DNA of 64,000 bases from an uncultured Hymenobacter sp. (GCA_913778455.1 CAJYVK010000020.1:30126-94125); one strand, 5' to 3'. Shown: positions 1 to 64,000, counted from the first letter of the stretch. The notes: generated from the letters alone by a model not told the origin. Made by a program: numbers and translations.

Positions 1-1164
1 ACCCACGCACATGGCTGCGAGGCCGTAGCGGACGCCCTCGCGGCGCTGCATCTCGTGCACCAGCGTGGCGATGATGCGCGCCCCACTCGACCCCAGCGGG
101 TGCCCCATCGCGATGGAGCCGCCGTTGACGTTGAGCTTGGTCGTGTCGATGCCTAGCTCGCGAACCACGGCCACGCTCTGCGAGGCAAACGCCTCGTTGA
201 TTTCAAACAGGTCGATGTCGGCCAGCGTCAGGCCGGCTCGCTCCAGCACTTTGCGGATGGCTGGCACCGGCCCCATGCCCATAATGGCCGGATCGACGCC
301 CGCCACCGACGAGGCGACGACGCGGGCCATCGGCTTGAGGTTGTAGCGCGTCAGAGCCTCGTCGCTGACCAGCAGAGCGGCGGCCGCGCCGTCGTTGATG
401 CCGGCGGCGTTGCCCGCCGTTACGGTGCCGCCGTCGGGCTGGAAGGCAGGCTTGAGGGTCGCCAGTTTTTCGAGGGTCGAAACGCGGGGCTGCTCGTCGG
501 TGTCAAACAGGGCCGTGTCGCCCTTGGGCTGGGGCAGAAATACCGGCACCAGCTCCTTGCGGAAGCGGCCCTTCTCGGCGGCCCGGTGGTACTTGCGCTG
601 GCTTTCGAAGGCGAAGGCATCCTGCTCCTCGCGGCTGATGCCGTACTGGCGGGCCACGTTTTCGGCCGTGTCGCCCATCGTGTAGGGGTAGTGCTCCTTA
701 GCCAGCCGGGGGTTGACGAAGCGCCAGCCCAGCGTCGTGTCGTGGGCCGTAAAATCGCGGGCAAAGGCCGTCGAGGACTTTGCCATTACGAACGGGGCGC
801 GGGTCATGCTCTCGGCCCCGCCGGCCAAGAACACGTCGCCCTCGCCGCACTTGATGGCGCGGGCGGCGTCCATAATGCTTTGCATGCCACTAGCGCACAA
901 GCGGTTTACGGTATTGCCGGGCACGGTCACGGGCAGGCCAGCCAGCAGCGCGGCCATGCGGGCCACGTTACGGTTGTCTTCGCCGGCCTGGTTGGCAGCA
1001 CCCAGTATCACGTCCTCCACCGCGTTTTTATCGAGGCTGGGGTTGCGCCGCAGCAGCTCGCGCAGAACAAGGGCGGCCAGGTCGTCGGGGCGAACGCTGC
1101 TGAGCGCGCCGCCAAATTTTCCAATCGGGGTGCGCACGGCATCCACGATATACGCATTAGGCAT
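1..1164 (-). CDS. Acetyl-CoA C-acyltransferase (thiolase), 3' end truncated by window edge
   Basis: Minus-strand reading from ATG at 1164: MPNAYIVDAVRTPIGKFGGALSSVRPDDLAALVL...NRLCASGMQSI...GGAESMTRAP...NVNGGSIAMGHPLGSSGARI; open to base 1 so missing from the ORF track. Confidence 0.95.
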   Translation of the reverse strand, partial: MPNAYIVDAVRTPIGKFGGALSSVRPDDLAALVLRELLRRNPSLDKNAVEDVILGAANQAGEDNRNVARMAALLAGLPVTVPGNTVNRLCASGMQSIMDAARAIKCGEGDVFLAGGAESMTRAPFVMAKSSTAFARDFTAHDTTLGWRFVNPRLAKEHYPYTMGDTAENVARQYGISREEQDAFAFESQRKYHRAAEKGRFRKELVPVFLPQPKGDTALFDTDEQPRVSTLEKLATLKPAFQPDGGTVTAGNAAGINDGAAAALLVSDEALTRYNLKPMARVVASSVAGVDPAIMGMGPVPAIRKVLERAGLTLADIDLFEINEAFASQSVAVVRELGIDTTKLNVNGGSIAMGHPLGSSGARIIATLVHEMQRREGVRYGLAAMCVG

Positions 1165-1261
1165 TCCGGGGGTATCGTTGGGGCGAAGCTAGTCCGCCGG
1201 TTGAGGGCTAATTTTGGCCTGGCGACGCGCGTCGGCGCGGGCCTTTTTCACAACCGCAAAG

Positions 1262-1738
1262 ATGATACAAAGAATTCAAAGCGTTTTTCTATTGCTGCTG
1301 GCGCTGGCAATGCTGAGCCTGCTGGCCCTACCCCTCTGGCACAAAGTCGATGCCCTCACGCACCAGGAGCTGACCCTGACGGCCTTTAATTTCCGGGCGG
1401 TCAACATGCCGCAGCCCACCACCGGGGCCCCGGTGTGGATTATCGCCGTGCTGGCCCTGGCCTCGGCCGCCGTAGCCATCTACGAAATTTTTCAATTTCG
1501 TAATCGCTTCACGCAGCTCAAGCTCGGCATGCTCAACCTGCTGCTGCTGGTCGCCACGTTCGGCGCTGCGTTCTACTTCTCCAACGTAGGCGAGGCCTTC
1601 CTCAATCCCAAGCTCGAAGGGCAGAATCAGCCGGCGCTTTACCTGCCCACGCTGGGCCTGCTGCTCAATCTGCTGGCTAACCGCTTTATCCGCCGCGATG
1701 AGCAGCTGGTGCGCAACAGCTACGACCGCCTGCGCTAG
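1262..1738 (+). CDS. DUF4293-family membrane protein
   Basis: MIQRIQSVFLLLLALAMLSLLALPLW..., four hydrophobic segments; typical Bacteroidota DUF4293 start. Confidence 0.8.
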   Translation: MIQRIQSVFLLLLALAMLSLLALPLWHKVDALTHQELTLTAFNFRAVNMPQPTTGAPVWIIAVLALASAAVAIYEIFQFRNRFTQLKLGMLNLLLLVATFGAAFYFSNVGEAFLNPKLEGQNQPALYLPTLGLLLNLLANRFIRRDEQLVRNSYDRLR

Positions 1739-1756
1739 GCGCTAAGCCTCTCGCAT

Positions 1757-1809
1757 TTCAACCCAAAAGCCCCGGCTGCCAGATAGGCGGCCGGGGCTTT
1801 TGGGTTGAA
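1757..1809. terminator. Bidirectional intrinsic terminator between convergent genes
   Basis: Perfect arms ttcaacccaaaagccccggc / gccggggcttttgggttgaa. Confidence 0.85.
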
Positions 1810-1829
1810 GTGGGTAAGCGTCTAATGCA

Positions 1830-2747
1830 CTACTGGCGGGGCAGGCCCAGGTGGTTGAGTATCCGGGCGGCATCGGAGGGAAAAGTAAGGACCGAGAGCA
1901 CGCGGTGAAAATTCTGGGGATCAACGAGGTGAGCGTAGCCAAATTCGGCCGCCTTCTGCTGCGATTCGGAGAAAGTCATCGTGCGTACCATTGCCGCTAG
2001 GTCGTCGGCCCGCACGTACGTCCGCCCCACGGCCTGGTAAAACAGCGGCAGCCGCTTGTCGTCGAAAGCGTACTGCCGCAGCGTGCGCACCAGGTCGGCG
2101 GCGTCCTGCCGGCTGAGCGGCTGCAAATAAGTACCCGGCGTTGGGTAGCCGCCGGGTGCGGGGGCCGGGTAGCCACCCGGAGCTGGGTAGTTACCGGGGG
2201 CTGGGTAGTTGCCCGCGGGCGGGTAGCCCGGTGCCCCACCGGTCGGCGGGTAAGCGGGGCCGGTAGGGTAGCCCGACCCCGCCGTGGGCGGATAGCCCGC
2301 CGAGCCGGCGGGGGCGTTGCCGGGTTGGCCGCCGTAGCCCGGGTCGGCGGGCTGGCCGTAGGTGCCGGGCTGGTCTTCGTAGCCGTAGCCCGGCAAGGCG
2401 GTGGTGCTCACCTGGCGCAGCTGCCAGCCGTAGCCCGGGCGCTGCGTGAGCACGAAGCTGGTTTCCAGCCCTTCCTCCAGCCACACCGTGGCCTGCACGC
2501 GTGGACCACGGCCGCGGGGTGCCGTCAGTAGGCTCAACTCTACCTGGTGGACACCGGGGGCCACGTTGTCGAGGTGTACTTGCTGGGCCGTGGGGCGCGT
2601 CACGCTTTGGCCATCAAGCAGCAAGCTGAAGGCTTGCCCCCGCTCAACGCTGAAATTGACCACGACCGGCGGCGTAGCGGCCAGGCTTGCCGAAAGGCCC
2701 GCAAAGGATAATAAGCCAGTTAGGCAATAGGTAAAGAGCGCTTTCAT
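1830..2747 (-). CDS. DUF4476 domain protein with signal peptide and Pro/Gly/Tyr-rich linker
   Basis: MKALFTYCLTGLLSFAGLSASLAA; PGY-rich middle; C-terminal LSRQDAADLVRTLRQYAFDDKRLPLFYQAV resembles DUF4476. Confidence 0.75.
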   Translation of the reverse strand: MKALFTYCLTGLLSFAGLSASLAATPPVVVNFSVERGQAFSLLLDGQSVTRPTAQQVHLDNVAPGVHQVELSLLTAPRGRGPRVQATVWLEEGLETSFVLTQRPGYGWQLRQVSTTALPGYGYEDQPGTYGQPADPGYGGQPGNAPAGSAGYPPTAGSGYPTGPAYPPTGGAPGYPPAGNYPAPGNYPAPGGYPAPAPGGYPTPGTYLQPLSRQDAADLVRTLRQYAFDDKRLPLFYQAVGRTYVRADDLAAMVRTMTFSESQQKAAEFGYAHLVDPQNFHRVLSVLTFPSDAARILNHLGLPRQ

Positions 2748-2812
2748 AGGGGCGGGAAAAAGAAGCTTGGCGAAGATGCCCAGTTGACTAGCTTTTTCCA
2801 AACCTCGTGCCA

Positions 2813-2857
2813 GCCCACTAAAAAGCCTCCGGGTTGCGGAGGCTTTTTAGTGGGCTA
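2813..2857. terminator. Intrinsic terminator
   Basis: agcccactaaaaagcctccgggttgcggaggctttttagtgggct, near-perfect 20-bp arms. Confidence 0.85.
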
Positions 2858-2876
2858 TAGCCGCGTAGCGGGGCGA

Positions 2877-4823
2877 TTACTTGTCGATGCGCGTCACCTT
2901 AAACTCGGTACGACGGTTACGCTGATAATCCTCCTCCGTCTTGGCGTCTTTTATGATGGGCCGGGTTTCGCCGTAGCCTTTGGCCGTGATGCGGCTCTGG
3001 CTCACGCCTTTACTCACGATATAGGCCACCGCCGCTTCGGCCCGCCGCTGGCTCAGTTTCAAGTTGTAGGCGTCTTTGCCGCGCTGGTCGGTGTGCGAGC
3101 TCAGCTCGATGTTGATTTTAGGATTATCGAGCAAGGTTTGCACCAGCGTGTCGAGGCGCACGGCCGCATCGGGCCGGATGTTGGCCTTGTCGTAGTCGTA
3201 GAAGATGTCTTTCACCTCAATGGCCTTGTTCACGATGATTTTATTCAGCGTAAGCGTTACCGGGAGGCGAATCTCATTTTGCGGCTGCGGCAATTGGTCC
3301 TGGCTGGGGTAGCGGCCCACGGTGCTCACGCTGGCACGGGCCGTGAAATCGCCAGTGCGGTCGGCAAACAAACCATAGGTCTGGGCCGAGTCGAGCCGGG
3401 TAGTGAATTTGCCGTCGGGGCCGGTGCGTACGTCCTGCTTCTTACCGCTGCCGCTCGTGATGGTCACCGTCTCACCCGCCACGGGCTTGGTGGTACCGGC
3501 CTTGTCGTCGCGTTCCAGCACCGTGCCATCGACGTAGAAAATCACCGTCTTACGGGCTTTCTTCTTGAAGGTGTACAGGTCGTCCGAGCCCTTGCCACCG
3601 TCGCGGTTGGAAGAGAAAACTCCCACGCCGGGCGCGGTGAAGAAGGGCGCGAAGTCGTCGGCCGCGCTGTTGATACCCGGTCCCAGGTTTACCGGCTTGC
3701 CGCTTTTCACCTGGAAAATATCGAGCTTACCAAAGCCCGGGTGCCCATCCGAAGAAAAATACAGCGTACCGTCGGGGGCCACCCCGGGGAAGTTGTCATT
3801 GCCCACCGAGTTGATGCCCTCGCCCAGATTTTCAGCCGGCGAAAAGCGTCCGTTCGGCCCCAGCGTGGCCTTGTACAGGTCGTTGCCACCCTGCCCTCCC
3901 CGGCGCCCCGAGGCGAAGTAAAGCGTGGTACCGTCGGGTGCAAAAGCCGGCGCGAAGTCATCGGCCGTGCGGTCGTTGATATTGGCCAGGATGGGTTCCG
4001 TCCAGGCCCCGTTGCGGTAGTACGAAATCCAGAGGTCCACGCTTCGGTAGCCTTTTTTCGAGCCATCATTCGAGCGGGCGAAGACCATCGTCTTGCCGTC
4101 GGGCGTGTAGGTGGCGCTGGCTTGCAGTTCCTTATCGTTATTGAAGAGCGGCTCCAGCTTGCGGGCCGTACCGCCGGTCATGGCTGCCGCGTCATCAAAT
4201 TTTTGGGCGTAGAGCGCCGTGTAGCGCTCGCCATTGCCGGGGTAAAACTTGCCGTCGCGGCCGGAGGCAAATACTAACTCGCCGCTACCGGGCATACGCG
4301 CCGTCGAAAAGTCGGAGTTGGGCGAGTTCACCGCGTCGAGCGGGGCTACGTCGTAGTTGGGATTGCTACTCGCCAGGGCCTTGCTGGCCGTGGCGCTCCG
4401 GGCCTCTGCCTCGGCCTGGGCTGCCAGGGTCCGGTTGGTCCCGCTCTGGGCATAAGCCGAAAAGCGGGTAGCCGCCTCGTCAAACTTGCCGCTGGCTTTC
4501 AGGGCCTGCGCGTAGCGGTAGCCGAGGTCGGGAATGCGGGCGTTGCCGTCCAGCGCCGCCTTGTAAAAGGGTTCAGCTTGGTCGAGGCGATTGGAAAGGC
4601 GATACGCCTCACCGAGGCGAAAATTCGCCACGGCTACACCTTTGCCTTTCGTTATCTGGGCTTTATAAAGCGGAATGGCCGCTTCGTACTCGCCCTGCAT
4701 AAAGCGCTTATCGGCCTTACTGAGCTTGCCCGACGAGGCGCAGCCGCTCAGCAGCAGGGTCGAGCCCGCCGCCCCCATCACCATCAGTTTCTTTAAGGAC
4801 GAGTATCGAGTGGAGAGCGCCAT
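2877..4823 (-). CDS. OmpA-family lipoprotein with TPR and PD40 (WD40-like) repeats
   Basis: Lipobox LLLSGCASS; PDGTTLYFASGRRGGQGGNDLY repeats; OmpA C-terminal domain IELSSHTDQRGKDAYNLKLSQRRAEAAVAYIVSKGV. Confidence 0.9.
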   Translation of the reverse strand: MALSTRYSSLKKLMVMGAAGSTLLLSGCASSGKLSKADKRFMQGEYEAAIPLYKAQITKGKGVAVANFRLGEAYRLSNRLDQAEPFYKAALDGNARIPDLGYRYAQALKASGKFDEAATRFSAYAQSGTNRTLAAQAEAEARSATASKALASSNPNYDVAPLDAVNSPNSDFSTARMPGSGELVFASGRDGKFYPGNGERYTALYAQKFDDAAAMTGGTARKLEPLFNNDKELQASATYTPDGKTMVFARSNDGSKKGYRSVDLWISYYRNGAWTEPILANINDRTADDFAPAFAPDGTTLYFASGRRGGQGGNDLYKATLGPNGRFSPAENLGEGINSVGNDNFPGVAPDGTLYFSSDGHPGFGKLDIFQVKSGKPVNLGPGINSAADDFAPFFTAPGVGVFSSNRDGGKGSDDLYTFKKKARKTVIFYVDGTVLERDDKAGTTKPVAGETVTITSGSGKKQDVRTGPDGKFTTRLDSAQTYGLFADRTGDFTARASVSTVGRYPSQDQLPQPQNEIRLPVTLTLNKIIVNKAIEVKDIFYDYDKANIRPDAAVRLDTLVQTLLDNPKINIELSSHTDQRGKDAYNLKLSQRRAEAAVAYIVSKGVSQSRITAKGYGETRPIIKDAKTEEDYQRNRRTEFKVTRIDK

Positions 4824-4905
4824 GCAGCCAGAAATAGCGGGTCTGATAGTTAGTTGAGCAAGTATACAACCGTTTCGGCCCGCGGGTTAGTGCCCTTAGT
4901 ACGCG

Positions 4906-5394
4906 CTAGGCGGTAAAATAGCCAGCCAGCCAGGTCTGGCCAGCCGGAGCGGGCCACTGGCCGTCGAGCTGCCCTTTCGTCGTCAAGGTGTTATTGAAGT
5001 ACAGCGTATCCGCCCCAACCTGCCCGGCCGCGATGGCTTCGCGCAGTTCGCGGCGCGTGAGCAGGCGCAGCTCGCCATTGGTCAGGAAGGCCATGCGTGA
5101 CTTCTCAAGTAGTTGTATGCCTAGTAGTTGCTCTAGCTCTTGCACGAAGCGCACTGAGGCATCAATCGAGCAGCCGCTAGCCCCCGCTACCTGTTCATCG
5201 AGCCCGATAACTAAAAACTGCTTGTGCAGTAGCTGCGCCGAGGCGGCCAACTGCCGGCCGTGGCTCGTCCAGGCGTCGGCAAAAGCAGCCAGGCGCGGTA
5301 GCAACGCTACTATTTCTGACTCGGTTAGCGGACGGCTGGCCTGGTAAATCCACACGCGGGCCTGGGGAGGCAAATGGTCAAAGGCGACGTACAT
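4906..5394 (-). CDS. Conserved hypothetical protein
   Basis: 162-aa ORF MYVAFDHLPPQARVWIYQASRPLTESE...; compact globular protein seen in Bacteroidota. Confidence 0.7.
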   Translation of the reverse strand: MYVAFDHLPPQARVWIYQASRPLTESEIVALLPRLAAFADAWTSHGRQLAASAQLLHKQFLVIGLDEQVAGASGCSIDASVRFVQELEQLLGIQLLEKSRMAFLTNGELRLLTRRELREAIAAGQVGADTLYFNNTLTTKGQLDGQWPAPAGQTWLAGYFTA

Positions 5395-5699
5395 AGGACC
5401 GCAGATTTAACGGATTAAACGGATTTCGGGGATACGCTCGCCCGCCTGCGGCGGCGAGCTGACTACGCGGAGGTAGGTCTCGCTTGCCAACAAAAGTAAA
5501 AACTAGCGGAAATCCAACGGTACAAACGACGAGCCAGCATCCTTAGTGCGAATTCCGGCACCACAGTAAGCAAACGGCAAACGTTTCGAAAGCTTCACCC
5601 CGAAGAAAAAGCCCCCAACTACTCAACTAACCAGCCCGCCGCCGCAGGTAGGCGGGCGTATCCCCGAAATCCGTTTAATCCGTTAAATCTGCGGTCCTA
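5394..5699. repeat. Palindromic intergenic element, copy A
   Basis: Terminal inverted repeats TAGGACCGCAGATTTAACGGATTAAACGGATTTCGGGGATACGC identical at both ends (5394-5437 and complement near 5656-5699). Confidence 0.85.
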
Positions 5700-6605
5700 G
5701 GCGTTGATTCCTTCCGCGCTGGCTACCAGCTCGGCCAGGTCAAATACCTGCACGGCGCTTTCCTGCTCTTTATTTTTAACGCCGTCGCTCATCATAGTCA
5801 TGCAGAAGGGGCAGCTCACGGCGATGATGCTGCCTTGCAAGCTGTGCTGGCTGGGGACGGTGCGCTCGGTCTCGACGCCGCGCAGGTTATCAAGGGCGGC
5901 AGCCTGGCCGCTCAAGGTAGCTAGCGCCTCCTCAGTACGCTCGATGTTGATGTCCTTTTTGCCGGGCTCGGGCTCTTTCCACATCTGGGCACCGCCGGCG
6001 CCGCAGCAGAGGCCATTGGCCTTGCTGCGCTTCATCTCTACCAGGTCGGCATCGAGGGCCGCCAGCACGTCGCGCGGGGCCTCGTAGATATTATTGGCCC
6101 GGCCCAGGTAGCAGGAGTCGTGAAACGTAATGCGGCGGCCCTTATAGCTCTCGCCACCCTGCACGGCCACTTTACCTTCATTAATAAGCTGTTGCAGGTA
6201 CGTGCTGTGGTGAATTACTTCATAATCACCACCCAGCGCCGGGTACTCGTTCTTGATGGTATTGAAGCAGTGCGGACAGGCCGTCACGATTTTCTTGATG
6301 CCGTAGCCGTTCATCGTGGTGATGTTCTGCATGGCCTGCATCTGAAACAGAAATTCATTACCCGCCCGCTTGGCGGGGTCGCCGGTGCAGCTTTCTTCGA
6401 GACCCAGCACCGCGTAGTTGGTGCCCACGTGCTCCAGAATGCGGGCGAAGGCGCGGGTCACGCGCTTGTAGCGGTCGTCAAAGGCACCGGCGCAGCCCAC
6501 CCAGAATAGGATTTCGGGCGATTTGCCCTGGGCCGCCAGGTCGGCCACGGTCGGCACGGTAAGCTGGCGCTTGGCGGGGGCGGCGGGAGAGGAGGTAGGA
6601 GTCAT
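5697..6605 (-). CDS. (Fe-S)-binding protein with CCG domains (heterodisulfide reductase-like)
   Basis: CGAGGAQMWKE, ITFHDSCYLGRANNIYEAPR, VGCAGAFDDRYKRV motifs. Confidence 0.9.
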   Translation of the reverse strand: MTPTSSPAAPAKRQLTVPTVADLAAQGKSPEILFWVGCAGAFDDRYKRVTRAFARILEHVGTNYAVLGLEESCTGDPAKRAGNEFLFQMQAMQNITTMNGYGIKKIVTACPHCFNTIKNEYPALGGDYEVIHHSTYLQQLINEGKVAVQGGESYKGRRITFHDSCYLGRANNIYEAPRDVLAALDADLVEMKRSKANGLCCGAGGAQMWKEPEPGKKDINIERTEEALATLSGQAAALDNLRGVETERTVPSQHSLQGSIIAVSCPFCMTMMSDGVKNKEQESAVQVFDLAELVASAEGINA

Positions 6606-6644
6606 TGCGGAAAATGCGGCAGCTGATAAGTCGGTAGGGGTGGT

Positions 6645-8033
6645 TTACGCCCGGGCGGGCGCTTTCTCGGCCACGTAGAGGTCATCGGCCCAGTTGAGGC
6701 GATCGGAGGGCGAGAAAGCCCACGGGGCCCCGTTGTTTTCGATGTTAGAAAACATCACGTTCAGTGAGTTGGGCGCGGCCGATTCTTCCAGCACCAGGAA
6801 GCGGCGCATCTCCACGATGCTTTCGAGCGGGTTGATGTTGACCGGACAGCTTTCTACGCAGGCGTTGCAGGTGGTGCAGGCCCAGAGCTCCTCGGGCGTT
6901 ACCTTGCCGCGCAGCAGCGTGGCGTTGGCCAAGTCGGTAATGGGCTCGTGCTTGGCCTCGGGGCCGTACACGTTGGGGTGGAAGATGAGCGGCGAATTAT
7001 ACTTTTCCTCTACCCGGTCGCGGGTATCCATGATGATTTTACGCGGCGAGAGCAGCTTACCCGTGAGGTTGGCTGGGCACACCGAGGTGCAGCGGCCGCA
7101 CTCGGTGCAGGAGTAGGCGTTCAGCAATGCCGTCCAGGGCAGGTCTTCCACGTCTTTGGCCCCGAAGGGCGTGGGAGCCAGGGCCGAGCCATCGGGGTTG
7201 GTAGCCGGCGCAGGTACCTCGTAGCTGGGGTCCATCATAGCCTTCACCTCGTGGGTGATGCTGTCCACGTTGGAAAACTGCCCCTGCGGTACCAGGCGCG
7301 AATACCACACATTGGGAAAGGCCATGATGATGTGGAAGTGCTTGGAGCTAGGCAGATAATTGAGGAACAATAAAATGCCAGTAATGTGAATCCACCAGCC
7401 AGCCCGCTCCAGCCCTTCCAGCGTAGCCACGTTGGTAGTAGGTAGCAGATTGGCCAGGAAGTGGCTAACCGGGAAAGCCCCCGGCAACTCCTTGCCTTCG
7501 AGCTGATGCAGCTTGATGTCGGCCGAGTTCATGAAGAACAGCGCCAGCATCAGGGCCACCTCGATGTAGAGAATGATGTTGGCGTCGAGCTTGGGCCACA
7601 TGCGCAGCTCGGGGCCGGTGAAGCGCTGCACCGGCGGGTGGTGATTGCGCCGCCACCAGAAGGCCGCCACCGCCACGATAACGAGGGCCGCCAGGATCTC
7701 ATTCACGGCCATCAGGGCATCGTACACCGGCCCCAAAAAGCTCAGGAAGCGGTGCGTGCCAAACAGCCCGTCGATGATAATCTCGATCACCTCAATGTTG
7801 ATGACCAGAAAGCCCACGTACACTACCAGGTGCAACAGCGCGGGCGTGAGGCGCTTGAACATCTTCTGCTGGCCAAAGGCTACGAGCAGCGTTTTGTTGA
7901 GGCGCTCGCCGAAGTGGCCGCTCATGTCACGGTCGCGGCCGACGAGGATGTTAGCCCTGATTTTACGAACCTGCCAGGTGAAAAGGCCGAAAGCGGCCAG
8001 CAGGAGCAGTGCGAAAAGGATAGGTTGAAGCAT
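6645..8033 (-). CDS. Membrane 4Fe-4S oxidoreductase
   Basis: N-terminal TM segments; two 4Fe-4S motifs CTECGRCTSVCP and CTTCNACVESCP. Confidence 0.9.
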   Translation of the reverse strand: MLQPILFALLLLAAFGLFTWQVRKIRANILVGRDRDMSGHFGERLNKTLLVAFGQQKMFKRLTPALLHLVVYVGFLVINIEVIEIIIDGLFGTHRFLSFLGPVYDALMAVNEILAALVIVAVAAFWWRRNHHPPVQRFTGPELRMWPKLDANIILYIEVALMLALFFMNSADIKLHQLEGKELPGAFPVSHFLANLLPTTNVATLEGLERAGWWIHITGILLFLNYLPSSKHFHIIMAFPNVWYSRLVPQGQFSNVDSITHEVKAMMDPSYEVPAPATNPDGSALAPTPFGAKDVEDLPWTALLNAYSCTECGRCTSVCPANLTGKLLSPRKIIMDTRDRVEEKYNSPLIFHPNVYGPEAKHEPITDLANATLLRGKVTPEELWACTTCNACVESCPVNINPLESIVEMRRFLVLEESAAPNSLNVMFSNIENNGAPWAFSPSDRLNWADDLYVAEKAPARA

Positions 8034-8152
8034 AGACGGTAAAGGTAAGCCGGCGGGGTGGGATGGACGCGCAATTTAGTAGGCATGACGACTACCTTGC
8101 GCGGTGGGGCATCGCCTTCTCCTACGAATTACAAATTTTTTTGCCGAAAGGC

Positions 8153-8182
8153 TTGTTTCGTCGGCTTCGCGTAGTACTTTTG
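8153..8182 (+). promoter_or_regulatory. Bacteroidota-type promoter for tRNA-Phe
   Basis: TTG (8153) - 19 nt - TACTTTTG (8175-8182), fits -33 TTG / -7 TAnnTTTG. Confidence 0.65.
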
Positions 8183-8215
8183 TGCTCCCAAGCCGCCACA
8201 ACGGTCTACGGAAAA

Positions 8216-8288
<73 letters not shown>

Positions 8289-8290
8289 CT

Positions 8291-8325
8291 AAAAAAGCCC
8301 CTAGCGAATAGCTAGGGGCTTTTTT
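8291..8325. terminator. Intrinsic terminator after tRNA-Phe
   Basis: aaaaaagcccctagcgaatagctaggggctttttt. Confidence 0.9.
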
Positions 8326-8351
8326 ATGTTAAAACATAGCTTGGGATAACT

Positions 8352-8843
8352 CTACCGACCCCGAATTTGGTCGAGCAGGTTAGTGCGGCGCTTAAATAGC
8401 ACGTAACGGATGGAAAAAGCCGTGGGGAAGCGAGCGTAGTCGTCGCCTTTAAACTCGAAAGTGGGCTTGAAATCAAAGCTCAGGACAATGGGTAAAAAGG
8501 CCACTTTGTACTCTACGCCCACTAGGGCATCGAGGCCGCCAAAGCCCCCTGTATCCTTATTGTGACCGACGTGGCCGCCCGCGCCCACGTAGTAGTTGAG
8601 GCTGGGACCTAGGATGCCGAAGTGGTACTGCCCCAGCACCGTACCGCTGTACTCGCGTTCGCGCAGCCCGGCAATGCCCTCAATGGTAACGCGCGAGGCC
8701 ACGCGTTGCTGCAAGGTGATGCCGTAGTTGCCGCCCCCCAGCCGGGCGCCCAGGGCCGTATTGTATTTCTGGGCCGCGGCGTGCTGGCTCCAGACGAGGG
8801 CCAGCAGGAGCAACCCGCCAAGCCGGAAAAAACGTAGGTGCAT
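8352..8843 (-). CDS. Secreted / outer-membrane beta-barrel-like hypothetical protein
   Basis: MHLRFFRLGGLLLLALVWSQHAAAQKYNTALGARLGGGNYGITLQQRVASRVTIEG. Confidence 0.7.
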   Translation of the reverse strand: MHLRFFRLGGLLLLALVWSQHAAAQKYNTALGARLGGGNYGITLQQRVASRVTIEGIAGLREREYSGTVLGQYHFGILGPSLNYYVGAGGHVGHNKDTGGFGGLDALVGVEYKVAFLPIVLSFDFKPTFEFKGDDYARFPTAFSIRYVLFKRRTNLLDQIRGR

Positions 8844-9039
8844 AAAAATCAGAAGGAGCCGGTTTACCCGTCGGAAAGGCAACTACGGTGCCAACGTCTA
8901 CCAGGCCGGACCTAGTGCCCCAGCCCGGTCGTTGCCCTCACCCGACGTACAACATTCCGGCTTTTGCAGCTTTTATTCGAAGGCTACCGGTTGTTAGCCG
9001 GAACTTTGTACCGATATTTTTTCACCCACTACTTACTGC

Positions 9040-9990
9040 GTGTACCTGCATCACGTGGCTGCCTACCTACCGGCAGCCGTTGTTACGAACGAACACTTCA
9101 CCCGGCTGAATGGTCTGGCTTCCGACTGGATAATCGAGCGTACCGGCATCCGGGAGCGTCGTAAGGCCGGGCCGGGCGAAAATGCCAATACCATGGCCAT
9201 TGCGGCCACGCAAGCCCTGCTGGCCGAACTGCCCGACCTGGAGCCATCCAGCATCGACCTCATTGTGGCAGGTACCTACACGCCCCACGATACCATCTAT
9301 ACCGCCGCTCACGCCGTACAGCGGATGCTGAACATCAACGAGATACCCGTAGTAAGTATCTCGTCGGCCTGTTCCTCCCTGCTCAACGCCGTGGAGATAG
9401 TAGAAGGCTATTTTGCCCTTGGCAAGGCTAGTCGGGCACTGGTGGTGGTAAGTGAGCACAACACCGCCTACAACAACGAGGAAGATACCATGGCGGGCCA
9501 CCTGTGGGGCGACGGCGCGGCGGCCCTGTTGTTCAGTAAGGAGCCGCTGGGCGCCGGTAGCCTGCGCGTAGCGCAAGTGCTGACGGGTGGGGCCGCGCCT
9601 ATGGGCAAGGCTGATGAAGCCGTGACGCTCAAGCCCGTTGAGAAGGGCATTGTGATGCCTTTCGGGCGTGATGTGTTTCAGCAGGCGTGCACCTACATGG
9701 CCCGCATTACGCAGCAGCTGCTTGATAAGAATGGGCTAGAAATCAACGAACTGAGCTACCTGATTCCGCACCAGGCCAATCTGCGCATCTCGGCCAACGT
9801 GGTGAAGCAGCTGGGCCTCGACCCGGCCCGGGCCGTAAGCAACATCGAGCGGCTGGGGAACACCGGTTGCGCGGGAGCCGCCATCGGCCTGGCTGAAATC
9901 TGGCCCCGCATTCAACCGGGCGAAAACCTGATTGTGACGGTGTTCGGCGGCGGGTACTCCTACGGTGCCATGCTGCTGCAAAAACAGTAG
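9040..9990 (+). CDS. fabH: 3-oxoacyl-ACP synthase III (KAS III) family protein, GTG start
   Basis: DWIIERTGIRERR, SSACSSLLNAVEI, HQANLRISANVVKQLG, GNTGCAGAAIGLAE motifs. Confidence 0.88.
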   Translation: MYLHHVAAYLPAAVVTNEHFTRLNGLASDWIIERTGIRERRKAGPGENANTMAIAATQALLAELPDLEPSSIDLIVAGTYTPHDTIYTAAHAVQRMLNINEIPVVSISSACSSLLNAVEIVEGYFALGKASRALVVVSEHNTAYNNEEDTMAGHLWGDGAAALLFSKEPLGAGSLRVAQVLTGGAAPMGKADEAVTLKPVEKGIVMPFGRDVFQQACTYMARITQQLLDKNGLEINELSYLIPHQANLRISANVVKQLGLDPARAVSNIERLGNTGCAGAAIGLAEIWPRIQPGENLIVTVFGGGYSYGAMLLQKQ

Positions 9991-10026
9991 CCGGAACAGC
10001 GGCGCTGCTCAATTAGTTAATCGCTT

Positions 10027-10431
10027 ATGCTACCGCCTCCCGCTGCCTTTCTGCCCGAAATCACGTTTCAAACCAGCCGGGCCAGCGGGCCGGGCGGGCA
10101 AAACGTGAATAAGGTGGAAAGCCGGGTGGAGCTGCGTTGGTCCTTGCAAGAGTCGCAGGTGCTCAGCCAGCTGCAAAAGCAGTTGATTCTGGAAAAGCTA
10201 GCGGGGCAGCTCACCGCCGAAGGCTACCTGCTGGTAACGGCGCAAGATGACCGGAGCCAGCTGCGCAATAAAGAAATTGCGCTGGCCCGCTTTCACGAGC
10301 TGTTGCAAAAAAGCCTGCGCCGTCCCAAGCCGCGCCGGGCGACCCGCCCCAGCGCCGGCGCGGTGCGCAAGCGTTTGGAAAGCAAAAAGCTGCAAAGCGA
10401 GAAAAAAGCCAATCGCCGTCGTTTCGATTAG
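10027..10431 (+). CDS. arfB: Alternative ribosome-rescue aminoacyl-tRNA hydrolase ArfB
   Basis: SRASGPGGQNVNKVESRVELRW (GGQ motif) and basic C-terminus. Confidence 0.92.
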   Translation: MLPPPAAFLPEITFQTSRASGPGGQNVNKVESRVELRWSLQESQVLSQLQKQLILEKLAGQLTAEGYLLVTAQDDRSQLRNKEIALARFHELLQKSLRRPKPRRATRPSAGAVRKRLESKKLQSEKKANRRRFD

Positions 10432-10665
10432 GCTGGCGGCACAGTGCGCCCTAATCGACGAAAAGTAGCGGCGCACATGGCTTCTGAAAGCGTCTTAAAG
10501 TGCAGCCAGCTAGCTGATAGCTGCCGGTTAGGTGAGGCGTGAAGAGTGGAAAGTTACATAGCTCAGAAAGGGCGGCGACAGACAAAAGCGGCTGGTTGAG
10601 CGGTAGCTTCAAAAAGCTCTTGACTGCTGCTGCAAAGAAAACGCTTGGCAGCCCCACCCTCTGCG

Positions 10666-10704
10666 CGTAGAAATACGTGCTTCTGCAAAGTGAGTATTTC
10701 TACG
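10666..10704. repeat. Inverted repeat downstream of the LuxR-type regulator
   Basis: Perfect CGTAGAAATAC (10666-10676) / GTATTTCTACG (10694-10704). Confidence 0.7.
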
Positions 10705-10722
10705 TATCGAGTGATCTGGAAA

Positions 10723-11388
10723 TTAGTCGATAAGGCCGTGCCGAGCGGCGTATACTACCAAGCCCGCCGAGTTTGGGGCACTGGTTTTTTCGAGTAGCTT
10801 CTGGCGATGGCCCTCCACGGTGCGGCGGCTGATGAATAGCTGCTCGGCAATATCGGCGGCCGTGCGCCCCTGGCAGATAAGTCGTAATACCTCGTGCTCC
10901 CGGGTAGTAAGCTGCACGAGGTCGGGCATTTTGGGAGTGGGTGTGCGCTCGGGATGCTGCACGCCCCGCACGAGCGCCCGCGAGATGCGCGGGGTGAAGT
11001 GAAAGCCCGTGGTGATAACCTCTTCGATGGTTTGCCGCAGTTGCTCCTGGTCTACATCCTTGGGTAGGTAGCTGCGGGCGCCGGCCTTCATCATCTGCGT
11101 GATGTATTTATCGGCCGAAAACATCGAGAGGACGATGATTTTGAGACTAGGAAACTCCTGCAGCAGCAAGCGTGCCGCCTCCGGACCGTCGATGTTGGGC
11201 ATTTGCAGGTCGAGCAGCAGCACGTCGGGTAGCCGCTGGCGGCAAATGGCTTGTAGCTCGGGCAACTCGGCGGCCTCCGTCACCGACTCAACGTAAGGCA
11301 GGTCCTGTAGAATGTAGCGCATGCCCTGCCGAAACAGCGGATGGTCGTCGAGCAGCGCAATGTGGACGGGCTCAGTAGGCGTTGGCAT
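10723..11388 (-). CDS. NarL/LuxR-family response regulator
   Basis: HIALLDDHPLFRQGM receiver; LTTREHEVLRLICQGRTAADIAEQLFISRRTVEGHRQKLL HTH. Confidence 0.95.
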   Translation of the reverse strand: MPTPTEPVHIALLDDHPLFRQGMRYILQDLPYVESVTEAAELPELQAICRQRLPDVLLLDLQMPNIDGPEAARLLLQEFPSLKIIVLSMFSADKYITQMMKAGARSYLPKDVDQEQLRQTIEEVITTGFHFTPRISRALVRGVQHPERTPTPKMPDLVQLTTREHEVLRLICQGRTAADIAEQLFISRRTVEGHRQKLLEKTSAPNSAGLVVYAARHGLID

Positions 11389-11413
11389 AGCTAGGAAAAA
11401 GGATGGATGGGAG

Positions 11414-12223
11414 TTAGGCAAATATAGGATTTTCTAGCTCGATTAGCGTGCAGGTTCCCGCGCCGGGCGCCGACTGCTGGCTGAGGCGTGCCCGCAGCAT
11501 CTGCACGCGCACCTCAATGCTGCGCAGGCCCGCCCCGCCCGAGGCCGGCCGCTGCTCAAGAGCCGCCGCATCGAAGCCGCAGCCATCGTCTTCCACGGCC
11601 AACACCAGGCTCGTCGCCCGCTGCTGAAGCCGCACTTGCAGCGTGGTAGCACCCTCGGCGTGCTTCTGGGCGTTGTGAATCAACTCCTGGCAAATGCGGT
11701 AAAGAGCAAGCTCCTGGGCCAGTACCAGCGGGCGGGGGTAATCGACGGTAAGCGCCACGCTGAGCGTACTGGCCTCGTCGCTCACGTCGGCCAAGTGCTG
11801 GAGCGCCTCGGCCAGGCCGAAGCGGTCGAGTACGGCCGGGTAAAGGCTGTGCGACAGGCCCCGTACGTCGTGCACGGCATTGCCTAGTATTTCCTTGACC
11901 ATGTAGGTCAGATTGGTCGTTTCCTCGTTGGTGTGAAGGTGCTCTAGCCGACCCATGAGCAGCTTGGCTGTGGCCAGCGTCGAGCCAATGCCATCGTGCA
12001 GGTCGCGGCCAATGCGCTCCCGCTCGTGTTCCTGCGCCTCGATAACGGCGGATAGTAGTTGTTGTTGGTATTCGGCCTCGGCCGTCTGCAATCTTAATTG
12101 CTGCTGAAGCAGTCGCTTTTGATAAACCACTAGGAATACCACTAGCGACCCAGCTGCCAGTAGCATAAAACTAATGCCGGTGAATAGCAGCGGGGCAAAG
12201 CTTATCTCTTGGGGCGTATCCAT
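11414..12223 (-). CDS. Sensor histidine kinase (HisKA_3 / HATPase)
   Basis: ERERIGRDLHDGIGSTLATAKLLM; ELIHNAQKHAEG; VEDDGCGFD. Confidence 0.95.
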   Translation of the reverse strand: MDTPQEISFAPLLFTGISFMLLAAGSLVVFLVVYQKRLLQQQLRLQTAEAEYQQQLLSAVIEAQEHERERIGRDLHDGIGSTLATAKLLMGRLEHLHTNEETTNLTYMVKEILGNAVHDVRGLSHSLYPAVLDRFGLAEALQHLADVSDEASTLSVALTVDYPRPLVLAQELALYRICQELIHNAQKHAEGATTLQVRLQQRATSLVLAVEDDGCGFDAAALEQRPASGGAGLRSIEVRVQMLRARLSQQSAPGAGTCTLIELENPIFA

Positions 12224-12903
12224 AGAGCTAAACTATAGCAGCCGTGCAATACAATGGCTAGTAGAATTTGTACGGCCCATACATTGCGGTTGAACTGAGC
12301 CGAATAGTGTCGTAGTAGATAATTGCTGAATAAGGCAATTTGTAAATAACCCAAAAAATAAATAACGAGCCCGGTTGATACCCAAAACATAGGTTCCCGC
12401 TCTAGCGCAGTGACGCGTAATTCATTAAGCAGCTTGCGAAAGTAGCAGGCTACCATTGATAGTACTAGCAGCGACTGAACTACTTGCTGCCCTGGTCGAA
12501 ACCACGATAAACCCGGTCCCCATACACTATCAACTAGTGTATAAAGGGTAAATCCACCAACGGCCCAGGGTATAATTTTCGAAAAGCTCTTCGACTGGAG
12601 AGTTTTCTGATACAGAAAGGCGAGCAAAGTCAATTCGCCAACTGTATAAATAGGCATTAAAAACAAGTTGTTGATACCGGCTAGTAATAACCCGAAACCA
12701 AGTATTTCCAATGGTAACTCAAATAGGGTGAGTACAGCCAGATAGCGTAGATAATGGGGCAGATGCCGCCGCCGCACGAGGCCGCTAACACCTGCCACCA
12801 CTACCATCAGCATAGATAGCCCATCCAGAATCTGTTGGAACGTCAGATACAACTTCTTAGTAAGTAGTGGCCATGCCGGGTGGATTGGGGTGCGAGAGGT
12901 CAT
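12202..12903 (-). CDS. Multi-pass membrane protein of unknown function
   Basis: About seven hydrophobic helices; overlaps HK start by 22 nt. Start could also be 12915/12918. Confidence 0.7.
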   Translation of the reverse strand: MTSRTPIHPAWPLLTKKLYLTFQQILDGLSMLMVVVAGVSGLVRRRHLPHYLRYLAVLTLFELPLEILGFGLLLAGINNLFLMPIYTVGELTLLAFLYQKTLQSKSFSKIIPWAVGGFTLYTLVDSVWGPGLSWFRPGQQVVQSLLVLSMVACYFRKLLNELRVTALEREPMFWVSTGLVIYFLGYLQIALFSNYLLRHYSAQFNRNVWAVQILLAIVLHGCYSLALWIRPKR

Positions 12904-13690
12904 AATAGCCGTCATCATCAGCTGCTTGGCTATTATTCCCCGATGCTGATAGGCTTTTGTTGCGACTGAAGCGTAAGGGTAGGCGGGTGGTCTCTTTCTT
13001 TTGGACACTGAGTACCAAGCCTATCGTCTCATCTGTTTCAACTGTGCTGCCGGATGTGATGCTATAGCTGTGCAAGCCAAGGTAAATTCGTAGTTCGTAG
13101 AGATTCTTATCCACCATATAAGGGAAAAGCGGGTCGATAAAATCTTTTAGATCAAAAATATACCCTTGCAGCGGACCATAATTGGTATCGCACATATCTG
13201 ATGTCACATCAGAAGTACCTTGCCAAGCCCTTAACCAGTGTTGGACTAAATCAAAGGGCACGCAACCTTCATCGCCAGGGGCTGGAATGAAGGGCATCAT
13301 GGCACCCGCCGCACCCGCGAAATAAGCGGAAATGCGACACTTCAGCGAGTCTAGCGCGTAAAGAGCCACTGTAAAGCGAGGCTTGTACTCCTTATATTCC
13401 TCAAACTCCGGGTGCTTCTCGGATGCCTCTGGTGGTACTGGCATGAGTAAGAATTGCGCTCGGATATAGCGCACTCCAACGGTAGAAACAAGCGCTATCA
13501 TGTCATCTACCGAGAAGGTAACATACTGTAGCTTATTTACGGGGAGAGGTGGGGGGGGCGGGGGAAGCCCAGGAGACACTACGCTATTTTGAAAGTAGTG
13601 CAGCAAATCTCCTCCGCTGGTAACAGCGTCGGTCCACGCTGCTGAAGCAGTATTAAATTTTACCGGATCGAGACAATTCGAATCAGACAT
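12857..13690 (-). CDS. Hypothetical protein of unknown family
   Basis: Start MSDSNCLDPVKFN at 13690 chosen because the longer ORF start would run through the terminator at 13799-13832; 3' end overlaps the membrane-protein gene. Confidence 0.7.
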   Translation of the reverse strand: MSDSNCLDPVKFNTASAAWTDAVTSGGDLLHYFQNSVVSPGLPPPPPPLPVNKLQYVTFSVDDMIALVSTVGVRYIRAQFLLMPVPPEASEKHPEFEEYKEYKPRFTVALYALDSLKCRISAYFAGAAGAMMPFIPAPGDEGCVPFDLVQHWLRAWQGTSDVTSDMCDTNYGPLQGYIFDLKDFIDPLFPYMVDKNLYELRIYLGLHSYSITSGSTVETDETIGLVLSVQKKETTRLPLRFSRNKSLSASGNNSQAADDDGYYDLSHPNPPGMATTY

Positions 13691-13798
13691 GCGCGAGAAA
13701 AAAAAGTGAGAAGGAAAAACACCGGAAAGTCGGCAGCAAATCACGGTAGCTGACTGCTCGACAATGAATAGCAAAGCTGAAGGATAAGCGATAAGACT

Positions 13799-13832
13799 AA
13801 AAAGCCTCCCTATATGCATAAGGAGGCTTTTT
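13799..13832. terminator. Intrinsic terminator
   Basis: aaaaagcctcc-ctatatgcata-ggaggcttttt. Confidence 0.85.
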
Positions 13833-13966
13833 CAGTAGCCTTCTACCAACAAAAGCCTTGGATTGTGCTTGCAAAGGGACTACTGCACAGCCGCTATCTT
13901 CAGCGTATTTTTACTTGGTTTTTAAAACGCGTATTTATACCTGCACGCCCGGCGTATTACTGCTTG

Positions 13967-15349
13967 TTACAGTAGTGTGCCGCGCAGCATGACCAGGGCC
14001 ACGGTGAAGTAGATAATCAGCCCCGTTACGTCAACCAGCGTAGCTACGAAGGGGGCCGAAGAAGTAGCTGGGTCCAGCCCCAGCCGGCGCAGGATGAGTG
14101 GCAGCATGGAGCCCGCAATGCTGCCCCACAGCACAATACCCACCAGGGCCACGCCTACTGTGAGGGCTACCAGCAACCAGTGTGGACCGTAGATAGGCGT
14201 GATACTCTGCCAGATGGCAATTCGGCTGAAACCTACCAAGCCCAGGATGACGCCTAGCATGACGCCCCCCAACAGTTCGCGCTGCAACACTCGCCACCAC
14301 TCGCTCAGCGTGAACTCGCCCAGCGCCATCGCCCGAATAATAAGGGAGGTAGCTTGCGAGCCCGAGTTGCCGCCCGAGCTGATAATGAGGGGAATAAACT
14401 GCACGAGCACGATGGCCTTTTGCAATTCACCCTCAAAAAACTGCATGGCCGAGGCCGTGAGCAGTTCTCCCAGAAAGAGGATGACCAGCCAGCCGGCCCG
14501 CTTCTGCACCAGCTTCAGCAGCGGGGTAGTCATGTACGGCTCGTCGAGCGCTTCGGAGCCGCCAAACTTCTGAATATCCTCGGTATCTTCTTCCTCGCGG
14601 ATGCTCAGGATGTCGTCGAGCGTTACGATGCCCAGCAAGATACCTTGGTCGGGGCTTACCACGGGCAGGGCGACCCGGTCGTTGCGCCGAAACACGTCGA
14701 TGGCCTCCTCCTGGTCCTGCCCAGCGTTGAGCGATACGAAGCGGTGGTCCATGAGGTCGCGCACGCGGGTAGTGGGCGAGGCCAGCAAAAACTCGCGGAT
14801 GCGAATGTCGTCAATCAGCTTGCCGCGCACATCAGTGACGTAGAGCATGTTGAGTGTTTCGGACTGCCCGCCGTGCTGGCGCACGAAATCAAGTACCTGT
14901 TGCACGGTCCAGTTCTCGCGGATGGCAATGTAGTCGGGCGTCATCAGGCGACCTACCGAATACTCGGGGTAGCCCAGCAACTGCAAGGTCACGCGGCGCT
15001 CGGGCTCGGAGAGATTTTGTACCAGCTCGGCCACGAAGTTGGCGGGCAGAAACTCCAGCAGGGCCGTGCGATCGTCGGGCGACATCTCGTTGAGAATGTC
15101 AGTAATCTTGTCCTGGGCCAGGTTTTCGAGAAAGTGGCGCTGTACCTCCAGGTCGAGGTACTCAAACACGGCCGTAGCCAGTTCCAGCGGCAGCAGGCGG
15201 AAAATGATGAGCTGCTCGCGCTCATTCTCATTCTCAATGAGTTCGACCAGTTCGCTGGCCTGCAAGCCGCGCAGGAGTTTCTTTAGCTTGAAAAACTCGC
15301 CCTCCTGAATCAATGTCGTGATGTGGTCCACAGTTTCGGGCGCAGTCAT
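13967..15349 (-). CDS. mgtE: Magnesium transporter MgtE
   Basis: MgtE N domain, CBS pair, IISSGGNSGSQATSLIIRAMALGE and C-terminal TM region. Confidence 0.95.
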   Translation of the reverse strand: MTAPETVDHITTLIQEGEFFKLKKLLRGLQASELVELIENENEREQLIIFRLLPLELATAVFEYLDLEVQRHFLENLAQDKITDILNEMSPDDRTALLEFLPANFVAELVQNLSEPERRVTLQLLGYPEYSVGRLMTPDYIAIRENWTVQQVLDFVRQHGGQSETLNMLYVTDVRGKLIDDIRIREFLLASPTTRVRDLMDHRFVSLNAGQDQEEAIDVFRRNDRVALPVVSPDQGILLGIVTLDDILSIREEEDTEDIQKFGGSEALDEPYMTTPLLKLVQKRAGWLVILFLGELLTASAMQFFEGELQKAIVLVQFIPLIISSGGNSGSQATSLIIRAMALGEFTLSEWWRVLQRELLGGVMLGVILGLVGFSRIAIWQSITPIYGPHWLLVALTVGVALVGIVLWGSIAGSMLPLILRRLGLDPATSSAPFVATLVDVTGLIIYFTVALVMLRGTLL

Positions 15350-15545
15350 AGGCAGAACAGAAAAGCCTGATAAGGGCTTCAGTAAAAGTGGTTGTTTCGC
15401 TAGGCAGATGGGGGTGACGGAGCAAAATTACGCCTACGCCGCGCCTAGGTTGGTAGCCTAGGCGGCATTTTTGGCGTACTTGCTGCCGTATTCGCCATCG
15501 TTTGCCGTTTTGATCCCTGCCCCTTCCTCGCCCCACGCCGCGGCT

Positions 15546-16334
15546 ATGCCCCAGGGCACCCTTGTGGTGCTGGGCGGCGGCTACGACGACCCCACGCTGG
15601 CGCTGCTGGCGGGGCTGCTACCTGCCCGCACCGCGCCCATCGAGATTCTCACCACCGCTACCGCCCACGAGCCCGCCCGGACCCACGCCGCCTACGCCCG
15701 GGCACTGCACAAGCTGGACTGCCCGCACGTAGGCCACTTGCAGGTCGATGAGGATCACCCGGCCGACGCGCCCGCCACGCTGGCCCGCCTGCGGGCCGCC
15801 GCCCTTGTTTTCCTGACTGGTGGCGACCAAGAGCGCCTCACTGAGCAGCTGCTCGGTACGGAGTTTCTGCGCATCTTGCACGAACGCTGCCAGGCCGAGC
15901 CAGGCTTCATCCTGGCGGGTACCAGTGCCGGGGCCTCGGCGCTGGGTGGCCAGATGCTGGTAGCTGGTCGGGGCTGGCGCAGTCTGCTGGCCGGCGGCAT
16001 TGAGGTGATCCCGGGGCTGGGCATTCTGCCCCACTTGCTCATCGATCAGCACTTTGTGGAGCGTGCCCGCTATCCCCGGCTGCTGCACGCCATCCTGGCT
16101 CATCCGCAGCTATTGGGGCTGGGTTTAAGCGAGGAGACGGGCATCATTTTTCGGCCCGATCAGGCCCCCGAAGTATTTGGGGATGAAGTAGTAATGGTGG
16201 TGGATGGGAGCGCCCTCACGGCCAGCACGTACGCCGGTCGGCCAATCGGAAAACCGGTTGGTGGGCAGGGTTTTAGCGTGAGCCTATTGGTAGCGGGCGA
16301 TACGCTGGTGCTCGGCGAAGCCAGCAGGGGGTAG
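15546..16334 (+). CDS. Cyanophycinase-like peptidase (S51 family)
   Basis: GTLVVLGGGYDD; VFLTGGDQERLTEQL; ILAGTSAGASALGGQMLVAGRG. Confidence 0.85.
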   Translation: MPQGTLVVLGGGYDDPTLALLAGLLPARTAPIEILTTATAHEPARTHAAYARALHKLDCPHVGHLQVDEDHPADAPATLARLRAAALVFLTGGDQERLTEQLLGTEFLRILHERCQAEPGFILAGTSAGASALGGQMLVAGRGWRSLLAGGIEVIPGLGILPHLLIDQHFVERARYPRLLHAILAHPQLLGLGLSEETGIIFRPDQAPEVFGDEVVMVVDGSALTASTYAGRPIGKPVGGQGFSVSLLVAGDTLVLGEASRG

Positions 16335-16466
16335 GGAGAAGGTGGGCAAGCGCAGCGGCTTTAAAAAAAGCACTCGCCACTCACCATTTCACTATCTCAC
16401 CGCCCGGCTGGCACCAAAACCGGATACATTTGCGTTGGGCTGCCGAACAATTATGTCCGTGTTTTC

Positions 16467-17588
16467 ATGTTGTTGCTTCGTTCTCGTTGGCAAGTAGTGG
16501 GGCTGCTGGCCCTATGGGCGGGGGGCTGCACCCGCAAAACGGTGTCGTTCAACTCGCGGCCCGACGACCTGATCCCCGCTACCGTGGTGGTGCCCGGCGA
16601 TACGCTCACTACCACCGGCCGCAAGGGAGCGCCCAAGCTCAGCATTGCGGGCCGCAAGGCCGTGCTTACTAAAGCCGAGGAAAAGGCCGCCAAGGACGAA
16701 GAAAAAGCCGCCCAGCGCAAGAAGCCCATCAAGAAAAAGATTTTTCTGGGGGAGCGCATCAAAAAGGCGTACGTGAAGTCAGGGCCGAAAGGACGCAACC
16801 AGACGATTGAGATATTCTACTACCTCAAAACGTTTCACCAGCCCGACCCCATGGCGCCGGCGGCGTACTACTACAGCCCGCGCAAGCACAAGATTTACAA
16901 GGCCACCGGCGAGCTCGATGCTTCTACCGACAAGGTACTGCACGGCCCATACAAGCGGATGCGTAACAACCAGGTGCTAGAAACTGGCTACTTCGCCAAC
17001 GGCACCCGGCACCTGCGCTGGGAGGCGTTCGACTTAAAAGGCACGCTGCTGACCAAGACCCACTACGAAATGGGTTTCCCGCGTGACGCCAACATCAGCT
17101 ACTACGACGCCGGCCAAACCATGCTGCGGGAGGTAGTGCCCTACGTGAATGGCAAACTGGAAGGCGATTATGCCAAATTTCGCAACGACGGCCGGCGCGA
17201 GTGGACCGGCCACTTCGAGAACGGTCGCCGGGTAGGGGAGTGGACCAACTTCGGGGACTATAAGAAGTACCCGCGCTACGTATTTCAATATGGAGAGAGC
17301 GGCTACGAGCCCGAGGTGGAAGAGCCCGAGCTCATCCGCGAGTACAGCCGGGGCGGCTCCCTCATCTACGACAAGGAAAAGAACATCGATAAGCGCGGCC
17401 AGGCCGACCCCGATGCCGCGCCCGCCAACGACCCGCGCCGGCCCGGCAACCACGGCGCGGCCCCGGCTCGCCCGCCCGTGCGCAAGCCCCAGGACCGCCG
17501 CCCTGGCTACCACCCCGCCGCCAAGCCGCCGCCCGTGTCGCCCACGCCGCCCGGCGGCACGCCCGCTACGGGCACCACTACTCCCTAG
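16467..17588 (+). CDS. Lipoprotein with MORN/YwqK-like repeats and Pro-rich C-terminus
   Basis: Lipobox LWAGGCTRK; ETGYFANGTRHLRWEAF, GHFENGRRVGEWTNFGD; C-terminal PPPVSPTPPGGTP tail. Confidence 0.75.
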   Translation: MLLLRSRWQVVGLLALWAGGCTRKTVSFNSRPDDLIPATVVVPGDTLTTTGRKGAPKLSIAGRKAVLTKAEEKAAKDEEKAAQRKKPIKKKIFLGERIKKAYVKSGPKGRNQTIEIFYYLKTFHQPDPMAPAAYYYSPRKHKIYKATGELDASTDKVLHGPYKRMRNNQVLETGYFANGTRHLRWEAFDLKGTLLTKTHYEMGFPRDANISYYDAGQTMLREVVPYVNGKLEGDYAKFRNDGRREWTGHFENGRRVGEWTNFGDYKKYPRYVFQYGESGYEPEVEEPELIREYSRGGSLIYDKEKNIDKRGQADPDAAPANDPRRPGNHGAAPARPPVRKPQDRRPGYHPAAKPPPVSPTPPGGTPATGTTTP

Positions 17589-17603
17589 CCGCGCCGAGCA
17601 GGC

Positions 17604-17963
17604 TTAGTAAAAAGCATCTTCAAACACTTCCAGCCGAAAGCCGCTGTGCAGGGGCGTGAGGGCTAAAATGTCGAAGCGGATATCGCCGCGCCAGTCCAGC
17701 TCTTCCTGCAAGTGCGTGGCCGCTAGGCGAAAAAGCTCTTTTTTGCGGGCCGAAACGAATGTCTCCGGTGGGCCATATTGCCCGCTGGAGCGCGTTTTGA
17801 CCTCAATGAAGACCAGCAGCTCGGTACCCTGGCGCACTATCAAATCTACCTCGGCCCGGCCGTGGCGGTAGCCCTGCGCCAGCACTTCGTAGCCCGCTCG
17901 CCGGTAAAAATCGGCCGCGGCAGCCTCGCCGGCTTGGCCTAATGCGTGGGCGGCAGTTGCCAT
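17604..17963 (-). CDS. YraN family protein (UPF0102)
   Basis: GEAAAADFYRRAGYEVLAQGYRHGRAEVDLIVRQGTELLVFIEVKTRSS. Confidence 0.92.
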   Translation of the reverse strand: MATAAHALGQAGEAAAADFYRRAGYEVLAQGYRHGRAEVDLIVRQGTELLVFIEVKTRSSGQYGPPETFVSARKKELFRLAATHLQEELDWRGDIRFDILALTPLHSGFRLEVFEDAFY

Positions 17964-18109
17964 AAACTGGATTATCAAGTAAATGATGGGTAAAGGATTG
18001 CCGCAGGTAGGCGGGGGCGAATAGTCGGGCCAGCCCACTACCCGCGCAAGCTAAACTATCGGCGGCGAAGTAACTTTGCAGCACCAGACCGTCCTTTGCT
18101 GCTCTTCCG

Positions 18110-18925
18110 ATGGATATTTACTCGGCCTGCATGGCCCCTGCTGCGCCGCTAGCCTCTGCTCCGGCTGCGCCGATGGCCGCCCCCTCCCAGCGGACTATCG
18201 CCGTTCAGCGGCTGGGCCTCGTGCCCTACGTGCCAACCTGGGAGTTGCAGGAGCAACTATTGGCTGATACGCTGGCGATCAAGGCCGAAAACCGCCAGGC
18301 GGAATCCGCTGGGCAGCCGCCCCGGCCCACACCCAATCACCTGCTATTCTGCCAGCACCCGCCCACGTACACGCTGGGCAAAAGCGGCAAGCCAGAGCAC
18401 CTGTTGCTCGACGAGGCCGCCCTGACGGCTCACGGCGCGACGTTTCACCGCATCAACCGGGGCGGCGACATTACGTTTCACGGCCCCGGCCAGCTGGTGG
18501 CTTATCCGCTGCTCGACCTCGAAAGTTTTCGGCCCGACATCCACTGGTACCTGCGGGCGCTGGAGGAAGCCGTGATTCAGACGCTGGCTGGCTACGGCTT
18601 GCAGGCCGGCCGCATTGCGGGCCTCACCGGCGTGTGGCTCGACTGGCAGGAGGGAGCAGCTAATCCCCGTAAAATCTGCGCGATGGGCGTGCGGTGCAGC
18701 CGCTGGGTTACGCTCCACGGCCTGGCGCTCAACGTCAATACCGACCTGAGCTATTTTGGCTACATCGTGCCCTGCGGTATCACCGACAAGGCCGTAACTT
18801 CCCTGCAAGCCGAGCTGGGCCACGCCGTACCCGTGGAGGAGGTGCAGGAGCGCCTGCTGGCGGCCCTGCTCGCCCAACTCGACGCCACGGTGGTCCTGGC
18901 CGCTCATTCTTTGCCTACCCTATGA
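18110..18925 (+). CDS. lipB: Octanoyltransferase LipB
   Basis: HPPTYTLGKSGKPEHLL; FHRINRGGDITFHGPGQLVAYPLLDL; KICAMGVRCSRWVTLHGLALNVNTDLSYF. Exact start uncertain. Confidence 0.95.
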   Translation: MDIYSACMAPAAPLASAPAAPMAAPSQRTIAVQRLGLVPYVPTWELQEQLLADTLAIKAENRQAESAGQPPRPTPNHLLFCQHPPTYTLGKSGKPEHLLLDEAALTAHGATFHRINRGGDITFHGPGQLVAYPLLDLESFRPDIHWYLRALEEAVIQTLAGYGLQAGRIAGLTGVWLDWQEGAANPRKICAMGVRCSRWVTLHGLALNVNTDLSYFGYIVPCGITDKAVTSLQAELGHAVPVEEVQERLLAALLAQLDATVVLAAHSLPTL

Positions 18926-19341
18926 AGCAGGATATTTCCTTCGACCCCGTAGAGGGCGTGTCCATCGCCATTGTGCCCACTAGTGAAAACGGCCTTGCCG
19001 ACAGCGCACAAACCTGGACGGTATATCTGCTGAATAGCAACGACGTTCCGCTCGAAACCGTCCTCATCGCCGCCGATGGCTACGGTACTCAGCCCACGGG
19101 GGAAACCGTGCGCACCAGTACCCTGCGCTACCACTTCGCGCAGGTAGCCGCCCAATCGGCCACGCCAGTCGAGCTGATCGATCCTGCCGTTTTTCACCTC
19201 ACCAATCAGTATTGGGTGAGCTATTACCTGGGTGGCCGCATTTTTGATAAAAAATTCCTCTTCGTGCCTGATTCCATCGTGTCCGACAATCTTAGTCCGC
19301 TGCCCCTGCTCGCTGGCCAGCTGGGCGTGCTGCACGGCTAG
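18922..19341 (+). CDS. Conserved hypothetical protein
   Basis: MKQDISFDPVEGVSIAIVPT...; ATGA overlap with lipB stop. Confidence 0.75.
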   Translation: MKQDISFDPVEGVSIAIVPTSENGLADSAQTWTVYLLNSNDVPLETVLIAADGYGTQPTGETVRTSTLRYHFAQVAAQSATPVELIDPAVFHLTNQYWVSYYLGGRIFDKKFLFVPDSIVSDNLSPLPLLAGQLGVLHG

Positions 19342-19399
19342 CCTCTTGTCCGAAAATCAGTAAATTACACACCTTTATCTCCCTAGTCACTGCTTGATA

Positions 19400-20506
19400 A
19401 TGACGAGCCTGTTACAAATTACGACTCCTGTTATCGGGGACCACTTCAGTGTGTATTTGGGCTTGGCTGGCCTGTGGGCCCTGCTGGTAGCCATGTTCGC
19501 CGTGCCTTCCATCGTGCACATCGCTCACCTCAAAAACCTGCTCGATACCCCCAACGGCCGCACGGTGCACCAGTCGCTCACGCCGCGTCTGGGTGGAGTG
19601 GCGGTGTTTGCGGGCTTCATGTCGGCCCTCACCATTTTTGCCCCGCTCAACAACGGGGTGAAAGAATTGCTGGCGGGCTGCATCATTCTGTTCTTCGTGG
19701 GCTTGAAGGATGATTTGGTAACTATCTCGGTTGCCAAAAAATTTGTAGGTCAGCTGCTGGCCAGTGGCGTAGTGATGATCATGGCCGACGTGCGCGTCAC
19801 CAGCTTTCAGGGTATTCTGGGCATCTACACTTTGCCCGTGGGCGTCAGCTACGCCTTCACCTTCGTCATGATTATCGGCATTACCAATGCCATCAACCTC
19901 ATTGATGGGCTCGACGGCCTGGCTGGCACCATCGTACTCATTCTCACGGGTACGTTCGGGTATTATTTCTACCGTTACGGCGGGGCTTCCTTCAGCAACT
20001 ACGCTTTCGTCGCGGTGTGCCTCATTGGCGGGATGCTGGGTTTTCTGCGGTATAACTTTCACAAGGCCAGCATCTTCATGGGCGATACCGGCTCGCTGGT
20101 ATGCGGCTTTATCGTTTCGATTCTCGCCATTCAGTTTATCGAGCTGGGTAGCCGGACCGGGCAGCCCTTCGGCAACGTAGCCCCGGCCGTCACGCTGGGC
20201 GTGCTTTTCGTACCGCTCTTCGATACCCTGCGCGTATTTATCCTGCGCATGGCCGCTGGCCGCTCCCCCTTCTCGCCGGATAAAAATCACGTGCACCACC
20301 GCATCATGGCCATGGGCTTTCCCCAAATCAGCACCGTGCTGCTGCTGGGCTTGCTCAATATCGTGGTGGTATTGTTTGTTATCAATTTTCACCACCTGGG
20401 CAATCTGCCACTCATCGGCATTCTGTTCGTGTTTTCGGTGTTGCTCAGTGTGTTCTTGGGCGTGTACCAAAGCCGGGCGGCTCGTCGGCAGGTAGCCTCG
20501 TCCTGA
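19400..20506 (+). CDS. MraY/WecA-family undecaprenyl-phosphate glycosyl-1-phosphate transferase
   Basis: VGLKDDLVTISVAKKF; NAINLIDGLDGLAG; FMGDTGSLVCGF; DKNHVHHRIMAMG. Confidence 0.92.
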   Translation: MTSLLQITTPVIGDHFSVYLGLAGLWALLVAMFAVPSIVHIAHLKNLLDTPNGRTVHQSLTPRLGGVAVFAGFMSALTIFAPLNNGVKELLAGCIILFFVGLKDDLVTISVAKKFVGQLLASGVVMIMADVRVTSFQGILGIYTLPVGVSYAFTFVMIIGITNAINLIDGLDGLAGTIVLILTGTFGYYFYRYGGASFSNYAFVAVCLIGGMLGFLRYNFHKASIFMGDTGSLVCGFIVSILAIQFIELGSRTGQPFGNVAPAVTLGVLFVPLFDTLRVFILRMAAGRSPFSPDKNHVHHRIMAMGFPQISTVLLLGLLNIVVVLFVINFHHLGNLPLIGILFVFSVLLSVFLGVYQSRAARRQVASS

Positions 20507-20517
20507 TTATCCGCGAC

Positions 20518-21726
20518 ATGCTGACGACTGCGGCCTGCTTCTTCTCCTGTCGTCGTGGCGGCTGGCTGGCCGGGCTGCTCCTGTGGCTGCTGCCCTTGTT
20601 GTCAGTTCGCGCCGCCGAGTACCAGCCCCTGCCCCCCGTCGCCACTCCCGGCCTGGCCGCCGACGACTGGCTGCTGCACGATGCGGTTGGCAATCGGCTC
20701 ATCCTCTACCTGCCCGGCTACCACGCCCCGGCCCACGCCTATTATCAGTGGGTGCGATTCAAGCCCCGGCAGCCCTTTCTGCTGTCGTTCTCGGCCGCGC
20801 CGGGCCTAAGTGTTTTTTTAGATAATCAGCTCGTATACACCGCCGCTGCGGCGGGCCGCTACAGTTTCGACCTGACGCGGTTCGTCGCGCCCGCCCGGCT
20901 AGCCCAGCCCCACCTACTCGCCGTGTGGCAGCCCGATGGCTATCCCGTGCTGCGATCTTTCAGTGCCGAGACTACCGCCCCCTTGCGGCCTACGGCTGCC
21001 GCCGTCGCTGGCCTGCCCCCGCGCCTACAGCTGCGGCTGCCGCCCGGCCAGGGTACCAACGTGTTGCTGTTTTTACTGCTCGTCGTGGGCATGCTCTACG
21101 GCGTGCTGCGTAGCGCCTACCCAACCGGCCTGGGGCGCATTCTGGAAGTAAATGAGCTGTTTGGCAGCGCGGCCGACCCGCAGAGCTTTCTCACGCGTCC
21201 TGCCTTCACGTGGCTCAACATGGGGCTGGTGCTCTTGTTCTCGCTGTCGCTGGCCTTGTTACTCACGGCGCTGCACACCGATTTTAGCAGCTTACCGCTC
21301 CTGCAGCGCGTGCTCGACGTGCCCGAATCGGCTATTGTGGCGCGGGTATTTCTTTACACCGGGCTTATCCTCAGCTTTATAGTGGGTAAGTACATTTTGG
21401 TTGAATTGCTCAGTTACATCTTCGACCTGCGCTTGCTCGTCAACCTGCACTACCGGGAGTTTTTACGTACCACTTTACTGCTGGGCTTACTGGTGCCGCT
21501 GGTGCTCCTGCTCTACCTCGCGCTGAACGCCCGCTGGCCCGCCGTTGTTGAGGTGGCTAATAGTTGTGTGCTGCTCCTCCTCACGGCCACCGTGCTGCGC
21601 GTGGCCCGCACGCTACACCAACGGGCCTCCCTTCTCAATCTTCATTTGTTCGCGTACCTTTGTGCTACCGAAGTACTGCCCCTGGCCGTGCTTCTGAAAC
21701 TCATCGTGTTCACGTATCCTGCTTAG
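20518..21726 (+). CDS. DUF4271 domain membrane protein
   Basis: LEVNELFGSAADPQSFLTRPAFTWLNMGLVLL..., multi-pass; directly upstream of hemD as usual in Bacteroidota. Confidence 0.8.
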   Translation: MLTTAACFFSCRRGGWLAGLLLWLLPLLSVRAAEYQPLPPVATPGLAADDWLLHDAVGNRLILYLPGYHAPAHAYYQWVRFKPRQPFLLSFSAAPGLSVFLDNQLVYTAAAAGRYSFDLTRFVAPARLAQPHLLAVWQPDGYPVLRSFSAETTAPLRPTAAAVAGLPPRLQLRLPPGQGTNVLLFLLLVVGMLYGVLRSAYPTGLGRILEVNELFGSAADPQSFLTRPAFTWLNMGLVLLFSLSLALLLTALHTDFSSLPLLQRVLDVPESAIVARVFLYTGLILSFIVGKYILVELLSYIFDLRLLVNLHYREFLRTTLLLGLLVPLVLLLYLALNARWPAVVEVANSCVLLLLTATVLRVARTLHQRASLLNLHLFAYLCATEVLPLAVLLKLIVFTYPA

Positions 21727-21795
21727 GCAGCGCCGAGGCCCTCGGCAAGGATTAGCTTTCTTCTATAGTTCTAGCGTTACCCTTTACTTTCCTTT

Positions 21796-22623
21796 ATGGC
21801 CGAGAGCGCAGCACAGCCGGGTTTGGACCGGCACGCCAAGCCCATCCGCAGCATCCTGGTTACCCAGCCCAAACCAGCCACTGACGTTTCGCCCTATTCC
21901 ACGTTGGCCGAGAAATACGGAGTTCGCGTAGATTTCCGGGAATTCATCGACGTGCAGGGGGTGCCCTACAAAGACTTTCGCAAAGACAAAGTCAATATTC
22001 TGGAGCACACGGCGGTTATTTTCACCAGCCGCAACGCGGTCGACCATTTCTTTCGCATCTGCCAGGAGGCTAAGCTGGAAATGCCCGCCGAAATGAAATA
22101 CTTCTGTATTTCTGATCAAACGGCTAACTACCTGCAAAAATATATCGTGCTGCGCAAGCGCAAGCTCTTCGTCGGCCTGCGCACGGCAGCCGATCTTTTT
22201 GAGGTGATTAAGAAGCACAAAGGAGAGAAGTTTCTGTACCCGTGCTCCGATATTCGCAAGGATGACCTGCCCGAATTTATGCGGGCTAACAACCTCAAGT
22301 TCACGGAGGCCGTTATCTACCGCACGGTAGCTAGCGACCTGTCGGATTTGGCGGAGGTGAAGTATGACTGCTTGGCCTTCTTCAGCCCGTCGGGAATTAG
22401 CTCCTTGTTCGTCAACTTTCCTGATTTCACCCAGGATGGGACCCGCATCGCCGCTTTTGGCCCTACCACCGCCAAGGCCGTGCGCGATGCCAACCTGATT
22501 CTGGACATCGAAGCACCCATGCCCAATGCCCCGTCCATGACGGGGGCCATCGAGGCCTACATTCGCCAGCACGCTGCCCAATCGGGGCAGGCCGTGGGTA
22601 AAGACAAATCCGCCAGCAGCTAA
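21796..22623 (+). CDS. hemD: Uroporphyrinogen-III synthase
   Basis: RSILVTQPKP; AVIFTSRNAVDHFFRIC; LAFFSPSGISSLFVNFPDF; AAFGPTTAKAVRDA. Confidence 0.9.
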   Translation: MAESAAQPGLDRHAKPIRSILVTQPKPATDVSPYSTLAEKYGVRVDFREFIDVQGVPYKDFRKDKVNILEHTAVIFTSRNAVDHFFRICQEAKLEMPAEMKYFCISDQTANYLQKYIVLRKRKLFVGLRTAADLFEVIKKHKGEKFLYPCSDIRKDDLPEFMRANNLKFTEAVIYRTVASDLSDLAEVKYDCLAFFSPSGISSLFVNFPDFTQDGTRIAAFGPTTAKAVRDANLILDIEAPMPNAPSMTGAIEAYIRQHAAQSGQAVGKDKSASS

Positions 22624-22720
22624 GGGAACCCATTTGAGCGCTGGCTACTTACATCACTTAGCCAGTCGTTTCTTTCCGCGCGGGGCGCGTATAGGGTCGG
22701 TTGACAGTTACATTTGAACG

Positions 22721-22742
22721 TAAGCTGCCTTCGGGCAGCTTA
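22721..22742 (+). promoter_or_regulatory. Hairpin with TTCG loop in the porP leader
   Basis: TAAGCTGCC-TTCG-GGCAGCTTA, perfect 9-bp stem, just downstream of TACATTTG (22709-22716). Confidence 0.6.
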
Positions 22743-22784
22743 CTACCTTTTATCTTCTTCTCCGTCCCTTTCCTCCGCAGCTTC

Positions 22785-23780
22785 ATGAAAGGAATTGTAC
22801 TTGCTACGCTGCTAGTGGCGGCGGCTGTTCCCGCGCTGGCCCAGCAGCAGCCGCAGTTTACGCACTACGGCTTCAACGGTATGTACCTCAACCCGGCTTA
22901 TGCTGGCATCAAGGGCCAAACGGAGGTAAATATTATCGGCCGGTACCAGTATTTAAATCTGGGTAATTCCGTAGGCGACGAAAACGGGTCGCCGCGCACT
23001 GGTATGGCATCAATTTCGGTGCCCATTTTGCCGCTCAGCGGGGGGCTAGGCTTGGTGGTGTATTACGACCAGGCTGGCGTGACGAAGATGACCAACGCGG
23101 CGTTATCCTATTCGCAACACATCAAGTTGGGCCGGGGACGACTCGGAATCGGGGTTCAAGGTATTTATACTTATATTGGCAAGGGCACTTACCGGGCCAT
23201 CGATCCCACCGACGCCAGTATTCCGGCCAATGCCTCCGACCGTAAATTCGACATGGGCGCGGGCCTTTGGTACGAGGCCCCCAAGTTTTACGCCGGCTTG
23301 AGCGTGAACAACCTGTTGCGCTCCGAATACGCCTTCAAAAGCAATGGTACGGTGGGCATTGCCAGCCAATATTTGGGAGAGAATCACGCCTATCTCACCA
23401 CGGGCTACAATATCGAGGCTTCGTCCAGCGTTACGGTTACGCCGATGGTGCTGCTAAAAGCCGTACTACCAGGACGCTACGATACAAAAAGTAAATACGA
23501 CAATCAGCACAACTATTCGGTGGAAGCGGGTGTGAGAGCCACGCTCAACGATCAGGTGTGGGCTGGCCTCAATTACCGCTACGACGAGTCGGTATCGGGT
23601 CTGCTCGGCTACGGCTTCGGCCCCGACAATCGCTACCGCATCGGCTACGCTTTCGACTTCATCGCCTTCAATCAGGCAGCCCGCGCATTCAGCTCCCACG
23701 AAATCATGCTTTCCCTGCGCCTCCCCAAGGCAGTGCCGCTCACCCGCCCGGCCATTCGCACGCCCCGCTACAGTTTTTAG
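22785..23780 (+). CDS. porP: Type IX secretion membrane protein, PorP/SprF family
   Basis: QPQFTHYGFNGMYLNPAYAGIKGQTEVNIIGRYQY. Confidence 0.92.
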   Translation: MKGIVLATLLVAAAVPALAQQQPQFTHYGFNGMYLNPAYAGIKGQTEVNIIGRYQYLNLGNSVGDENGSPRTGMASISVPILPLSGGLGLVVYYDQAGVTKMTNAALSYSQHIKLGRGRLGIGVQGIYTYIGKGTYRAIDPTDASIPANASDRKFDMGAGLWYEAPKFYAGLSVNNLLRSEYAFKSNGTVGIASQYLGENHAYLTTGYNIEASSSVTVTPMVLLKAVLPGRYDTKSKYDNQHNYSVEAGVRATLNDQVWAGLNYRYDESVSGLLGYGFGPDNRYRIGYAFDFIAFNQAARAFSSHEIMLSLRLPKAVPLTRPAIRTPRYSF

Positions 23781-23919
23781 CGTAGTTAAAAGGTTAATTT
23801 TTACAAGAATTAACCTCTAATGCAGGTTCCTGATTGTATCTAACTTAGGATTTTAGGGTCATTTAACGAGTTTTTCAACCCACTCAGCGAATTAGGGGCT
23901 TGCGCTGCTGCAACCCGTA

Positions 23920-23950
23920 TTGTACGGCTCCTCCGAATCCCGTAGATTTG
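23920..23950 (+). promoter_or_regulatory. Bacteroidota-type promoter for gldKLMN
   Basis: TTG (23920) - 20 nt - TAGATTTG (23943-23950), ~60 nt upstream of gldK. Confidence 0.55.
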
Positions 23951-24011
23951 CCACTAGATACAAACTTGCCCCAATCGCAGCCTGATTATAAATTAGTTCT
24001 TTCTCCTTATT

Positions 24012-25028
24012 ATGAAAAAATTTCTAGTATTACCCCTAATCGCCTTATCGGGGGTATTCCTGGGTGGCTGTTTCACTAAGAACTTCAAAGGCGAACTGGT
24101 AGGTACTGACGACCGGCCCGTCTTCAACCCACAGGAAGTACCCTTTGGCATGGTTCCCTGCCCCGGCGGCACCTTCCACATGGGGCAGACCGACCAGGAC
24201 ATCTCCGCCTCGATGGTCAACATGAACAAGCAGGTGACTATCGCCGGCTTTTACATGGACGAAACCGAAATCACGAACAATGAATACCGCCAGTTCGTGA
24301 ATGCCATCATGGAAGATTCCGTGGAGGCTTTGGGAGAAGATTATATCAAAACTGAGCTCTATCCCGATACTACTGTCTGGGTACGCGACTTCACTTATCA
24401 CATGGGTGACCCGCTGCTCGAATACTATTACTCGCACCCTGCCTTCGATGATTATCCCGTGGTAGGGGTTGATTGGTTCGCCGCCCGCTACTTCTGCAAC
24501 TGGCGTACCCGCTACAAAAACACGACCGCCGAGGAAACCGGTGATGCCCCGTATCCCAACTTCCGCCTCCCGTCGGAAGCCGAATGGGAATACGCCGCAC
24601 GCGGTGGCCGCGAGGGCGCTACCTTCCCCTGGGGTGGCCCTTACGTTCGCAACACCAAAGGGTGCATGCTGGCAAACTTCAAGCCGGGCCGGGGCGACTA
24701 CGCGTCCGATGGCTACGCTTACACGTCGGAAGTAGGCTCTTACTTCCCCAATGATTTTGGTCTGTACGATATGGCTGGCAACGTATCCGAGTGGTGCGAT
24801 GACGCCTACATGGAAGCTTCAGTGCCGGTGGTTTGGGACTTGAACCCCACCAACCCCGACGATAACGAACCGCGCAAAGTAGTGCGCGGAGGCTCTTGGA
24901 AAGACATTCAGTACTTCCTCGAAACGGGTACCCGCAACTTTGAATACCAGGATTCGGCCCGCTCTTATATCGGTTTCCGTTGCTCCATGATTCAGATTGG
25001 TATGGGTACCAACCGCCGCCTGAACTAA
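24012..25028 (+). CDS. gldK: Gliding motility / T9SS lipoprotein GldK (SUMF-like)
   Basis: Lipobox LGGCFTK; FGE-sulfatase-like fold (DETEITNNEYRQF, RLPSEAEWEYAARGG, VVRGGSWKD); followed by gldLMN. Confidence 0.93.
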   Translation: MKKFLVLPLIALSGVFLGGCFTKNFKGELVGTDDRPVFNPQEVPFGMVPCPGGTFHMGQTDQDISASMVNMNKQVTIAGFYMDETEITNNEYRQFVNAIMEDSVEALGEDYIKTELYPDTTVWVRDFTYHMGDPLLEYYYSHPAFDDYPVVGVDWFAARYFCNWRTRYKNTTAEETGDAPYPNFRLPSEAEWEYAARGGREGATFPWGGPYVRNTKGCMLANFKPGRGDYASDGYAYTSEVGSYFPNDFGLYDMAGNVSEWCDDAYMEASVPVVWDLNPTNPDDNEPRKVVRGGSWKDIQYFLETGTRNFEYQDSARSYIGFRCSMIQIGMGTNRRLN

Positions 25029-25098
25029 TCCTCTCTCGTAGCCCAATTCATCCTTTTTTTCTTTCTCTTAAATAAGCTTTACTAGCTTCCAACTCACA

Positions 25099-25911
25099 AT
25101 GGCTGTTAAGAAAAACTTCCTCTACGACACCTTGATGCCGAAGATATATGGCATTGGCGCGGCAGTTGTTATCGTAGGTGCTCTATTTAAAATCCAACAC
25201 TTACCGGGTGCCGGTCCCATGCTCACCGTGGGTCTGCTGACCGAAGCAGTAATCTTCTTCCTAAGCGCGTTCCAACCCCATCAGGCTGAAACCGACTGGT
25301 CGCTGGTATATCCTGAACTGAGCGAAGGTTACGATCCTTCGACTAACGACAACCGCTTCCGTGAGAAGACTCCGGCTCCCAACGGCCTGACCGGCAAGCT
25401 GGACGACATGCTGAAAAATGCTAACGTTACCCCCGAAGCCCTCACCAACCTGGGCCAGGGCCTGAATCGCCTCAGCGCTACTACCGCTCAGCTCGGTCAA
25501 CTCGGTGAGGCTACCAAAGTAACTGACGAGTACACCCAGAAAGTACGCTCGGCTGCCCAGTCGCTCGACGGTATCAACAAAGCCTACGCTAACACGGTAG
25601 AGGCTATCACCTCGCTCTCGAATGCTACGGGTGATGCGAAAGAGTATCACCTGCAAGTGCAGAACGTAACCAAGAACCTCGGTGCCCTGAATGCAGTGTA
25701 CGAGATGGAACTGCAGGATGCCAACACGCACCTCAAGTCGATGAACCAGTTCTACGGTACGCTCGGCAAAGCTATGGAGAACATGGTGCAGGCTGGCAAA
25801 GACACCGAGAGCCTCCAACACCAAGTAGCCGACCTCACCGGCAACCTGTCGTCGCTCAACCGCGTGTACGGCAACATGCTGAACGCGATGCGCTCGGGCA
25901 GCGCAGCCTAA
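25099..25911 (+). CDS. gldL: T9SS motor protein GldL
   Basis: MPKIYGIGAAVVIVGALFKIQHLPGAGPMLTVGLLTEAVIFFLSAFQP. Confidence 0.95.
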   Translation: MAVKKNFLYDTLMPKIYGIGAAVVIVGALFKIQHLPGAGPMLTVGLLTEAVIFFLSAFQPHQAETDWSLVYPELSEGYDPSTNDNRFREKTPAPNGLTGKLDDMLKNANVTPEALTNLGQGLNRLSATTAQLGQLGEATKVTDEYTQKVRSAAQSLDGINKAYANTVEAITSLSNATGDAKEYHLQVQNVTKNLGALNAVYEMELQDANTHLKSMNQFYGTLGKAMENMVQAGKDTESLQHQVADLTGNLSSLNRVYGNMLNAMRSGSAA

Positions 25912-25959
25912 GTAATCAGGTTGATTGGGCCTATTTTTTACTTTTAGCAAGCGACTATA

Positions 25960-27564
25960 ATGGCAGGCGGAAAAGAGACACCGCGGCAGAAGATGATCGG
26001 CATGATGTACCTCGTGCTGACTGCTCTTCTGGCGCTCCAAGTACAGTCGGCTGTGATTTTGAAGTTTAAGTTCATTGACGACAGTCTGTTGAGCGTAAAC
26101 GATAAGACTTCAAATGCAGCAGACGGTACTATCAAAGGAATTCAGGCAGCGGTTGTAAAAAACAACAACCAAGCCGCAGACAAGGCCGTGCTGGCCAAGA
26201 GCGAGGAGATTCGCCAGAAAACGAAGGAAACTATTGCCTACTTGCGCGATGTCCGCGACAAATTGGTGGTAGCTGGCGGTAACCCCAAAGGCTCTACCGA
26301 ATACAAGGATATCAACGCGGAAGATGTTGTGGCTACGACCATGATCGGCTCGGGCGACAAAAAGAACGGCCTGGGCTACCCGCTGAAGGCTAAGCTGAAC
26401 GAGTATTCCGACTATATCCGCGAGTTTGTGCCCGATGCTAAGCAACTGGCGCTGGACGGCAAAGACGACGTACGAGTAACCACTGCCAAGGACCAAACCA
26501 CGAAGGAGCAGAAGTCAAAAGACTTCGCTCAGCTCAACTTCGAGTCTACGCCGCTGGCTGCTGCTCTAGCTACGCTTTCGCAGAAAGAAACGGAGGTACT
26601 GAAACTGGAAGCTGATGCCCTGTCGGCACAAGCACAAAAAGTAGGTGCCAAAACCATCGTATTCGACAAGCTGGGTGCCTTCGCTTCGGCTGAGTCGCAA
26701 ACGGTAGCTGCGGGTACCAAGTACAAGGCAGAGCTGTTCCTGACGGCCTCGGCTTCTAACATCCGCCCCACCATGACTTACAACGGTTCACCGCTGTCGG
26801 TAGGTCCGGATGGTCACGGCAAGGTAGAATTCACGGCTCGCCCGGGTGCCTTCGACCAAGCTGGTAACGCGAAAGCTTCGTGGACGGGTACTATCCGCTT
26901 GAATCAGAATGGCCGCGATACTACGTTCAAAGTTGTCGTGCCCTACACCGTAACCAAGCCGGTGATGCAGATTCAGTCGGCTTCGGTACAGGCCCTGTAC
27001 TATAAGTGCGGCAACAAGCTGAGCGTACAAGTACCGGCCCTCGGTGCGCAATACCAGCCCAGCTTCTCGGCTTCGGGTGCCTCGGTTATTCCTGGTCAGA
27101 AAGGTGAAGTAACGCTGGTGCCCAACTCGCGTGAAGTAACCCTGAACGTAAGCAGCGGTGGCAACCCCATCGGTTCGCAAACTTTCAAAGTTCGTCCGAT
27201 TCCGAACCCCACCATCAAGTGCTACGCTGGCGGCAGCGAAGCCAATGAAAAGCAGGGAACTCCCGGCCTGCAGATTCGGTCTATCACCCTGCGTGCCATT
27301 GCTGACCCCGGTTTCGCTACGTTCCTGCCCGAAGATGCTCGCTACCGCGTGTCGCGCTTCACGGCCGTACTGGCTCGGGGCAAGCGTCCGGTTATCGGCC
27401 CGAAAGTTATCAACGGCCCGCAAGGCGACTTCAGCGATATGACGAGCGCTTATAAAGAAGGCGACCGTCTGTTCATTGAAGTACAAGGCGTGCAGCGCAT
27501 GAACTTCCAGAACCAGACGGAAGACGTGAACATGACGCGCACGTTCAACATCCCGCTGCAATAA
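25960..27564 (+). CDS. gldM: T9SS motor protein GldM
   Basis: MAGGKETPRQKMIGMMYLVLTALLALQVQSAVILKF and gene order. Confidence 0.95.
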   Translation: MAGGKETPRQKMIGMMYLVLTALLALQVQSAVILKFKFIDDSLLSVNDKTSNAADGTIKGIQAAVVKNNNQAADKAVLAKSEEIRQKTKETIAYLRDVRDKLVVAGGNPKGSTEYKDINAEDVVATTMIGSGDKKNGLGYPLKAKLNEYSDYIREFVPDAKQLALDGKDDVRVTTAKDQTTKEQKSKDFAQLNFESTPLAAALATLSQKETEVLKLEADALSAQAQKVGAKTIVFDKLGAFASAESQTVAAGTKYKAELFLTASASNIRPTMTYNGSPLSVGPDGHGKVEFTARPGAFDQAGNAKASWTGTIRLNQNGRDTTFKVVVPYTVTKPVMQIQSASVQALYYKCGNKLSVQVPALGAQYQPSFSASGASVIPGQKGEVTLVPNSREVTLNVSSGGNPIGSQTFKVRPIPNPTIKCYAGGSEANEKQGTPGLQIRSITLRAIADPGFATFLPEDARYRVSRFTAVLARGKRPVIGPKVINGPQGDFSDMTSAYKEGDRLFIEVQGVQRMNFQNQTEDVNMTRTFNIPLQ

Positions 27565-27600
27565 GCAATTAGGCAATTCGTTAGCTTTAAAAATTCTATT

Positions 27601-28599
27601 ATGACCCGCTATTTCAAAGCACTGCCCTTCACTGCTGCGGCCCTGCTGGCTGCACTGGTGGGCCGGGCGCAGGAGCAGGCTACCTCGACCGTTACAACGG
27701 GGGCCATCCGCCAGATTCCGGTTTCCGACCAGATGTTCCGCAAAACCATCACGCGGGCTATCGACCTGCGGGAGAAGCAAAACCGCCCGATGTTCTCGGA
27801 TGGTAAAGAAATCAGCCGGGTTATTATCGATGCTGTAAAGCGTGGCGAACTGACGGCTTACAAAAACGATTCGGTGACTTCGACGCTCACTCCCAAAGAG
27901 ATGTCGTCGAATATGTCGTACGCTATCGAAGCTCCCATCAGCGTCGATGCTGACGGCGGCGACTGGGGTGCAGCCCCTTCGAAAACCCCGAAGAAAAAGG
28001 CCGCTCCGGCCAATGATGGCTGGGGTGCGCCCATTGCCTCTACGCCGCCCGCCACCAAAAAAGTGAAAGTGCTGGACAGCAAAGGCAAGCCGGTGAAAAA
28101 GAACGGGAAGTACGTGTACAAGACGGTGAGCACTACTGCGGTAGCGCCCCCGCCCCCGCCGCCCGCGCCCACTACGGCTGAGTATCGTCCTAAGGACCTC
28201 TACCAGATGGAGCTTACCGAGGAGATGATCTTTGATAAGAAGCGCTCGCGGATGTACCACCAGATTAAAACGGTGACGCTGAAGCTGCCTTCCACGCTCT
28301 CAACTAACACTTCGGGTCTGGAAAAGACGGTCGCTACGTTCAAGTACTCCGACCTGGCCAAGGTGTTCCGCAACAATCCGCAGCAAGCCATTTGGTTTAA
28401 CGCGCAGAATGATGCTCAGCATAAGAACTTGGCCGATGCATTTGAGCTGTGGTTGTTCAACTCGTACATCGTGAAGGTTTCGAACCCCGCTGGTGACGAC
28501 TTGGCTACGCAGTACGGTAGTGAGCGCGAAGGCTTGCTGGCTGCCCAGCAAATTGCCTCCGACCTCGTAGAATACGAATACAGCCTGTGGAGCTTCTAA
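27601..28599 (+). CDS. gldN: T9SS protein GldN
   Basis: Signal peptide, PVSDQMFRKTITRAIDLREKQNRPMFSDGKEI, gene order. Confidence 0.93.
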   Translation: MTRYFKALPFTAAALLAALVGRAQEQATSTVTTGAIRQIPVSDQMFRKTITRAIDLREKQNRPMFSDGKEISRVIIDAVKRGELTAYKNDSVTSTLTPKEMSSNMSYAIEAPISVDADGGDWGAAPSKTPKKKAAPANDGWGAPIASTPPATKKVKVLDSKGKPVKKNGKYVYKTVSTTAVAPPPPPPAPTTAEYRPKDLYQMELTEEMIFDKKRSRMYHQIKTVTLKLPSTLSTNTSGLEKTVATFKYSDLAKVFRNNPQQAIWFNAQNDAQHKNLADAFELWLFNSYIVKVSNPAGDDLATQYGSEREGLLAAQQIASDLVEYEYSLWSF

Positions 28600-28627
28600 G
28601 CGGCTTCAATTAGCTTGTTTGATACGC

Positions 28628-28661
28628 AAAAGGCCCGCGCTACTCAGCGCGGGCCTTTTTT
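28628..28661. terminator. Bidirectional terminator gldN/uvrC
   Basis: aaaaggcccgcgctactcagcgcgggccttttt between convergent genes. Confidence 0.9.
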
Positions 28662-28715
28662 ATGAAAGGGAAAGCCGTAATGGCTGGGTCGGGGACATTA
28701 GCGGCAGATACCGGC

Positions 28716-30527
28716 CTACTCCGCAGCCCCAGTTGGTTGACTGAAATAAGCCAGTAGGATTTTTGCCTTAGCCTTGCCGACTTCGGCGACCAGTTCCGTC
28801 TCGCTAAGCTCCTTGATTTTCTTGACAGACTTGAACTTGCTCAGGAGCTTGTCGGCCGTAACGGGACCGAGGCCCTTTACGTCGGTGAGCTCCGTCTTGA
28901 GGGTGGCCGCGTCGCGGGTGTTGCGGTGGAAGGTGATGCCGAAACGGTGCACCTCGTCGCGCATGCGCTGAAACAAGCGCAGGCTCTCGCTTTTCTTGTC
29001 GATGTAAAGCGGGAGGGGGTCGTTGGGAACGTAGATTTCTTCCAGGCGCTTGGCGATGCCGATGACTGGAATCTGCCCCCAGAGATTGAGGTCCTTCAAC
29101 GCCTTTACTGCCATGCTGAGCTGTCCCTTACCGCCATCAACTATGACGAGCTGGGGTAGGCTGGCTCCTTCCTCCACCAAACGGCGGTAACGGCGCGTAA
29201 TGACCTCGTACATGGTGTCGAAATCGTTGGGGCCGACCACCGTTTTGACGTGGTAGTGGCGGTAATCCTTCTTACTGGGGCGGGCGTTGCGAAAGCATAC
29301 CATCGCCGATACCGGATTATCGCCTTGGAAGTTGGAGTTATCGAAGCATTCAATGTGCTTGGGTAGCTCCTTTAGGTGCAAGTCTTTTTTGATTTGCTCC
29401 ATGATGCGTACCTCGTTGACGTCCTTACTCTTCTCGTTCATGCTCTCCTTCTCCTTACGGGCGTAAAGCACGTTTTTGAGGCTAAGCTCTAAGAGCTTCC
29501 GCTTGTCGCCGATTTGGGGGACGGTGAACGTGACGCCGGGCAGGGGTAGGCTTTCGATGGGAACGTTGGTGAGTACCTCCTTGGCCTCACTCTCAAACTC
29601 CTGGCGAAGCTGCATGATGAGTGGGGCCAGAATCTCGGCATCCGTTTCGTCCAGCTTCTTGGTCAGCTCCAGGTTCTGGGTGAGAATGATACTGCCATTC
29701 ATCACCTTGAAATAGTTGACGAAGGCGGCCTTCTCATTGGAAGCGATGGCGAAGACGTCGATGTTGGTGAGCGTGGCGCTCACGATGGTGCTCTTGGCCT
29801 GGAAGTCGTCGAGCTTGTCGAGTTTCTGCTTGAATTGATGCGCCAGCTCGTATTGCATTTCCTGGGCGGCGGCCGTCATCTTGTCGCGGAAATACTGCTT
29901 AGGCAGGCGGAGGTCGCCGCCCAATATCTGGCGGATTTGCTGAATGTACTGGTTGTAGCTGGCCTCGTCCTCCTTGTTCTCGCAGGGGCCTTTGCAATTG
30001 CCGATGTGATACTCCAGGCACACCTTGAACTTGCCAGCGGCCACGTTTTCGGGGCTCAGGTTATAATTACAAGTGCGAAGTGGATAAAGGGCCCGAATGA
30101 GCTCTAACAGCACGTTGAGCGAGCCCTGGTGGGCGTAGGGGCCGAAATATTGGCCGTCGCCGGGCTGTTTGTTGCGCGTGGGAATAAGGCGCGGAAAGCG
30201 CTCTTTGGTTAGCAGCAGGTACGGGTAGGTTTTGCCGTCCTTGAGCAGGATGTTGTACTTGGGCTGATGCTGCTTGATGAGGTTGTTTTCGAGCAGGAAG
30301 GCATCCGATTCCGAATTCACGATGGTGAACTCGATGCGCTTGATGTTCTTGACGAGCTGCTGCGTCTTCTTATTGTGGTCCTGCTTAGTGAAATAGCTGC
30401 TCACGCGCTTGCGTAGGTCCACGGCCTTGCCCACGTAGATGATGCCTTCGTCGTCGAAGTAGCGGTATACGCCGGGCTGGTGGGGCAGGCGATTTATTTG
30501 TTCCTGTAGTTCGGGTTTGGCTGCCAT
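28716..30527 (-). CDS. uvrC: Excinuclease ABC subunit C
   Basis: GIY-YIG domain LPHQPGVYRYFDDEGIIYVGKAVDLRKRVSSYF; UvrC RNaseH region; HhH. Start MAAKPELQEQ chosen; the upstream ORF extension is translated repeat element. Confidence 0.96.
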   Translation of the reverse strand: MAAKPELQEQINRLPHQPGVYRYFDDEGIIYVGKAVDLRKRVSSYFTKQDHNKKTQQLVKNIKRIEFTIVNSESDAFLLENNLIKQHQPKYNILLKDGKTYPYLLLTKERFPRLIPTRNKQPGDGQYFGPYAHQGSLNVLLELIRALYPLRTCNYNLSPENVAAGKFKVCLEYHIGNCKGPCENKEDEASYNQYIQQIRQILGGDLRLPKQYFRDKMTAAAQEMQYELAHQFKQKLDKLDDFQAKSTIVSATLTNIDVFAIASNEKAAFVNYFKVMNGSIILTQNLELTKKLDETDAEILAPLIMQLRQEFESEAKEVLTNVPIESLPLPGVTFTVPQIGDKRKLLELSLKNVLYARKEKESMNEKSKDVNEVRIMEQIKKDLHLKELPKHIECFDNSNFQGDNPVSAMVCFRNARPSKKDYRHYHVKTVVGPNDFDTMYEVITRRYRRLVEEGASLPQLVIVDGGKGQLSMAVKALKDLNLWGQIPVIGIAKRLEEIYVPNDPLPLYIDKKSESLRLFQRMRDEVHRFGITFHRNTRDAATLKTELTDVKGLGPVTADKLLSKFKSVKKIKELSETELVAEVGKAKAKILLAYFSQPTGAAE

Positions 30528-30781
30528 AGACCGCAGATTCAACGGATTTAACGGATTTCGGGGATACGCCCGTCGACCTGTGGTGGCGGGCTGACTGGCT
30601 TTGGGTGGGTACGTGTGTAGAACGTGTGGCGGCTGGCAAAAGTAGCCGTAGGGTTCGGTGCCAAATGCGCAAGGAGGGCCCAGGGGCCCTCCTTGCATTC
30701 ACTCATCAGCCAGTCAGCCCGCCGCCGGAGGCCGGCGGGCGTATCCCCGAAATCCGTTAAATCCGTTGAATCTGCGGTCTA
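30527..30781. repeat. Palindromic intergenic element, copy B
   Basis: TAGACCGCAGATTCAACGGATTTAACGGATTTCGGGGATACGCCCG at both ends in inverted orientation; internal 13-bp hairpin at 30669-30696. Confidence 0.85.
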
Positions 30782-33136
30782 GATGTCCTTGTCGTCGAGG
30801 TCGTCGAGATTGGGCTGGGCCATCTTCTGGTCGCTGGGGATGGTATCGCGCTGGCCGCCGCCGTTATACTTCGTGCAATCGAGCTCGATGTTGAGCGGCG
30901 CGGCGGGGGGCGGGAAGGGACCGGTGTCGATGTCGAGTGACTTATCGGCGTACACCTTCTTCATAAAGATGCCGTAGAGCGGTAGGGCTAGCCGGGCACC
31001 TTGGCCATAAGTGCCAGTGCGGAAGTGAATGCTGCGGTCTTCGCCGCCCACCCACATGCCGCACACGAGGTTGGGCGTAATGCCCATAAACCACGCGTCG
31101 GAATAGTTGGAAGTAGTGCCAGTTTTGGCGCCGATGGTGGTGTTGAACTTGAAGCCGGTGTGCAGGATAGTACTAGTGCCGCCGGGCTCGGTGGTGCTGG
31201 CTTGCAGCATGTTGGTCATCACGTAGGCGGTCTCCTCGCTCAGAGCCTCCTTGGTGGGCGCCACGAAGCGGCGCAGCTCGTTACCGTTCTTGTCTTCGAT
31301 GCGCGTCACCATGATGGGGCCGGTCCACACGCCCTTGTTGACGAACGTGCCGTAGGCACCGCACAGCTCATAAATACTGCAATCGGAAGCACCGAAGCCC
31401 ACGGCCGGCACCGGGTCGATGGGCGAAGTGATACCCAGGCGCTTGGCATACGCCACTACCGTTTCGGGGCCGAGCTTGTACACCAGCCACGCGGTGATGG
31501 AGTTCATGGACCGGGCCAGCGCTTGGCGCAAAGTAAAGGTGCGCCCCGAGAAATTGCCCTCGAAATTCTTGGGCGTGTAGGCCGGGCGGCCGGCGGCGGC
31601 GGGGAAAGTAGTCGCCACGTCGGGACGGGGGAAGCACGGCGAGTACCCCTGGTCGATGGCGGCCGTGTACACGATGGGCTTGAAGGTGGAGCCCGGTTGG
31701 CGCTTGCCTTGCCGCACGTGGTCAAATTTGAAAAACTTATAGTTCGGGCCACCCACCCAGGCTTTTACGTAGCCGTTGAGCGGATTGACCGCCATGAAGC
31801 CGGCCCGCAGATAGCGTTTGTAGTAGGCCAGCGAGTCCATCGGCGACATGAGCATTTCCCGCTCGCCCTGCCAGGTAAATACCGGCATGCGGTACTTGTG
31901 ATTGAGGTAGTAATTGACCGAGTCCTTATTGCCTTCGTAGCGCTCCATCAGCGATTTGTAGCGCTGGGTGCGGCGCATGGCCGTTTCGAGAAAGCGCGGA
32001 ATAACCTTGCCGCTCTCGTCGCGCCAGGGTAGCTGCCCCTTCCAGTGAGCGGTAAACCACTTTTGCTGCAAGGACAAATGCTCGGCCACGGCCTTCTCGG
32101 CGTAGGTCTGCATGCGCGAGTCCAGGGTGGTGTATATTTTCAGGCCGTCGGCGTAGAGGTCGTGGTCGGTTTCCTTGGCCCAGGCTTGCAGGTACTTGGC
32201 CACCTCGGTACGGAAATAGGGGGCCAGCCCCTGCACGGCGCTTTCTACGCTGTAGTGCAGCTTGATAGTCTTAGCGGTATCCTTCACCATCTCGGCGGCG
32301 GGCAGGTAGCCGGCCTTAGTCATTTGTTGCAGCACCCAGTTGCGGCGGCGCTTCGAGCGCACCGGGTGCAGCACGGGGCTGAAGCGCGAGGGCGCGTTGA
32401 CGATACCCACGAGCGTCGCCGACTCGACGGTATTGAGTTGCTTGGGATTCTTATTGAAAAAAGTCTTAGCCGCCGTGTTAATGCCATAGGCGTTGGAGCC
32501 GAAGTCCACGGTATTAAGGTACATCCGGATGATTTCGCGTTTGGTATAGTTGCGCTCCAGCCGGATGGCCAGCAGCCACTCCTTGGTTTTGGTGATGAGC
32601 AGGCCCAGCTTGTGCTCGCCATTGAGCTTGCCCTCGTTGAGGTTGCTAGCCTCGCCGGGGCGGGTCTTGAAGAGCACTTTGGCTACCTGCTGGCTGAGCG
32701 TGGAGCCGCCACCGCTGCGGCCCAGGCCAGCCACGGCCCGCATGATGCTCTTGAAGTCGATGCCCGAATGCTCCTCGAAACGCACGTCTTCGGTGGCGAT
32801 GAGGGCGTCAACTACGCTTTGTGGCAAGTCTTTATAGTCAACCGGGGTGCGGTTTTCGCGGAAATATTTACCCAGCAGCACGCCATCGGCCGAGTAGACC
32901 TCGGAGGCCAGCTCGCTCTTGGGGTTTTCCAGCGTTTTCAGGTTGGGCATGCGCCCGAAGAGGTTCATGAAGTTAATGCTGACTGCCCCCACGTAGAGCA
33001 GCGTAGCCAGCACACCGCCCACAAACAGCACCCACATGGTGCGCGTGAATGCCTCGAAGCGCCCCTTACGGGCCGGCGGCGGCCCCCGGCGGACTGGCGG
33101 AGTGGGGCGGGCCGGGGAGGAATGGGAAGTAGGCAT
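30779..33136 (-). CDS. Class A penicillin-binding protein (PBP1A-like)
   Basis: Transglycosylase EDVRFEEHSGID, GGSTLSQQVAK, RKWLLAIRLE-type region; transpeptidase GSTFKP and KTGTT motifs. Confidence 0.95.
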   Translation of the reverse strand: MPTSHSSPARPTPPVRRGPPPARKGRFEAFTRTMWVLFVGGVLATLLYVGAVSINFMNLFGRMPNLKTLENPKSELASEVYSADGVLLGKYFRENRTPVDYKDLPQSVVDALIATEDVRFEEHSGIDFKSIMRAVAGLGRSGGGSTLSQQVAKVLFKTRPGEASNLNEGKLNGEHKLGLLITKTKEWLLAIRLERNYTKREIIRMYLNTVDFGSNAYGINTAAKTFFNKNPKQLNTVESATLVGIVNAPSRFSPVLHPVRSKRRRNWVLQQMTKAGYLPAAEMVKDTAKTIKLHYSVESAVQGLAPYFRTEVAKYLQAWAKETDHDLYADGLKIYTTLDSRMQTYAEKAVAEHLSLQQKWFTAHWKGQLPWRDESGKVIPRFLETAMRRTQRYKSLMERYEGNKDSVNYYLNHKYRMPVFTWQGEREMLMSPMDSLAYYKRYLRAGFMAVNPLNGYVKAWVGGPNYKFFKFDHVRQGKRQPGSTFKPIVYTAAIDQGYSPCFPRPDVATTFPAAAGRPAYTPKNFEGNFSGRTFTLRQALARSMNSITAWLVYKLGPETVVAYAKRLGITSPIDPVPAVGFGASDCSIYELCGAYGTFVNKGVWTGPIMVTRIEDKNGNELRRFVAPTKEALSEETAYVMTNMLQASTTEPGGTSTILHTGFKFNTTIGAKTGTTSNYSDAWFMGITPNLVCGMWVGGEDRSIHFRTGTYGQGARLALPLYGIFMKKVYADKSLDIDTGPFPPPAAPLNIELDCTKYNGGGQRDTIPSDQKMAQPNLDDLDDKDI

Positions 33137-33223
33137 CGTAAAAAAGCGGCGAAGCGGAGGTAAGACCGGCTGGCCCAACAACGATAACGAGTGAGCCAGC
33201 CTGCGCCTTAATTCCAGATTCGC

Positions 33224-36200
33224 CTATTGGTAAACCTTCTGGTAAAATTGTTGGTAACCGCTAAGGTCGCCCCCGGTTTCCTGGAGCAGCGTCAGGTTGG
33301 CCAGGCTGATGATTACGGCTTGGTAACCTTGGCCGCGCAGGCGAGCCAGCGGCGATTGCGGCCCGCGCAGCTTGGTAGCGTAGCTCTGGGCCACTTTCGC
33401 GCCCGGCAAAGACCGGACCACCACCATCTCCTGGTCGGGGCCAAGGGGCTGGACTGGCTGCACCGTCAGGTTGTTAGCCCGGAAAAATTTGCCGTTGTAC
33501 GCAGTGAGCTGGCTCGCTAGGTCGGCCGTGGGGGACGTGCCCTTGGGATACACGAGTACCACGGCGTGGGCGGCGCTGAGCTGGGTAGCGTAGGCCACGG
33601 CGGGGGCAGCCGGGGTAGTCGGAGCGGGGCTGGCTGGGGTGGAAGGTGCTGGCGAGCCAGCGGCTGGGGTCGAAGCTGGCGTAGGCTGGCCCGTTGGGGC
33701 GGGGGCAGGTTGACCGGCCGGAGTCGGCGTGGGCTGGCCGACCGGCGTGGGCGCGGGCTGACCGCCTGCCGGAGTCGACGCGGGGCGGGTAGGGCTGGCA
33801 TCGGCCCCGGCAGGCGTGACGGGAGCGCGGCCCGCCTTCAGGTTGGACGTAGCCGGGGCCGGGGCGGGCGCGGGGGTGGGGGCCGGCGTGAGCGGCTGGT
33901 ACGGCGACTCGTCGTCGGCGTATACAATCCGCATCCGGTTCTCGACCTCGCCGGGCCGGAACTGCGACACCACGGGTTTTTCAGTAGAGGCCAAGGCGCC
34001 GGTGAGCTGGCCGGCCTCGGCTTTGCGGAAGGCGCCAGCCAGCGCCTGGGCTTGGGGCACGAGCGGGCTGTCGGGGTAGTCCTTGGCAAATTGCGCTACC
34101 GAGGCCCGCACCGCCACCGGCGGCTGGGTGCGGATGGCCAGCAGCAACTTCAGGTAAGCCACCCGGTCGGTGAGGTCGCTCTTCGGGTACTGCTGCTCAA
34201 GCCGGGCTACGGCAGCCTTGGCGCGGGTAAAGTACTGGTCCTTGTAAAGCGTAAAGGCCGAATCGAGGCGGGCCGCCACGGCGTTGTGCAGCGCCCGCTC
34301 GTGCTCGCGGTAGAGCGGGTCGGCAATGAGCCGGGCGTAGGTCGAGGTCGGAAACTCGCGCTGGAGCGCGGCGGCGTACTGCGCGGCCTTGGCGGGGTCG
34401 GGCAGGTCTTTGTAATAGAGGTAGAGCAGGTAGTCGGCATCGGGCGCGTGCGTGCCGCGCGGGTAACGCTCTACCTGGCTGGCATAGGTTTCGTAGCCGC
34501 GCTGCTTTTCTTTAAGCAGCTCCTTGTAAATGCCACCCAGCTCATACATGGCCGCTTCCACTTGCTGGTTGGAAGTCGCCAGCTGGGCGGGCGTGGTGGG
34601 CAGGCTCTGGCGGTAGGTAGCCACGAGCGCGTTCTGAGCCGCCAGCGGGTCAGCCGGGGCGGCGGGCGTGCCGGCCGCAGTACCGTCTCCACCATTGACG
34701 CGGGTCTGGTCATTGCCGGTGAGGCTCACGGGGACGCCGCCGTTTTGCGGGGCGTTGGGCGAGTTGCTGGGCGTGAGGGTGGTGCGCCAGTTGTCTTGCA
34801 GCTTGCGGTCGCCCCAGAGCCGAATGAAGTCGGCTCGGGCCGTGCCCAGCGCCGTGGGGTTGTCGAAATACCACTGCGCACCGCTGGGTACGGCGGCGGT
34901 CGCATCAAAAGCATTGGGGTTGCTGATGTCGCGCTGGCTACCGCTGAGTGCGCTGGGCGTGCCGCTGATGCGGCTGGCCTCAACGCGGGCCTTTTGGGCC
35001 TGGGCCTTCTGGGCGGCGAGAACCTTGGCCGCGGCCTGGCGCTTGGCTTCGAGCTCGGCGGCGGCGTAGGTGTTCAGGCGCTTGTCGAGCTCGGCCTCGG
35101 GCAGGCGGGCCAGGGCTTGCAGGCTGTCCTGGGTTTCGATGATGACGTACTGCTTAGCAAACTCCTTCAGGATGTCGGCCCGCTCCTTGGTGGCGGCGTA
35201 CAGCGGGTTTTCCTTGGGCATGGCCTGCACCGTGCTGTCGTAGTAAGCGGCGGCCAGTGGGTACTTGCGCAGGTTTTCGTAGTAGATGCGGCCCGCCAAC
35301 AGGTAGGTGTAGCCCTTTTGTGACTTGCTGACCGTGGGCACCTTAGCCGCCGTGCGCAGCAGGGCCAGCGCGTCGCCGTACTTCTGCTGGCGATAGGCCA
35401 GCCGGCCCATCTCGTAGTAGATTTTGTCGCGGTACTCCTTATTCTTAGGGTCTTTCAGCAGCGCGGCGAAATACTTGTCCAGCCGCTCCTTGCTCTGCTT
35501 GTCGAGGTCCGATACCTGGCCCAGCAGCAGCTTGGCCTGGAAGTCGAGCTCGTAGGGCGGATTGTGCTTGAGAATGTCGTTGAGCTGCGCGGTGGCCTCC
35601 TTGTCCTGCCCCTGCGCCTGGTAGAGCTGCGCCAGGATAAAGCGTGTGCGCGAGCGCTCATTTTTGGCCGGAATGAGCGGTACGGCCCGTTCGAGCTGAG
35701 TAATGGCTAGCTTCGGCTCCTCTACTTGCAGGTAGTAATCGGCCCGGGCCAAAAACAGCTCGCGGGCGTCCTTGACCAGGCCCACTTCCTTGTCAAGCAA
35801 GTCCGACACGGCCTTGGCGTTGTCGAGCTGCTTGGTAATGAGAAAGCTGCGCATTAACCCAATGAGGGCCTCCTGCTTGGCAAACGGGTCGCGGCTCGTG
35901 CTGTTCACGTACTTAAACGTGAGGATGGCGTCGTCGAACTCCATCTTGTAAAACCGCGACCACGCCACTAGTAGGTAAGCGTCGTCGGTCCAGTCGGAGC
36001 CCGAGCGATGCTGGATGGGCAGCGAGGCCTTCTTGATAACGTCGTTGAGGTCGGTGCGGGTGGCCCGCACCGTGGTGCTGTCGAGGGTGGGGTAGAGGGG
36101 CAGTACGCGGTTGTAGTCGTCGCCCCGGCCCTTGTAGAGCGTGGCCTCGGTAGCCCACAGCTTTTCGCGGGCCAGGAAAAAGCCATTGTCGCGGGCGGCT

Positions 36201-36316
36201 ACGTTGTTGAGGGCGTGGCTCACGAGCGATTTATCCGAGGCGCAGCCAGCCAGGCTCAGCCCCAGTCCGGCCAGCAGCCCGAGCCGGTAGTATGTCGGGG
36301 GAATAGCGATTTTCAA
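33224..36316 (-). CDS. porW: T9SS-associated TPR lipoprotein PorW/SprE
   Basis: Lipobox LAGCASDKS; RDNGFFLAREKLWATEATLYKGRGDDYNRVLPLYP; TPR repeats; next to atpZ as expected in Bacteroidota. Confidence 0.85.
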   Translation of the reverse strand: MKIAIPPTYYRLGLLAGLGLSLAGCASDKSLVSHALNNVAARDNGFFLAREKLWATEATLYKGRGDDYNRVLPLYPTLDSTTVRATRTDLNDVIKKASLPIQHRSGSDWTDDAYLLVAWSRFYKMEFDDAILTFKYVNSTSRDPFAKQEALIGLMRSFLITKQLDNAKAVSDLLDKEVGLVKDARELFLARADYYLQVEEPKLAITQLERAVPLIPAKNERSRTRFILAQLYQAQGQDKEATAQLNDILKHNPPYELDFQAKLLLGQVSDLDKQSKERLDKYFAALLKDPKNKEYRDKIYYEMGRLAYRQQKYGDALALLRTAAKVPTVSKSQKGYTYLLAGRIYYENLRKYPLAAAYYDSTVQAMPKENPLYAATKERADILKEFAKQYVIIETQDSLQALARLPEAELDKRLNTYAAAELEAKRQAAAKVLAAQKAQAQKARVEASRISGTPSALSGSQRDISNPNAFDATAAVPSGAQWYFDNPTALGTARADFIRLWGDRKLQDNWRTTLTPSNSPNAPQNGGVPVSLTGNDQTRVNGGDGTAAGTPAAPADPLAAQNALVATYRQSLPTTPAQLATSNQQVEAAMYELGGIYKELLKEKQRGYETYASQVERYPRGTHAPDADYLLYLYYKDLPDPAKAAQYAAALQREFPTSTYARLIADPLYREHERALHNAVAARLDSAFTLYKDQYFTRAKAAVARLEQQYPKSDLTDRVAYLKLLLAIRTQPPVAVRASVAQFAKDYPDSPLVPQAQALAGAFRKAEAGQLTGALASTEKPVVSQFRPGEVENRMRIVYADDESPYQPLTPAPTPAPAPAPATSNLKAGRAPVTPAGADASPTRPASTPAGGQPAPTPVGQPTPTPAGQPAPAPTGQPTPASTPAAGSPAPSTPASPAPTTPAAPAVAYATQLSAAHAVVLVYPKGTSPTADLASQLTAYNGKFFRANNLTVQPVQPLGPDQEMVVVRSLPGAKVAQSYATKLRGPQSPLARLRGQGYQAVIISLANLTLLQETGGDLSGYQQFYQKVYQ

Positions 36317-36475
36317 CGTCGAAAACTGGTCTGGTTAGTAGGTCGCAACGCCGCTCCCGGCGCAAATTGTTCGGCTCCGTGACTCCTAACGGCCGGCAAC
36401 CCGTAAAATTACGCCCGGCCCCGCCGAAACCTTCACCCAACGCTTAGCTTTACCACCCTTCAATCGCCTGCCCTC

Positions 36476-36712
36476 ATGGCTACTACCACTCCCACCCCCG
36501 ACGCCGATGACTCGGCCCGCAACAGCTCGGCCCTCGGCAAGTACTCCGGCATCGCCGTGCAGATGATTGCCATCATCGGCCTCAGCACCTGGGCCGGCGT
36601 GTGGCTCGACGGGCATTTCCAGACCAAGACGCCCTGGTACACCATCGGCCTCACGCTGCTGGGGATATTCGGCGCACTGTATCAGGTTATTCGTTCGGCT
36701 ACTCAACAGTAA
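36476..36712 (+). CDS. atpZ: AtpZ/AtpI family protein
   Basis: SGIAVQMIAIIGLSTWAGVWLDGHFQTKTPWYTIGLTLLGIFGALYQVIR. Confidence 0.85.
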   Translation: MATTTPTPDADDSARNSSALGKYSGIAVQMIAIIGLSTWAGVWLDGHFQTKTPWYTIGLTLLGIFGALYQVIRSATQQ

Positions 36713-36716
36713 AACT

Positions 36717-38531
36717 ATGCGCGGCGGTTGGTTGTGGGGTAGGTTAATATGTTCGCTATTAATAATAGTAATTGCAGGGCCAGCCGGCCAGGCGCAGGCG
36801 TTAAGTACCGGGCTGACTACCGCCAGCGTCGTGGTGCTGCGCAACGAGGGTGGCCTGCTGCCCCTGCGCCGCCTCGACACCCTGCGGCTGGCTACCGTGA
36901 AGGTGCGTGCCCAACCCGACCGCGTAGATTTCAGCTGGCCGCTGCCCCAGGAAGTAGCCGCGTATCTGCCGACGAGCTTTTTCGTCGGCCCGCAGTCGTC
37001 GGATAATAAGTCATTACAACACGATAACCTGCTCCTGCTGGCCCTGCCCGATGGCCCCGCCACTGCCCGCCCGGCGGTGCGCCACCTGCTCGCCCTCGGC
37101 AAAAAGACGGTGGTGCTGGTGTTCGACAGCACCGCGCTCACGGCCCTGCCCGAGCTAAGGCAGGCTACCGCCGTGGTGCTGGCTCGGGGACGTAGCTACC
37201 AAGCAATTAGCCAGGCGGTGCAGGTAGTGTTCGGGGGGATGGGTACCACTGGGCAACTGCAAGCTCCGCTCGGCGGCTTTGAAACGGGCCAGCCCACGGC
37301 CGGCGGCTTGCGGCTGGCCTACGCGACGCCCCAGGCCGCCGGCCTGCGCGCCAACCTGCCAGCGCTGGTCGATTCGCTGCTGAAGAGGGCTTTGGAGGCG
37401 GGTGCTTTCCCGGGGGCGCAGGTGATGGTGGTGCGGCACGGGGTAGTGGCGCTGCGCCGCAGCTACGGCGTGCTGCAAGCCCCGGCCAGCCCCGCCGCCC
37501 CGGCGCAGCCCGTGCTGAATAACACGCTCTACGATTTCGCCTCGCTCACCAAGGTAACGGCGGCGCTGCCGGCGCTTATGCTGCTGCAAGACCGCGGCTT
37601 ACTGGGGCCGGACTACACGCTGGGCGCACTCTTCGATTTTCTGCGAGGCTCGAACAAGCAAGACCTGCGCCTGCGCGACGTACTCACGCACCAGGCGCGG
37701 CTGCGGGCGTTCATTCCGTTCTGGCAAGACTACGTGCAGCCCGGTGGGCAGCCGCGCCCGCAGTTCTTACGGCCCGATTCCTCGGCGAGCTTCCCGCTGC
37801 CGGTGGCGGCCGGCCTGTGGGCCAGCCGGCAAGTACCCGAGCGGCTTTACGCGGGCATCGCCGCCTCGCCGCTCAATGCCAAGCCGGGCTACGTGTACTC
37901 CGACCTGTCGTTTATGCTCTACCCGTATTACGTGCAAAAGGCCACGGGCCAGCCGTTTGAGCGGTTTATTGCGGAGCAGTTGTACCGGCCGCTAGGGGCG
38001 GGCACGTTGGGTTTCAACCCAACCCGGCGGTTTCCGCTGGCCCGCATCGCGCCCACGGAGTACGACTCGGTATTCAGGCACCGACTGGTGCACGGCACGG
38101 TGCACGACGAGGGCGCGGCGCTGCTGGGCGGCGTGAGCGGCCACGCGGGCTTGTTCGGCTCGGCCAACGACCTGGCCAAGCTGGTGCAGCTTTACCTCTG
38201 GCAGGGGCGCTACGGCGGGCAGCAGCTCATCAAGGCCGAAACCGTGGCCGAATACACGCGTTGCCAATTTTGCCCCGACAACCGCCGGGCGCTGGGCTTC
38301 GACAAGCCCGACCCCACCAACCCGGCCCTGAACGCAGCCCGCAGTGCCAGCCCGCGCAGCTACGGCCACACCGGCTTTACGGGCACGTATTTCTGGGTGG
38401 AGCCCGACCTCGATTTATTCGTGATTCTACTCACGAACCGCGTCAATCCCACGCGGCGCAACGGGAAATTGGGCGAACTGGGCGTGCGCTCGGCGCTGCT
38501 CCAATTGGCCATCGAGAGCGCCCGGCCTTAG
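36717..38531 (+). CDS. Secreted serine hydrolase (beta-lactamase family) with N-terminal GH3 C-terminal-domain remnant
   Basis: Signal peptide; VVVLRNEGGLLPLRRLDTLRLATV (GH3_C-like); beta-lactamase SxxK motif in YDFASLTKVTAALPALMLL. Confidence 0.85.
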   Translation: MRGGWLWGRLICSLLIIVIAGPAGQAQALSTGLTTASVVVLRNEGGLLPLRRLDTLRLATVKVRAQPDRVDFSWPLPQEVAAYLPTSFFVGPQSSDNKSLQHDNLLLLALPDGPATARPAVRHLLALGKKTVVLVFDSTALTALPELRQATAVVLARGRSYQAISQAVQVVFGGMGTTGQLQAPLGGFETGQPTAGGLRLAYATPQAAGLRANLPALVDSLLKRALEAGAFPGAQVMVVRHGVVALRRSYGVLQAPASPAAPAQPVLNNTLYDFASLTKVTAALPALMLLQDRGLLGPDYTLGALFDFLRGSNKQDLRLRDVLTHQARLRAFIPFWQDYVQPGGQPRPQFLRPDSSASFPLPVAAGLWASRQVPERLYAGIAASPLNAKPGYVYSDLSFMLYPYYVQKATGQPFERFIAEQLYRPLGAGTLGFNPTRRFPLARIAPTEYDSVFRHRLVHGTVHDEGAALLGGVSGHAGLFGSANDLAKLVQLYLWQGRYGGQQLIKAETVAEYTRCQFCPDNRRALGFDKPDPTNPALNAARSASPRSYGHTGFTGTYFWVEPDLDLFVILLTNRVNPTRRNGKLGELGVRSALLQLAIESARP

Positions 38532-38748
38532 CCCGGGGGCAGGATTACGGCAATGTGAGCAAAATGTAAAGGGAAGCGTCGGCATGTCCTGATTTTTTTG
38601 CATCTTTAAACGCCCTAAACCGCGCAAGCTGCCTGAATTAGCAGCGGTTAGGCTTTTCACCTTTTCACTTTCTGGTTTTTTGGCTAACGCGCCGCTGAGG
38701 CGTGGCACGACCGCTTTTTTTCTTTTCCTTCCCCCTCACTCCTTTCCT

Positions 38749-41700
38749 ATGAGAAAAATTTACTGGCTTCCCGTTGCCTTGCTACCTGCGTTGGGCAGCG
38801 CGCTACCCGGCCGGGCGCAGACTACCCCGGCCGCCACGGCGGCTACCGGCTCGGTCACCGGGACCGTCCGACAGGCTTCCGACCGCACCCCGCTGCCGGG
38901 CGTGAACGTCATCGTGAAAGGTACCAGCAACGGTACCTCCACCGGCTCGGATGGCCGCTACACTCTGGCCAACGTGCCCGCCGGGGCCACGCTCGTCTTC
39001 AGCTTCGTGGGCTACGAGCCCGTGGAGCGCCGCGCCGACGGTAGTTCACTCGACATCACCCTCACGGCTAGCAACAGCGACCTCGACGAGGTAGTGGTGC
39101 TGGCCTACGGCATCAAGCAGGAGCGGCGCGACCTCGTGACGGCCGTGCAGGAAGTATCTAGCAAAGACATCATTGACTCGCGGCAGACCAACATCGTGAA
39201 CGCCTTGCAGGGCAAGGTGGCGGGCGTCAACATCACTTCCTCGGGCGGCGGGGCGGGGGAGGGGGCCAGCATCGTGATCCGGGGTGGCACCTCGCTCGAC
39301 GGCGACAACCAGCCGCTGTTCGTCATCGACGGGATGATCATGGACAACTCGTCCTTCCAGGAGAGCACCGCGCCGGGCGGCGGCTCGGCCTTCAACGGCA
39401 TCATGGGCCGCTCGGTGGGCGCCGCCAACCGTGCTGGCGACCTCAACCCCGAGGACATTGCCTCCATGACCGTGCTCAAAGGCCCCGCCGCTGCCGCGCT
39501 CTACGGCCTGCGGGCCGCCAACGGGGCCGTGGTGATCACGACCAAGAAGGGCGCGGCGGGCCGCACGCAGCTCAATTTCCGCACTCAGTATTCGGTAGAT
39601 GAGGTAAACCGCCTGCCTAAGATGCAGGGACTATACGGGCAAGGTACGGGCGGTATCTACGACTCCAACTCCCGCATTTCCTACGGGCCACGCTTTCAGC
39701 CAGACCAGCCGGTGTACGACAACCTGGGCAATTTCTTTCAGCGCGGCAACACGCTCCAGAACTTCGTTAATATGTCGGGCGGCTCGGACAAGGCCAGCTT
39801 TTTCGCCTCGGCCTCCAACCTGCGTCAGAACGGCGTGACGCCCCAGAGCCAGTACGACAAAACCACGGTGCGCATTTCGGGCAACGCCCAAATCTCGCCC
39901 AAGCTCAGCGTCACCGGCTCGGCGCAGTACCTCAACTCGGGGGCCATCCGCCCCTTGCAGGGGCCGGGCCTGATTAGTACCTCGGGCTCGCTCAGCTCGG
40001 GTGGCTTCCTGCTGAGCTTGCTCAACTGGCCGCGCAACGACGACGCCCGCAACTACCTCAATCCCGACGGCTCGCGCCGTCGCCTGCTACCGCTGGGCTC
40101 GGGCGTGGATGCCGACGCCGACAACCCCTACTGGACGGCGGCCAAGAACCCGCAGAGCGACCGTACCAACCGCTTCGTGGGCAACGTGCAGGTAACGTTT
40201 TCGCCCATCAAGAACCTGACGCTGAGCCATAACATCGGTACCGACGTGTACACCACCCGCAGCCAGTCGGTGCGGGCCGTGGGCACCTCGCAGGCCGGCA
40301 ACCAGTTTGGCGGCCTGGCCCAGACCGTGGATCAGAACCGCCTCATCACGGCCACCACGCTGGCTACGTACAGCCGCGGCTTCTTCGACGAAAAGCTGCG
40401 CGGCAGCCTCACGGTGGGTAACACCATCGAGGAGAACAAGGACGAGGCTGTGGACTACGTGGGCTTGATTTTCCAGAACCCCGACTTCATTGGTCTCAAT
40501 AATACGGTGAACCGCAGCGCGTTGCAACGCGACCAGACGCGCCACCTCATTGGCAATTTCGCCCGGCTCTCGGCCACGGTGTTTGACCAGTTGATTGTGG
40601 AGCTGCAAGCCCGCTACGACCAGTCATCGACCCTGCCCCGGCCCAGCGAGGGTAAGATTTTCGGCAAGGGCTTTCTCTACGGCTCGGCCGCGCTGGGCTA
40701 TGAGTTTACCAAGGTGCTGGGCCTCGACCAAAATCCAGTCCTGAACTACGGCAAACTGCGGGCCTCGGTGGCCGAGGTGGGCAAGGATACCGGCCCCTAC
40801 CGCGTGCTGGCCCCGCTGACTACCAACACGTACATCGGCGGCGGGCTGCGCAACGACTTCTTCGGCTCCAACCCCAACCTGCGGCCCGAGCGCACCCGCA
40901 CCTACGAGGCCGGCGTGAATCTGCAATTCTTCAAGAATCGCCTGAGCTTGGACGTGAACTACTACCGCTCGCGCACCGTGGACCAGCTCATTGCTCCGCG
41001 CGTGAGCCAGGCCACCGGCTTCATTCTGCAATACATCAACGGCGGCGTGGTGACCAACGAGGGTCAGGAAATCAGCCTTAGCGGCACGCCCGTGCGCTCG
41101 GCCGGCGGCTTTACCTGGGACGTTAACGCCAACTTTTACCATAATACCAACAACGTAGAAAGCCTGCCCTTCCCGCTCACGGTGGTGTACCAGTCCGACG
41201 CCTTCGTAACCAACGTGCACGAGGGCGGGGCCTTCCCGGGCCGGCCCATCTCGGGCATCGCCTCGACCGACTTCACCCGCGTAACCGATCCCAACAGCCC
41301 GGCCTACGGCCAGATCCTGGTGGATGCCAACGGCTATCCCACCGTGACCTCGGTCAGCGCCTTTCAGTACGCCGGCAACCGGGCGCCGCGCTTTACCACC
41401 CAGCTTACCAATACGTTTACCTACAAAGGCTTATCGCTTACCTCACTGTTTGATTTCCGGGTGGGGGGCGTCGTAGTGAACGGCAACGACTGGTACCAAA
41501 CCAGCGTGGGTACCTCGCTGCGCACCGCCAACCGCTACCAGACGGTGGTATTCGACGGCGTAGTGGCCCAGAAGGATGCCAGCGGGGCCACGACCTACGT
41601 GCCCAATACCCGCCCCGTGGAGCTGACCCAGAACTACTACACCAACATTCTGGCCGGGGCGGGCACCGCCTTTATTGAGGACGGCTCGTGGGCGCGGCTG

Positions 41701-41943
41701 CGCTACGTTACCCTCAGCTACGCCTTACCTGCCCGCTGGCTCGGCGGCTCGGCCTCCTTCCTGAAGGGTGTAGAGCTGAGCGTAACCGGTCGCAACCTCG
41801 TGCTGCTCACCAAGTACAGCGGGGCCGACCCCGAGACGGCGGCGGCTGGCGCGGGCGTGCGCGGCGGCGGCTCGGGCGGCATCGACTACGGCAATACGCC
41901 CGGCACGCGCGGCGTGGACATGGGCGTGCGGGTCAATTTCTAG
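38749..41943 (+). CDS. SusC/RagA family TonB-linked outer-membrane protein
   Basis: Carboxypeptidase-like N domain GTVRQASDRTPLPGVNVIVKGTSNGTSTGSDGRYTL; plug NALQGKVAGVNI; TonB-dependent barrel. Confidence 0.95.
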   Translation: MRKIYWLPVALLPALGSALPGRAQTTPAATAATGSVTGTVRQASDRTPLPGVNVIVKGTSNGTSTGSDGRYTLANVPAGATLVFSFVGYEPVERRADGSSLDITLTASNSDLDEVVVLAYGIKQERRDLVTAVQEVSSKDIIDSRQTNIVNALQGKVAGVNITSSGGGAGEGASIVIRGGTSLDGDNQPLFVIDGMIMDNSSFQESTAPGGGSAFNGIMGRSVGAANRAGDLNPEDIASMTVLKGPAAAALYGLRAANGAVVITTKKGAAGRTQLNFRTQYSVDEVNRLPKMQGLYGQGTGGIYDSNSRISYGPRFQPDQPVYDNLGNFFQRGNTLQNFVNMSGGSDKASFFASASNLRQNGVTPQSQYDKTTVRISGNAQISPKLSVTGSAQYLNSGAIRPLQGPGLISTSGSLSSGGFLLSLLNWPRNDDARNYLNPDGSRRRLLPLGSGVDADADNPYWTAAKNPQSDRTNRFVGNVQVTFSPIKNLTLSHNIGTDVYTTRSQSVRAVGTSQAGNQFGGLAQTVDQNRLITATTLATYSRGFFDEKLRGSLTVGNTIEENKDEAVDYVGLIFQNPDFIGLNNTVNRSALQRDQTRHLIGNFARLSATVFDQLIVELQARYDQSSTLPRPSEGKIFGKGFLYGSAALGYEFTKVLGLDQNPVLNYGKLRASVAEVGKDTGPYRVLAPLTTNTYIGGGLRNDFFGSNPNLRPERTRTYEAGVNLQFFKNRLSLDVNYYRSRTVDQLIAPRVSQATGFILQYINGGVVTNEGQEISLSGTPVRSAGGFTWDVNANFYHNTNNVESLPFPLTVVYQSDAFVTNVHEGGAFPGRPISGIASTDFTRVTDPNSPAYGQILVDANGYPTVTSVSAFQYAGNRAPRFTTQLTNTFTYKGLSLTSLFDFRVGGVVVNGNDWYQTSVGTSLRTANRYQTVVFDGVVAQKDASGATTYVPNTRPVELTQNYYTNILAGAGTAFIEDGSWARLRYVTLSYALPARWLGGSASFLKGVELSVTGRNLVLLTKYSGADPETAAAGAGVRGGGSGGIDYGNTPGTRGVDMGVRVNF

Positions 41944-41978
41944 CCCGCGCCTTTTCTCTTTCCAACGACTTATTCCAG

Positions 41979-43541
41979 ATGAAAAAATATCTTCTTTTTC
42001 TCGGTCTGCTAGGGGCGGCGGCCACGCTGCCCGCGTGCCAGAAATTTCTCGACGTCAACGATAACCCCAATAACCCCATCGTTTCGACGCCCAACTTCCT
42101 GCTGCCCGGCATCATCTCCAATGGCCTGCAAACGCAGATGTTTACGGCCCTGCGCACGCCCTACTTTACGCAGTACGTAGTGAGCCGCGCCGCCAACGTG
42201 GGCCTCGACCAGTTCCGACTCACCAATGCGCAGAGCACCAATACGTTCAACTACTCCTACTTTCAATCGGGCGGCAACATCCCGAAGATGATAGCCGCGG
42301 CCCAGGCCGAGGGTTCGGTCTACTACGTGGGGGCGGGCAAGATTATGCAGGCCGTACTGCTGGCCCACGCTACCGACATGCTGGGCGATATTCCCTACAC
42401 CGAGGCATATCAAGGCGGCGACAACTACACGCCCAAGTACGACTCGCAGCAATCCATCTACGCCGCCATCAACCAGCTCTGCGACGAGGGGGCCGTGGAG
42501 ATGGCCAAGCCCAGCAGCGCCAACTTCCGGCCGCTCTACAGCACCAGCCCCAGCGAGAGCGGCGACATTCTGTATAAAGGCGACCAAACCAAGTGGCTGC
42601 GGTTGGCCTACGCCCTCAAGGCCCGCCAGGCCCAGCATCTCACCAAAAAAGCCAGCTACGACCCCAACGCCGTGCTGGCCCTCGTCGATAAAGCCTTCAC
42701 CTCCAGCGCCGACGACGCGCAAATCAATTACCAAACGGCGGTGGCCCCGCTGGCCAACACCACCAGCATCTTCGGCCCCACCCGCTCCAACTTCGGCGGG
42801 GCGACGTTTTCGACCAACGTCATTAAGTACTTGAACGGGACGACCTTTTCCGGCGTAATCGACCCGCGCTTCGGCATTATTACGCCCACTACCAGCACGG
42901 GGGCCAACCCCGGGGCGGGCACCACTACCACCGCCAATCTCACGCCCGGCTCCACGCTCACCGATTTCTACGGCGGGTGGTACGCTCGTGAGCTGGGGTA
43001 CTTCGAGTTGATCACCTACCACGAAGTCAAGTTTATCGAGGCGGAGGCGGCCTTCCGGGCCGGCGACCGCACCCGCGCCTTGCGGGCGCTGCGCGACGGC
43101 ATCCGGGCGCACATGACCAAGGTGGGTCAGGGCGGGAGCAACGCCCTGCCGGCCGTCACCTTCCCCACCATTTCCTCAACCCAGATCAATACTTACCTCG
43201 CCTCGGCCGCCGTGCCCCAGGACGAAGCCTCGCTCACGCTGCCCAGCATCATGCAGCAGAAGTACCTCGCCATGTTCCTTAACCCCGACTCGTGGTCGGA
43301 TTTGCGCCGCCTCGACTACAGCACCGACATCTACGTCAACCTCGTGTACCCCGTGGGGAGCCAGCCCAACCCCAGCGCCGTGGCCCAGTCCGACCCCAAG
43401 CTGCGCTGGCCCCGCCGCATGCTACCAGGGGCTACCGAGCTGCTCTACAATCCTAATGCCGTGACCAAGCTCTTCAGCGACGCTGGGGCTACGACCAACG
43501 ACGACTACGTGCTCAAGCCCCTGTGGTTTGACCAGAAATAA
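41979..43541 (+). CDS. SusD/RagB family nutrient-binding lipoprotein
   Basis: LPACQKFLDVNDNPNNP; AVLLAHATDMLGDIPYTEAYQG; FIEAEAAFRAGD; follows susC. Confidence 0.93.
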   Translation: MKKYLLFLGLLGAAATLPACQKFLDVNDNPNNPIVSTPNFLLPGIISNGLQTQMFTALRTPYFTQYVVSRAANVGLDQFRLTNAQSTNTFNYSYFQSGGNIPKMIAAAQAEGSVYYVGAGKIMQAVLLAHATDMLGDIPYTEAYQGGDNYTPKYDSQQSIYAAINQLCDEGAVEMAKPSSANFRPLYSTSPSESGDILYKGDQTKWLRLAYALKARQAQHLTKKASYDPNAVLALVDKAFTSSADDAQINYQTAVAPLANTTSIFGPTRSNFGGATFSTNVIKYLNGTTFSGVIDPRFGIITPTTSTGANPGAGTTTTANLTPGSTLTDFYGGWYARELGYFELITYHEVKFIEAEAAFRAGDRTRALRALRDGIRAHMTKVGQGGSNALPAVTFPTISSTQINTYLASAAVPQDEASLTLPSIMQQKYLAMFLNPDSWSDLRRLDYSTDIYVNLVYPVGSQPNPSAVAQSDPKLRWPRRMLPGATELLYNPNAVTKLFSDAGATTNDDYVLKPLWFDQK

Positions 43542-43568
43542 GGCGCTCACTTTTGCTATTAATTGACT

Positions 43569-44831
43569 ATGAAGCCTTTTTATAAAGTTGCGGCCCCGCT
43601 AGTGGCCGGGCTGGCCCTGCTGGCCGGCTGCAAAAAAGAGCTGGACGACTACTATACTCCCGTCGCCACCGCTGGCTACTTTGTGGTGGGCCTGCCCAAT
43701 GCAACGCTCAGCACCACCGCTACCAACACCTTCGCAGCCAAGTACGCGCCCGGCGAAACCATCCCCATCATCGCCGGCTACAACCAGCCCGACAACCCGA
43801 CGACCATCACGGTTTTTCAAGCTACCAAAACCGACTCGGCCCAGGTGGGTAGCTACCCGGTCAGCGGCACGTTCTTGCAGTCCGCGCAGCTGACTACCCA
43901 GACCGTCCCCTACAAAGTGCCGACTACCTACCCCATTGGTACGTCGGTGCGCGTGGACCTCACGCTCACCTTCCCCGATGGTGGCCAGCGGCTGCGCCGC
44001 TTCACCTACCAAGTAGCCAACGCGCCCACGCTAATCTTCGGTACGCCCGCCGTTACGTACCGCAACGGCCTCGGGGCCAATGGCCAGGCCGAGGGCGACC
44101 TCATCGGCTACGCTCTGACTATCAACGCGGGCGGTATCTCGACCTCCACTACGCCCGTGGCCAACCTGTATAAGAGCGTGGATAGCCTCGTGTATTACGC
44201 CCGGATTGGTGGTACGGGCGCGTTGCTGCGGCAGGGCGTCCTCCGCTCGCCCACGGCCGGCGTCGAAAACAAGCGCACTATCGACCTGCGTGTGCCCACC
44301 GGCGCGGCGGCGGGCGGCGGGGTGAGCTTCGTCTTTACCGCGTACGCGCAGTTTGTCGCCACCAGCCTAAGCACGCCGCTGCTGTCCGTCGTGGCCTCCA
44401 CGCCCTTCAAAACTACCCGTCAGGGCCGGGTGGCCTTCGGCGGGGGAGTCAGCACCGATTCGCTGGCCTTCAACCTGAGCACGGGCCTCAACGAGCCTGC
44501 TGCCAACCCGGCTACGGGTAAAGACTTGCAGGTGAGCGGCCTGGCCAGCACCGGCACCCTCACGCTGGGCGCGGGTAATACCACCCGCTACTACAAGCTC
44601 ACCGCCGCCCAGCTGTCGGCCAATCCCTACGCCACGGCCAGCGCCAACGCTATCGGCAACCTGCTTTACCAGAACACGACGACCGCCGACCTCGGCGCGC
44701 CCGCCGTGGGCGACGTGTACGCCGTGCGCCTGCGGGGCACCACCGAAGTCATGCTGCTGCGGGTGCTCGCCCTGCGTGCCAGCACCAACGGCGGCGTGGG
44801 CCGGCTGCGCTTTGAGTACCGCTCGCTATAA
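43569..44831 (+). CDS. Lipoprotein of SusC/SusD operon, unknown function
   Basis: MKPFYKVAAPLVAGLALLAGCKKELDDYY lipobox; operon position. Confidence 0.7.
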   Translation: MKPFYKVAAPLVAGLALLAGCKKELDDYYTPVATAGYFVVGLPNATLSTTATNTFAAKYAPGETIPIIAGYNQPDNPTTITVFQATKTDSAQVGSYPVSGTFLQSAQLTTQTVPYKVPTTYPIGTSVRVDLTLTFPDGGQRLRRFTYQVANAPTLIFGTPAVTYRNGLGANGQAEGDLIGYALTINAGGISTSTTPVANLYKSVDSLVYYARIGGTGALLRQGVLRSPTAGVENKRTIDLRVPTGAAAGGGVSFVFTAYAQFVATSLSTPLLSVVASTPFKTTRQGRVAFGGGVSTDSLAFNLSTGLNEPAANPATGKDLQVSGLASTGTLTLGAGNTTRYYKLTAAQLSANPYATASANAIGNLLYQNTTTADLGAPAVGDVYAVRLRGTTEVMLLRVLALRASTNGGVGRLRFEYRSL

Positions 44832-44864
44832 GTCAGCCACTTTTTTCAGAGTTTTTTCACAAAT

Positions 44865-44897
44865 AAAGCCCCGTTGGCCCCGGCCGACGGGGCTTTT
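44865..44897. terminator. Intrinsic terminator after SusC/D block
   Basis: aaagccccgttggccccggccgacggggctttt. Confidence 0.85.
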
Positions 44898-44944
44898 GCG
44901 CACTTCTGTGCCGACCTTTGCGGCCCGGTTTCGACCTGCTGCCC

Positions 44945-45358
44945 ATGAACGCCCGATTTCTTACTCAGTTTGCGGCCTTTGCGCTGTTCTGTTTGGCCGT
45001 GCTTTTCGGCCTGCGGGCGGCCTTCGGCACGGCGGTGGTCCACCCGCTGGCACCCTACGTGGTGGGGGCGCTGCTGGGGCTGACGCTGCTGGCCTATTGG
45101 CTCACGGCGACGGTCACCCGTAGCTCGCCCAACCACTTTCTAGTGGCCTATTTCGGTGGGGTAGGGGCGCGGTTGCTGATTGGCGTTGGTATTATTCTCG
45201 TCTACTTTTTTGCCGGTAATATCCACGACAGCCACGGCTTGCTCACGTTCCTCGGAGCCTTCTTCATAGGGTACTTTCTGTGCGCTGGTTTTGAAATATG
45301 GGCTATTTTTAGTAACTTGCGCCCGTTTTCAGCGAAGCAAGTCCCAAAAGAAGAATAA
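44945..45358 (+). CDS. Small membrane protein, AtpI-like position upstream of atpB
   Basis: Four TM helices; directly upstream of atpB. Confidence 0.65.
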   Translation: MNARFLTQFAAFALFCLAVLFGLRAAFGTAVVHPLAPYVVGALLGLTLLAYWLTATVTRSSPNHFLVAYFGGVGARLLIGVGIILVYFFAGNIHDSHGLLTFLGAFFIGYFLCAGFEIWAIFSNLRPFSAKQVPKEE

Positions 45359-45392
45359 TTTACCCCCGGACTTGGGTTTTAATCACTATTGA

Positions 45393-46478
45393 ATGAAGCG
45401 CTTACTTACCCTCTTGCTTTGCCTGTGCACGTTCGTCGGCTTCGGGGCCGAACCCACTGAATCGGGCGAAAAAGGGGAGTCCTTCAACCCCGGCGAAGTT
45501 ATTTTGCATCACGTGGCCGACTCCCACGAGTGGCACTGGTTTAGCACGGACAACGGACACTTCGTAACGTACCTGCCCATCATCGCTTATCAGCCGGGCA
45601 AAGGACTATCCGTATTCTCCTCCGAAGAGGTAGCCGAGGGCAAAACTCACGGCAACCTGAAGCTCGAAGAAGAGAAGCTCGTTACCACCGATGGCAGCAA
45701 AGTCTACGATTTCTCCATTACCAAGAACGTAGCGGCCCTCGCCATGAGCAGCCTGCTGCTGGTGATCATTTTCAGCTCGGTTGCTAAATCGTACCGTCGC
45801 CGCAGTGGCCAGGCGCCCTCGGGCCTGCAAAACGCCCTGGAGCCGTTCGTGGTGTTTATCCGCGACGAAGTGGGTAAGAAGAGCATCGGCCCCAAGTACG
45901 AGCGCTACATGCCGTACCTGCTCACCGTATTCTTCTTCATCTGGTTTAACAACCTGCTGGGCCTTACGCCCGGCGCGGCCAACCTCACCGGCAACATCGC
46001 CGTGACGATGGCCATGGCCCTGCTCACGCTCATCATCACCCTGTTCAGCGCCAACAAGAACTACTGGGGTCACATCTTCGCGCCTCCCGGGGTGCCGTGG
46101 CCGCTCTACGTGATCATGGTGCCGGTTGAGCTGGTGGGCGTGATTGTAAAGCCCTTCTCGCTGATGATTCGTTTGTTTGCCAACATCACGGCCGGCCACA
46201 TCATCATCCTGAGCTTCATCAGCCTCATCTTCATCTTCCGCTCGTCGGCTACGGGCTTCCTCTCGGTACCCTTCGGCTTGTTCATCAGCATGCTGGAGCT
46301 GTTGGTGTCGATTCTGCAAGCCTACATCTTCACCCTGCTGACGGCCATGTACATCGGCAGCGCCGTGGAAGAGCATCACCACGACGAGGCGCACCACGAA
46401 GACTTCGGCACCGCCGAGGAGCGTGCCGGTGGTACCAACCTGGCTCACCTGGGCCGCCCCGACGTAGCCGCTCACTAA
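45393..46478 (+). CDS. atpB: F0F1 ATP synthase subunit a
   Basis: FIWFNNLLGLTPGAANLTGNIAVTMAMAL; ELVGVIVKPFSLMIRLFANITAGHIIILSFI. Confidence 0.97.
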   Translation: MKRLLTLLLCLCTFVGFGAEPTESGEKGESFNPGEVILHHVADSHEWHWFSTDNGHFVTYLPIIAYQPGKGLSVFSSEEVAEGKTHGNLKLEEEKLVTTDGSKVYDFSITKNVAALAMSSLLLVIIFSSVAKSYRRRSGQAPSGLQNALEPFVVFIRDEVGKKSIGPKYERYMPYLLTVFFFIWFNNLLGLTPGAANLTGNIAVTMAMALLTLIITLFSANKNYWGHIFAPPGVPWPLYVIMVPVELVGVIVKPFSLMIRLFANITAGHIIILSFISLIFIFRSSATGFLSVPFGLFISMLELLVSILQAYIFTLLTAMYIGSAVEEHHHDEAHHEDFGTAEERAGGTNLAHLGRPDVAAH

Positions 46479-46555
46479 GCTAACCTCGCCACCGCATTGG
46501 CGGCCGGGTCTTTATTTCCCCAAGTTTTTTCCCTACACACATTTTTCTTTTTACC

Positions 46556-46816
46556 ATGCTTCTTTCGTTGTTGCTGCAAGTTGTTAATTCGGTTGGTCTG
46601 GCTGTAATGGGTGCCGGCATCGGCGCTGGTCTGGCTATCCTGGGCGCTGGCCTGGGCATTGGCCGCATCGGCGGTAGCGCTATGGAAGCCATCGGCCGTC
46701 AGCCGGAGGCTTCGGGCAAAATCCAGACTGCTATGCTGATCGTAGCGGCTCTGCTGGAAGGTGCTACGCTGTTTGCCGTCGTAGTCTGCCTGCTCATCGC
46801 CCTGCGTTTGCAGTAA
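46556..46816 (+). CDS. atpE: F0F1 ATP synthase subunit c
   Basis: GAGIGAGLAILGAGLGIGRIGGSAMEAIGRQPEASGKIQTAMLIVAALLEGATLFAVVVCLL. Confidence 0.97.
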   Translation: MLLSLLLQVVNSVGLAVMGAGIGAGLAILGAGLGIGRIGGSAMEAIGRQPEASGKIQTAMLIVAALLEGATLFAVVVCLLIALRLQ

Positions 46817-47010
46817 TCGCGTCGGTTTAAGCCCGGCCGGCTGGCTTCCCCTCCGGGAGGCCAGTCGCGCCGGGTTTTCGTTCGGCTAGGGCCTGGTTTT
46901 TCGCTGGCTCGCCCAGCCGGCCGGGTACCTGGGCAACTAAGCTGCCGCCGCCGGATGTTTATCGGTGCCGCCTTGTCGCGGCGCTGCCACCCCGATAATT
47001 GCCGTCCTCT

Positions 47011-47505
47011 ATGAATCTTATCACCCCCGAATTTGGTTTGCTCTTCTGGCAAACCCTGATTTTCCTCCTCCTGTTTCTGCTGCTGGCCAAGTTTGCCTGG
47101 AAGCCGATTCTGGGCTCGCTCAAGGAGCGGGAAGAAAGCATCGACAGCGCGCTGAAGATGGCCCAGCAGGCGAAGGAAGAGATGCAAAGCCTGAAAGCCG
47201 GCAACGAGAAGCTTCTGGCCGAAGCCCGCAAGGAGCGCGACCAGATGCTGAAGGAAGGCCAGGCAATGGCAGCTCAGTTTGTGGAGCAAGCCAAAACTAC
47301 GGCTACCGAAGAAGCTAATCGCATTACGCAGCAAGCCCGCGAAGCCATTCAGCAGGAGAAAAGCCAGGCGCTGGCCGAGGTGCGCAACACTGCCGCCCAG
47401 CTGAGCGTGGACATCGCCGAGCGCCTGCTCCGCCGCGAACTGGCCGACCCCGCCGCCCAGCAAAAGCTGGTAGACGACTACCTGAAAGACGTAAAATTGA
47501 ATTAA
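47011..47505 (+). CDS. atpF: F0F1 ATP synthase subunit b
   Basis: MNLITPEFGLLFWQTLIFLLLFLLLAKFAWKPILGSLKEREESID. Confidence 0.95.
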   Translation: MNLITPEFGLLFWQTLIFLLLFLLLAKFAWKPILGSLKEREESIDSALKMAQQAKEEMQSLKAGNEKLLAEARKERDQMLKEGQAMAAQFVEQAKTTATEEANRITQQAREAIQQEKSQALAEVRNTAAQLSVDIAERLLRRELADPAAQQKLVDDYLKDVKLN

Positions 47506-47589
47506 GCTGTTAGCTATTAGCTGCTAGCCATTAGCGCCCCTGTCGGGGTAGAGAAGGCTAGCAGCTAATAGCTAAAAGCTAACAGCTAA
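47506..47589. repeat. Intergenic word-hairpin repeat, family TAGCTATTAGC
   Basis: GCTGTTAGCTATTAGCTGCTAGCC ... GGCTAGCAGCTAATAGCTAAAAGCTAACAGC. Confidence 0.8.
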
Positions 47590-47597
47590 ACTCAACA

Positions 47598-48161
47598 ATG
47601 GCCGACCAACGAGTAGCCGCCCGCTACGCCAAGTCTTTGCTGGACTTGGCGCAGGAAATGGGCACCCTGGCAACCATTAAGCAGGACATGGACCTGCTGG
47701 CCAACACCATGGCTGGCAGCCGCGACCTGCGCCTGCTGCTGCGCAACCCGATTGTGAAGCACGACAAGAAGCTCAGCATTCTCAACGCCGTGTTTCAAGG
47801 CAAGGTGTCGGAAACGATGCTGCGCTTTTTCCAGATCCTGACCAGCAAAAACCGCGAGTCGGCTCTGGAGCACATCGGGACCGAATTTCTAGCCCAGTAC
47901 AATGCCTTGATGGGCGTGCAGGTAGCCGAGGTTACGTCGGCCACGCCGCTGACGCCCGCCACCCGCGCCGAAATTGAGCAGCTGGTGAAGCAGCAAACCG
48001 GCCTCAAGGAAGTGTCGCTCACCGAAAAGGTAGACCCTTCGCTGATTGGCGGCTTTATCCTGCGCGTGGGCGACCAGCAGATTGACGATTCGGTTCGGGG
48101 TGGCCTGCGCCGCCTGCGCTCCTCCCTGACCGATAATTCTTACCAACCTAGTCTAAACTAA
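47598..48161 (+). CDS. atpH: F0F1 ATP synthase subunit delta
   Basis: [48 protein letters not shown]. Confidence 0.95.
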
Positions 48162-48168
48162 TACTATC

Positions 48169-49752
48169 ATGGCAGAAGTACGCCCGGACGAAGTATCCGC
48201 TATCCTGCGGCAGCAGCTGTCCAACTTTAAATCGGCCGCTGAGCTGGAAGAAGTCGGCACCGTGCTCCAGGTGGGCGACGGCGTGGCTCGCATCTACGGC
48301 CTGTCGCACGCCCAGTCGGGCGAGCTGATCGAGTTTGAAAACGGCCTGCAAGGGCTGGTGCTAAACCTGGAAGAAGACAACGTAGGTGCCGTACTGCTCG
48401 GCGACTACTCCGAAATTCGGGAAGGTGCCACCGTGCGCCGCACCAACAAAATCGCTGCTATCCAGGTAGGCGAGGGCATCGTGGGCCGCGTGGTAAACAC
48501 GCTGGGCCAGCCCATCGACGGCCGCGGCCCCATCCAGGGCCAGACCTACGAGATGCCCCTGGAGCGTAAGGCTCCCGGCGTAATCTTCCGCCAGCCCGTT
48601 ACCGAGCCGCTGCAAACTGGCATCAAGGCTATCGACGCCATGATTCCGATTGGCCGGGGCCAGCGCGAGCTGATCATCGGTGACCGCCAGACCGGCAAGT
48701 CGACCGTGGCCCTCGACGCCATCCTCAACCAGCGCGAGTTCTACGAGCGCGGCGAGCCCGTATTCTGCATCTACGTAGCCGTGGGCCAGAAGGCCTCGAC
48801 GGTAGCCCAGGTAGTAAATGCCCTGACCAAGGGTGGCGCAATGGACTATACCGTGGTTGTAGCGGCTTCGGCCTCGGACCCCGCCCCGATGCAGTTCTAC
48901 GCTCCCTTCACGGGTGCCGCCATCGGCGAATACTTCCGCGATACGGGCCGTCCGGCCCTCGTGGTGTACGACGACTTGTCGAAGCAGGCCGTGGCTTACC
49001 GCGAGGTGTCGCTGCTGCTGCGTCGCCCCCCGGGCCGCGAGGCTTACCCCGGCGACGTATTCTACCTGCACAGCCGCCTGCTGGAGCGCGCCGCTAAAAT
49101 CAACGCTTCGGACGAGATCGCGCGCAACATGAACGACCTGCCCGAAAGCCTGAAGCCCCTGGTGAAAGGCGGCGGCTCGCTGACGGCTCTGCCGCTCATC
49201 GAAACGCAGGCTGGCGACGTATCGGCGTACATCCCGACCAACGTAATTTCGATTACCGACGGCCAGATCTTCCTCGAAACCAACCTCTTCAACTCCGGCG
49301 TGCGCCCTGCAATCAACGTAGGTATCTCGGTAAGCCGCGTGGGTGGCAACGCCCAGATAAAGTCGATGAAGAAGGTATCGGGTACGCTGAAGCTCGACCA
49401 AGCCCAGTTCCGCGAGCTGGAAGCCTTCGCCAAGTTCGGCTCGGACCTCGACGCCTCGACCAAGCTCACCATCGAGCGCGGCCGTCGCAACCTGGAAATC
49501 CTGAAGCAGCCCCAGTTCTCGCCCGTAAAGGTCGAAGACCAGGTGGCCATCATCTACGCCGCGACCAACGGCCTGCTCGACACTGTACCGGTTAACCGCG
49601 TACGGGAGTTTGAGGCCGAGTTCCGCCAGGTGATGAACGCCCGCAACCCCGACGTGCTCAAGGCTTTGAAGGCCGGCAAGCTCGACGACTCGGTAACGGG
49701 TGCTATCCGCCAGACGGCCAAGGATGTAGCTGCTGGCTACGCCGCTAAGTAA
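48169..49752 (+). CDS. atpA: F0F1 ATP synthase subunit alpha
   Basis: [24 protein letters not shown] Walker [44 protein letters not shown]. Confidence 0.98.
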
Positions 49753-49756
49753 TTAA

Positions 49757-49848
49757 TAGATTATGAGTTATGAATTATGAATTGGCAAGCGGTTGCCTCC
49801 CCCGAGGCTAGCGTGTAATTCATAATTCATAATTCAAAACTCATAATT
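49757..49848. repeat. Intergenic word-hairpin repeat, family ATGAATT
   Basis: ATTATGAGTTATGAATTATGAATT ... AATTCATAATTCATAATTCAAAACTCATAAT between atpA and atpG. Confidence 0.8.
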
Positions 49849-49855
49849 GAAGTAA

Positions 49856-50758
49856 ATGGCAAGCTTAAAAGAAGTTCGCTCGCGTATCCAATCGGTTTCG
49901 AGCACGCAACAGATTACCAAAGCCATGAAAATGGTGGCGGCGGCTAAGCTGCGCCGGGCTCAGGACAACATTACCCGGATGCGCCCCTACGCGCAACGCC
50001 TCACCAGCATCCTGGCCAACCTGACGCGCACGACCACCGACGAGGTGGTGAGCGAGTACGGGCAGGTACGCGAAGTGCGCCGGGTGCTCATCATCGCCAT
50101 TACCTCCGACCGGGGGCTGGCCGGTGCCTTCAACGCCAACGTATTCAAGGGGGTGAACGCGCTGATTGCCCAGCGCTACGCCAACCTGCCGCAAAGTGCC
50201 ATCTCGGTGATGGCCATCGGGAAGAAGGCGCACGACTACTATGGTCGCCGCAGCTTCCAGCGGGTGGGCGACTACACGCACGTATTCGGCAAGCTTTCGT
50301 TTGACACGGTGCGCGTGGCGGCAGAAGAGGCCATGCGTGGCTTTACCGAGGAGCGCTACGACCAGGTGGTGATGGTGTACAACGAGTTCAAAAACGTGGC
50401 TACCCAGGTAATTCAGGCCGAGCAGCTGTTGCCGCTCGCGCCCACCGAAGTGCCCGCCGGTACGCCCAGCGCCACCGCGCCCGACAACAGCATCGACTAC
50501 ATCTTCGAGCCCAGCAAGGAAGAGATTATTCAGACCCTCATCCCGCAAAGCCTCAAGATTCAGCTCTACAAGGCGGTGCTGGAAAGCAACGCCTCGGAGC
50601 ACGGGGCCCGCATGACGGCAATGGACAAAGCCACCGACAACGCCGGTGAGCTGTTGAAGTCGCTCAAGCTGACGTACAACCGGACGCGCCAGGCGGCCAT
50701 CACGACCGAGATTCTCGAAATCGTAGGTGGGGCCGAAGCGCTGGCGGCTGGCCAGTAA
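49856..50758 (+). CDS. atpG: F0F1 ATP synthase subunit gamma
   Basis: MASLKEVRSRIQSVSSTQQITKAMKMVAAAKLRRAQ; ITSDRGLAGAFNANVFK. Confidence 0.97.
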   Translation: MASLKEVRSRIQSVSSTQQITKAMKMVAAAKLRRAQDNITRMRPYAQRLTSILANLTRTTTDEVVSEYGQVREVRRVLIIAITSDRGLAGAFNANVFKGVNALIAQRYANLPQSAISVMAIGKKAHDYYGRRSFQRVGDYTHVFGKLSFDTVRVAAEEAMRGFTEERYDQVVMVYNEFKNVATQVIQAEQLLPLAPTEVPAGTPSATAPDNSIDYIFEPSKEEIIQTLIPQSLKIQLYKAVLESNASEHGARMTAMDKATDNAGELLKSLKLTYNRTRQAAITTEILEIVGGAEALAAGQ

Positions 50759-50779
50759 ACGATACTCCCAAACAACGCG

Positions 50780-50816
50780 AAAGCGCCGGTGCCCTAGCGG
50801 CACCGGCGCTTTTTTT
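50780..50816 (+). terminator. Intrinsic terminator after atpG
   Basis: aaagcgccggtgccctagcggcaccggcgctttttt. Confidence 0.92.
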
Positions 50817-50935
50817 ATTAGTGACCTGGTAAGGGGTAATTATTGGGCCGCTCAACGATGAAACAAGGCTAATTAATGAGCTGTTAATAGTATTTTTGAG
50901 TAGGTGGCGCTACGCAGGCTGCCTGCACCCGCACG

Positions 50936-52876
50936 TTGAGTATAAAAAAACACTTATTCATTCTGTGGCTGGGCTTGGTGCTGAGCAGCGTAGCGCGAGC
51001 GCAGGGGCCACCGGTACCGCTGGCCCGCATGACCGTCATGCGCGATAGTATCGGGCGGCTGCTGGCTACTCAGCCCCGGCTTGATACGCAACGAGTGGGG
51101 CGCCTGAATTCGCTGGCCTTCCTTTTACGCACCAACGCGGCCCCGGAGGCCGAGCGCCTGGCCCGGCAGGCGCTGGCGCTGGCCCAGCGGCTACAGTTCA
51201 CCCAGGGCCTGCTGGATGCTCATTTCAACGTGGGTTATTGCCTGCGGGCCCGTAACGCGTACGATTCGGCGGTCTATCACTCGCAGATGGCGTTGAAGCT
51301 GAGTGTGCAGCTGGGTAGCCGTTATAAAGAAACCCGTGCTTACTACAACCTGGCCCGGGTATATACCGAGCAGGGCAACTATGCGGCGGCCCTAGGGATG
51401 AGCCTGAAGGGGCTAGCCGTGGCGCGGGCACTGCGTGACGCTCGGACCGAGTTATTTCAACTGGTGCAGGCGGCGCGGATTGAGCTGGCGCTGGGCGAAT
51501 ACGACGCGGCCCGTACCCACGTGGAGGCGGCCCGGCGCCTGATACCAGCCGCCCACGATCCTTTGGGTACGGGATACGTGTACCAGGCCCTCGGCGACAT
51601 CAGCCGCCGGCAGGGGCAGTGGCTGGCCGCTCGTAACTACTACGGCCAGACCGCCGCCAACTACGGTAAAGTATACAATGCCCGCGGCCTGTTACCCGTA
51701 GAGTTAGCGCAAGCCGACATGACCAATCGCTTGGGCGACCATGTGGCCGCCCGCCGGGCGGCCCGGAGCTTACTGCGTCGTGCCCAGGCTACGGGTACTC
51801 CCGAGCAGGTAGCCCAGGCCGCCTTGCTGCTCGCCCAAACCTGGCTGGCTACTGCCCGCCCCGACAGTGCCCAGCGCGCCGCAGCCCGCAGCTTGATTAC
51901 GGCGCGGGCTGCTCATCTGCGTCTGATAGTTCGCGACGCGGCCCTGGTGCTGGCCCAGGCCAACGATGCGCTGGGGCAAGGACGCGCGGCCTACCGTTAC
52001 CAAGTGCTAGCCAGCGCCTATGCCGATAGCATAGCGGGTGAAGAAACCCGTCGCCGGGTGGCCGCCCTCGAAGCCCAGGCAACGCACAGCCAGGAGCAGA
52101 GCCAGATTCGGCTGCTGCGCCAGCAGGCCCGTTTACAAACGCAGCAGCAAGAGCTTGATCGGCTACACTACCGCCAGGCGGCGGCGGTGCTCATCGGTGG
52201 GGCCTGGCTGGTGCTGGCGCTGGCGGGCTACTTGCTGTGGCGCTACCGCCGCCGCGAGGCCCGCCGCCAGGAGGCCCTGCGGACCCGTATCGCGGCCGAC
52301 CTGCACGACGAGGTCGGTAGCATGCTCACCCAAATTTCTATGCAGAGTACGCTGCTGCGGGAGGGCCGCTACGCCCCGTCGCAGCAGCAGGCCTACCTCG
52401 ACCAGATGGCCGACGCCAGCCGCCGCGCCGCCCGCCAGATGAGCGACGCCGTGTGGAGCATCGACGCCCGCTACGACTCGGCCGCCAGCTTGCTTGACCG
52501 CCTGCGCGACCACGCCCACGAGGTACTGCCCCCCGCCGGCCTCGAAATTGACTTCGGGGCCGAGGCGGCCGTGGCAACGGCCGCCGTACCGCTGGCTACC
52601 CGCCAGGCGCTCTACTCCATCTATAAAGAAGCCCTGCACAACGTGGTAAAACACGCCCGGGCCCGCCAGGTACAAGTGCGCCTGCGCCTGCCGGACGGCC
52701 AGTTGGAACTCACCGTCCGCGACGACGGCCGGGGTAGCGCCGCCGCCAGCCGACCCGGCGGCCAGGGCCTGCCCAACATGCGCATGCGCGCCCAGGCCGT
52801 GGGCGGTACCGTGCAAGTAGAAGCCAGCGGCCCGGCCCAGGGCCTGGGCCTGGTAGTGCGCCTGCCCCTCCGGTAG
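50936..52876 (+). CDS. TPR-containing sensor histidine kinase, TTG start
   Basis: TPR repeats then TM (AAVLIGGAWLVLALAGYLLWRY) and IAADLHDEVGSMLTQISMQSTLL HisKA_3; NVVKHARARQVQVRL; DDGRGSAAA. Confidence 0.92.
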   Translation: MSIKKHLFILWLGLVLSSVARAQGPPVPLARMTVMRDSIGRLLATQPRLDTQRVGRLNSLAFLLRTNAAPEAERLARQALALAQRLQFTQGLLDAHFNVGYCLRARNAYDSAVYHSQMALKLSVQLGSRYKETRAYYNLARVYTEQGNYAAALGMSLKGLAVARALRDARTELFQLVQAARIELALGEYDAARTHVEAARRLIPAAHDPLGTGYVYQALGDISRRQGQWLAARNYYGQTAANYGKVYNARGLLPVELAQADMTNRLGDHVAARRAARSLLRRAQATGTPEQVAQAALLLAQTWLATARPDSAQRAAARSLITARAAHLRLIVRDAALVLAQANDALGQGRAAYRYQVLASAYADSIAGEETRRRVAALEAQATHSQEQSQIRLLRQQARLQTQQQELDRLHYRQAAAVLIGGAWLVLALAGYLLWRYRRREARRQEALRTRIAADLHDEVGSMLTQISMQSTLLREGRYAPSQQQAYLDQMADASRRAARQMSDAVWSIDARYDSAASLLDRLRDHAHEVLPPAGLEIDFGAEAAVATAAVPLATRQALYSIYKEALHNVVKHARARQVQVRLRLPDGQLELTVRDDGRGSAAASRPGGQGLPNMRMRAQAVGGTVQVEASGPAQGLGLVVRLPLR

Positions 52877-53021
52877 TGGTGAGATGGTGAGGTGGTGAAA
52901 TGGTGAAGCAGCAAGTTATTATCTACTATTTTCTAATTCACCAACTCACCACTTACCACTCACCACCTCACCACTCACCACCTCACCACCTCACCATTTC
53001 ACCACTCGCCACTCGCCGCCT
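52877..53021. repeat. Intergenic word-hairpin repeat, family GGTGA/TCACC
   Basis: GGTGAGATGGTGAGGTGGTGAAATGGTGAAG (left) and ...CACCACCTCACCACCTCACCATTTCACCAC... (right). Confidence 0.8.
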
Positions 53022-53067
53022 CACATCTTTATGCGATAGCGCCGTGTAGGACAGGCACCGACCTTTG
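53022..53067 (+). promoter_or_regulatory. Shared promoter-like block, copy 0 (LuxR regulator)
   Basis: CACATCTTTATGCGATAGCGCCGTGTAGGACAGGCACCGACCTTTG. Confidence 0.6.
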
Positions 53068-53072
53068 CCCCC

Positions 53073-53714
53073 GTGATACCACTCGGCATTATCGAAGATC
53101 AGGCTGCTATTCGGGAGGCGCTGTGCGAATACCTCGGCGCACAGCCGGAGTTTGACTGCGTGCTGTGCGCGGCCTCGCACGAGGAGTTTATGGCCGGGCT
53201 GGCGGGGCTGGCCACGCCCCCCACGCTGGTGCTCTCCGATATTGGCTTGCCCGGGCGCTCGGGCATCGAGGGACTAAGCGTGCTGCGGCAGGTGCTGCCC
53301 GAGGCCGAAGTGCTCATGCTGAGCGTATACACCGATGCCGAGCGCGTGTTTGAGGCCCTGCGGGCGGGGGCGGTGGGCTACCTCGAAAAAACCACCCCGC
53401 TGCCCCTGCTCAAAGAACACCTGCTGCAAGTAGCGGCTGGTGGCTCGCCCATGAGCCCAAGCGTGGCCCGCCACGTGACGCGCTACTTCGCGCCCCGGCC
53501 CGTGGTGCCCGCTGCCGACAACCTGACCCCGCGCGAGCAGGAGATCGTACGGGCCATTGAGGATGGGCTGAGCTATAAGCTCATCGCGGAGCGCCTGCAC
53601 GTGAGCCTTGATACCGTGCGCTCGCACATTCGGCAGGTATACCGCAAACTGCAAGTCAATTCCAAAGCCGAGATAATGGCCCGGGCTCAGAACCGCTCGC
53701 GCCTGTCCTGGTAG
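53073..53714 (+). CDS. NarL/LuxR-family response regulator, GTG start
   Basis: IPLGIIEDQAAIREAL receiver; LTPREQEIVRAIEDGLSYKLIAERLHVSLDTVRSHIRQVYRKL HTH. Confidence 0.95.
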   Translation: MIPLGIIEDQAAIREALCEYLGAQPEFDCVLCAASHEEFMAGLAGLATPPTLVLSDIGLPGRSGIEGLSVLRQVLPEAEVLMLSVYTDAERVFEALRAGAVGYLEKTTPLPLLKEHLLQVAAGGSPMSPSVARHVTRYFAPRPVVPAADNLTPREQEIVRAIEDGLSYKLIAERLHVSLDTVRSHIRQVYRKLQVNSKAEIMARAQNRSRLSW

Positions 53715-53745
53715 CAGCCCGCCTTCCGGCTATTCTTTTCACGCT

Positions 53746-53797
53746 GCCCTTTCTGAGCTATGTACCGCCCCCGCTTCGCGTCCGAGGTGGGGGCGGC
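53746..53797. repeat. Dispersed 19-mer plus GC-rich hairpin downstream of the regulator
   Basis: GCCCTTTCTGAGCTATGTA (also on the minus strand at 10555-10573) followed by CCGCCCCCGCTTCGCGTCCGAGGTGGGGGCGG. Confidence 0.55.
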
Positions 53798-53939
53798 TAG
53801 TTAGGGTAGGGCCAGCGGGGAGCAATTCGGCAGCAGTATGGGATTAAAAGAATTCTTAGCCTGCCCTGCCGAGTCGTCCGCAAGCATCGCGGTGGCTGCT
53901 TGCCTAGGCTTGTCTGACCGTTCGCCCGTCTGGCTGGGC

Positions 53940-54030
53940 CAGTTACTAAGCCAGGCTGAGCAATCAGAACTGGTTTTATATAATCACATCATTATGCGAT
54001 ACCGCCGCGTGGGGCTGGCGCCGTCCTTTG
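53940..54030 (+). promoter_or_regulatory. Shared promoter-like block, copy 1 (surface protein gene 1)
   Basis: CAGTTACTAAGCCA - 31 nt - CACATCATTATGCGATACCGCCGCGTGGGGCTGGCGCCGTCCTTTG. Confidence 0.65.
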
Positions 54031-54068
54031 GGGCCTGGTTCAGCTAACTACTCTGTACTGCTTTTGTG

Positions 54069-56723
54069 ATGACAAACTTCTGCTCTCTGCTGCCCGCGCG
54101 TCGGCTGGCAATCCTGCTGGTACTGGGCCTGGGCGGGGCATTCGCTCGCCCCGCCCAGGCCCAGGCCCAGGCCACCTTCGGCACCGCGACGACGTATTCG
54201 ACGGGCGCTGACAGCTACCCCCACGACGTGGCCCTGGTCGACGTAAACCGGGATGGCAAGGTCGATATACTTACGCCCCTCTCCGGGACCGTGGGCGTGC
54301 AGCTAGGCACGGGCACGGGTACCTTCGGGACCATCGCCACCTATGCGTCGGGAATGAGCTCGATGAATTCCGACCGCATTATGGTCACCGACGTGAGTGG
54401 CGATGGCAAACCCGACGCCATAATGGCCCCCTACAAATACGGCAGCACCGCCGGCGTGTCGGTGCTGCTGGGCACGGGTAATACCACCGGCACCTTCGGG
54501 ACCGCCAGCGTCTACAGCGCGGGGGCTTCTACCAGCACCACCAATGGTATCAGCAGCCTGGCGGTGGGCGACGTGAATGGCGACGGCCGGCCCGACATCG
54601 TGACAGCCAACAACGGGGGCGATGCGGGCCGGGTGGCCGTGCTGCTGGGCACCGGCGGCGGTGCCTTCGGGGGAGCTACCCTGTATGTGGCCGGCACCAG
54701 CACCGCCCTGATGGAAGTACTGCTGGCTGATGTGAACGCCGATGGCAAGCTCGATATTCTGACTTCCAACTCAACTACCGATGCGGTGGGCGTGCTGCTG
54801 AATACGGGCACGGGTACGTTTGGGGCCGCAACCGCGTACTCCAGCTTTGCCACCAACTCAGCGGGTACAAAGGGTGGCCAGCAGGGTCTGGCCGTGGCCG
54901 ATGTGAATGCCGACGGCAAACCCGATATTCTCACTACCAGCTACTACGGCAGCGTGTTCGGGGTGCTGTTGAACAACGGCAACGGCACCTTCGGGGCGAT
55001 GACTAAGTACCCGACCGGTGCTAACTCCCCGACCCGCCTGAACGTAGCCGATATCAATGGCGACGGCCAAATCGACCTGCTGGGGGCTGACCCCAACGGC
55101 GGCACCGCCTCCGCCTTGGTAGTGCTGCTGGGCACGGGCGGGGGCACTTTTGGCACCGCCACAACCTACAAATGCGGTTACGCCCCCAACGGTGTGCGGG
55201 CCGCCGACCTCAACGGCGACGGTAAGCTCGACATGGTGTCGGCCAACAACGGCAGTAACTACGTGGCCGTGCTGCTCAACACCACCGTGCTACCGACCGT
55301 CAGCACCAGCGGGGCGGCCACGGCCGCGGGCTCGTACAATTCCATCACCGTGAACGCCGGCAGCACCCTCACCCTGACGGGTAATACCGTCGTAACGGGA
55401 GCCTTGACCATCGCTAACGGCGCTACTTTCAACGACAACGGCTTCACGGTGTACGGCGGCGGCTCGTTTACAGCGGCGGCCGGCGCCACCCTGAACATCA
55501 CGAATGCGGCGGGTATCAGCAGCAGCGGCTATACCGGGGCGGTGCAGGTCACGGGCCCGCGCTCGTTTTCGACCGATGCCAGCTACGGCTACAGCGGCAC
55601 GGGGGCGCAGAGCACGGGTACGGGCCTGCCCGGCACGGTGCGGGCGCTCACGCTCAACAACAGCGCCGGCCTCACGCTCAGCAGCCCGGTTACGGCCAGC
55701 ACGGCCGTCACGCTCACCAGCGGCGTGCTGACCACCGGGGCCAACGCAATTACCCTGAGCCCCACCGCCACCCTCAGCGAAACCACGACCAGCTTCGTAA
55801 CGGGTACGGTGCAAACCACGCGCGCCCTCTCCACGGCGGACCGCACCGAAACCTTCGGCGGTATGGGCCTGAGCCTGACGCCCAGCGGCAGTACGCTGCC
55901 GGGTAGCACCCTGGTGCGGCGCGTCACGGGTACGGCCCTGACTGGGATGGGCGGCAGCCCAAGCATCAAGCGCTACTACGACATTCAGCCCACCGTCAAC
56001 AATAACCTGAACGTGACGCTCATCCTGAGCTACCTCGACAGCGAGCTCAACGGCATCAGCGAAAGTGACCTGCACCTCTACAAATCGGAAAACGCTGGTG
56101 CGACGTGGTTTACGATGGCCGGTGCCAGCTACAACGCCACGGCCAACACGGCCAGCCTCGGCGGTATTCGGCAGTTTTCGTACTGGACGCTGGGCAGCGC
56201 CCGCGCCCCGCTGCCGGTGCAGCTCACCAGCTTTACGGCCCAGGCCCAGGGCCCGGCCGTAGCCCTGGCCTGGGCTACCGCCACCGAGTTCGGCGCGGCC
56301 CGCTTTGAAGTAGAGCGCAGCTTCGACGGCCGGGCTTTCGAGCGGGTGGGAGAGGTAGCGGCGGCGGGCACCAGCAGCGGGCCCCGCGCCTACGCGTACC
56401 TCGACGCGGTCCTGCCAGCCGGGGTCACTACTCTCTACTATCGCCTGCGGCAGGTAGACCAGGATAGTACCGCCACCTACTCGCCGGTGCGCCCGGTGGC
56501 CGTGGCCGCCGGCCAGCCCTTGCTGTATCCGAACCCGACGGTGGGCACCGCCACCCTGGCTGGTGCCCCCGTGGGTACCGCCGTACGGGTGTACAACGCG
56601 CTGGGCGACCTGGTGCTCACCACCCGCACCGATGCCGCCGGGACCGCTACGCTGACCTTGCCCAACGGCCTGTATCTGGTGCGCTGCGGGGCGGCCCCCG
56701 CCCTGCGCCTGGCCGTGGAGTAG
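54069..56723 (+). CDS. Surface protein 1: FG-GAP/VCBS repeats, central module, T9SS C-terminal sorting domain
   Basis: Repeated DVNGDGKPDI...VLLGTGTGTFG; C-terminal LLYPNPTVGTATLAGAPVGTAVRVYNALGDLVLTTRTDAAGTATLTLPNGLYLVR. Confidence 0.9.
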   Translation: MTNFCSLLPARRLAILLVLGLGGAFARPAQAQAQATFGTATTYSTGADSYPHDVALVDVNRDGKVDILTPLSGTVGVQLGTGTGTFGTIATYASGMSSMNSDRIMVTDVSGDGKPDAIMAPYKYGSTAGVSVLLGTGNTTGTFGTASVYSAGASTSTTNGISSLAVGDVNGDGRPDIVTANNGGDAGRVAVLLGTGGGAFGGATLYVAGTSTALMEVLLADVNADGKLDILTSNSTTDAVGVLLNTGTGTFGAATAYSSFATNSAGTKGGQQGLAVADVNADGKPDILTTSYYGSVFGVLLNNGNGTFGAMTKYPTGANSPTRLNVADINGDGQIDLLGADPNGGTASALVVLLGTGGGTFGTATTYKCGYAPNGVRAADLNGDGKLDMVSANNGSNYVAVLLNTTVLPTVSTSGAATAAGSYNSITVNAGSTLTLTGNTVVTGALTIANGATFNDNGFTVYGGGSFTAAAGATLNITNAAGISSSGYTGAVQVTGPRSFSTDASYGYSGTGAQSTGTGLPGTVRALTLNNSAGLTLSSPVTASTAVTLTSGVLTTGANAITLSPTATLSETTTSFVTGTVQTTRALSTADRTETFGGMGLSLTPSGSTLPGSTLVRRVTGTALTGMGGSPSIKRYYDIQPTVNNNLNVTLILSYLDSELNGISESDLHLYKSENAGATWFTMAGASYNATANTASLGGIRQFSYWTLGSARAPLPVQLTSFTAQAQGPAVALAWATATEFGAARFEVERSFDGRAFERVGEVAAAGTSSGPRAYAYLDAVLPAGVTTLYYRLRQVDQDSTATYSPVRPVAVAAGQPLLYPNPTVGTATLAGAPVGTAVRVYNALGDLVLTTRTDAAGTATLTLPNGLYLVRCGAAPALRLAVE

Positions 56724-56749
56724 GCGAGTCAATTAATCCCCTTGGCTTC

Positions 56750-56790
56750 GCAAAAGCCCCCGCGGCCCCCGGTCGCGGGGGCTTTTTGCG
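56750..56790. terminator. Intrinsic terminator
   Basis: gcaaaagcccccgcggcccccggtcgcgggggctttttgc. Confidence 0.9.
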
Positions 56791-56855
56791 CAAGCAGGGC
56801 TGGCTGCGGGCGGAATCTCACTAGTCATCCGCGCCATTTACCCGCTCTAGCAGGT

Positions 56856-56946
56856 CAGTCACTAAGCCAAAGCGGCCAGCCAGCACGGCTCTCGCATTTT
56901 CACATTTTCATGCGATACCGCCGCATGGTTGAGGCTTCGTGCTTTG
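56856..56946 (+). promoter_or_regulatory. Shared promoter-like block, copy 2 (surface protein gene 2)
   Basis: CAGTCACTAAGCCA - 31 nt - CACATTTTCATGCGATACCGCCGCATGGTTGAGGCTTCGTGCTTTG. Confidence 0.65.
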
Positions 56947-57014
56947 TAGCCAATTGCTGCGCAAGTTCTGGCCGCAGCTCATGAATGCCAGGCTTTATCT
57001 CTTCCCTTTTTAGT

Positions 57015-60000
57015 ATGAGAAACCTCTTCTCCCTGGTCTTCCCCACGCGGGGAGCCACCCCGCTGGCCCACCCGCTGGCGGCGCTGGGGCTGTTGCTGGC
57101 TACGGCCGGCGCGGCCCAAGCCCAGACTACTACCAACTTCGCCTACACCGGCGGCACCCAGACCTACACCGTGCCGGCGGGCATTACCAAGCTCAACGTG
57201 GTCGCCACTGGGGGCGGGGGCGGCGGCAACCGGGGCAACAACAAGGGTGGCCTGGGCGCCGTGGTGCAAGCCACCGTGACGGTCGTGCCCGGCGAGGTGC
57301 TCACTGTAGTGGTGGGCGGCCGCGGAGTCGATAGCAACAGCAACGGCGGCCAGGGCGTCAGCGGGGGCGGCGCGGGCGGCTACAACGGCGGCGGCACCGG
57401 CGCCTACACCGGCGGCGGCGGCGGCGGGGCCACCGACCTGCGCCGGGCCACGGCCAGCGGTAGTACCGGCGACTACTTCACCTCGCGCAATGCGCTGCTG
57501 GTGGCCGGTGGCGGCGGTGCGGCCGACAGCGGCCCCGCCGGCGGGGCGGCCGGTACGCCCAACGGCGGCAACGGCGTGAGCGGGCAGGGCGGCCCAGCTG
57601 GTCAGGGCGCCACCACCACCGCCCTCGGGGGCGGCTACCTGGGCTCGAACGGCACGGGCGGCAATTGTAACCCCAATAACTTCAACGCAGCAGGCGGTGG
57701 CGGCTACTACGGCGGCGGCGGTGCCGGCGGCCCGGCGGGCTCTTTTGCCACCGGCCTCAACGGCGGGGGCGGCGGCTCGTCATACGTGTTGCCCACGGGC
57801 AGCAGCAACGTGAGCTACAGCCTCGCTGGGGCTCTGGGCAATGGGGCGCTGGCCATCACGACGGTGCCAGCGCCCACCAACAACGCACTGGCCTTCGATG
57901 GTAGCAACGACTACGTGAGCCTGGGAAGTCCGGCCGTGCTCAGCAACCTAGGCCCGGGCGGCTTCACACTTGAAGCGTGGGTTTACTACGACGGGCGGAG
58001 CGGAGCCAGCTCGATTATCCGCAAAACCGGCGACTATAACCTGTATATCAACAACGGGGTGCTGGGGGCCGAGGTATGGCCCCAGGGCGGGGGTAATGCC
58101 GCCTGGCGCGTAGCCGCCGGCTCGGCCAGCCTCGCGGCCAATCGCTGGAACCACGTGGCCGCCACCTGGACGCCGGCCACCAGCACGTTTGCCTTTTACG
58201 TCAATGGCGTGGCCGACCCGGTGGCCAGCAGCAGTACGGGCAGCATCAGCGGTAGCGAGGGCCTTTCGCTGGGTGCCTCGACCACCTACGGCAACTACTT
58301 GGGAGGTCGCCTTGATGAGGTGCGCATCTACAACACGCCGCTGACGGCGGCCCAGGTGCAGACCGATATGTTTAGCACCAGCTCGGCCCTGCCGGGTAGC
58401 CAGAAATACTACGCCAACTTCGACCAGGGCACGGCCGGCGGCAACAACGCGGGCAATACGAGTCTGACCGACCAGAGCGGTAACAACAGCACGGGTACGC
58501 TGAATAACTTCGCCCTGACGGGTGCCAGCAGCAACTTCGTGCGTAGCTTCCCCACCATCACCGGTATCTCGCCCACTACGGGCAACACCGGCAGCAGCGT
58601 AACGCTAACCGGTACCAACCTGACCGATGCCACGGGCTTCGCCTTCAACGGCACGGCCGTGTCGCCATTCACCACGCCCGCCGGCGATTTGACGGCCACC
58701 GTAGCCGTGCCCAGCGGCGCCACGACCGGTCCGGTAAGCGTGTCGTCGGCCTCGCTGACCAAGTACAACGGCCCCACCTTCACCGTGACGTACCCCGACC
58801 TGGTGGTGAATACGACCGCGACTATCCCGGCCGGTACCTACAACAGCATCACCGTCAACAGCCCCGGCGTGGCTACGCTGGCCGGCAACGTGACGGTGAA
58901 TACGAGCACCACCGTGAACAGCGGGGCGACGCTCAACGACGGCTGCTTCGTGCTCAGCGGCGCGGGCGACTTCACGCTGGCGTCGGGTGGTACGCTGGGC
59001 ATCTGCAACGCGCAGGGCCTGAACAACACCACTGGAACGCTGCAAAATACGGGCTTCCGCAGCCTGTCCATCGACGCTACTTACGTCTATAACGGCACGG
59101 CGGCGCAGGTTACGGGCGGGCAGCTGCCTTACCAGGTGCGCAACCTCACCAGCACCAACAGCAATACCGTTACGCTGAGCCAGGCGCTCAACGTCGCGCA
59201 GGTGCTCACCCTTAACGCCGGCAACCTGAGCCTGAACGGCCGGGCGCTGACGCTGCTCAGCAGCGCCAGCGGCACCGCCCTGGTGGCCAACCTCGGCTCG
59301 GGCTCGATCAGCGGTAACGTAACGGTACAGCGCTACATCGACCCTAGCTTGAATTCCGGCCTGGGTTATCGCCACCTGGTATCGCCCGTGAACGGAACCT
59401 CGGTGTCGGCCTTCGGCTCGGGTGGTACGGCGCTGGTGGTCAACAATGCCTACAACACGGTGGCCAATCCCGGCACCGTGACGCCATTCCCCACCATTTT
59501 CAGCTACGACCAGAGTCGCCTGGCTACGTCGCCCGCTACCACGCTGTCTGCTTTTGACAAGGGCTGGGTATCGCCGACTTCGCTGAGTGAGCCGGCCGCG
59601 CCGGCTACGACGGGCTACGCAGTGCAGCTCACCGGCGGCCAGACGCTCAGCTTCACCGGGCAGGTTGCCAACAGCGGGGGCAGTACGACGCTGAGCCGCA
59701 ACAGCGGCGCTACGGCCGCCGATGCGGGCCTGAACCTCATCGGTAACCCCTATCCCTCGCCGCTCGACCTGAGCACCATCACGACCGGCCAGCGCACGAA
59801 CGTAGACGCGGCGTTCTACGTCTTCGAAAGCACCTCGCAGTACGGCGGTAACTACCGCAGCTACGTCAACGGCGTAGCCAGCACGGGCGGTACCTCCCTC
59901 GTGGGTACGGCTCAGGCGTTCTTCGCTCGCGTCACGGCGGGCCAGACCAGCGGCTCGCTTGCGCTCACTAACGCCAACCGTATCACTACTTACAGCCAGC

Positions 60001-60740
60001 AGTCGGCCGTGCGTCGCACCGCCGCCGACCCCCGCCCGCTGGTGCGCCTCGACCTGCAAGGGGCCAGCGGCCCGGCCGATTCCTTCACGGCCTACGCTGA
60101 AGCCGGGGCCACGGCGGGCTTCGACCGCGACTTCGACGCGGCCAAGCTGCCCAACCCCACGGGCCTGAACCTGAGCAGCGCCACGGCCACCGACCACCTA
60201 GCCATCGACGGCCGCCCGGCCTTCACCCCGACTACCGTGCTGGCCCTGAGCGTGGGCGTGCCCGCCGCCGGTACCTACACCCTCACCGCCGCCACCCTGG
60301 CCAACCTGCCCGCCGGCCTCACGGCCACGCTGCGCGACGCCGCTACCGGCCAGCTCACCCCGCTTACCGCCGGCACCTCGTACCGCTTTAGCGTCACGGC
60401 CGCCGAGGCCACTGCTCTGCTCACCAACCGCTTCACGCTGCAATTCAGCTCGGCCACGGCCCTGGCTACCACGGCCAGCCTGAACGCCGCCGAGGTGACG
60501 GTATACCCCAACCCGGCCCACGGTCGCTTCACGGTGCTGGTACCGGCCGTGGCCGCCGCCAGCGCCGTGCAGGCCGAGCTGCTCAACACGCTGGGCCAGG
60601 TAGTGCGCCGCCAGTCGGCGGCCCTGCCCGCCGCTGGTGCCACGCTCACGGTCGAGACCGCTGGGCTGGCCTCGGGCGTGTATACTCTGCGCCTCGCGGC
60701 CGGGACCAGCACGCTCGCCAAGCGTGTAGTGCTTCAGTAA
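57015..60740 (+). CDS. Surface protein 2: glycine-rich domain, LamG-like domain, IPT/TIG, central module, T9SS C-terminal sorting domain
   Basis: GGGGGGNRGNNKGGLGAVVQATVTVVPGEVLTVVVGGRG; LamG-like FTLEAWVYYDGRSGASSIIRKTGDYNLYINNG; TIG PTITGISPTTGNTGSSVTLTGTNL; C-term VTVYPNPAHGRFTVLVP. Confidence 0.9.
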   Translation: MRNLFSLVFPTRGATPLAHPLAALGLLLATAGAAQAQTTTNFAYTGGTQTYTVPAGITKLNVVATGGGGGGNRGNNKGGLGAVVQATVTVVPGEVLTVVVGGRGVDSNSNGGQGVSGGGAGGYNGGGTGAYTGGGGGGATDLRRATASGSTGDYFTSRNALLVAGGGGAADSGPAGGAAGTPNGGNGVSGQGGPAGQGATTTALGGGYLGSNGTGGNCNPNNFNAAGGGGYYGGGGAGGPAGSFATGLNGGGGGSSYVLPTGSSNVSYSLAGALGNGALAITTVPAPTNNALAFDGSNDYVSLGSPAVLSNLGPGGFTLEAWVYYDGRSGASSIIRKTGDYNLYINNGVLGAEVWPQGGGNAAWRVAAGSASLAANRWNHVAATWTPATSTFAFYVNGVADPVASSSTGSISGSEGLSLGASTTYGNYLGGRLDEVRIYNTPLTAAQVQTDMFSTSSALPGSQKYYANFDQGTAGGNNAGNTSLTDQSGNNSTGTLNNFALTGASSNFVRSFPTITGISPTTGNTGSSVTLTGTNLTDATGFAFNGTAVSPFTTPAGDLTATVAVPSGATTGPVSVSSASLTKYNGPTFTVTYPDLVVNTTATIPAGTYNSITVNSPGVATLAGNVTVNTSTTVNSGATLNDGCFVLSGAGDFTLASGGTLGICNAQGLNNTTGTLQNTGFRSLSIDATYVYNGTAAQVTGGQLPYQVRNLTSTNSNTVTLSQALNVAQVLTLNAGNLSLNGRALTLLSSASGTALVANLGSGSISGNVTVQRYIDPSLNSGLGYRHLVSPVNGTSVSAFGSGGTALVVNNAYNTVANPGTVTPFPTIFSYDQSRLATSPATTLSAFDKGWVSPTSLSEPAAPATTGYAVQLTGGQTLSFTGQVANSGGSTTLSRNSGATAADAGLNLIGNPYPSPLDLSTITTGQRTNVDAAFYVFESTSQYGGNYRSYVNGVASTGGTSLVGTAQAFFARVTAGQTSGSLALTNANRITTYSQQSAVRRTAADPRPLVRLDLQGASGPADSFTAYAEAGATAGFDRDFDAAKLPNPTGLNLSSATATDHLAIDGRPAFTPTTVLALSVGVPAAGTYTLTAATLANLPAGLTATLRDAATGQLTPLTAGTSYRFSVTAAEATALLTNRFTLQFSSATALATTASLNAAEVTVYPNPAHGRFTVLVPAVAAASAVQAELLNTLGQVVRRQSAALPAAGATLTVETAGLASGVYTLRLAAGTSTLAKRVVLQ

Positions 60741-60798
60741 GTTTTCCACCACGGCCGGTCCCGGTTCGGGGCCGGCCTTTCCTCCAGCTTTTTTTCTC

Positions 60799-61002
60799 AT
60801 GAATAAATTTTTCCTGACTGCCGCCCTGCTGCTGAGCGTGGGCGGACTAGCCCAGGCCCAGAGCCCCAGCACGGGCGGTCCTACGCCCACGGCCCCCGAC
60901 CCCACGCAGGTACCCGTCGATGGTGGGGCCTCGCTGCTGCTGGCCTCGGGCGTGGTGTACGGCCTGCGCCGCCTGCACGCCCGACGTCGCGCTTCCCGCT
61001 AG
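60799..61002 (+). CDS. Small secreted protein with PID-CTERM-like C-terminal sorting signal
   Basis: MNKFFLTAALLLSVGGLAQAQ signal; C-terminal PVDGGASLLLASGVVYGLRRLHARRRASR (motif, TM helix, basic tail). Confidence 0.75.
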   Translation: MNKFFLTAALLLSVGGLAQAQSPSTGGPTPTAPDPTQVPVDGGASLLLASGVVYGLRRLHARRRASR

Positions 61003-61066
61003 GGGAGGGGGCATAAAGCATTTCTAGAAAATCACATACGGGTTTCAGAAGCTAGTTAAGCTAGCT

Positions 61067-61116
61067 AAACAGGCTGTCATTGCCCGCGGAGCGGAGCAGT
61101 GGCAGCCTGTTTTAGT
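61067..61116. repeat. Intergenic palindrome related to the GTCATTGCGAGCGAAGCGAAGCAATC class
   Basis: AAACAGGCTGTCATTGCCCGCGGAGCGGAGCAGTGGCAGCCTGTTTT. Confidence 0.6.
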
Positions 61117-61355
61117 GTAGCCGTGCGGGGGCGCTTATTTCGCGCCGCTCGTGCTGGAAGCCGATGTTAGGCCGGCTGAAATATCCTGTCGCTGCCGTGG
61201 AAAGAGCAGTGAGAGCCAGTCGCGCCGAATGAATGTCCTCAAATGAGGTACAAGCGCGACTTTCATCAGCTTAGCCGGAAGGCGGAGCTTTGTCCTCGTT
61301 TTGCTGGTGGCCCAGTCGGGCCGCCGAGGCTTGCACTTCCTTTTTCTATTTATTG

Positions 61356-64000
61356 ATGACAAACTTCTCCTCCCTGGCCCGATGGCAGCGGGCTACGCAG
61401 CCCCTGGCAACGTTGGGGCTAGTGCTGGTTACGGCCAGCGTAACCCAGGCCCAAAGCCCGGCCCCGGTGGCCACTTTCGCGCCCTACACTACTTATGACG
61501 CGGGCGCGGGCAACGCGCCCCACGGCCTGAAAGTGTCCGACGTGAACGGCGACGGCAAGCTCGATGTCGTGACGATCAATACCGGTAGCAGCACGATAGG
61601 CGTATTGCTGGGTAATGGCGATGGCACCTTCGGAACCGCCACAACCTATGGGCTAGGCTTGAGTACGGGTACCACGCCCCTCGACCTTACGGTGGCCGAC
61701 ATGAACAATGACGGCAAGCTCGACGTGATTACTGTTTATAAAGGGAGTGGCAAAGGTGGCGTTGGCGTATCGCTGGGCAACGGCGACGGAACCTTCCGGG
61801 TCGCCACTAACTACGATACGAACAATAACCTATTCATCTATCCCGATCGCGTTGCGGTAGCCGACGTAACCGGCGACGGCAAACCTGATGCGTTGGTAAG
61901 TGTTAGAGGCGGTAATAAAAATGCGGTAGGGCTGCTACTCGGTAACGGTGACGGTACGTTTCAGGCGAGTAAAACCATTTCGGCTGGGCAACCTACGTTG
62001 GCTATCGCGGTAGCCGATGTGAATGCCGACGGCAAGACCGATGTGCTGGCGGGCGGAGCTATTATGGACCCGGTTAGCGTCCTTCTGAGCAACGGCGACG
62101 GGACTTTCGTATCCTCGCGCAAGTCCTCGGGCACCAGTGCCGGTATTTACGACGCGGCGGTGGGTGACCTCAACGGTGACGGTAAGCTGGACTTGGCGAT
62201 CGTTAATACTGTCTCAAGATTTGGTACCTTACAAGGTGATGGGAAGGGAGGTTTCCAGGCAAGCGCAAGCTTTTCGATAGATTCGCCGGTCGGCATCTCC
62301 CTGCTCGATGTAAATGGCGACGGGCTGACCGATGCGCTCATTGCGAGTGACTGGTCGAAAAAAGTCAATTTTTTGGGGGGCAACGGCACCGGACTTACGT
62401 TTGCTAGCTACGCGCAGTACTCCGTGGGTACTGCTACCAACACCTCTACCCTCGGTGGCCTCGCGGTGGCCGACGTCAACCGCGACGGCAAACCCGACGC
62501 GCTCACGGTTGATTACAGTACCAACCAAGTGGCGGTGCTGCTGAACACGAGCGCCTACCCGGCCCCCACCCTCAGCACCGTTAGCCCCGGCAATGGCCCG
62601 GCCGGTACGCAGGTTACGCTCACGGGTACCTACCTGGGTAGCGCCACGGGCGTAAGCTTCAACGGTACGGCCGCCACCTTCACGGTGGTGAACGCGACTA
62701 CCATCCGCGCCACCGTGCCGGCGGGTGCCTCCAGTGGCAACGTGACCGTAACTACGCCCGGCGGTACCACCAGCGGGCTGGCCTTTACCGTGCCCGCCGA
62801 CTTGGTGATTACCTCGCCTACGGACGTGCTGGGGGGCACCTACAACAGCATCACCGTCAATGGTCCCGGCCTGGCCGTGCTCAAGGGCGACGTAATGGTG
62901 CTGGCGGGCATTACCATCAACAACGGCGGCGGACTCGTGGACGAGTGCCACGTGATCAACGGGGCGGGCAGCTTTACGCTGGCGGCAGGTGGCCAACTGG
63001 CCACCTGCAATCCTGACGGTATCAGCGCCAGCGGGGCCACGGGTGCCGTGCAGGTAACGGGCACTCGCTCGTTTTCACCCGATGCCAGCTACGGCTACGA
63101 CGGCAACGGCCCGCAAATCACGGGCTCGGGGCTGCCCAGCCAGGTGCGCAACCTAGGCGTCGCCAACCAAGACGACGTTACGCTGAGCCAGGCCACGAGC
63201 ATTGCGCAAACCCTGGTGCTGGCCGGCGATGGCGACCTGGTGCTCAACGGCCAGGCGCTCACGCTGCTAAGCAGCGCCAGCGGCACGGCCCTCATCGAGA
63301 ACCGCGGAATGGGCGAAGTAGATGGCGCAGCCACCATCCAACGCTACATCGATCCCAGCCTGAACCCCTCGACCGCGGCCAACCCCGGGGGCAAAGGCTA
63401 CCGCCACTACAGCAGCCCGGTGCAGAACACGACCGTGGCCGACCTGGCAACGACCACCTTCACGCCCGTGCTCACCCAGAGCTACAACACGAGCGCCACG
63501 CCGGGCACCACCACGCCCTTCCCCAACGTGTTTGGCTACGACCAGAGCCGCCTGGCCACGGTCAGCAGCAACTACTCAGCCTTCGACAAAGGCTGGGTGG
63601 TGCCGGCCGCGGCCACTACCGCGCTGGTGCCGGGCCAGGGCTACGCGGTTAACATCGCTGGCACCGAGCTGGTCGACTTCGTGGGTACGCCCAACAACGG
63701 CGACCTAACCGTAACCCTGAGCCGCAACGCCGACGCCACGGCCGCCGACGCGGGCTGGGCGTTGGTGGGCAACCCCTACCCGTCGCCGCTCGACTATGCC
63801 CAGCTGCAAAACCTCGACCTGCTGGGTATCGACCGGGCTATGTACGTGCAGCAGAGCACCGGCCAGTACGCGGGCCAGTACCGTAGCTACGTCAATGGCA
63901 ACAGCACGGGTGGGGGCATTCGCCCGGCCGCCGAGGCCTCGCTCATCGCTGCCGGTCAGGGCTTTTTCGTGCGGGTAAGCCAGGGAGAAACCAGCGGTAG
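61356..64000 (+). CDS. Surface protein 3 (3' truncated by window): FG-GAP/VCBS repeats, IPT/TIG, central module
   Basis: MTNFSSLARWQRATQPLATLGLVLVTASVTQAQ; repeated DVNGDGKLDVVTI...LLGNGDGTFG; TIG PTLSTVSPGNGPAGTQVTLTGTYL; open to window end so absent from the ORF track. Confidence 0.9.
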   Translation, partial: MTNFSSLARWQRATQPLATLGLVLVTASVTQAQSPAPVATFAPYTTYDAGAGNAPHGLKVSDVNGDGKLDVVTINTGSSTIGVLLGNGDGTFGTATTYGLGLSTGTTPLDLTVADMNNDGKLDVITVYKGSGKGGVGVSLGNGDGTFRVATNYDTNNNLFIYPDRVAVADVTGDGKPDALVSVRGGNKNAVGLLLGNGDGTFQASKTISAGQPTLAIAVADVNADGKTDVLAGGAIMDPVSVLLSNGDGTFVSSRKSSGTSAGIYDAAVGDLNGDGKLDLAIVNTVSRFGTLQGDGKGGFQASASFSIDSPVGISLLDVNGDGLTDALIASDWSKKVNFLGGNGTGLTFASYAQYSVGTATNTSTLGGLAVADVNRDGKPDALTVDYSTNQVAVLLNTSAYPAPTLSTVSPGNGPAGTQVTLTGTYLGSATGVSFNGTAATFTVVNATTIRATVPAGASSGNVTVTTPGGTTSGLAFTVPADLVITSPTDVLGGTYNSITVNGPGLAVLKGDVMVLAGITINNGGGLVDECHVINGAGSFTLAAGGQLATCNPDGISASGATGAVQVTGTRSFSPDASYGYDGNGPQITGSGLPSQVRNLGVANQDDVTLSQATSIAQTLVLAGDGDLVLNGQALTLLSSASGTALIENRGMGEVDGAATIQRYIDPSLNPSTAANPGGKGYRHYSSPVQNTTVADLATTTFTPVLTQSYNTSATPGTTTPFPNVFGYDQSRLATVSSNYSAFDKGWVVPAAATTALVPGQGYAVNIAGTELVDFVGTPNNGDLTVTLSRNADATAADAGWALVGNPYPSPLDYAQLQNLDLLGIDRAMYVQQSTGQYAGQYRSYVNGNSTGGGIRPAAEASLIAAGQGFFVRVSQGETSG

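Follow-up and report, generated by a model that had tools for sequence, protein, structure and literature searches.

A conserved promoter block at NarL-type response regulator genes and secreted surface-protein genes of Hymenobacter, probably read by the regulator itself

Known systems and layout of the block

Within the NarL/FixJ family of response regulators (RRs), DegU and its relatives bind as dimers to inverted-repeat operators through their recognition helix (PMC9263151). The promoters read by the primary sigma factor of Bacteroidota hold a TTTG at -33 and a TAnnTTTG at -7 (PMC7366714, PMC9723704), the -33 TTTG not being detectable in F. johnsoniae (PMC7366714), and leaderless mRNAs or very short leaders represent only ~4–6% in the mapped Bacteroidota transcriptomes (PMC7366714, PMC9723704). 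PorX/PorY-SigP from Porphyromonas gingivalis is a two-component system linked to the T9SS (PMC4800418, PMC8265659). A literature search on Hymenobacter regulators, or on the regulation of surface proteins like those described below, yielded no relevant paper.

The window (the whole stretch of 64,000 nucleotides analysed here, from an uncultured Hymenobacter sp.) belongs to a 5.4-Mb draft genome, in which it is part of contig C20. A direct check of its sequence located three copies of a block formed by the inverted repeat CACAT-N4-ATGYG, the element ATANCGCCG in the -33 position, and a -7 box [GT]ACCTTTG. The features of the region are the following:

50936..52876, + strand: sensor histidine kinase with TPR repeats, HisKA_3 and HATPase_c (Pfam; conserved neighbour), presumed partner of the RR
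53022..53035, + strand: operator dyad CACAT-CTTT-ATGCG of the RR promoter (sequence; covariation between the arms and with the RR DNA-binding domain)
53036..53044, + strand: ATAGCGCCG, putative element in the place of the -33 box, kept across RR clades with differing arms
53060..53067, + strand: -7 box GACCTTTG, with the RR start codon GTG 5 nt further
53073..53714, + strand: NarL/LuxR-type RR (receiver and GerE HTH) with a GTG start, proposed reader of the block (Pfam; PDB match)
53985..54030, + strand: second copy of the block (dyad 53985-53998, ATACCGCCG 53999-54007, -7 box to 54030)
54069..56723, + strand: secreted FG-GAP repeat protein with a T9SS C-terminal sorting domain, target (Pfam FG-GAP_3, Por_Secre_tail)
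56901..56946, + strand: third copy of the block (dyad 56901-56914, ATACCGCCG 56915-56923, -7 box to 56946)
57015..60740, + strand: secreted Laminin_G_3/glycine-rich protein with a T9SS C-terminal sorting domain, target (Pfam)
61237..61292, + strand: palindrome CCTCAAATGAGG, then TTTG after ~40 nt, before the next FG-GAP surface gene (ATG near 61356)

At all three sites, 9 nt separate the start of CACAT from that of ATG, and 33 nt the start of ATG from that of TTTG. The initial annotation had described the block and this spacing correctly but missed the dyad symmetry of CACAT and ATGYG; it also placed the TTTG properly, without drawing the consequence of a start codon located 5 nt past it. In the window, exact ATGCGATANCGCCGNNT is present only at these three sites, and four matches are found when up to two mismatches are permitted, versus 0.44 expected in shuffles. 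No gene of a known type overlaps any of the three. In the region between the kinase and RR genes (52877-53020), a GTGGTGA run is followed by TCACCAC repeats, a possible large hairpin or variable repeat.

Promoter architecture

The assignment of TTTG to the Bacteroidota -7 element agrees with the genus, as the box equals the ordinary [GT]AnnTTTG of Hymenobacter: upstream of block-less genes, TAnnTTTG is enriched 21-fold and GACCTTTG 14-fold with respect to coding sequence. The first position of the box is G, not T, in most sites. The loss of the usual -33 box was likewise rightly noted, with no recognisable -33 TTG in the block promoters and ATANCGCCG in its place; this element persists across RR clades although the arms differ, and it may act as a -33-position element. 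The distance from ATG to TTTG is 33 nt in the RR promoters, and the gap is constant across the 89 sites of the relaxed search described below, conservation being limited to the spaced motif and not extending to the spacer. The operator adjoins or overlaps the -33/-35 region (relative to a predicted transcription start) at a fixed distance from the -7 box, with the dyad centre ~35 nt upstream of TTTG, or roughly at -44 if the RR mRNA begins at the GTG. Since the RR start codon lies 4–5 nt past TTTG, this mRNA is probably leaderless.

We propose, with a probability of about 0.8, that the block acts as a composite promoter and that its reader is the RR 53073..53714, which would function as a class-II-type activator together with the primary-sigma polymerase, giving rise to autoregulation and to a surface-protein regulon. 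The missing -33 TTTG makes it most likely that the RR is an activator placed beside the -33 region. The opposite role, in which the RR binds the dyad as an autorepressor and also represses the surface genes from a site overlapping the -33 region, where it would obstruct RNA polymerase, is unlikely; in its favour, the dyad and ATANCGCCG span the -33 region and many regulators repress their own genes from such positions. However, no -33 TTG box can be recognised in these promoters, which suggests that they need an activator, and the distance to the -7 box, constant at 33 nt among the paralogs, fits a contact with the polymerase better than occlusion.

The initial annotation had also considered an alternative sigma factor. 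An ECF-type factor, with GATANCGCC as the -35 and CGACC/CGTCC as the -10, would be in line with a bipartite motif of constant spacing and with the CG[AT]C found directly before TTTG in many sites; moreover, the T9SS genes of P. gingivalis use the ECF factor SigP (PMC4800418), and a CGT-box ECF-like motif is present at T9SS genes of F. psychrophilum (PMC9723704). Nevertheless, we regard such a factor as improbable. An ECF promoter would show a -10 distinct from the primary-sigma box, and the box found here is the ordinary -7 of the genus, with [GT]ACCTTTG widely enriched upstream of block-less Hymenobacter genes; any contact made by a sigma factor would fall downstream of the symmetric arms, and the variable letters track the DNA-binding domain of the RR, as shown below.

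Distribution of the block and genes downstream

A genome-wide search for the block and its downstream genes, as suggested in the initial annotation, revealed five strict copies in the source genome. The two located outside the window, on contigs C48 and C329, each precede a signal-peptide-like gene start, and the C329 site has a spacing of 18 instead of 19. At the latter (L005, C329 from 1355), the downstream gene shows an in-frame TAG within the signal-peptide region, which points to a possible pseudogene or an error. Conservation in relatives was confirmed as well: 101 Hymenobacter genomes (source included) hold 26 strict sites, compared to 0 for the reversed control, and many variants appear when two mismatches are allowed. 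A relaxed bipartite form (CATNNNNATGNNATANCGNCG-N18-CTTTG, one mismatch, inner letters free) retrieved 89 sites in 34 of the 101 genomes, with 2 in the control; as sites were found by pattern, the core letters appear more conserved than is perhaps true.

Among named sequences, the pattern matched 15 stretches of Hymenobacter (the culturable H. metallicola among them), one of Solirubrum, and 14 scattered others, the last being near chance (we estimate ~7 for an 18-letter pattern in 257 Gb). In 292 genomes sampled from the order, the relaxed form is confined to Hymenobacter and a second genus of its family, and outside that family the block stays at background level. No plasmid similarity was found.

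In the strict set, the next gene encodes either an RR of one family, starting 4–5 nt past TTTG, or in most of the remaining cases a protein with a signal peptide, located ~27–140 nt away. The two window targets start 38 nt (54069..56723) and 68 nt (57015..60740) past TTTG, and both hold a signal peptide and a C-terminal sorting domain, the Por_Secre_tail match of the former falling slightly under the Pfam cut-off. About 60 non-RR sites of the relaxed set were retrieved for analysis of the downstream gene, and most precede genes for long secreted proteins. By a crude and lenient hydropathy rule, which also counts membrane proteins, 48 of 62 targets look secreted versus 149 of 444 background genes (34%), these 62 still including one or two RR-like sites (L258, L252). 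L252, in genome G019, is followed 4 nt further by a gene for a 111-residue protein, in which the RR HTH is retained but most of the receiver domain is missing.

A Pfam scan of 40 long targets detected Por_Secre_tail in 13 (several of the others were truncated by the retrieved stretch), Laminin_G_3 in 10, FG-GAP in 7, and fn3 in 6. With 76 T9SS-tail matches in total in the source genome, the block covers a small subset of them. Other targets include a kinase gene (L224), tail-collar-like proteins, two glycosyltransferases, and a membrane protein of ~65 residues.

The promoters of the targets are similar to those of the RRs encoded in the same genome. Fifty targets come from genomes that hold a block-bearing RR; for these (targets identical to RR promoters were kept), the nearest same-genome RR promoter differs on average in 2.84 of 19 letters, a mean that rises to 5.49 under permutation of whole genomes (0 of 3000 permutations), and the variable dinucleotide coincides with that of the own-genome RR in 37, compared to 18 under permutation. 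For instance, ATGCCAT is found in G070 at the RR and at the next gene, ATGTCAT at the RR and targets in both G048 and G024, and GATG replaces GATA in G022 at the RR and two targets. Duplicated promoters could be a partial source of this likeness.

Covariation of the operator with the response regulator

The RR of the window matches Response_reg (4.4e-15) and GerE (2.9e-15) in Pfam, and its closest PDB match is NarL. A survey of about eighty regions around RR homologs identified ~58 paralogs with a version of the block directly before their own start codon, nearly all 4–5 nt past TTTG. Nearly all RRs above ~55% identity share the same layout: an inverted repeat, ATANCGCCG or a relative of it, [GT]ACCTTTG, 4–5 nt, and the start codon. 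In 38 of the ~58 block-bearing loci, the gene immediately before the RR, in the same orientation, encodes a related kinase, and the HisKA_3 kinase upstream is presumed to be the RR partner. The kinase gene of the window lacks a block of its own, and that of the relative G070 has one. The operators vary with the recognition helix as follows:

Helix TVRSHIR: operator CACAT/ATGYG or ATGCT
Helix TVRNHIR: operator AACAT/ATGTC
Helix TVKNHLR: operator CCCCC/GTGTC
Helix NTVR[AT]: operator CGCAT/ATGCG
Helix TVRGHIK: operator CCCAT/ATGT

Several of these variants coexist within one genome. A second operator class is exemplified by an RR paralog of the source genome (contig C398), whose gene is preceded by TACCTCATTTGAGG with the palindrome and spacing seen at 61237; the only other exact copy of TACCTCATTTGAGG in the source genome is that of the window (61237-61250). 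In the genus, CCTCANNTGAGG occurs 38–41 nt from CTTTG at 17 sites (control 0), although five of them (L302, L303, L304, L308, and L312, in G008, G018, G073, and G094) carry a differing extended repeat, CCTCATCTGAGGAGGGGAG, and may be something other than the RR palindrome. At L305/L313 (G076) and L317/L318 (C398:10734-10833), CCTCA-NN-TGAGG lies between divergent promoters with CTTTG 38–39 nt away on both sides, and one such operator may serve two divergent genes.

With receiver distance controlled for, operator distance correlates with the distance between DNA-binding domains (partial r 0.43; 0 of 2000 permutations), while the reverse, operator versus receiver with the DNA-binding domain held constant, gives a partial r of 0.12. 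The two arms also covary at letters not fixed by the search, the inner free pair being complementary in 74 of 120 (51 expected) and the next pair in 55 of 120 (39.5 expected). The column with the most excess information on the variable dinucleotide after ATG is residue 184, in the recognition helix, which aligns to the second V of the NarL TVKVH. In NarL, residues of this helix contact DNA. Receiver columns rank high too, as expected from shared ancestry. Residue 184 changes ~10 times on the receiver-domain tree, with two to five pairs of independent switches and only two well-supported N/non-N contrasts, mostly agreeing; a code based on this single residue was discarded as proof, since the switches are too few and not significant alone.

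Relatives carry altered versions of the block, and these vary in step with the protein that is very probably their reader. The covariation of the operator with the DNA-binding domain, along with the likeness between targets and their own RR promoter, makes the RR itself the most probable reader, and the covariation points to binding of the inverted repeat through the recognition helix. This comparative evidence lends strong support to the claim, made in the initial annotation, that the LuxR regulator itself reads the block, is autoregulated, and controls T9SS surface proteins.

A close RR is present in 16 of the 17 genomes with at least two sites, versus 26 of the 84 other genomes, and absent in 9 of the 34 block-bearing genomes. 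In six of these nine (L220, L227, L228, L234, L240, and L250), the sole site precedes the conserved gene for the ~65-residue membrane protein; three of the six encode a distant RR of the TVRSHIK type with CACAT-N4-ATG upstream of its own gene, at a spacing of 34 and with TATCTTT, and this distant RR with a TVRSH helix could explain their case. Another of the nine, G082, is a 90%-complete draft in ~600 contigs. The nine genomes would fit a different transcription factor that reads all the blocks, the RR being merely one of its targets, but this is very improbable, as it accounts neither for the variation of each paralog's operator with its own DNA-binding domain nor for the coexisting variants.

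Finally, a non-regulatory block (a small conserved peptide starting MRYRR, an RNA leader, or a dispersed repeat) is scarcely credible even though its ATG falls in the MRYRR frame at two of the window sites, given that the spaced motif alone is conserved and that, at RR genes, the mRNA could contain almost none of the block. The small frame ATGCGATAC... runs through the window sites and is interrupted by TAG at the first one and at C48; the peptide reading of ATGCGATACCGCCG (MRYRR) was rejected because of TAG stops at two of five sites, and that of an RNA family because 49000-64000 gave no Rfam match.

Proposed mechanism and comparison with known systems

According to the activator model, the upstream kinase would phosphorylate the RR, whose phosphorylated dimer would bind the inverted repeat CACAT-N4-ATGYG. 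The bound RR would then aid the primary-sigma RNA polymerase at promoters with a normal -7 box, [GT]ACCTTTG, in which ATANCGCCG replaces the -33 box, raising the expression of its own gene and of a regulon whose products are secreted surface proteins, often exported through the T9SS. In the source genome, this regulon would comprise the two next genes and two elsewhere.

On a broader scale, Hymenobacter may hold radiating kinase-regulator pairs with private operator codes set by the helix, lying among arrays of secreted surface proteins, with ATANCGCCG as a -33 substitute used solely with these regulators, a picture for which we see about even odds. If true, different signals would lead to different cell coats. 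The block predicts which secreted surface proteins switch together in Hymenobacter, and the ~58 natural regulator-operator pairs make the code between NarL-type recognition helix and DNA readable and testable. The data also suggest that Bacteroidota have a type of activator-dependent promoter with another element substituted for the -33 box.

Compared to the primary-sigma promoters of Bacteroidota, the block shares a fitting -7 box, [GT]ACCTTTG, but its first letter is mostly G, and the -33 TTTG is replaced by ATANCGCCG and the RR dyad. PorX/PorY-SigP controls secretion-machine genes via an ECF sigma factor, whereas the link found here is between a NarL-type RR and cargo genes, without any sigma factor being implied. 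As in NarL, DegU, VraR, LiaR, and DosR, the RR consists of a receiver and a GerE-type HTH; in contrast, the operator sequence, ATANCGCCG, the putatively leaderless autoregulated gene, and the surface-protein regulon are undescribed for NarL/FixJ RRs in the literature found. The mechanism is a known one; the operator family and the regulon are new.
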